DNA from: a virus | Direction: 5' to 3' (one strand) | Length of the DNA: 27,857 nucleotides | Virus record (IMG/VR): IMGVR_UViG_3300032087_002279 | Span: 1-27,857 of that record | Part shown: positions 1 through 27,857 of the stretch, piece after piece | How positions within the stretch are numbered: position 1 is the first letter of the stretch | Layout: every line of letters starts with the position of its first letter | Notes under the pieces: model-generated | Seen by the model: the letters and a program-made list of their open reading frames with translations, nothing else | Told to the model about the DNA's origin: nothing | The model's database searches: none | Position numbers and translations under genes: made by a program

Positions 1-436
1 AGCTGTTCTTTTTTGCTTCTTCTATAACAGAGAGCTTTGCAGCTATTGAGTTTCGCACATTACCTGATTTTTCTATGTCTTTAACCTGCGAAATTGCATC
101 TGTGTTGTATAAATCTACAACTGAATTTTTTTGTATTTTGTTTAGTCTTTCTTGACTTTGTTCTACATTATCTTGTAATCTGTCTTGATTCCCAAACTCA
201 ACTTGAAATTCTTGTGATGCGTATTCTTGGATTCCTTCTACAGTTAAATCACCTTCGTACATCATCTCAACTGCTTTTCCAACACCTTTAGTAGTGTCAA
301 GACCTGCTTTGTTAAAAACTTCTTGTCTTTCTTTACTTTCGTATTCTGCGATTTTAGATTCGTAGAGTGAAAGTTTTTCTCTCATCTCTTTCCAATTCTT
401 ATCGCCTGTGTCAGAGTTGTTTAGTTCTTCTGTCAT
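1..436 (-). CDS. Scaffold-like protein, C-terminus cut by window edge
   Basis: The first 145 codons of a minus-strand gene running off the left edge. The peptide begins MTEELNNSDTGDKNWKEMRE and is very rich in Glu, Lys and Gln, lacks Cys, and looks largely helical or coiled-coil. That composition, and a position downstream of portal where capsid genes are expected, fit a phage prohead scaffolding protein that fills the procapsid and leaves before DNA packaging. Start choice: ATG at 436, with a weak GGA about 10 nt upstream. An in-frame ATG at 451 would add five residues, but its AGAAG lies too close to act as a ribosome site. A promoter candidate lies about 160 nt upstream, so the gene may have its own transcript. 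A generic acidic coiled-coil virion protein is the alternative. Confidence 0.6.
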   Translation of the reverse strand, partial: MTEELNNSDTGDKNWKEMREKLSLYESKIAEYESKERQEVFNKAGLDTTKGVGKAVEMMYEGDLTVEGIQEYASQEFQVEFGNQDRLQDNVEQSQERLNKIQKNSVVDLYNTDAISQVKDIEKSGNVRNSIAAKLSVIEEAKKNS

Positions 437-607
437 TATTCTATTGTCCATTCTTCTACGATATTTTTACAAGAGGTGTAGAGTGACCTCTGTATTTTAG
501 TCTTACACTACTGTTTTTATTTGACAGGTCTTGTCAGTAGGCATCAAGACCGATTACAAAATGAAGGTCAAGTTTAACCCCCAGACCTATCTATAGGGTC
601 AATATTT

Positions 608-634
608 AGTATAACAGATAATTGTAAAGTGCAA
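608..634 (-). promoter_or_regulatory. Candidate minus-strand promoter for the scaffold/capsid segment
   Basis: Read on the minus strand, TTGCAC (629-634) is followed after 15 nt by TATACT (608-613), preceded by TG one base upstream (an extended -10). The 15-nt spacer is short, but the extended -10 can compensate. It lies immediately after the stop of the 414-aa gene and points at the scaffold-like gene. The untranslated leader (about 601 to 437) holds a small hairpin, TGACA/TGTCA around 531-545, and a GACC/GGTC pair near 583-600. An extra promoter for high-output scaffold and capsid genes is plausible but inferred. Confidence 0.45.
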
Positions 635-636
635 GT

Positions 637-1881
637 TTATACTTCTTCTAATCCTACAACTTCACCTGTTCTTAATGTAGCTGCACCTGCTTGTGCTGAA
701 GATGCTGATGCTATTTGTGCTTGGATTCTACCTATTCTCTGTGCCTCTGATTGTTGCCCTAATTCAGTGGCTTCTACATATCCTGTAGCTGTTACTGCAC
801 CTCTACCAAAACTCTCTGCACCTCTTGATAATCCAGGTAATACTGTAGATGCAGTTTGAAATCCTCTTCTAGCTTGTGCTTGTGTCAATCCTTGTTGTTG
901 TAAACCTCTAGCTACTTGTGTAGTTAATGCAGATGTACCTAATGCTGTTTCTGCTTCTGCAATAATCTGACTTTGTCTTATTTGATTTTCTAATACTGAT
1001 GTACTTAATTTAGGCGATATAAACATACCAAATATAGATTCTTCATTTAAGTCTAAATTAAACTCTCTAAGATATACTTCTTTAACTTGTGGTATATTTT
1101 GTACAATATTTTGATAACCTGTTTGTAATCTTTCTGCAAACTCTGCAGGTGATACATCACCAGATATAGCTTCTACAATATCTTCATCAAATACCTGTGG
1201 ATTTAAATTGTAGTTTCTTAGTTCTAATTGCATAAATTCTTTTGCAACAATGTATTCTTGTTCTGTCATACGAAGTGAATTATCTTCTTTTCTAATGCCA
1301 GGGTAAACAGTTTCCATCATTGGGTCTGAACGCATCTGCAGTAAAGCTAACTCACTACTACCAGTATCTATGTAACCTTGTACATATATATCAATTAATC
1401 TTTCATCTAAATATGGAAATCTTAATTTAGCTTCTTCTTTAGTTGTAAGACTTGGTGATTCTACTGGTTCATATGGTACATCTACAGTTTGTGGTGTATA
1501 TACTGCTATGCTTTGTTGTGCAGCATTGAGTCGTTCTTCTAGTAATCTTTCATCTCTTTGTTTATTAAGTCTATCTATTTCTGCTTGTACTGTTGCATCT
1601 GTATATGTACCTGCAGCATCTTCTTTTTTCTCATATCTTCCACCAGGTCCTTGTACAATAATGTATTTAGTAACCTCACCACCACCTGTAACAATATTTT
1701 GTATTTCACTTGGTGGTTCATAACTATCAACTTTTTCTTTAATTAAATCTGTTTCTATTTCTAATTGGCTTCTTGTATCTAATGGTTCAATTTTTCTAGT
1801 TTTTAAAAATATTTCTTCTGACTCACCTCTAGCAATAGCTTCATCTTCGCTACCATATCCTAATATTTGCCACCACTCCAT
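637..1881 (-). CDS. Putative internal virion protein, 414 aa
   Basis: Begins MEWWQILGYGSEDEAIARGE, with AGGAGA a few bases before the ATG. It is soluble and acidic at the N-terminus. The C-terminal third (about residues 290-410) is Ala/Gln/Thr-rich and helical, reading as a series of short helices around TQVARGLQQQGLTQAQARRG. The middle part (about 205-290, including GDVSPAEFAERLQTGYQNI) resembles helical segments I associate with internal proteins of actinophages, without a confident family match. It is the last gene of the large-protein block and lies 8 nt behind the 396-aa gene, so it is almost certainly co-transcribed. A candidate promoter follows its stop. Function unknown; an ejected or capsid-internal role is inferred from position and neighbours. 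Confidence 0.6.
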   Translation of the reverse strand: MEWWQILGYGSEDEAIARGESEEIFLKTRKIEPLDTRSQLEIETDLIKEKVDSYEPPSEIQNIVTGGGEVTKYIIVQGPGGRYEKKEDAAGTYTDATVQAEIDRLNKQRDERLLEERLNAAQQSIAVYTPQTVDVPYEPVESPSLTTKEEAKLRFPYLDERLIDIYVQGYIDTGSSELALLQMRSDPMMETVYPGIRKEDNSLRMTEQEYIVAKEFMQLELRNYNLNPQVFDEDIVEAISGDVSPAEFAERLQTGYQNIVQNIPQVKEVYLREFNLDLNEESIFGMFISPKLSTSVLENQIRQSQIIAEAETALGTSALTTQVARGLQQQGLTQAQARRGFQTASTVLPGLSRGAESFGRGAVTATGYVEATELGQQSEAQRIGRIQAQIASASSAQAGAATLRTGEVVGLEEV

Positions 1882-1889
1882 AATTTCTC

Positions 1890-3080
1890 CTAACTAAATG
1901 CTGCCGATAAATCTTGTTTAAAATTACCTGCCATACCACTAAGTATATCTTGTTGTACACCTGGTGTATTCTGGTAATCGTTTCTTACTTGCTTACCTAT
2001 GATTGTGTAATCACCTTTAAAATCTTTAGCTAAGTTATCCATGTATGATTTAAACTCTTTGTTTGGTGCTTGTTTAGTTATGTTAAATCCATAGTTATAC
2101 AATGGTGCAGACCAAGTGCTGTGTTTAGAACCAGAGAAATGTGGATATACTTTATCATGTGCAGCTTGTAACTCTGTTCTTATTTTTTCTTCTTGCACAT
2201 TACTTTCACTAAGTGCATCTAGTCTTAACATACCTGCATACTTTTCTAGTTGTCCTGATTCTATGTAACCATCTAATGCACTTTCACCCATTATGTCAAT
2301 AATAATATTTTTAGCTGCTAATTCTCCTGTCTTTGTTTCATCAATCATACCTATGTATTTACGATATGATTCAGGTATAGCATCATCACCACCTGACATT
2401 TTTCTATAATAAGAATCAGACAACAATGTCATAATTTCAAATGCTTTAGCACTACTCATAGCTTGACCTTCTATCATCTTGCCTGATGTAATATCTAGTG
2501 CTAGTTGTGATGATAAAGAATTAAATCCAGAACCAGTTATACCTAAACCATTTAGGTCAACATTAAAGTTTTCTTTGTTCTGTGCTAACTGTGCATCTGC
2601 TCTGTCTGGTGCAAGTAATTTAAGTTGTATAAAGTTTCTCTCTTGTTCTGTTGTATTCAAGTAGTAAGGTGTATTTCTTATCTCCTCTTCTGTTACTGGT
2701 ATTCCTGTAAGTGCAGAAGAAGCATAAAGTTTTACAATATCCTCTTCATATATCCAATTACCTGATATAGCAGCATATGAATCTATAGATTTTTCTAATG
2801 CAGTTTCTATCTCTGACCAACTTTTGTCATCTGGGTCTTGTAGCTGTGAATAATTTAATACTGGTACAAACAATCTTTCGTTTGCGTTTTCCCATTCTTC
2901 TTTTGTAAATGATTGTATTCCTGCAGGAGGTTGACCATTAGTAAAGTAATTGACAGAGTCTATAAAAACAACAAGCGGTAAACTGTACTCTGGTCCTGCA
3001 ACATTAAATATTCCATAGTATTCGCCATCTACTTGTATTACTTCATCTGCTTCTATATACTCTGGATTAAAATTACTCAT
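1890..3080 (-). CDS. Putative internal virion protein, 396 aa
   Basis: Starts MSNFNPEYIEADEVIQVDGE and overlaps the stop of the 1128-aa gene by one base (TAATG), with AGGAAG about 10 nt upstream, so translation is probably coupled. It is soluble and mostly helical, with no signal peptide, Cys motif or obvious membrane segment. A recognisable stretch near residue 310, HFSGSKHSTWSAPLYNYG, precedes a C-terminal helical region. I associate that pattern with large internal proteins of actinophages, but cannot name a domain. Its place between the effector-like 1128-aa protein and the 414-aa protein points to one assembly or ejection complex. Confidence 0.6.
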   Translation of the reverse strand: MSNFNPEYIEADEVIQVDGEYYGIFNVAGPEYSLPLVVFIDSVNYFTNGQPPAGIQSFTKEEWENANERLFVPVLNYSQLQDPDDKSWSEIETALEKSIDSYAAISGNWIYEEDIVKLYASSALTGIPVTEEEIRNTPYYLNTTEQERNFIQLKLLAPDRADAQLAQNKENFNVDLNGLGITGSGFNSLSSQLALDITSGKMIEGQAMSSAKAFEIMTLLSDSYYRKMSGGDDAIPESYRKYIGMIDETKTGELAAKNIIIDIMGESALDGYIESGQLEKYAGMLRLDALSESNVQEEKIRTELQAAHDKVYPHFSGSKHSTWSAPLYNYGFNITKQAPNKEFKSYMDNLAKDFKGDYTIIGKQVRNDYQNTPGVQQDILSGMAGNFKQDLSAAFS

Positions 3081-6000
3081 TACTTATTGCTTCCTGTAAA
3101 TCCTGCATTATATATCATAGCAGGATTTTCTTTAAGTTTTGTAGTATAATCGCTAGTGGTTTGGTCTGTACCAGATTTGTACGCTTCACTAATTAAAAAC
3201 AATAAACCTTTAGTTAAACCCCATCCTGGTGAATATTTAGATATTTTTTCTTGGTCTAATTCTTTCATAAATTGACTACCAAAATCAAACTCCTCTAATT
3301 GTTTTTTACCTGGTGGTGTTTGAAAATAATCATATGCAGACATACCTAATACTTTAACTGGTTTTCCTGTAGCATCTAACTCTGGTTGTCGTAATTGGTT
3401 ATATACAGCACCACCTTCTCTGTATTTGTAAGCAGATGAATCTGCATATAACGCTGCTTGTGCAACATCAGCTAATGCTACTCCTATTTCGTAAGCTATG
3501 TATGTTGGTAATATGTTACCAAACTTTAATCTAGCAAATCCTAGTTTAGATGCTGCATCATCCAAATATGGCACTGCTTTCTCTATAGCTTTTTCTATAG
3601 CAACATCTCCTGGTGCTAATACAGGTGCTATTTTACCTAATCCTGCTAATGCAGTTCCACCTAGCACACCAAATCTTGCAATAGTTTTAGCTAATGTATT
3701 GTACAGCTTTGGATTTTTAGCTACTGTTTCTTGTGCTAGTTGTGCAGCTAGTTTGCTATCTGTACCACCTTGTTGCATTTTATTTTGTACAGCAGCTTTT
3801 ACTTCTTTTTCTGTTGGTGCTGTAGAGAACCTGTGATTAGTTAATGATACTTCTAAATTGTTTATCTCTGGTACAAATTGATTTACTACATCACTATCAG
3901 ATGCTATATATCCTTTAAAGTTTCCTGCATCCCAGTATTGCTGTACATTAGCAAAATTCTCACCTAATATTTTTTCTATCTCTTGTACAGAAACTTGGTT
4001 AGCTTCCATATCTAGTAATACATTAAATTTTTTATCTTGTAATTGTTCTGGTGTATAGTATTTAGATTTAAAAGTATTTTTTAATTCTTCATTAGCTTTA
4101 TATATTGCATCATTGTTAGCAAATTTTTCTTCTATAATTATGATTCCATTTTCATTTAACAAGTTTTCTTTTATAAATTTAATTTGTTCTGCTCTATTTT
4201 TATCCATAAATTGAAATGCCATAGACTCATGTACTACATCATATTTATCTAATTCATTAAATACTGCAAATCTTACAGGTTGTATTCCTTTAGCATCAAA
4301 TATTTTATCCTGGTCATCTAATACATAACTAAATGCTTCATTTCTAAATATTGCATTAGTAACTAACTCACCTTCTTCAAATACATCTCTAGCTTTTTGT
4401 AATGGGTCTAACACTTCTACATACAAGTTTGGATTATTCTTTGCTAATGCTTTTGCCCATGTTCCTTCTGTTCCTCCTATATCTAATACTTGGTATCTTC
4501 CTTTTAATAAATTGTCAGGCATAGGTTGTTTGTCAAGTAAATTAGATAATGCTAAACCTTTTATTATTTGTGTTTCATAAAATGTAGGTATTGATGTAAA
4601 AATGTGTTGATTAAAGTTACCACCTTCTTTAACTAATTTGTTATAGTCATCTTGCCACTTATAAATATCTGGATTGTTTAAATCTATAATTTGTTCATAA
4701 GCTGATTTTGGTCTATACCTTTCATCAATGCCTTTTATAACATCATCAAAAAACTCTTGTGATGCTTGACCTGCATCAGCTAAAGGTTTAGTAATGTTAT
4801 CTATTTCAAATCCATTTTTAGGTAAATCTGATACATTTATTCTGTCAACATCATCTTGTATCAATACCTGCTCTAGCTTTGCACCAGGTTTGTTTGCTGC
4901 TTCTGCAAGTACAATTATTTCTTGCTCATTACCAAATGACAATCCTAAAGCATCTAAATCTATCATGTTGTTTTTGTGTATTAAATAAGTTTCTACAGTA
5001 TCACCTGCACTATATAATTGATTCATTTGATAAGATATAGCTTGTGCTGATGATGGATTTTTAGACATTGATTGCCATGGGTAAAATCTATTTAATTTAC
5101 CACCACGCCATAACACGAAATAGTCATTAGGGTTATTTTTATATATCTCATTATGTGCATCTATTATTACATTTCTCATGCGTTCTTTTAAGTTAGTGAA
5201 TTGACCTTGTTCAGTTACTAACTCAACTAATACTTTATTTATTTCTGGTCCTAGTTCAGAGTTACGAGATTGTAGTCTGTCTAAAAAAAATGCTTCATCT
5301 CTAAATACACCCATAGGTATAACTTCTGTAATTGGCTTATCACTAAAAATACCAATCTTAACAATATCTGATAGTGCATCTGCTTGAAAATATGGTTTAT
5401 GTGCGTATGCAGTTGATGGACTGTGACTAGCTAAATATATAAAAAACTTTGTTATATCTTCATCAGATGCTCTGTTTTTTAATATTCTTTCGTATAATTC
5501 TTTAGCATCAAAATTTGTAGTTCTATTCCAAATATATTCTTCACCTTCTACTGATAATGTAGTTAAAGAATCTGGATTAAATACTTTATTAGGTTTAATT
5601 ACATCATCTGCCCATTCATCTATTTCACCTAAACCATAATTAAATCTTGTTTCTAGTAATGGTGCATCATCTACTACATTTGTAGGTGTGTCTGCAAATT
5701 GTTGTGTTAATAATTTTTTAAATTCTGGGTCTTGTGCTTGTAAATCTGTTACACCTAATTCTGGTATTGTTAAACCATTAATTTTTCCTGTTCCTTGTGT
5801 TCTTTGTTCATATTGTGCTGCTTCAACAAACATCAATATTTCATCTGCTGCTTTTGCCTTGCTCATACCTTCTGGTAAATCGGTTCTATCTAAAGTTTCT
5901 TGATATACCTCTATAAAATCTACATGATTAGCTACAGACAATTTTTCTTCATTTATATATTGTTGTGTTAATGGTGTTATTTCTGTTTCATCCATTTCAA

Positions 6001-6466
6001 ATAATTGAGCTGCTGCTCTCATGTCATCAAGAATGGCATCTATAAATTCATCAGAACCCCAAACTAATCTACCTTCATCTACTACATTTGTAGGTGTGTC
6101 TATAAAGTTTTTAATTAAATCTTGTATTTCTTTTTGTTGTAATTCTGCTGTAGTAATTCCATAAGCTCTTTTACCTATAGGTTCACCTTCTACATTAAAG
6201 TTTTGAAACTCTTGTGTTTGGTATCTTGGAGATACTTCTTCCTGTTTAAATGCAATAGATGTTATCAATTCCCCTAATTTTTCTTCACCACCAACAAGTT
6301 CTTGTAATTCTTCTAGTAATTCTAATTCTTCTAATTCTCTAATTAAACTGCCATGTTCTGGTGCAAAACCATATTTAGATGTATCTGTTGGGTCAGCATC
6401 TATACCAGTAGCTTTAATACCTTGTTCAAGAATTTCATTTATTCTTTTTAAAATATCTTCTGCCAT
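3080..6466 (-). CDS. Large late protein with ADP-ribosyltransferase-like and methyltransferase-like domains
   Basis: A protein of 1128 residues. N-terminal helical region 1-300 contains DTPTNVVD twice (residues 123-130 and 259-266). Residues about 405-540 look like an R-S-E mono-ADP-ribosyltransferase: LWRGG (Arg454), SMSKNPSSA (Ser466/Ser468), then GNEQEIIV giving an E-x-E pair (Glu514/Glu516). Residues about 630-800 look like a class I SAM-dependent methyltransferase: VLDIGGTEGTW (658-670 region), the acidic end of the second strand EVLDP (684-688), DVVHESMAFQFM (743-754) and GIIIIEEKF. The C-terminal part (about 925-1010) has two hydrophobic stretches that could touch membrane. It sits in the late block between a lysozyme-like protein and another large protein, so it is probably packaged and delivered. 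By analogy with T4 Alt it could modify host proteins on entry; this is inference. Arg454 to Ser466 is a short spacing for the family. Confidence 0.7.
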   Translation of the reverse strand: MAEDILKRINEILEQGIKATGIDADPTDTSKYGFAPEHGSLIRELEELELLEELQELVGGEEKLGELITSIAFKQEEVSPRYQTQEFQNFNVEGEPIGKRAYGITTAELQQKEIQDLIKNFIDTPTNVVDEGRLVWGSDEFIDAILDDMRAAAQLFEMDETEITPLTQQYINEEKLSVANHVDFIEVYQETLDRTDLPEGMSKAKAADEILMFVEAAQYEQRTQGTGKINGLTIPELGVTDLQAQDPEFKKLLTQQFADTPTNVVDDAPLLETRFNYGLGEIDEWADDVIKPNKVFNPDSLTTLSVEGEEYIWNRTTNFDAKELYERILKNRASDEDITKFFIYLASHSPSTAYAHKPYFQADALSDIVKIGIFSDKPITEVIPMGVFRDEAFFLDRLQSRNSELGPEINKVLVELVTEQGQFTNLKERMRNVIIDAHNEIYKNNPNDYFVLWRGGKLNRFYPWQSMSKNPSSAQAISYQMNQLYSAGDTVETYLIHKNNMIDLDALGLSFGNEQEIIVLAEAANKPGAKLEQVLIQDDVDRINVSDLPKNGFEIDNITKPLADAGQASQEFFDDVIKGIDERYRPKSAYEQIIDLNNPDIYKWQDDYNKLVKEGGNFNQHIFTSIPTFYETQIIKGLALSNLLDKQPMPDNLLKGRYQVLDIGGTEGTWAKALAKNNPNLYVEVLDPLQKARDVFEEGELVTNAIFRNEAFSYVLDDQDKIFDAKGIQPVRFAVFNELDKYDVVHESMAFQFMDKNRAEQIKFIKENLLNENGIIIIEEKFANNDAIYKANEELKNTFKSKYYTPEQLQDKKFNVLLDMEANQVSVQEIEKILGENFANVQQYWDAGNFKGYIASDSDVVNQFVPEINNLEVSLTNHRFSTAPTEKEVKAAVQNKMQQGGTDSKLAAQLAQETVAKNPKLYNTLAKTIARFGVLGGTALAGLGKIAPVLAPGDVAIEKAIEKAVPYLDDAASKLGFARLKFGNILPTYIAYEIGVALADVAQAALYADSSAYKYREGGAVYNQLRQPELDATGKPVKVLGMSAYDYFQTPPGKKQLEEFDFGSQFMKELDQEKISKYSPGWGLTKGLLFLISEAYKSGTDQTTSDYTTKLKENPAMIYNAGFTGSNK

Positions 6467-6467
6467 A

Positions 6468-7454
6468 TTATGGCTCTAGTAAGTCTAAGACCTCTTCAAT
6501 ATTTACTGGTCTGCCTGATGGGAATTGTATTTGTTCATCTACTTTTCTAGCTTTAAATGTAGATGGGTCAGGTTTTTTAAAACTTGTAACAGTATCAAAA
6601 TATTTTAAAAATGTTTCTTTTTTTGTTGGTTTATAATCGCCATTTATTTGTACACGACTTGGAAGATTACCTCTAGCTATATCTGTTTTTATCATAGCTT
6701 CATCAAATGGCACTTCTTTTGCTACTGCAGGACCTACTTGACTTTCATATTGTTGTTGTTCTCCTGGTGTAGCTTCTAACACCCTTTCCTCTTCCACATC
6801 ATCTGTTGGAGGAACTGTAGTGGTAGTAGTAGTTGGAGGAACTGTTGTAGTTGTAGTAGTTGTTGGTCCAGATTCATAATATGAGTTTACATCATTATCA
6901 ATAACATCTCTAAACTTTTGTGCTTCTGCTGCATCTTTTTCACTAAATTTTGTAAAGTCAGTATTGTTAACATCAAATTTCTTAGGTGTAAGTTCATACA
7001 ATTTTGGTAATGCTGTTTCAAATGTATCATTAGTTTCTATTTCTTTTTGATGAAACATGTGCCTAACTAATTTTGCATGAAATTCTAAATCAGCATTTTT
7101 AATATAATCTATTGCATACTCTTCTTGTTCTGGTGTAAAATCTCTAACATCTTCTTCATCTTTTTGTTGTATAGATGTTTCCCATTGTCTTAACTGTTGT
7201 TCTGTAGCACCTGGTATTTCACCACCTGTTTCATTTATTGCCATCCATATAGCAGATTCCATAGTTTTAACATTTGCTTGTCCGAGTCCATATGATGGAG
7301 ATTCACTGTCTTTAGCAGATAGAACAAATGGTTTACCCCCTACTCTTGACTCATAACCAAGTATTGGTACAAGTATTTTTATTTGTTCTTCTGTAAAATC
7401 TTCTGCAGCTAACGCTTCTATAACATCTTGTGAACTATAATCTTTTTCTGCCAT
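6468..7454 (-). CDS. Lysozyme/transglycosylase-like virion protein with Thr-Pro linker
   Basis: A protein of 328 residues. The N-terminal domain has a candidate catalytic glutamate in ILGYESRVGG (Glu35), followed by SYGLGQANV (54-62). This matches the order Glu-Ser ... Ser-x-Gly-Leu-x-Gln of soluble lytic transglycosylases, which cleave peptidoglycan glycan strands. Residues 197-217 are two blocks of Thr followed by Val-Pro-Pro, a low-complexity linker typical of secreted actinobacterial proteins. It joins the enzyme to an uncharacterised C-terminus of about 110 residues. There is no signal peptide, so it is more likely carried in the virion, opening the wall during DNA entry, than secreted at lysis. 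Its start overlaps the stop of the 478-aa gene by one base. No substrate-binding domain was recognised. Confidence 0.65.
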   Translation of the reverse strand: MAEKDYSSQDVIEALAAEDFTEEQIKILVPILGYESRVGGKPFVLSAKDSESPSYGLGQANVKTMESAIWMAINETGGEIPGATEQQLRQWETSIQQKDEEDVRDFTPEQEEYAIDYIKNADLEFHAKLVRHMFHQKEIETNDTFETALPKLYELTPKKFDVNNTDFTKFSEKDAAEAQKFRDVIDNDVNSYYESGPTTTTTTTVPPTTTTTTVPPTDDVEEERVLEATPGEQQQYESQVGPAVAKEVPFDEAMIKTDIARGNLPSRVQINGDYKPTKKETFLKYFDTVTSFKKPDPSTFKARKVDEQIQFPSGRPVNIEEVLDLLEP

Positions 7455-8890
7455 TATCCTAATCCTGTTCTTGTAGTTGTAAGAAAGTTTTGCTTAAACA
7501 ACAAAGCATTGTTTCTATCAAACTCTCTATCCTTTGCACCTTGTATTCTAGTAGCATCTCTAGCTTCTACCATCTCTAATAACCTAGCATCTACATCTAT
7601 TGCTTCTGGTATATCTTTAGCAGCAGCTAGTTCTTCTGGGTCAGGTATAATGTATATTCCTGTAGATGTTTCTAACACTCTGCCATCATTTAATGCTTTT
7701 TGATATTCTATACCTTCAGGTGTTTCACCACTTGGTGGTGATGACATAAACTTAGTTGTACCAAGTAATAAATCTTGTAGTCCTACAGCTTTACTTTCTA
7801 TTTCATCTTGTCTTGCTGCAGCTTGTGTAGATAGTTCTATAAACGCATCACCAATATCTTTGTAGTCTTTTGCTGTGGCTTTAAGTCCTAATCCTGCATA
7901 TATCTCATCAACTTTAGATTTAGCTTGTGTGCCTGTGACCTTTGGTCTGTTAACTGTTGAATAACCTACAGCAGTAAGTATCTCTGATAACTGTGTTCCG
8001 CCATCATTTTGTAGTTTAAATTCTTGTAATGCACTACGCCACTGGTTAGCTGTGCTTAAACCATTTTGCATATCTGTCATCCAACTTTCACCATCATTAG
8101 CATACGCTAATACATTGTCCATATACTTAGCTAAACCTTTATCCCATACACCAAGTTTTTCTGGTGCAGGTCCACCTGCTGCTGCTATTAATTGTTGTAT
8201 TTCAAATATGTCATCTCTTTCCCAAAATAAATTCCATCCATCATTTTGTAAAAATGGTGCTTCTATTGGATTTCCATTAACTAATCTAACTTCTCCATCT
8301 TTTGTTACATATTGACCTTCGCTGTTGTAGTAATTACCACCTAGTGTAAGTACACGACTTAGTCCTGCTAATCCTGTTTCATCATCATAAGCATATGTTT
8401 GTTCTACTTGTGGTCCAAAAAATGCTACAGCTTCTTCACTTAATGTAGTTTGTATTTGGTCAGAAAAATTAATATCACTTGTTTGTGTAAGATTTGTAGA
8501 TTCTTTTACTTTACCTGTAATATCTCCTACATCAGTTCCTACAGTTCCATAAAATTTTATTAACTCATTATTGTATTCAACACCTTCTGAACCAATATTA
8601 TTTTTTAAATCATTTTGTAAATTAACTAACTGTATTTTTATTTCGTTTAAATCTGCAGTTTCTTTGTTTAGATTTTTAAAATATACTACTGATGGTAAAC
8701 CTTGTACTCCTGGTATATTAAATAAATCTCTAATTGAAAATGCACCTTCTTGGTAATCTTGGAAAGCATCAATACCAAATAATTCTCTACCTACTGGTGT
8801 TGCATATGGAATAAAATTATTTTCTAATAGTGCAGTTATAAATCCTGCTTTGTTATCTTCATATCCTCTGTAATCTACTGCAAATGACAT
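7454..8890 (-). CDS. Putative virion protein, 478 aa, with PG-binding-like segment
   Basis: Begins MSFAVDYRGYEDNKAGFITA and lies 3 nt after the 2061-aa gene. The stretch around residues 228-265 (FEIQQLIAAAGG, then LGVWDKGLAKYMDNVLAYAN) resembles peptidoglycan-binding-like helical repeats in actinophage internal proteins: a short helix, a Gly-Val-Trp-Asp turn, and another helix ending in Ala-Asn. The rest is soluble, mixed helical and strand, with no catalytic motif I can name. The neighbouring 328-aa protein is the lysozyme-like enzyme, and the one-base overlap suggests coupled translation and a shared wall-crossing role. A minor structural protein is the alternative. Confidence 0.6.
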   Translation of the reverse strand: MSFAVDYRGYEDNKAGFITALLENNFIPYATPVGRELFGIDAFQDYQEGAFSIRDLFNIPGVQGLPSVVYFKNLNKETADLNEIKIQLVNLQNDLKNNIGSEGVEYNNELIKFYGTVGTDVGDITGKVKESTNLTQTSDINFSDQIQTTLSEEAVAFFGPQVEQTYAYDDETGLAGLSRVLTLGGNYYNSEGQYVTKDGEVRLVNGNPIEAPFLQNDGWNLFWERDDIFEIQQLIAAAGGPAPEKLGVWDKGLAKYMDNVLAYANDGESWMTDMQNGLSTANQWRSALQEFKLQNDGGTQLSEILTAVGYSTVNRPKVTGTQAKSKVDEIYAGLGLKATAKDYKDIGDAFIELSTQAAARQDEIESKAVGLQDLLLGTTKFMSSPPSGETPEGIEYQKALNDGRVLETSTGIYIIPDPEELAAAKDIPEAIDVDARLLEMVEARDATRIQGAKDREFDRNNALLFKQNFLTTTRTGLG

Positions 8891-8893
8891 TAA

Positions 8894-11800
8894 TTAATCC
8901 TCGTATCTTGTATTGTCAACCTCATAAAACAGAATACCATAAAATATTTGGTTAAAGAATGTATCTGGATATTCTTCAATAAGTTCTCTACCATATTCTG
9001 CCAATCTATCACGCACATATGCACTTCTTTCTTTCTCACTGCGTAATGGGTCTATTGTAGGTGGATTTGCTTTACTAAATCTACCACCTTCAAACTCACC
9101 ACCATTTGTTAATACATTAATAGCTTCTTCTCTTTTTTCTAAATATTTTTGTAGAGGTGTAAATTCTGGAGAACTAGATAATATATCATTATCTTTCCAG
9201 GTTTGTAGTTCCATAATATCTAATGATGGGTCAGACTTTATTTCACCTATACCAAGTGATGAGAATCCTTTAATACCATATGCTTCTTCTAGTTCTCTTC
9301 TTTTAAGTGCATAATTACCATTAATCCATTTGTTAGATTTCTTTTGTTCTTTAGCAATTATTTGCAAATCTTCTTTAACTATTTGCAATTCTCTTTCTAA
9401 CAATGTTTGTCTAACTAACAAATCCCATTCTTTTTCTGTGTAATAATCTCTAAGTGCATTAAAGTCACCTGACCATACCCAATCATCATCAACTGAATCT
9501 GGTCGTATGTAGTATGCAGTTCTTGGATGTGTATCATACAATGCTCTGTTTTCTCTCTTTGACCAAAACTGTACAGCAGATTCTGTGTATGGTGTTCTAA
9601 CAGAAGGTTTATTTTTAGTTTGTATAAGTGGTATTGGATTGATACCAAATCTATCTATAAACTCTGACTGTGTTGTAGTGTAATCATAATCATTTACTTC
9701 TAACATTCTTCTGTATTCATCTGTAAGTGCTTGTACAAACCACCATTGACCATCTTTATCTTTTACTTCTAATCTTGGTTGTAATCCTGTAGGTAATGAT
9801 GCTTGTACAAGTCCTCTAACTAACCATTGGTTATTTGCTGCATCTCTGTATTTTTCTAAAGTATCACCTTGATTACCTGTGTCTGTAGGGTCTATTAAAC
9901 CTTTAGCATACATAACAGCAAGTGTATCAATAACAGAACTTGCATATCTTTTATCCAGTGTTTCTTCAGAGTTATTACTAAAATATTCTGCAGTTAAAAA
10001 CTTTTCAGCGTATGATGGCACAACCTCTGTAACTAATGAGTACAAATCTGTATTAGTTCTAAAATCTCCAAGTATAGATTTAGTTATAAATGTAGGTAAT
10101 GTAGTAACAATATTTTCAAAAAACTCTAATCCCCATACTTCTCTAGGTCCTACACCTGGTAAGAAACCATTAGCTGTTACCAAGTTAAGTGCAGATAAGA
10201 AACCTGCAGGTCTTACACGCACACCTTGTTGTCGTAAATCTTCTCCAAAAAAGTTTTTCTGTATAACACCGAATGGGTCAGGATAGCTAAACATACGCTT
10301 ACCTGTGACTGGGTCTTTAAAAAAGAATCCCATTTCTGCATCCCATGGTTTACCTTCATCACCTGCATCAAATGCTATTCTTGCTCTGTTAAATTTCTGT
10401 GGTCCTGTACCAAATAATCCACCCCAAGTCTTATAAACCTCTGCACCAATCTCTGGGAATGGTACATATGAAGCTAAAGCATCACTAAATTGATGTCTTG
10501 ACTTAGTGCTATACAATAAATCAACTACAGATGCACCTGCTTTTTTAGATAGTATTGCCATAAGTTGTTCCATAGTTGTTATCTCATTAGCAAAACCTAT
10601 CTCTTTGTAGGTAGTTATTTCATCTACAATCTCTCCTAGTATTTTTTCACCAAACTTACTACCACGAAGTGATGATTCTGCACCTTTTAAGAAATCTTTT
10701 GCTAAGTCCTCTGTCATTAACTTAATACCATCTAATCCATGTTCGTATATACTCCATCTGTACAATGGGTCACGATTAGCTATATCTGATGGTCCAGTAA
10801 GAAATGTAGAATATAAAAACTCTAGTCCTCTATCTAACTTTGCAACAGCAGCATCTAAATCACCCTTACTTCTATATTTATTATTCAAACCTACATACGC
10901 ACCATTAACATTATTTGGTAACACATCAATATCTTTTCTAAACAATTTCCACACATCTTTGTAATATTTAGATATTTGTCCTTGTATTGTTCTCATACCT
11001 TTACCTTGTGTAGCAAGTGTCCAACTTTCTAACCAGTCTGTGCCATCTACAAATCCACCATTTTTAAGGAAGTTAAGTGCTGCACTTGATGCACCTTCAA
11101 AACCATATTCGTATAATGGATAGACCATAGTTCCATTTTGAAATCTAATTGATGTTGCCCAATCTTCTGTTTTTGGTAAACCTGTTAATGGGTCTTTAAT
11201 TTGATATTGTCCACCAATGTGTCTTGATATTCTGTAACCTAATGCTTCTAAATTATTTCTTAATGCAACTGGATTATCTAATTGTTCTTTAGCTTGTCTG
11301 CCTCTTAGGTCTGCTTGTTTTACAAGTTGTTGCATAACTTGTTTACCATCATATGATGTAGTAAGCCAGTTCATTGTGCTATCTATACCATCATTTACTA
11401 ATCTCTGTGTAATTGGATTTTTAGATAATAGTATTAATTGATGAATCCAGTTTCTAATGTAATCATCTTCTATTTTACCATTTACAATTTTGTCGTAATC
11501 TACAAATACACCATCCATAGGATTAACTTTTACTGGTTCAAAAAATTCATTTAATGCTTTTCTTGACATAGATTGTAAATAAGACTCTGTCAATGGTAAC
11601 CAACTACCATCTGGTGCTACATTAGCAATACCTCTTTTTTTTCTTTTAACAACTCTTGCAACATCAAAGTTTGTATCATACAGTGCTTCCATAACTGCTT
11701 TACGAACTACTAAATCATTTGTAGAAGCATCTCTTAATCTTTCCATATCTGGTGCGTTTTTATTTACAAACCACAACAAGTTATCATCTACATCTATAGC

Positions 11801-14800
11801 TTTTTTCCAATATTTAAGATTGTCAGAATTTAATAAATTAGTTTTTAATATTTCATTTATTGTGTCATCTGGTAACCAAGCACTTAACTGCTTACCTTTT
11901 ATACCTAACATAGACATAGCTACTAATGCTTTTTCTATATTTTTAGGTGTTACTTCTTTGAGTGGTGGTATTACTACTGATACATCTAAATGTAATGTGT
12001 CATCAGTTTTATTAACCCACCAACCTAATACATGATTTTCTTTGCGTAAATATTTTTCACGCATAGCAGCTTGGTCACCGCTTTTTATAAAGTTATCAAG
12101 TATTGGTTCTAGTAAGTCACTTAATGATGTATCTGCACTAACACCTAATTTTTCTGCTATCTCTGACCTTTTTACTACTATACCTAAATTATGATATGGA
12201 CTGACTGTTCCAAATGATGCAGGATTTACTATACCTGTTTGTAAATTAAAAGAACCACCATCTGGGTTATCTAATATAGTATCTGCAATAGATTTTTTAT
12301 CTGATGTTACTTCTCTTAGTTGTCCTTTAAATACTCTTAGTTGTTTTACTTCTTCTATTCCTAATTCTCTAAATATAAAATCTCTACCATCATTACCACC
12401 TAATACCCAAGATACAAAGTCATCAGATGCCATACCATATTCGTTCATACCTATCTTCATATGTTTAAGTAGTCGTTCTACTTGTGGATATTCTATAGAT
12501 GCAGCTTTTACAAACTCTGGACCTAGTATTTCTTTTATTAATTCACTTTCTCTTTTTTTAATTCTTGTTCCCCACAACACATCACCATAAGCATTCTGCA
12601 TTTCTAATGTTTGACCACCTGCTAATTTAACTGCGTAATACTGTAATGGATGATTGAGTCCTATTCTTGAACCACTAAATATAATTCTTAATGCTTCTTC
12701 TGGTGTAACCCTAGTAGATAATGCAGGTCGTAACATCCATGATGGTTTTAATACTCTTTGTAGCAAATAATCTTGATACAACATACCAAGTGTTGTTTGA
12801 CCACCTGCTGTAGTTCTACCTGTTCTTGGGTCTGTCTTTAATTTTTTAGAACCTAATCTTTTTAACAATCGTTCTGTAATTTTGTCTGTAGGTTCATCTA
12901 TGTATTTTCTTAAATTAGAGTTTTTCTTACCTACTATTTGTCGCCATATAGGAAAAAATCTTTCTAGTTCTACATAGTCAATTAATGGTATGTAATTATC
13001 TACATACTCTGAAATCATTTGTGCAGTAGGTAATGCTTCAAAAACTACTTCTTCTTTACCACGCTTACCTGTTGTTTTTGTAACCTTTTTAAATTTAACT
13101 CCTGGATATGCTAATTGGTCTGGTGAACCTTCTACAGTCATATACCTTTTAAGGTCTGACTCATTAGCTAAGAAGTCCATTGTTTCTGCTATCTCATCTC
13201 TAAAATCTTCTAAGTCAGGATTTCTTTTTACTATTTCTTCTTTAATGTCTGCATATACTTCACGAACAGTTTGTAACATATCAGTGTTGTTGTCAGAATC
13301 TAATATTTGGTCTAAATATTTATTTCTAAGTTCTCTACTGAATCTTGCAGCTTTCATAATGCCATCAAGATTTCTTGCACTTTCTCCTACATTTTTAGAT
13401 GACATAACTCTGCCTGGTGCTAAATCAAAAAACCTACGCATTCTATGTGGCATAGACAATCGTAAATCTCCACCAACACCAATAATGCCTGTAAACAAAT
13501 TATCTGTAGCATTAGGATTAAATGCAGCTCTTGTCTTATTAGCTTGTTTTAACAAACTTCTTAATGCACCTACATCTGTATCTTTACCTAAATATTTTTT
13601 AGCAATTAAATTAGATGCTTCACCAAGTAAATTTGGTTGTATAGGAATGCGTAATTGATTACTTTCTGTTATAGCTCTTACTATGTCATCATTGATTCCA
13701 TACTTAAATGCCATAACTTTATCTACACCTGACAAATTACCATTTTGCATAAGTGATGTAAGTAATGTTTTCATAAAGTTTTTATCATCAACAACAGTAA
13801 GTAATTGCAATAATTCTACAGGTGCTTTGTTAAGACCTGGCATATCCATTAATGTTGATAAATCTTTATTTGCTACAAAAGCATCAAGTAACTTATCTCC
13901 TCTTTTGCTGTCTAATATTTGTGTAGCAGTCCTACCAAACATAAGTTTTCTAGCTTCTTTTCTTGTAATTTCTCTTGTTACACCTGGTGACACTTCTATA
14001 GTTCCACCTTTTATTGTTTTAACAAACTGATTTATAAGTGGTATATTTTTAACATCATCACCAACCTTTACAGTTTTAAATGCTTGTTGCATACCTTCAT
14101 CTACTAAACTTCTTAATCCTAGTTTTGCACCAGACAAATAACCTAATGCAAAGTTTGTAGGGTCACCAAAAACTCTAAATGCACCATCAATAACTGTAGA
14201 ACCTAACGCATAACCTAAATCATCTTTAGTAAAAAACTGTCCTGCAACAATACGACCTGGTGATATATTTACTTGTCCTGCTTTTCTAGTTTCTGTTTTA
14301 AATTGATTTTCTAGTTCTTCGTATCTTTCTGTAATTGGTACACCATAAATTTCCTCTGCTTCTCTTATAGAATCTGTTTCAGACAAACCTGACCTACGAG
14401 CATCTTTAAATCCCTGTGTTTCTTTTAATGGTGTAGATGCAGGAAAAAACCCTTTACCTAAGTTAAGTGGTTTACCTTGTCGTATTTGGTCGTAAGCTAA
14501 ATTAAACTCTGTTGGACCATAAGCATCTTTTGTATCTTTATATACATCTGCAAACTCTTTACCTAACAATGCAGTTCTAACTCTGTCTGCAGCTTTGTCA
14601 CCATCTACTCCTGGTAACCAACTAGCAACTCCTGTTAATCCACCTAAAAATGTATTAGCAGCAACTGCTTGTGCTTTGTTTATTCCTGACTCTTGTGCAG
14701 CAACAATAGATGATTTAAAGTTTCTTGATAAAGGTTGGAAACCTAAATCTAACATTAGCAAACCTAATTGTGATGCTCTTCTTGCTTTAGATACTTTATT

Positions 14801-15079
14801 TATGTTTTGCTGATTTTGTTTTATAGCAACATTGTTTTGTCGTTCTGATAATTGTAAAGCTAAATCAGAATCGTGTTCTAATCCTAGTAATGCACCATAC
14901 ATAACTAATTTTTTATCCATACTTGGATATGCTCTTGCAATATTAGCTGCACTCTCTGCAACCTCTGGTGTCATTGTATTTCTAAAAAACTTTATTTCTT
15001 GTAAATTAGCTTTAGTGTTTTTTGCTAAATAGTTATCTAGCTCTGGTGGACCAAATAGTATTTGTCTGTAATCTCTCAT
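8894..15079 (-). CDS. Giant putative ejection/internal virion protein, 2061 aa
   Basis: The largest gene in the window, about 22 percent of its length. It begins MRDYRQILFGPPELDNYLAK and overlaps the stop of the preceding gene by one base. It is mostly helical and charged, with a Gly/Ala-rich patch near residues 130-165 (AQAVAANTFLGGLTGVASWL) that could insert into membrane, and an aromatic region near residue 1530 (YVPFPEIGAEVYKTWGGLFG) followed by many Pro/Phe/Gly residues. No helicase, polymerase, protease or tape-measure repeat was recognised. Size and position beside other large non-enzymatic late proteins suggest a DNA-ejection or capsid-internal protein, functionally like the large internal proteins of T7-type phages but without recognisable sequence similarity. 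A giant tail or spike protein is less likely: there are no beta-helix or Gly-rich repeats. Confidence 0.6.
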   Translation of the reverse strand: MRDYRQILFGPPELDNYLAKNTKANLQEIKFFRNTMTPEVAESAANIARAYPSMDKKLVMYGALLGLEHDSDLALQLSERQNNVAIKQNQQNINKVSKARRASQLGLLMLDLGFQPLSRNFKSSIVAAQESGINKAQAVAANTFLGGLTGVASWLPGVDGDKAADRVRTALLGKEFADVYKDTKDAYGPTEFNLAYDQIRQGKPLNLGKGFFPASTPLKETQGFKDARRSGLSETDSIREAEEIYGVPITERYEELENQFKTETRKAGQVNISPGRIVAGQFFTKDDLGYALGSTVIDGAFRVFGDPTNFALGYLSGAKLGLRSLVDEGMQQAFKTVKVGDDVKNIPLINQFVKTIKGGTIEVSPGVTREITRKEARKLMFGRTATQILDSKRGDKLLDAFVANKDLSTLMDMPGLNKAPVELLQLLTVVDDKNFMKTLLTSLMQNGNLSGVDKVMAFKYGINDDIVRAITESNQLRIPIQPNLLGEASNLIAKKYLGKDTDVGALRSLLKQANKTRAAFNPNATDNLFTGIIGVGGDLRLSMPHRMRRFFDLAPGRVMSSKNVGESARNLDGIMKAARFSRELRNKYLDQILDSDNNTDMLQTVREVYADIKEEIVKRNPDLEDFRDEIAETMDFLANESDLKRYMTVEGSPDQLAYPGVKFKKVTKTTGKRGKEEVVFEALPTAQMISEYVDNYIPLIDYVELERFFPIWRQIVGKKNSNLRKYIDEPTDKITERLLKRLGSKKLKTDPRTGRTTAGGQTTLGMLYQDYLLQRVLKPSWMLRPALSTRVTPEEALRIIFSGSRIGLNHPLQYYAVKLAGGQTLEMQNAYGDVLWGTRIKKRESELIKEILGPEFVKAASIEYPQVERLLKHMKIGMNEYGMASDDFVSWVLGGNDGRDFIFRELGIEEVKQLRVFKGQLREVTSDKKSIADTILDNPDGGSFNLQTGIVNPASFGTVSPYHNLGIVVKRSEIAEKLGVSADTSLSDLLEPILDNFIKSGDQAAMREKYLRKENHVLGWWVNKTDDTLHLDVSVVIPPLKEVTPKNIEKALVAMSMLGIKGKQLSAWLPDDTINEILKTNLLNSDNLKYWKKAIDVDDNLLWFVNKNAPDMERLRDASTNDLVVRKAVMEALYDTNFDVARVVKRKKRGIANVAPDGSWLPLTESYLQSMSRKALNEFFEPVKVNPMDGVFVDYDKIVNGKIEDDYIRNWIHQLILLSKNPITQRLVNDGIDSTMNWLTTSYDGKQVMQQLVKQADLRGRQAKEQLDNPVALRNNLEALGYRISRHIGGQYQIKDPLTGLPKTEDWATSIRFQNGTMVYPLYEYGFEGASSAALNFLKNGGFVDGTDWLESWTLATQGKGMRTIQGQISKYYKDVWKLFRKDIDVLPNNVNGAYVGLNNKYRSKGDLDAAVAKLDRGLEFLYSTFLTGPSDIANRDPLYRWSIYEHGLDGIKLMTEDLAKDFLKGAESSLRGSKFGEKILGEIVDEITTYKEIGFANEITTMEQLMAILSKKAGASVVDLLYSTKSRHQFSDALASYVPFPEIGAEVYKTWGGLFGTGPQKFNRARIAFDAGDEGKPWDAEMGFFFKDPVTGKRMFSYPDPFGVIQKNFFGEDLRQQGVRVRPAGFLSALNLVTANGFLPGVGPREVWGLEFFENIVTTLPTFITKSILGDFRTNTDLYSLVTEVVPSYAEKFLTAEYFSNNSEETLDKRYASSVIDTLAVMYAKGLIDPTDTGNQGDTLEKYRDAANNQWLVRGLVQASLPTGLQPRLEVKDKDGQWWFVQALTDEYRRMLEVNDYDYTTTQSEFIDRFGINPIPLIQTKNKPSVRTPYTESAVQFWSKRENRALYDTHPRTAYYIRPDSVDDDWVWSGDFNALRDYYTEKEWDLLVRQTLLERELQIVKEDLQIIAKEQKKSNKWINGNYALKRRELEEAYGIKGFSSLGIGEIKSDPSLDIMELQTWKDNDILSSSPEFTPLQKYLEKREEAINVLTNGGEFEGGRFSKANPPTIDPLRSEKERSAYVRDRLAEYGRELIEEYPDTFFNQIFYGILFYEVDNTRYED

Positions 15080-15519
15080 TAAATACCAAAATAATCCTGT
15101 GGGTCTTTGCCCAATGCAGGTTCTGGTATTATATCCTCATTAAGCAACTCATCAAATATTGGGTCTTGTGTCATTTCTTTAGCTACTAATAAAAAGTTTT
15201 GTAATGTGTTTGTAGGTGCAATTCTTGGACCATTACTACCTGGACCTATTGGAATACCTGCAGTGTTTGGTTCAAACTGTCTATTTGTAGGTGCAGCAAT
15301 ATTTACAGGACTAGGTAAAGCACCAACATTAGGCATACCGCCAGTAAGTGCAGATTCTTGGTCTATAACATCTATAGCTTCTGTTTGTGCTTCTAATGCA
15401 GCAGTTTGCCCTGTTGGGTCGCCTTCCATTCTTGGAGGTGCTACTACATCATAATATGCACCATCTACTTTAATATCTGTAGCTTGTTTTAATTTACTTG
15501 GTTTTCTTCCTCTAACCAT
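15079..15519 (-). CDS. Small late protein downstream of portal, 146 aa
   Basis: The likely start is the ATG at 15519 (MVRGRKPSKLKQATDIKVDG). A longer reading from 15543 would need a TTG. The chosen start overlaps the preceding gene by 8 nt, with AGAAG and AAGGA just upstream. The N-terminus is basic; the middle (about 45-105) is rich in Pro, Gly, Ala and Asn and probably unstructured; the C-terminus is acidic (FDELLNEDIIPEPALG). No family recognised. A basic head with a disordered Pro/Gly middle fits a connector, adaptor or packaged accessory protein between portal and ejection proteins. This is inference from position only. Confidence 0.6.
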   Translation of the reverse strand: MVRGRKPSKLKQATDIKVDGAYYDVVAPPRMEGDPTGQTAALEAQTEAIDVIDQESALTGGMPNVGALPSPVNIAAPTNRQFEPNTAGIPIGPGSNGPRIAPTNTLQNFLLVAKEMTQDPIFDELLNEDIIPEPALGKDPQDYFGI

Positions 15520-15724
15520 TATCTTCTGGTCCTTCCAATTCAAACCCTAAACTTATATTAATCCATACACCAGGTATAGGTGTAGGTACAATCATATTCC
15601 CTATAGGAACATCACCTAATGACAATATATCTCTGTAAATTATTGGTTCATCATATTCTACTTTTCCCCAATCTTCTTGATTTATTATGTCAAAAAATTT
15701 AGCGTTAATTTCACTTTCAGGCAT
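15512..15724 (-). CDS. Small conserved-looking late protein, 70 aa
   Basis: Begins MPESEINAKFFDIINQEDWG. The ATG overlaps the portal stop by one base and its 3' end overlaps the next gene by 8 nt, so it is embedded in the late operon and probably translationally coupled to both. Acidic N-terminal half, then a Pro/Ile/Val-rich strand-like segment (VPTPIPGVWINISLGFELEG). No Cys, no membrane segment, no motif recognised. Position after portal suggests a head-completion or connector accessory, but nothing in the sequence proves it. Confidence 0.55.
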   Translation of the reverse strand: MPESEINAKFFDIINQEDWGKVEYDEPIIYRDILSLGDVPIGNMIVPTPIPGVWINISLGFELEGPEDNG

Positions 15725-17502
15725 TATACACCTTCTGGTTGTGGTGCAGGTTGTTGACCTAAAGCACCTAATACTTGTTCTATACCTACTGGTGAAGCAC
15801 CTAATCCTAATCCCTGTTGTTGCTGTTGTTGTCCTAACAACGCTAATTCTTCTGGTGATGGTTCATCACCTTCTGCTGTGTAAAATTTATCTAATATCTC
15901 TGACATTTTTTGTGGATTTTTTCTTATTTCTATAGCTGACATTAATGCTCTTTGGTCACCTTGTGCAGCTTGTGACATAAGTGTTTCAAACAATACTGTT
16001 TCTGCTTTTTCTGCATTTATGCGTTGTTGTATTTTAGTAATGTTATCTAATCCATCCATATTTTCTTGTAATGTCTGTGTATCAATTATGCCCTGTTGTT
16101 TTAATTGCAACCCTGTAATAATTTTTTGTGGCTCATCAAAACCTGCCATAACACCATAGACTCTTCTTGTTTCATACAATTCTGATATGTCAGACTTAGG
16201 TGTGTATGATTCTTTGTATGCTGTTCCTTTATGTACACCTGCAATAGGTTTTCTTACATTAGGAAACATTATTTCATCATATTCTAATCTTTTAGCATCT
16301 ATTTCTTGTAATGCCTCTTTCAATACTGTTTGATATTCTCTTACATGAAGTGATGCAGATTGTCCTAGTTCTTCTAATCCTCTACCTGTAACAAACGCAT
16401 TAGGAGATTGTCCATCATCAGATACTGGATAAGCAGCACCAAGTCGCAAGTGTCGTTCAAGTCTATCTACTTGTTGAAATAATTGGTAAGGTAGATTGTT
16501 GACTGGCTTAGACACTTGCGAACCAGGTGTTAAATAGTTAACAGCAAATCTGCCTTTTCTATATTTTCCTGATTCAATCTCACCAACTATATTTGTTTCT
16601 GTAAATACTGCATCTTCCATAGCAATAGTTCCAAGTATGTTTATCTTTGCCATGTTTGCCATTAAACCTGTAATGTGTTGAAACTGTGATTGCATTTGGT
16701 CAAACGCATATCGTTTAGCTACAACAAAACATGGACCTGATTTTAAGACATTAGGCATAAAGTCAATAATCTTTTTATTTTCTGGTAAATAAATGTATGT
16801 GCCTTCTTTATCTTTGTACTCTACTAATACTTTGCCATGACCTGTAGAGTTTGCCCAACTACCTGCTCTATCTGTGCTATCTAGTAAAGCAGAGTATGGG
16901 TTTTGAAATCCATCATTATCTTCAGATGCGTAGATATATGCTTTTGCTTCTGGATATTGTTCTGCTAATACTGTGTGTGGAACTCTACGAATTATTGCTA
17001 ACTCATCAGGTTGTTGGTCATTACCAAAAGTTCCTGGATAACAAGTAAATGGGTCTTGCAACTCTGCATATGGATATGGATTACCATCTTTATCTCTTCT
17101 ATGTCCTATAGTCCAAACTACAAAACCATATCCTGGTAACCATCTTGCAGCTTGTGGTAATTGCATATGTAGCTTTTGATATTTGTCATATGCCATAACA
17201 ATGCGTTCTAGTTTTTCAGATTTTTTTCTAGCTCTTTCGCTATCTTTGTCGTTTATAATATCAACTTTTAAATCTGGACTTCTACCAAGTTTTTGTGCAA
17301 ATCTTTCTAGTGCGGTTAAAAATAAATTAGGTGCAGGTAGTTCGTGATACTCAACATTAATACTGTTACCTAGCAACGCTTTTACTGCTGCTTCTCCACC
17401 ATTCATAATGTCACGAATCCTAGACCTATCAACTAATTGTTCTTGATTGATAACTCTAAGGTAATCTATTCTATCGTATAATTTGTCGCTATCTAAAGGC
17501 AT
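15724..17502 (-). CDS. Portal protein
   Basis: A protein of 592 residues directly after TerL. Portals form the dodecameric ring at one capsid vertex through which DNA is packaged and ejected. Support: position immediately downstream of TerL; typical length; an N-terminal region with NLFLTALERFAQKLGRSPDL (about 60-80); and a long helical stretch followed by WLPGYGFVVWTI (about 122-133), a core element I associate with actinophage portals. The centre contains the long helices expected of stem and wing. The C-terminus is Gln/Gly/Pro-rich (about 555-592) and probably disordered. It abuts TerL with no gap. The call rests on gene order and general pattern; portals diverge strongly, so a profile search would settle it. 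Confidence 0.8.
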   Translation of the reverse strand: MPLDSDKLYDRIDYLRVINQEQLVDRSRIRDIMNGGEAAVKALLGNSINVEYHELPAPNLFLTALERFAQKLGRSPDLKVDIINDKDSERARKKSEKLERIVMAYDKYQKLHMQLPQAARWLPGYGFVVWTIGHRRDKDGNPYPYAELQDPFTCYPGTFGNDQQPDELAIIRRVPHTVLAEQYPEAKAYIYASEDNDGFQNPYSALLDSTDRAGSWANSTGHGKVLVEYKDKEGTYIYLPENKKIIDFMPNVLKSGPCFVVAKRYAFDQMQSQFQHITGLMANMAKINILGTIAMEDAVFTETNIVGEIESGKYRKGRFAVNYLTPGSQVSKPVNNLPYQLFQQVDRLERHLRLGAAYPVSDDGQSPNAFVTGRGLEELGQSASLHVREYQTVLKEALQEIDAKRLEYDEIMFPNVRKPIAGVHKGTAYKESYTPKSDISELYETRRVYGVMAGFDEPQKIITGLQLKQQGIIDTQTLQENMDGLDNITKIQQRINAEKAETVLFETLMSQAAQGDQRALMSAIEIRKNPQKMSEILDKFYTAEGDEPSPEELALLGQQQQQQGLGLGASPVGIEQVLGALGQQPAPQPEGV

Positions 17503-19422
17503 TTATCTCCAATTATCTACATCCATACTACTAGGTTCGTACCCTGTAAAGCTAGGATTATAATCATATCCTAACTCTGCAAAGCGTTCCTTCTGCATTC
17601 TTCTTATGGCTCTCATTGGAAACCAACTAGCCATAACTATGTCAGTCTTTGTACCTACGCTTTTGCTTTTGTTCTTTGCAGAACTAAAATACACTAACTG
17701 ACTTGTATATAAGTTTACCTTCTCTTGTGCTTCAAAGCTAAGATATGGCAAAGAAATATTTTGTTCTTGAAACATAGGTCGCATAGCTGTAACTCCATAC
17801 ATAGGGTCAAACTTATTCTTGTATGTTTCGTGTCCTTCTAAAAATATACCATGTCGTGATGCAAAATCTCTAATTGATTTATCTTGTCGTATAGCTTTTT
17901 GAAAACCATTTTCTTCTATTACCCAGTGTGATAAATTATATTGTCCATACCAATCTTTAATTATTTCTAATGCTTGTGGTATGCCTCCACCTAAATTGTT
18001 ATTCATATTTACCATATGTAATTTATTTGTAACAGCATCATACGCCCACAAAAATGCAGCTTGATAACCTGTAGATGCAGGGTCTAGTCCTGCTATTAAT
18101 CTTGTGCCTTGTGGTATGTGTCCTATATCTCTTTTCTGGTCACGACACTCTTCTATCTCTACTCTGTCAAACAAAGCAAGTCCATCTGGCATGGCAACAT
18201 TAAGATATACCATTTCGTATATAGCTCTACCACCTGTAGTTTCTGCTGCTCTCTTCCTGTCCATTAACCATTTGTATGTACGCTTACCACGCCATAGCAT
18301 ACAATCTAAATGTTCTTCTTCATTCCAGTCTGGTAATGTACAAGCTGTATCATGTGCTTCTTCTACAATAGTTTTCCAAGATTGATTTTCTAAAAGATGT
18401 GAATACAAATCATCATAATGTTGTCTTGAACCAATAACTACCATAGCAGTATGTTCCTCTTTACGACTTGATAATGTTGTTGTCCACCAACTTCTTGTGT
18501 TTTCTCTTGATGCAGGTTGCATTGTAGATGTGTGGTCTTCAATGTCATCAGCAATAATTATGTCGCAGTCACGAGATAATATCTTACCGCCACGACCAAT
18601 GCCTACCATTGTAGGTGACTTAATACCTGTTACAGTTCTAGTACCTACAGTAAAACCATTTTGTGACCAAGACTTACCTGTTCTTGTGTTAGGTTTAAAT
18701 TTTGGTCCAGGTCCACATATCTCTTCTATTAATAATTCATTACTTTCTAACTGGTCAAGTACAGAACCTATAGCGTTCTTTGCAATCTCTTCGTTACCAC
18801 CTACCCATAAAATACGAATGTTAGGACTTGTACAAATCATCCACACACAAAAATGTATTAACAAATCTGTTTTACCATGTCGTGGTGGTGATAATATCAT
18901 TTGTTGTTCACCATGTTCTATAGCTTCTAATATGGAGTTAATCCATTTTATGTGAAACTCTGGCGTTTCGTATGGCTCACCTTTTTCTGTTTGAAAATAT
19001 CTATCTCTAAAATCTCTAAAGTCTTGTAATGATTTTTCTGCTACTTGTGGTATTGCCCAGTTGTCTTGTGCTAATTCATTTTCTTTATCTTCTATGTATG
19101 CGTTGTATGCCATAGATACTGCAGCAACAGAGGTATTTAATATTTTTGCTACATCAGCTAATGTGTTTTTACCTTTTAATATTTCTTCTGCTAATCCTGA
19201 ATCAACAATATCGCTATATACTTGACCACGCCTTGATTGTAAATTTTTCTTTTGACTAGGTATAACTAAAGTGTCATCTTCTTGTGTCCACTCTATGCCT
19301 TTTTTCTTTGCCCTTTTTTTCTGCATAGTAATTCTGTTATAACATCTATCACTACAATATTTAGTTCTACCTTTAGGCAAAGGTCTGTGACATCCTCCTG
19401 CGTAACAAAATTTATTTGCCAT
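17503..19422 (-). CDS. terL: Terminase large subunit with N-terminal zinc knuckle and HTH
   Basis: A protein of 639 residues, the DNA-packaging motor ATPase and nuclease. Residues 1-30 contain Cys6, Cys11, Cys23 and Cys27 (ending CSDRC), a zinc-binding arrangement. Residues 86-110 (NTLADVAKILNTSVAAVSMA) read as a helix-turn-helix. The ATPase follows: Walker A SPPRHGKTD (178-186), Walker B CDIIIADDIED (286-296), and GSRQHYDDLY (331-340) as a likely coupling region. The RNase H-like nuclease shows acidic residues in AGLDPAST (Asp447), VIEENGF (Glu503/504) and TKTDIVMASW (Asp594). No separate small-terminase gene is visible upstream, so the N-terminal HTH may do part of DNA recognition; this is inference. 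The start lies inside the end of a 31-codon micro-gene, with AGGAAT just before ATG. Confidence 0.93.
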   Translation of the reverse strand: MANKFCYAGGCHRPLPKGRTKYCSDRCYNRITMQKKRAKKKGIEWTQEDDTLVIPSQKKNLQSRRGQVYSDIVDSGLAEEILKGKNTLADVAKILNTSVAAVSMAYNAYIEDKENELAQDNWAIPQVAEKSLQDFRDFRDRYFQTEKGEPYETPEFHIKWINSILEAIEHGEQQMILSPPRHGKTDLLIHFCVWMICTSPNIRILWVGGNEEIAKNAIGSVLDQLESNELLIEEICGPGPKFKPNTRTGKSWSQNGFTVGTRTVTGIKSPTMVGIGRGGKILSRDCDIIIADDIEDHTSTMQPASRENTRSWWTTTLSSRKEEHTAMVVIGSRQHYDDLYSHLLENQSWKTIVEEAHDTACTLPDWNEEEHLDCMLWRGKRTYKWLMDRKRAAETTGGRAIYEMVYLNVAMPDGLALFDRVEIEECRDQKRDIGHIPQGTRLIAGLDPASTGYQAAFLWAYDAVTNKLHMVNMNNNLGGGIPQALEIIKDWYGQYNLSHWVIEENGFQKAIRQDKSIRDFASRHGIFLEGHETYKNKFDPMYGVTAMRPMFQEQNISLPYLSFEAQEKVNLYTSQLVYFSSAKNKSKSVGTKTDIVMASWFPMRAIRRMQKERFAELGYDYNPSFTGYEPSSMDVDNWR

Positions 19423-19507
19423 AATTCCTACACTTTTTATTTTTGCACTTTAATTTTAATTTGACCACCTGCAAATATTCCTGACAAGCAGGACAGGTTA
19501 TCTTCAA
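19412..19507 (-). CDS. Micro-gene: 31-aa zinc-ribbon-like peptide
   Basis: A TTG immediately after the stop of the 47-aa gene opens 31 codons that end 11 nt inside TerL. The peptide contains CPAC (5-8) and CKNKKC (21-26), giving C-x2-C ... C-x4-C, a small zinc-ribbon pattern with a basic tail. The stop-start junction (TAATTG) and the overlap with TerL fit coupled translation. Weak points: a TTG start and only AAAG as ribosome site. It could be a spurious open stretch, but four spaced cysteines in 31 codons, right before a terminase that itself starts with four cysteines, are unlikely by chance. Confidence 0.45.
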   Translation of the reverse strand: MKITCPACQEYLQVVKLKLKCKNKKCRNYGK

Positions 19508-19651
19508 TTATTTCTTTGGTTTCCAACCACGCTTCATTTCAGCGTATGCTTTTTTAGATATAGTAGATTTTTTCTTAGACCTAGAAGTACCTGCTTGTTG
19601 CCTTCTATGTATATTTCCTACTAAACTATTTTTACCTGAACCATGTGGCAT
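19508..19651 (-). CDS. Small basic late protein, 47 aa
   Basis: Begins MPHGSGKNSLVGNIHRRQQA and ends SKKAYAEMKRGWKPKK. A strong ribosome site, AAGGAG, lies 5 nt before the ATG. The peptide is strongly basic (many Lys/Arg), lacks Cys and has a C-terminal helical, Trp-containing tail. It sits 12 nt after the 85-aa basic gene and just before the micro-gene and TerL, so it belongs to the late operon. Such small basic proteins may bind nucleic acid or be packaged. Function unknown. Confidence 0.65.
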   Translation of the reverse strand: MPHGSGKNSLVGNIHRRQQAGTSRSKKKSTISKKAYAEMKRGWKPKK

Positions 19652-19663
19652 ATTATCTCCTTA

Positions 19664-19921
19664 CTACCATGCTTTACAACTCCAATACCTAGGTGTTGTT
19701 TTATCTGTTGCAGTATCGCATTTATGTCTAGCACGAAACGATTTTCTTGCAGCAGCATCACCTTTACGTATTTTCATATTTGGGTCACCAAACATTACTT
19801 TTTTTACTTTGTCGCCATCTTTAACATAGACAACAGATTTTTTACGACCATATCCAGGTTCACCTTTTTTAATTGCACGTGGTGAATTAAGACTTACAGA
19901 TTTACCTTGATACTCTGCCAT
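19664..19921 (-). CDS. Conserved small basic phage protein, 85 aa
   Basis: Begins MAEYQGKSVSLNSPRAIKKG. The core VMFGDPNMKIRKGDAAARKS (63-62 region to about 62) is followed by FRARHKCD and a C-terminal TPRYWSCKAW. I recognise this as a small protein recurring near terminase genes in marine phages: a short strand region, then GDPNMKIR, then RARH-C-D and YWSCK-W. Its function is not known to me. It is strongly basic with two cysteines, in the late operon; AAGAGAT lies upstream of the ATG and overlaps the end of the preceding 20-codon gene. A DNA-associated or capsid-packaged role is possible but unproven. Confidence 0.75.
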   Translation of the reverse strand: MAEYQGKSVSLNSPRAIKKGEPGYGRKKSVVYVKDGDKVKKVMFGDPNMKIRKGDAAARKSFRARHKCDTATDKTTPRYWSCKAW

Positions 19922-19923
19922 AA

Positions 19924-19986
19924 TTATCTCTTAGTAATTCTTTTTGAAGAATATCTTTTTTTCTTCCCTTTTTTGCCCATTGGCAT
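19924..19986 (-). CDS. Micro-gene: 20-aa very basic peptide
   Basis: A clear ribosome site, AGGAG, lies 6 nt before an ATG that opens 20 codons, MPMGKKGKKKRYSSKRITKR; a second ATG two codons in would also work. Twelve of the 20 residues are Lys or Arg. The stop is two bases before the 85-aa start. A longer in-frame reading back to 20118 is open but has no better start and would run through the stable hairpin and promoter candidate, so the short form is preferred. As the first gene of the late transcript it could be a nucleic-acid-binding peptide or a leader. Function unknown. Confidence 0.5.
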   Translation of the reverse strand: MPMGKKGKKKRYSSKRITKR

Positions 19987-20025
19987 TTTTATCTCCTGTT
20001 GTTGCTTATTGGTACTATACCACAA

Positions 20026-20045
20026 AACCTCACCGAAGTGAGGTT
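20026..20045 (-). promoter_or_regulatory. Stable UUCG-tetraloop hairpin in late leader
   Basis: On the minus strand, AACCTCAC and GTGAGGTT form a perfect 8-bp stem closed by a C(UUCG)G tetraloop, followed by TTTTGTGG. It lies between the late promoter candidate and the first late ribosome site. It could be a weak terminator/attenuator (only four U) or a 5'-end stabiliser or processing site of the late mRNA. The tetraloop is UUCG only in minus-strand RNA, so the minus strand is the functional one. Confidence 0.6.
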
Positions 20046-20053
20046 CTGCACGT

Positions 20054-20107
20054 ACAGTATGTCCAGTACTGTTCTGAGTATTATAGGCAGTTGTGTCCTT
20101 AGTTAAA
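20054..20107 (-). promoter_or_regulatory. Candidate late promoter with operator-like inverted repeat
   Basis: On the minus strand a perfect TATAAT (20080-20085) has a weak TTTAAC (20102-20107) 16 nt upstream. The expected transcription start, about 20073, touches an inverted repeat ACAGTA-7-TACTGT (20054-20072), which could be a regulator site. Everything downstream to the 414-aa gene is on the same strand without a convincing terminator, so this could drive the late operon. The poor -35 suggests need for an activator or phage factor; that is inference. Confidence 0.5.
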
Positions 20108-20220
20108 GGTCCTCGCACCTACGCTACTCTATGAAAGAAAAAGAAACAAACTTAATCAAACACACAATCACAAATGTCATATGATGAAAAGCCTTTTCTT
20201 TTCTCTAGGTATCTCTACCT

Positions 20221-20250
20221 AAGCACAAGACTTTCTTGTGCTTATTTCAT
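20221..20250 (+). terminator. Hairpin, possible terminator
   Basis: AAGCACAAGA (20221-20230), a 3-nt loop, and TCTTGTGCTT (20234-20243) form a perfect 10-bp stem followed by ATTTCATT. The U-run is poor, so termination on the plus strand is uncertain. A second small hairpin, TAGGTA-TCTC-TACCTA (20206-20221), abuts it. Confidence 0.4.
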
Positions 20251-20276
20251 TATAGCTACCCCCCCAATAAGTGTGT

Positions 20277-20292
20277 AAAAAAAATTTTTTTT
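20277..20292. repeat. A8T8 tract
   Basis: Eight A followed directly by eight T, a perfect 16-bp palindrome; A-tracts of this kind bend DNA. A run of seven C lies about 15 nt to its left (20258-20264). It sits in the control region just upstream of the structured leader and could be an UP-like element or origin-associated bend. Not further resolved. Confidence 0.6.
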
Positions 20293-20300
20293 GTAATTAA

Positions 20301-20374
20301 GGGTTGGTTCTAATACGACAACCCTCTATTGCTAGAGGGCTATACTGTCGTATCAATCAGAAAGGAGGGCTATT
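20301..20374 (+). promoter_or_regulatory. Leader with mutually exclusive hairpins before a 25-codon ORF
   Basis: Three pairings share the same bases. GGGTTG (20301-20306) can pair with CAACCC (20319-20324). ATACGACA (20313-20320) can pair with TGTCGTAT (20346-20353), enclosing CCCTCTA/TAGAGGG (322-328 with 333-339). CCCTC can instead pair with GAGGG of the ribosome site (20365-20369). The nine bases GAGGGCTAT occur twice (20335-20343 and 20365-20373), so one arm could hold either the hairpin or the Shine-Dalgarno. This looks like a translational switch; no known riboswitch was recognised. Confidence 0.45.
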
Positions 20375-20452
20375 ATGAATAAAGAATCACTCATGAAACC
20401 CAATAACATAATATCACAATATTGTTATTTTGTGAAACTTGTAAATAAATAA
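20375..20452 (+). CDS. 25-aa peptide with very strong ribosome site
   Basis: AAAGGAGG lies 6 nt before an ATG opening 25 codons: MNKESLMKPNNIISQYCYFV, then KLVNK. It is the best Shine-Dalgarno in the window. The peptide has a hydrophobic C-terminal half but no clear membrane segment. An AT-rich hairpin (AATAACA with TGTTATT, about 20402-20429) lies inside it. It stands alone in the control region behind the alternative-pairing leader, so it may be a regulatory or leader peptide. No clear promoter was found for it; function unknown. Confidence 0.4.
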   Translation: MNKESLMKPNNIISQYCYFVKLVNK

Positions 20453-21005
20453 TTAATGTGATACAGTTAACAAACAATCAGAGGATTCTTCCTGCTTTTA
20501 GAAAAGGATTCTTGATAAAACTTCATACAAAGTGGACTAGCAGGACCATTCTAACTAGGGTCAAAGCCTATTACTTCATAATATTTAAATAAGTCATAAA
20601 CAGATTTGTTATCGGTTGGGAGGGATGACACAGGGTTAGCTGTATTCTCTATGTTTACTTTACTTGACTACAACAGACTTAAAGATATTACTTATTTTAT
20701 TGTTTTAGGTACACCACAATATGTAGTACCACTAGATATAGTACCTAGTTAACAGCATATTTTTAGAGGGTATACATATAAATAAAGCCGCCCGCACATT
20801 TAACCCCCCTATGTGAAAGCCCACAACAAACCTGCCTGTGCGACAGATAGAGATAACGCATAATAGTAGACATACAACATATAGTGTATACATTATGTAG
20901 TAGTACTAGATGTAGTGTACCCATTTTGATTAAATACTAGGGATAGTTAGTTAACTTACATCATTGAAGGATATGCAACAATAAAACTGTGAAGGATTAC
21001 CAACA
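20453..21005. other. Non-coding control region with diverged direct repeats
   Basis: No ORF on either strand looks like a gene here. A diverged direct repeat of about 27 bp starts TATGTAGTA and continues ACTAGAT-R-TAGT; copies are at 20720-20745 and 20894-20922. The first copy lies within an inverted repeat TAGGTAC (20706-20712) / GTACCTA (20741-20747). Short repeats of AGGATTCTT occur at about 20482 and 20507. The region is a candidate replication origin or operator cluster, but the repeats are too few and too diverged to claim iterons. No tRNA fold was found. Confidence 0.45.
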
Positions 21006-21042
21006 ACAAAAAGAAAAGCACCTGCGATTAAACAAGTGCTTT
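21006..21042 (-). terminator. Intrinsic terminator of the 73-aa gene
   Basis: On the minus strand, AAAGCACTTG and CAGGTGCTTT (21015-21042) form a 10-bp stem with one G-U pair and an 8-nt loop, followed by TCTTTTTG. It lies about 20 nt after the stop of the minus-strand gene at 21065-21286. A good Rho-independent terminator, isolating this gene from the late operon. Confidence 0.75.
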
Positions 21043-21064
21043 CCTTCATTGGTTAGTTAGATGA

Positions 21065-21286
21065 TTACATATTAGTGTTATCATTTACAATTATTTTACA
21101 ATCGTAAATATTAAAATTATTAATAAATATTTCATTATCAATACTTTCTTTAAATAGTTTTAAAGCATCTTTTTTTGTATAATCCATATATTTTTTATTA
21201 AAATATAAATTACCTATAAAAGAACTTAAAACATAATATCCATAAATATTTTTATTAATATCTATCTCTATTGTTTCATTAGCCAT
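21065..21286 (-). CDS. Small early protein, 73 aa
   Basis: Begins MANETIEIDINKNIYGYYVL, with GAAAGG about 11 nt upstream. The pattern GYYVLSSFIGNLYFNKKYMD, then YTKKDALKLFKESI, resembles small uncharacterised phage proteins with a G-Y-x-V strand, a Lys-rich loop and a YTKKEA-LF helix; no function is known to me. It has its own well-formed promoter (divergent from the early operon) and its own terminator, so it is a monocistronic unit. That position is where a transcriptional regulator often lies, but no DNA-binding motif is visible. It is richer in A+T than its neighbours. Confidence 0.65.
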   Translation of the reverse strand: MANETIEIDINKNIYGYYVLSSFIGNLYFNKKYMDYTKKDALKLFKESIDNEIFINNFNIYDCKIIVNDNTNM

Positions 21287-21324
21287 TTCTAACCAACCTT
21301 TCTAATTGTTAAATACATACAACA

Positions 21325-21353
21325 ATAATAACAGTTAAATAGATATATGTAAA
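21325..21353 (-). promoter_or_regulatory. Divergent promoter, leftward
   Basis: Minus strand: TTTACA (21348-21353), 17-nt spacer, TATTAT (21325-21330). Each box matches the sigma-70 consensus at five of six positions. Transcription should start near 21318 and read the 73-aa gene. Confidence 0.7.
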
Positions 21354-21359
21354 CATTTA

Positions 21360-21388
21360 ATGACATAAAAAAATATATATGATATGAT
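21360..21388 (+). promoter_or_regulatory. Divergent promoter, rightward (early operon)
   Basis: Plus strand: ATGACA (21360-21365), 17-nt spacer, TATGAT (21383-21388), each five of six to consensus. Its -35 is only 6 bp from the -35 of the leftward promoter, so the two polymerases would compete. The expected start is about 21395, just before AGAAAGGA and the ATG at 21413. Confidence 0.7.
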
Positions 21389-21412
21389 GTGCAAGACAAC
21401 AGAAAGGAAACT

Positions 21413-21703
21413 ATGAAAAACATTGTATCTAAAAATAAAAAACCTAAATATATAGGTAAAAACCACCCAATATGTGCTAATTGTGGGCATTGTTTTCCCT
21501 CTAATATACATGGAGTTGCAACGCCACATAGTCAAAGCACAGAATTTAAGGAAAGACACGAAGTTAATGGTTGTACCTTATGTGGTGCAGGTATGTTAGG
21601 TCGTGGTGTTCGCTTAATATATATTGAGGGTGAACCATGTGATGATTGTGGGGTAGAAAATGATTATAACTACTTTCACATAGATGATGTTGTATGGTGT
21701 TAA
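21413..21703 (+). CDS. Cys-rich zinc-binding early protein, 96 aa
   Basis: Start chosen at ATG 21413, 6 nt after AGAAAGG; a GTG at 21389 in the same frame lies inside the -10 region and upstream of the expected transcript start, so it is rejected. Cysteines occur as CANCGHC (21-27), CTLC (54-57), CDDC (76-79) and a terminal Cys96. Three C-x2-C pairs plus a His-rich middle (HSQSTEFKERHE) suggest two zinc sites of ribbon or knuckle type. It is the first gene of the early operon, a position often used for host-takeover proteins that bind host polymerase or nucleic acid. No named family recognised; the function is not known. Confidence 0.75.
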   Translation: MKNIVSKNKKPKYIGKNHPICANCGHCFPSNIHGVATPHSQSTEFKERHEVNGCTLCGAGMLGRGVRLIYIEGEPCDDCGVENDYNYFHIDDVVWC

Positions 21704-21719
21704 AAAAAGAAAGGAAATT

Positions 21720-21983
21720 ATGCAAGACATAGAAAAAATACAAGACCAAATACAAATGCTAAAGATTACTCAAATGACAATCGTAGAACATTTAAGTAAA
21801 GATGATAGCTTTATGAAATTACTCATAGCGGGTTATTTAGCTAACGATAAGTTAAGAAACTCTTTTACAAAATACATCAACGATAAAGGTGATGATGATA
21901 TGAAAGTATTTATGCAGGGTATGAACGAAACTGCACTAGAGATAAAAGAGGAATATAGAAAGCAACAAGATGAGCAAGATTGA
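21720..21983 (+). CDS. Small helical early protein, 87 aa
   Basis: Start chosen at ATG 21720, 5 nt after AGAAAGG, giving MQDIEKIQDQIQMLKITQMT. A longer frame opens upstream but would overlap the Cys-rich gene. The N-terminal 35 residues look like a coiled coil, followed by a hydrophobic patch (FMKLLIAGYLA, 51-61) and a charged helical end. No motif of known function. It is in the early operon, 16 nt behind the Cys-rich gene, and overlaps the next small gene by 14 nt. Confidence 0.65.
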   Translation: MQDIEKIQDQIQMLKITQMTIVEHLSKDDSFMKLLIAGYLANDKLRNSFTKYINDKGDDDMKVFMQGMNETALEIKEEYRKQQDEQD

Positions 21984-22116
21984 ATTATCCTTTTGGTTAT
22001 CTATTCCAATTTATTTAGTTGGTGCATTAACTATTAGTAATTGGTTAGCAAGTAAAGTAAATCTTTATTACAGGATTTACCAAGAAAAAAAAATTAGAGA
22101 AAAAGACAACATATAA
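21970..22116 (+). CDS. Small single-pass membrane protein, 48 aa
   Basis: Overlaps the end of the 87-aa gene by 14 nt. The peptide MSKIELSFWLSIPIYLVGAL continues TISNWLASK and then a basic tail (YYRIYQEKKIREKDNI). Residues about 7-27 form one membrane segment with a positively charged cytoplasmic tail. Only a weak purine-rich ribosome site precedes it, but the start lies inside a translated gene, so coupling is likely. Small early membrane proteins of phages can serve exclusion or host takeover; nothing here identifies which. Confidence 0.55.
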   Translation: MSKIELSFWLSIPIYLVGALTISNWLASKVNLYYRIYQEKKIREKDNI

Positions 22117-22154
22117 TTACAGATATGATAATGTTAAATGAGAAAGGAACAATA

Positions 22155-22211
22155 ATGGTTGGTGGTTCATTACCACCTAGACACGAAACAACTACTTGCA
22201 GACCACGTTAA
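22155..22211 (+). CDS. 18-aa peptide ahead of the structured RNA
   Basis: AGAAAGGA lies 6 nt before an ATG opening 18 codons: MVGGSLPPRHETTTCRPR. The ribosome site matches those of the neighbouring real genes. The peptide is Pro/Arg-rich with one Cys. It ends 11 nt before the first arm of the structured RNA region, so ribosomes on it could affect RNA folding. It could be a leader peptide, a tiny functional peptide or noise. Confidence 0.4.
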   Translation: MVGGSLPPRHETTTCRPR

Positions 22212-22221
22212 TTGTTTCTTT

Positions 22222-22758
22222 CAAGCTATCTATGTTCCACAAATGGAATGAAAGCAAATGGTTGGATAAGTAGGTAGCTTGTAGCACATAGGAAACTAAC
22301 AGTTCATTAACTATAGGTTAAAAGCCTAGATTAATGTAGGTTGTAACTTCCTTGAAATAAAGAGAATAAAACTCTGTCTGTGTGTTACGAGCTATCTATG
22401 TAAAACGAGTGAGTAAAGAAAGAGAAATTCACGCAAGTGATGTTCCTGCTAGAAAACTCGTAGTAGGTAGCTTGTAAGTTTAAGTCAGGAACGCTTAGGC
22501 GGAAAAGTGATATAAACAAAGTTAATAACTAATTCCTGTTTCACTCGCTTACAGTAGGTAGCTTGTAGCACATAAGATAGAACTACGAGTACTTCCTGCT
22601 TAGTTGCAACTAAGTAGATAGGTATGCCGAGTACAAAGTATCTCAGACTTGTGTGTTACAAGCTATCTATAAGTAGGTAGCAAGAAAGTATCTAGTGAGT
22701 AGGATTTCATTTTCCAAGCCCTGTTTAGTGATTCACCGAAAGCTAGATACTTTTTTTT
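22222..22758 (+). ncRNA. Structured non-coding RNA with duplicated long-range helices
   Basis: About 540 nt without a gene between small early ORFs and the SGNH-like gene. Two arms recur. Arm A (TAGGTAGCTTGTAGCACATA) is at 22271-22292 and 22555-22576, with shorter copies at 22464-22477 and 22674-22684. Arm B (GTGTGTTAC-R-AGCTATCTA) is at 22378-22398 and 22648-22669, with a short copy at 22222-22234. A pairs with the next B over about 21 bp in both units, all differences being G-U wobbles. Further pairings: CGAGTGA (22406-22412) with TCACTCG (22541-22547), GTTCCTG with CAGGAAC near 22442 and 22486, and a TCAC-GCAA-GTGA hairpin near 22429. The stretch ends in an intrinsic terminator. Size, ornate pairing and phage setting recall large phage RNAs such as ROOL and GOLLD, but no match was established. 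A repeat-rich origin or leader of the downstream gene is the alternative. Confidence 0.6.
22685..22758 (+). terminator. Intrinsic terminator closing the structured RNA
   Basis: AAAGTATCTAG (22685-22695) pairs perfectly with CTAGATACTTT (22743-22753), an 11-bp stem continuing into an eight-T run. The 47 nt inside hold a possible GTGA-TT-CAC hairpin. A good Rho-independent terminator on the plus strand; the long internal part could allow regulated read-through. Confidence 0.7.
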
Positions 22759-22787
22759 GTACACATATATTAACAATATGCTACAAT
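22758..22787 (+). promoter_or_regulatory. Promoter candidate for the SGNH-like gene
   Basis: TGTACA (22758-22763), 18-nt spacer, then TACAAT (22782-22787) with TG one base upstream (extended -10). It starts at the end of the terminator T-run. The expected start is about 22794, with a short leader carrying AGAAAGGA. The last 17 nt through the ATG (22796-22812) are identical to the leader of the first early gene (21399-21415). Confidence 0.6.
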
Positions 22788-22809
22788 ACATATTGACAGA
22801 AAGGAAACT

Positions 22810-23601
22810 ATGCAAGACAACGATTGGTATATTGACCAAAGTAATTTTGACTTGACCAACGAGGACATCATTATACGTGATGAGAAGTTAGAGTTTGGTA
22901 AGCCAATAACATCAAAGAGTTATACAAATACCTCTTTCTTTGGTATCAATAGAACAGTTAACGAGAACGCTATCTGCACATTGATAGGCGATAGTGTGAT
23001 TGACAACTCTGCATATACAGGAACAGGCAAAGGCACAGTAGATTATCTAAGAGCTAAGTCAAGAGTTAGCCAAGATATTTATAACGACCAAGCTGTTGAT
23101 GGATATGTAGTAAGCGATTGTATCAGTTCAGCAAATAAAGTTCGTGGTGATTACGTTGTAATTAGTGCAGGTGGTAATGACTTGTTAGCAAAACTGCAAC
23201 TATTAAAAAGCAACAAAGACAGCAACGAAATTATGGGCATTATGAACCAAGAGTTAGACAAGTTATCTAGTGCATACGAAACATTACTTAGCGAACTATC
23301 ACAAAAAGGTAGAACGTTTGTGTTTCTTACATGTTACACAGGTAATCTAGCTTTCAATCCAACACGTTTCAACAACGTAGATAACATAGCTTTGTCTATC
23401 GTATCTATGTGGAACGACAGATTGTACAGCTTAGCTAACAAATACAATCGTAGAAATAACAATCAAACTTATGATGTCATAGACACAAGAAACTTCATGA
23501 CAGTAGATTGTTATTACAACGAGATAGAACCAAACGAGAAAGGTTCTAAACGTATAGCAAACAACATACATAAGTATCTACAAGAGAAAGGTGTATTCTA
23601 A
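22810..23601 (+). CDS. SGNH/GDSL-like hydrolase with altered catalytic Asp-His block
   Basis: A protein of 263 residues; strong AGAAAGGA ribosome site. SGNH block I is ICTLIGDSVIDNSAY (55-69, Ser62 as nucleophile); block III is VVISAGGNDLL (116-126, Asn123); block V reads YNEIEPNEKGSKRIANNI. In family members block V is D-x-x-H-P-N-x-x-G; here the Asp position is Asn237 and the His position is Glu240, while Pro-Asn-Glu-Lys-Gly is kept. Such enzymes cleave esters on lipids, polysaccharides or proteins; this one may be inactive, use a different dyad, or act as a binding protein. No signal peptide, so cytoplasmic. It heads the second early transcription unit after the structured RNA and overlaps the next start by one base. 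The fold call is fairly sure; activity is open. Confidence 0.75.
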   Translation: MQDNDWYIDQSNFDLTNEDIIIRDEKLEFGKPITSKSYTNTSFFGINRTVNENAICTLIGDSVIDNSAYTGTGKGTVDYLRAKSRVSQDIYNDQAVDGYVVSDCISSANKVRGDYVVISAGGNDLLAKLQLLKSNKDSNEIMGIMNQELDKLSSAYETLLSELSQKGRTFVFLTCYTGNLAFNPTRFNNVDNIALSIVSMWNDRLYSLANKYNRRNNNQTYDVIDTRNFMTVDCYYNEIEPNEKGSKRIANNIHKYLQEKGVF

Positions 23602-23798
23602 TGGGCGATACACCTTTACTCTTAGCTATACACGAGTTAAACCAATGGTTAGATGAACTAAAAGAACTTAAATCAAATCTATTTGAGCGTGATGAAAGCG
23701 ATATGTTAGACAGAGAGATAGAAGTTCTTAATGGTTCAATTATGATATGCAGAAAGCATACTAACCATGACAAGCCAACAGAAAGCGAGGTGCAGTAA
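23601..23798 (+). CDS. Small helical early protein, 65 aa
   Basis: Begins MGDTPLLLAIHELNQWLDEL; the ATG shares a base with the SGNH stop and its own stop shares a base with the next ATG. Acidic and heptad-like over residues 8-50 (LNQWLDELKELKSNLFERDE), so a coiled coil is likely. No catalytic motif. The tight junctions argue for a real, co-translated gene; function unknown. Confidence 0.6.
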   Translation: MGDTPLLLAIHELNQWLDELKELKSNLFERDESDMLDREIEVLNGSIMICRKHTNHDKPTESEVQ

Positions 23799-24079
23799 TG
23801 GACTTTAAATACTTTAGAGAACAACCTGTTCCACAATTAAAGCAAAGACAAAGGGTAGAGTGGATATTAAAAACTGCTAGAGATAGTAGCGAACCATTGG
23901 TATCAAGCCACACGTTTGTATATGAGTTTGGAATACCACGTATATCTGCACACATCTTTAACATGCGAGAGGATTTGTGGGAAATAGAAACAATTAAGAA
24001 AGGTGGTAAGCATTACTATAAATTGTTAATGACACCACAAGAAATATTAGAACAAGCAAAAACAGAAAGGTTATTCTAA
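23798..24079 (+). CDS. Winged-helix DNA-binding protein, 93 aa
   Basis: Residues 17-75 read as a winged helix-turn-helix: RQRVEWILKTA (first helix), a second helix before FVYEFGIPRISAHIFNMRED (recognition helix about 50-58), then a wing, WEIETIKKGGKHYYKLL. This matches the small phage HTH proteins in which R-I-S-A-x-I is followed by L-x-x-x-x-W-E-I-E-T. A role as transcription factor or recombination accessory is inferred. It lies between one-base overlapping neighbours in the early operon, with GAGGTG before the ATG. No dimerisation or ligand domain. Confidence 0.7.
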   Translation: MDFKYFREQPVPQLKQRQRVEWILKTARDSSEPLVSSHTFVYEFGIPRISAHIFNMREDLWEIETIKKGGKHYYKLLMTPQEILEQAKTERLF

Positions 24080-24258
24080 TGTTAGACAGCGAAAAACTAG
24101 ATGAAGTATGTAGAAATATGTTTGGTCATAGTGATTGGGAGTTTGTAAATCCTAAAATGCTACGCAGACATGATGATGAAAATTACACAGTAGTTTTGTT
24201 TCATCACGAAGAAACACGAGAAGAAGAATTAGAATATGAGGAAAAGATAAATGAGTAA
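24079..24258 (+). CDS. Small acidic early protein, 59 aa
   Basis: Begins MLDSEKLDEVCRNMFGHSDW and ends in a Glu-rich tail (EETREEELEYEEKINE). The ATG overlaps the stop of the winged-helix gene by one base, and its end overlaps the next ATG by 8 nt; AGAAAGG lies upstream. The frame stays open exactly between coupled neighbours, which supports a real gene. The acidic tail could mimic DNA, as some phage inhibitors do, but this is speculation. Confidence 0.6.
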   Translation: MLDSEKLDEVCRNMFGHSDWEFVNPKMLRRHDDENYTVVLFHHEETREEELEYEEKINE

Positions 24259-24607
24259 GGATAGTAAAAAAACAGTAGCTAGTGTTGAAAATGATTATGG
24301 ATATAAAGGATTAATAAATATTTTTAACAAAAAAGATATTGACCATAAAGATTGGATAGTCAAAAAATTAGACAAAGAGCGTGGTGGTATAACTTTTATG
24401 ACACCAAACGTAGATGGAGAAATTTATTTAACGTGGGGAGATATATATTACGTTGATGTTATGTTTGTAAATCAGGGCAAAGATTTTAAGTCAACAGTAA
24501 GCCTACCTGATTTAGAAAACATAATAGTAAAAGTAGAGCAAATGCGTAAGAACTTTGTAAAGCAGACAGCAGAAGTAATTAAACAAGCATTTAGTGAGGA
24601 GGAATAG
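24251..24607 (+). CDS. Early protein of unknown function, 118 aa
   Basis: Begins MSKDSKKTVASVENDYGYKG with GAGGAAAAG upstream. The central part is strand-rich (GGITFMTPNVDGEIYLTWGD, then IYYVDVMFVN) and the end is a charged helix (LENIIVKVEQMRKNFVKQTA). No Cys, no membrane segment, no motif recognised. It overlaps the preceding gene by 8 nt and its stop shares a base with the next GTG start. Confidence 0.6.
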   Translation: MSKDSKKTVASVENDYGYKGLINIFNKKDIDHKDWIVKKLDKERGGITFMTPNVDGEIYLTWGDIYYVDVMFVNQGKDFKSTVSLPDLENIIVKVEQMRKNFVKQTAEVIKQAFSEEE

Positions 24608-24747
24608 TGAAAAAATATTATGCGAGTGTTAGCGAAGACATTTATGTCAAAGCTAACAGCGAACAAGAAGCTATTGCAAAGATTAAAAAGCAATATCAAC
24701 CTTTAGGTGTAAACCTTGAGATTGATATTTATGATGAGGAGGAATAA
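24607..24747 (+). CDS. Small early protein with GTG start, 46 aa
   Basis: A GTG sharing a base with the preceding stop opens 46 codons behind a good GAGGAG site. The peptide MKKYYASVSEDIYVKANSEQ, then EAIAKIKKQY, has a strand followed by S-E-Q-E-A-I-x-K-I helix. This resembles the small DpnD/PcfM-like pattern (A-x-S-E-E-E-A-I-x-K). Role unknown. The stop shares a base with the next ATG. Coupled on both sides, so likely real. Confidence 0.6.
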   Translation: MKKYYASVSEDIYVKANSEQEAIAKIKKQYQPLGVNLEIDIYDEEE

Positions 24748-24953
24748 TGGATAATAATTGGAAACGATTAGCACAAGCAATACTTGATGAGGAGGAACAC
24801 CTTAACAAACAAACAAAAGCATTTAGAAAGACTAGATTAGCTACCATAAATATGATGAGAAATGAATTATCAATACAACAGATAGCTACTTTATTAAAAA
24901 TATCAAGACAGAGAGTGTATAAAATACTAGAGAAAGGACAGAATAATGCCTAA
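24747..24953 (+). CDS. Helix-turn-helix DNA-binding protein, 68 aa
   Basis: Residues about 40-62, NELSIQQIATLLKISRQRVY then KILEKG, form a clear helix-turn-helix of sigma region-4 or resolvase type: I-x-x-I-A-x-L-L at the first helix, turn at Lys-Ile, and S-R-Q-R-V-Y-K-I as recognition helix. The N-terminal half is a charged helix. Probably a small transcriptional regulator or sigma-like DNA binder of the early block, though it is too short for a full sigma factor. GAGGAG lies just upstream; the 3' end overlaps the annealing protein by 8 nt. Confidence 0.7.
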   Translation: MDNNWKRLAQAILDEEEHLNKQTKAFRKTRLATINMMRNELSIQQIATLLKISRQRVYKILEKGQNNA

Positions 24954-25842
24954 TTTTAATTTAGATAATTACGAAACAGTAGAAGAAAGATTAAAAGTCT
25001 TTTGGAAAGACAATCCAAATGCAAATATAAATACAGAAGTAGTACACATTACTGATGATGGAACTTGTGTAACAATCAAAGCAACAATATATATCTTTCA
25101 ACAAGATGAAAGTATCGTTGCAGTATCAACAGGAATAGCACAAGAAACTAAAGGACAGGGTGGTTTCGCAAACAAAGATGCGTGGGTAGAAAACTGTGAA
25201 ACATCTGCTATCGGTAGAGCTTTAGCTAATTGGAAGTATCAAGGTAGCAATAAAGCAAGACCAAGTAGAGAGGAAATGTCTAAGGTTGGTAACAACGAGG
25301 ACAAAGTAGAGGTAACTAAAGTAAGAACACCTAAAACTACTAAGGCACAACAAGAACAGATGAATAAAGTTGTTGATGAAATGGTTAAAGAACCTGCAAA
25401 GAAGTCAGTAGCTAGTCAGCTTAAACAACTTATGTCTGCTATGGTTGATGACCCAAAAAAATTACAACAGTATCAACGTGATAGTTACGTTGTTTGTGTG
25501 CAAGAACATCAGCTACCTGAAGAAGTAGAGGATTGGTCTAACGAGCAAATGGATATATTTATGCAAGAGTTTGAAAAACAAATACCAACAGGAAACGTTA
25601 GTATTATAGAAGATGTATTTGAAGTAGAAGAAATTAAAGGAGGTGATACAGATATGGGAGATGAGTGGAAAGAAAATCCTGCAAGTGAGGGTCAGTTAAA
25701 ATGGTGTAAAGATATTGTAGTCAAAGCTACTGATAAAAACCTAGATGACTTAGCTGAACTTAAATCTCTTTGGAATAATGGAGATATTAATGGTGGAACT
25801 GCAAGTGAAATCATTAGCAGATGGAAAGACAAAGTTAAATAG
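24946..25842 (+). CDS. Rad52/ERF-like single-strand annealing protein
   Basis: A protein of 298 residues. The N-terminal domain (about 8-115) begins YETVEERLKVFWKDNPNANI, shows strand-rich VVHITDDGTCVTIKATIYIF, then the hallmark VENCETSAIGRALANWKY (81-98) and ARPSREEM. This arrangement recurs in actinophage annealing proteins of the ERF/Rad52 type, which pair complementary single strands during phage recombination and replication. A Lys/Glu-rich linker (about 115-235) follows. The C-terminal domain is ASEGQLKWCKDIV with GGTASEIISRW (about 246-294), a small helical module seen in such proteins. GAAAGGA precedes the ATG. It overlaps the HTH gene by 8 nt and the next GTG by one base. Family assignment is from memory of the motif. 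Confidence 0.7.
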   Translation: MPNFNLDNYETVEERLKVFWKDNPNANINTEVVHITDDGTCVTIKATIYIFQQDESIVAVSTGIAQETKGQGGFANKDAWVENCETSAIGRALANWKYQGSNKARPSREEMSKVGNNEDKVEVTKVRTPKTTKAQQEQMNKVVDEMVKEPAKKSVASQLKQLMSAMVDDPKKLQQYQRDSYVVCVQEHQLPEEVEDWSNEQMDIFMQEFEKQIPTGNVSIIEDVFEVEEIKGGDTDMGDEWKENPASEGQLKWCKDIVVKATDKNLDDLAELKSLWNNGDINGGTASEIISRWKDKVK

Positions 25843-26147
25843 TGTCTGATTTAGAAAAAGCAAGTGTTAATGTGCAGAAGTTGGCAAAGAGAATACAGAA
25901 ACGTTTTCCTGATTATGACTTTAGTCAACCTGCACCACTTGATAGAAGATGTAAAAAAAGTTATGATGGCAACTGTCCTGTGCAAAAACATTTTAATTAC
26001 GCAACTGATAGTAATGGTAATGATTTTTGTATTAAACAAATAAAGTTAACTAAGGAAGAAAACCCATACGCACATACAGTTATTACTTGTAATGCAATCA
26101 TAAAGACTAAACAAGAAAAAGAACTAGAGATGAAAGGAATATTTTAA
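25842..26147 (+). CDS. Four-cysteine early protein, 101 aa
   Basis: Starts at a GTG sharing a base with the stop of the annealing gene. Cys37, Cys45, Cys63 and Cys83 (RRCKKSYDGNC, DFCIKQ, ITCNAI) could bind one zinc or an iron-sulfur cluster. The N-terminus is a basic helix, VQKLAKRIQKRFPDYDF. WhiB was considered because phages of this kind may carry it, but the cysteine spacing and the lack of its C-terminal Gly-Trp motif do not fit. Coupled to recombination genes, so a nucleic-acid role is possible. Function unknown. Confidence 0.6.
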   Translation: MSDLEKASVNVQKLAKRIQKRFPDYDFSQPAPLDRRCKKSYDGNCPVQKHFNYATDSNGNDFCIKQIKLTKEENPYAHTVITCNAIIKTKQEKELEMKGIF

Positions 26148-26353
26148 TGGCAAATATATTTGATGACCCTAAGACTTTAAAAACGTGGGCAATAAAGTTA
26201 GCAAACGCTTGTGGTGGGCAAAAAGTAGAGAAGTCTATAATGCTTACGCAAATAAACCCAACAAGAATAAAAGAGTTAATGGATGAATTTGTTAAAGACC
26301 ACAACGAAAACACAATGAAAGTAGCAGAACAAATAGAGAAGGAAGAAGAATAG
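26147..26353 (+). CDS. Small early protein, 68 aa, end of plus-strand block
   Basis: Begins MANIFDDPKTLKTWAIKLAN, with GAAAGGA upstream; the ATG shares a base with the preceding stop. Helical, acidic at the C-terminus (EQIEKEEE). No motif. Its TAG is directly followed by the reverse-strand stop of the phosphoesterase, so the two convergent units touch with no terminator visible between them. Function unknown. Confidence 0.6.
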   Translation: MANIFDDPKTLKTWAIKLANACGGQKVEKSIMLTQINPTRIKELMDEFVKDHNENTMKVAEQIEKEEE

Positions 26354-27544
26354 CTAAAGTATTTTTAAATTATCCCAACCTTTATCGTTAACTGTGAAAG
26401 AAAGAACTCCGGGATGTGACCATAGACCTGACCTTTGTGTAAAATCTATGCTTTTATCTAAGCTAGGTGATTGAAACCAAGTACGATTACCCTGTTGCTT
26501 ACTACGAAAGTGATGGTAATGACCTGTGATTAACAACTCTGATTGTCCTGCCGGTAGATGTCCATACATCTGACCTTTCCACCAATTCTCTATCTTAACT
26601 TCAGGATTAGCACCACCACCTGCCATGTGTCCATGTGTCCAAGCACATGTTTTACCTTTAATATCTAACACTTGATGAAAACCTTCAGGAACTTCTACAG
26701 TTACAGACCCATACCTTTCAGGATTAACTTTCATTATCTCATCACATATTTGTAAGTGCATTGTGTCGCTGTTGTCTAATCTATTTGTAAAGACTTGACC
26801 TTTACTGCTTCGTGACATTTCGCCATGATTTCCCGGACACCCTGCAAGTGTAAGTTTATCTGCTAAAGGTAAGAATGTATCAACTGTTTTCATAATCATT
26901 GAACGTGCAAGTGCATATTGTTCTATCAAAGATAACTCTACATTGAAAGGTTGCGAATCGTAGAATGCTGTTGTGCAATTTTCTGTAAGGTCACCTAATC
27001 CAATCATGTATATCTCATCAATAGCTACGCCTGTTTTTCTTAGGTCTTTAATTCTATTTACTGCATCTTGTAAAGCTACATCATAACGTGCTATTGTATT
27101 CTCTACGCCAAAATCACGCTTACCGAGTTGCCAATCTGCCATAAAAAATAAGAAAGCTGTATCTCCACCTAATGTTTTCTTTTTTATTGGTGGTTTTTTC
27201 TTAGCTTGTTTAAATAATTCTTGAAAATACTTGTCATGTCCGGGGTTTTTCTTACGTACAACGCCTTTAAATGCGTAAAATGTTTCGGTCCTGCCACCTT
27301 TCAACTGTACATTCCATGAAGATGCACGAACTGAACCTTCAATTACGTATAATTTAGGGTCAAACCCCCAATTACGAAGGATATCATCAAACTTATTCCT
27401 GTAATTAGGGTCAGTATCTACGTGTGTTATCTCCCCAAGACCTGTAGATTCGTTAATATCTACACCGGGTTGCCATCCTGATTTATAAAAGTTATTACCC
27501 CATTCTTCAGGTATTGGATTCTTTGCGATACTACCTCCTGTCAA
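26354..27544 (-). CDS. Calcineurin-like metallophosphoesterase
   Basis: About 396 residues. Metal-binding blocks in order: FMADWQLGK (Asp137; the usual D-x-H is D-x-Q here), IGLGDLTEN (Asp185), GCPGNHGE (Asn239/His240), WTHGHMAGG (His304) and ITGHYHHF (His342/His344). These are the two-metal phosphodiesterase/phosphatase signature; the substrate could be nucleic acid, nucleotide or protein phosphate. The first 125 residues are an extra N-terminal region. I associate the combination with actinophages. Start uncertain: a TTG at 27544 precedes the only good Shine-Dalgarno (AGGAGG, 27534-27539), which is 4 nt before an in-frame ATC at 27529. A TATACT at 27549-27554 would start transcription near 27542, leaving the SD usable only for a start after it. 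No in-frame ATG for about 130 residues. Confidence 0.85.
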   Translation of the reverse strand: MTGGSIAKNPIPEEWGNNFYKSGWQPGVDINESTGLGEITHVDTDPNYRNKFDDILRNWGFDPKLYVIEGSVRASSWNVQLKGGRTETFYAFKGVVRKKNPGHDKYFQELFKQAKKKPPIKKKTLGGDTAFLFFMADWQLGKRDFGVENTIARYDVALQDAVNRIKDLRKTGVAIDEIYMIGLGDLTENCTTAFYDSQPFNVELSLIEQYALARSMIMKTVDTFLPLADKLTLAGCPGNHGEMSRSSKGQVFTNRLDNSDTMHLQICDEIMKVNPERYGSVTVEVPEGFHQVLDIKGKTCAWTHGHMAGGGANPEVKIENWWKGQMYGHLPAGQSELLITGHYHHFRSKQQGNRTWFQSPSLDKSIDFTQRSGLWSHPGVLSFTVNDKGWDNLKIL

Positions 27545-27576
27545 TATAAGTATACAGGATTATTTATAGTATATGT

Positions 27577-27857
27577 TTATTTAGATATTTGTTTTTTAGC
27601 GTAAGATTTCACCACAGCTAAAGCTGCACCTCCACCTGCCAAAGCGGCAAGTTGAACAGTATTGGCATCAACAGATACCAAAGGTGCTACAACTAATCCA
27701 CCAAGAAACGCTTCTACGAATGTCCAAAAGGTTCGCTCTAACATATCTTTAAGTTCTTCACTCATCTTATACTCCCATGCTTCATTCCAAGGAGTCCACC
27801 CCACATCTTTCTTAAATGTGCCATCTTGGTTTCTTTTTCTTTTAAATTTTTTAAACA
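27577..27857 (-). CDS. Holin-like protein with N-terminal extension, first base beyond the edge
   Basis: The C-terminal part, MSEELKDMLERTFWTFVEAF, then LGGLVVAPLVSV and LAALAGGGAALAVVKSYA, has two membrane segments and a basic tail. It resembles the r1t-type holins of actinophages, which form the inner-membrane lesion at lysis. The frame stays open to the right edge through KKFKRKRNQDGTFKKDVGWT; the two edge bases TG look like the end of an ATG/GTG/TTG start. An internal ATG (MSEELKD) has GGGAG 6 nt upstream and would give 62 residues, so a long and a short form are possible, as in dual-start holins. A rival reading is a separate upstream ORF in another frame that ends with ATGA at the internal start; it looks less protein-like. 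No endolysin is visible beside it. Confidence 0.65.
   Translation of the reverse strand, partial: FKKFKRKRNQDGTFKKDVGWTPWNEAWEYKMSEELKDMLERTFWTFVEAFLGGLVVAPLVSVDANTVQLAALAGGGAALAVVKSYAKKQISK

Follow-up and report, generated by a model that had tools for sequence, protein, structure and literature searches.

The stretch of DNA analysed here, referred to as the window, covers positions 1-27,857 of the IMG/VR record IMGVR_UViG_3300032087_002279 and is a phage fragment of 27,857 bases. It encodes a large terminase subunit (terL, 17503-19422, minus strand), weakly similar to the terminases of Streptomyces phages, and a GDSL-lipase-like protein, upstream of which lies an array of RNA hairpins (Table 1). 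A protein with a low-complexity VPPTTTTTT repeat is encoded at 6468-7454 (minus strand), adjoining the structural genes. A second non-coding region of ~0.95 kb (20118-21065) is 72-100% conserved in relatives (designated by L numbers), among them L012, L018, L064, L073 and L077, which are without the array. This region folds better than its shuffles (z -4.0 on the minus and -2.1 on the plus strand), and a packaging site, an origin or another RNA are candidate readings of it.

Table 1. Features of the RNA array in the window and of the gene downstream.
Feature	Position	Strand	Remarks
Promoter-like site AAGACA-18-GATAAT	22103..22132	+	9/12 matches; tentative
5' domain, insert type P2	22142..22222	+	core 22156-22205; stem 22142-22153/22211-22222; covariation in alignment A2
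B0, orphan B half-arm AAGCUAUCUAU	22223..22233	+	directly 3' of the P2 stem
Hairpin 1, arm A1	22270..22290	+	proximal GUAGGUAGCUU 22270-22280; distal 22281-22290
Hairpin 1, insert of family 2	22291..22378	+	also in L048, L091, L173
Hairpin 1, arm B1	22379..22399	+	pairs with A1, 21 bp
Linker module closed by ACGAG...CUCGU	22400..22461	+	also in L096, L400
A half-arm without a B of its own	22463..22473	+	same linker precedes a complete hairpin in L096
Insert type P1, pseudoknot topology, on GUAAG/CUUAC stem	22474..22552	+	sequence match to the P1 superfamily
Hairpin 2, arm A2	22554..22574	+	pairs with B2, 21 bp
Hairpin 2, insert of family 16	22575..22649	+	also in L197; ends in common with family 1 of L006/L009/L191
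Hairpin 2, arm B2	22650..22670	+	pairs with A2, 21 bp
Truncated A half-arm GUAGGUAGC	22673..22681	+	L004 and L003 compared with the window
Terminator hairpin and T run	22685..22758	+	stem 22685-22695/22743-22753; T run 22751-22758
GDSL-lipase-like gene	22810-23601		Pfam PF00657/PF13472

The plus strand of 22130-22765 folds at -202.5 kcal/mol, compared with -144.8 +/- 4.5 for 20 dinucleotide shuffles (z -13.0), while the z of the minus strand is only -3.0, a difference expected from G-U pairing in a transcribed plus strand. The original prediction, made from the letters of the window, had proposed a structured phage RNA with two copies of a long-range helix, and this much is borne out. Arms A and B form two 21-bp hairpins in which all the non-Watson-Crick positions are G-U wobbles, the G/A difference between the two units in arm B still lies opposite U, the extra half-arms are real, and 3' of the arms there is a terminator hairpin that ends in a T run. 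The terminator is 97% identical in L003 and L004, and it was missed by a simple scan because of its large structured loop, the inner module of which reads GUAGGA...CCCUG...CACCGAAAG. By eye we also noticed a recurrent, kink-turn-like linker motif, GUARGAG-stem-...CCCUG...-stem-RACYGAAA with a variable stem, found at 8604-8653 of L192 (reverse strand) and at 22698-22738 of the window, inside the terminator hairpin.

The 5' limit of the RNA lies earlier than the predicted 22222, since an extra structured domain precedes it. The promoter-like site upstream of this domain is tentative, such sites being no more numerous than in shuffles; the sequence CATATAATTACA just inside it is kept in the relatives L003, L004 and L049. 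In the unconstrained fold of the window, the crossed partners (A1-B2 and B1-A2) reach -201.4 against -197.8 for the local hairpins, i.e. they are better by 3.6 kcal/mol. Despite this preference, the relatives with a single hairpin (L004, L006 and L043) show that the unit in evolution is the local A-insert-B hairpin.

The first loci compared, some around the downstream gene and some around the terminase, contain these arms in differing arrangements. In IMG/VR, 16 bases of arm A matched at least 120 stretches, and among the matches listed nearly all have a matching arm B downstream. We describe the phage family as mainly marine from the general character of the IMG/VR sources. In general, the unit consists of a constant proximal helix of 11 bp (GUAGGUAGCUU/AAGCUAUCUAU), followed by ~10 bp of distal helix, variable from unit to unit but with compensating changes, and then a folded insert of about 20-150 nt. 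An array has 1 to ~5 such units, and the linker domains are modular too. A fixed two-unit RNA of ~540 nt is not supported; the units vary in number, and inserts and linkers are shuffled between phages. A region of L163 considered for 2-kb non-coding RNAs holds several short genes on reading, and that candidate was dropped.

For the test of the stem we selected hairpins in IMG/VR by the two proximal 11-mers and the gap only, the distal positions playing no part, and added the hairpins with exact 11-mers from the loci fetched earlier by the 16-mer. A first covariation count had been set aside, as its elements had been picked for complementarity. Among the matches listed there are 156 distinct hairpins, 134 of which pair at 10/10 distal positions, 21 at 9/10 and one at 4/10; all our counts of hairpins and inserts are lower bounds of this kind, from an arbitrary sample. 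The 54 distinct arm pairs have a mean distal pairing of 9.56, compared with 7.05 when partners are exchanged at random (the highest of 1000 shuffles gave 7.61). Double changes occur at all 10 of the 10 distal pairs, with 109 double-change cells vs 28.1 +/- 4.3 after shuffling (0/500 shuffles reach this number), and the paired fraction falls from 97.9% to 20-47% when the partners are slid by 1-3 columns, the slide control being the sole correction for relatedness among the sequences in our covariation counts. Helix positions 1 and 5 keep their G-U wobbles, as positions 15 and 20 commonly do, even where the neighbouring letters vary; this speaks for RNA, and for the plus strand. These fixed positions perhaps also avoid perfect inverted repeats in the DNA.

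We call the inserts payloads. Grouped by BLAST thresholds, on which the families rest, the 167 non-identical hairpins among the matches listed fall into 98 insert families, 61 of them singletons, with a Chao1 estimate of ~187. There are fewer distinct folds than 98, because several insert families belong to common superfamilies. The strong covariation that the prediction had looked for in homologues is found in two payload types as well as in the stems. Type P2 occurs in at least 28 IMG/VR stretches. Its alignment A2 (18 distinct sequences) has 98.6% of cells paired, a figure that collapses in the slid controls, and shows double changes at 9 pairs, with 51 double-change cells vs 16.3 after shuffling; column 11, for example, covaries with column 60 as U-A, A-U or G-C. 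P2 has the pseudoknot topology of P1, but its crossing helix is invariant and so without covariation support of its own. An open reading frame of 18 amino acids (22156-22212) in the P2 domain was considered as a leader peptide and rejected: it is part of the RNA fold and not conserved as a reading frame, and most relatives retain the RNA pairing but have lost the ATG, which exists only with a U in column 11. Type P1 occurs in at least 30 IMG/VR stretches, and the window has a relative of it. The P1 alignment A3 gives 16 double-change cells vs 5.0, including one pair of the crossing (pseudoknot) helix; the alignment A1, in which distant P1 relatives were pooled, was poor and was left out of the counts. 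One further insert family looks tRNA-like by eye (L115 at 3228-3362, L130 and L177), with a T-arm-like hairpin of loop UUCAAAU or UUCGAAU and a six-pair hairpin with a seven-base loop; no program calls it a tRNA.

P2 is found on A/B stems of several distal types and on wholly other stems, and so is P1. The same insert can stand upstream of unrelated genes. L006 and L191 have an identical insert and next proteins that are 60.6% identical, and L009, whose next protein is 98.2% identical to that of L006, has an extra unit in common with L043 (60.5%). Judged from these comparisons, inserts have evidently been swapped horizontally between phages. The half-arms had been thought to let the arms exchange partners, and are better read as incomplete units. 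At the site of the window half-arm 22673-22681, L004 keeps the missing insert, a domain of ~100 nt (AAGACUAACC...GGUCUAACAAGA) between near-identical flanks, so that the half-arm reads as a deletion scar, and at least one of the extra half-arms in the window looks like what remains of a lost insert. The linker upstream of the half-arm at 22463 runs into a complete hairpin in L096. B0 follows the P2 stem as an arm B does in L108, and in the window it stands without a 5' partner; in a folding model its partner may be the half-arm 22673-22681, and this pairing would close the array as a whole.

In the 27 whole records (genomes of ~40 kb), the arms are concentrated at a single locus or, in some, at two neighbouring ones. 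The terminase is 52-60% identical to that of the window in 31 of 36 array-bearing records, and in most records the array is located 2.3-6.5 kb (once 9.7 kb) upstream (5') of terL and is oriented away from this gene. L108 (G002) and L122 (G030) carry arrays together with a terminase of another family (PF03237), and hence the array extends beyond the main clade. The close relatives L012, L018 and L029 have no recognisable array, which means that members of the clade can do without the RNA. Over a third of the distinct arrays (54/144) end 11-34 nt 5' of a start codon with an SD-like sequence, the others being 50-870 nt from the next start, and many begin within 100 nt of a stop codon. A run of seven Ts precedes the next start in 14 of the 144. 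By these distances and the few T runs, most arrays lie between the genes of operons and lack a terminator, and the form in the window with its own terminator is a minority. The downstream gene is on the same strand in 95 of 118 cases; it is a GDSL-type gene after 25 arrays, and the other arrays have many different neighbours.

We found no known family to which these RNAs belong. Neither the window nor the loci of 14 relatives (146 kb) match any Rfam 15 family at gathering thresholds, ROOL and GOLLD included, and at E values up to 10 the region 22100-22820 of the window has chance matches only and nothing credible. ARAGORN predicts 0 tRNAs in the window and 41 relatives' loci, and neither ARAGORN nor Rfam calls a tRNA or tmRNA in the window, the relatives' loci or the inserts. 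Queries of named phages with the DNA and the payloads returned chance matches or none, and no named phage was found to carry the array. Some host genomes match a 14-mer, with no A arm nearby, and we judged these matches to be chance. The stem-mounted design is found in no Rfam RNA family, and neither Rfam nor the open-access literature searched contains an RNA class with a constant mounting helix and an open repertoire of exchangeable domains. To our knowledge no RNA class combines such a helix with an open repertoire of independently folded exchangeable domains. Of the suggestion that the RNA is a new member or class of the large phage RNAs, the position outside known families thus stands and the kinship with ROOL and GOLLD does not.

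The RNAs are structured, covary in their stem and in two payload types, are exchanged and keep a conserved genomic position. We are somewhat more inclined than not to read them as modular non-coding RNAs, in which a constant stem holds swapped folded payloads and the whole is a carrier that would act in trans. Recombination within the short constant arms would be the simplest explanation of the exchange of payloads at one conserved site. With ~21 bp, or two turns of A-form helix, the stem has sufficient length for RNase III and could plausibly serve as its substrate, in which case single payloads could be cut from the operon transcript. The payloads might inhibit host factors that bind or cleave RNA, or act on them as decoys or sponges, and one payload family looks tRNA-like; the arrays would then be stem-mounted interchangeable RNA domains working in trans, perhaps as decoys released by RNase III. 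That a large and unsaturated repertoire is exchanged rapidly at one accessory site suggests that varying hosts exert selection, as in an arms race; phages are known to employ small RNAs in such a way from the RNA anti-CRISPRs (PMC10651486). The action in trans on the host we put forward only tentatively. The fuller proposal, an RNA cassette locus from which effector domains of a shared, open-ended repertoire (an estimated ~190 families in our sample alone) are released against host defence or RNA machinery, is possible but falls clearly short of probable.

The arrays could instead be cis-acting intercistronic elements that protect, process or insulate the operon mRNA, in the manner of the RNase III sites between the early genes of T7, and in which the insert matters little, a reading we consider unlikely though by no means negligible. 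It would suit the arrays just 5' of an SD-like sequence and start (54/144), a placement that would also fit processing or translation in cis and is a point against the trans reading, as well as the many arrays close to a stop codon, the same-strand downstream genes (95/118) and the terminator at the end of the window array. However, there is only about one locus per genome, the other arrays are 50-870 nt from the next start, and in the family of the window the gene is set apart from the array by a terminator and a promoter-like site. Structured, covarying inserts also recur almost unchanged before different genes, while an indifferent filler needs no such structure. Such variable distances and neighbours, and the conservation of structured payloads upstream of unrelated genes, are hard to reconcile with a role in cis only. 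An attenuator of the GDSL-lipase-like gene, with an alternative B0-A1-B1-terminator pairing that sets read-through, seems very improbable to us. The 3' half of the last B arm does form the 5' strand of the terminator stem in L006, L043 and L048, and GDSL-type genes follow 25 arrays; but in the window the terminator has a stem of its own and the gene a separate promoter-like site, most arrays are followed by genes of other kinds, and a run of seven Ts before the next start is confined to 14/144.

Since any A arm can pair with any B arm, the crossed fold is favoured and the fold is very stable, the shared arms might swap partners and build multimers or cages, as in ROOL and GOLLD, which are cage-forming phage RNAs (PMC12286853). 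We think such an architectural role improbable, as there is no Rfam match and no tRNA in the loci of 41 relatives, and as the arrays differ freely in their linkers, in the size of inserts (20-150 nt) and in how many units they have, a poor fit to a fixed symmetric assembly. It is also hardly to be expected that the element works as DNA, as iterons, MITE-like inverted repeats or attC sites, with an incidental RNA structure. Variable inserts that are bordered by inverted repeats and move between genomes do resemble cassettes, as does the domain that L004 has and the window lacks between near-identical flanks. Yet the wobbles at positions 1 and 5, and mostly at 15 and 20, have G or U on the strand that permits G-U pairing and are thus strand-specific, the distal arms compensate, the inserts covary internally, and the arms contain no integron core site.

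If the payloads act on the host, the arrays would be an RNA analogue of the accessory anti-defence islands of phages, and each payload family would be a candidate for a new RNA activity. If their role is in cis, they would still add a new type of modular element to those of mRNAs, one that more than 120 phage sequences contain. Single payloads of 40-150 nt are of a size that suits synthesis, probing and expression.

Among the known systems, integron cassettes with their attC sites share exchangeable units, inverted-repeat borders and a variable centre with the arrays. However, the array units are RNA domains of 60-190 nt without genes whose pairing uses G-U wobbles, and the only GTT in the common type of arm B, in GTTACAA, has C as fifth base and gives no GTTRRRY core. 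As regards MITEs and insertion elements, which have terminal inverted repeats with target duplications, inverted repeats are present in the array, with strand-specific G-U positions. A CRISPR array consists of identical direct repeats and unstructured spacers of constant length, whereas here the arms alternate between the mutually complementary A and B, and the inserts are folded and of ~20-150 nt. The RNase III sites in T7-like early operons are long imperfect hairpins between phage genes, many per genome; they resemble the arrays as intergenic phage hairpins and differ in having no exchangeable folded inserts. ToxI of type III toxin-antitoxin systems is likewise a pseudoknotted repeat RNA upstream of a gene, with a terminator between, but the array repeats are not identical units, and the gene downstream in the window is GDSL-like by Pfam and not a ToxN ribonuclease.

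GOLLD and ROOL are large ornate phage RNAs that form cages, GOLLD with a variable part (PMC12286853). The arrays are like them in being phage-encoded, several hundred nt long and very structured, but consist of exchangeable domains carried by a repeated stem, where GOLLD and ROOL have one conserved architecture, and have no covariance-model match. ROOL and GOLLD often lie near tRNA genes, whereas ARAGORN finds no tRNA near the array in the window and 41 loci. RNA anti-CRISPRs (Racrs) set a precedent as small RNAs of phages which, acting in trans, disable the immunity of the host through mimicry (PMC10651486). No payload here was matched to a CRISPR repeat, and while Racrs are solitary mimics of CRISPR repeats, the arrays carry many unrelated payloads on one type of stem.
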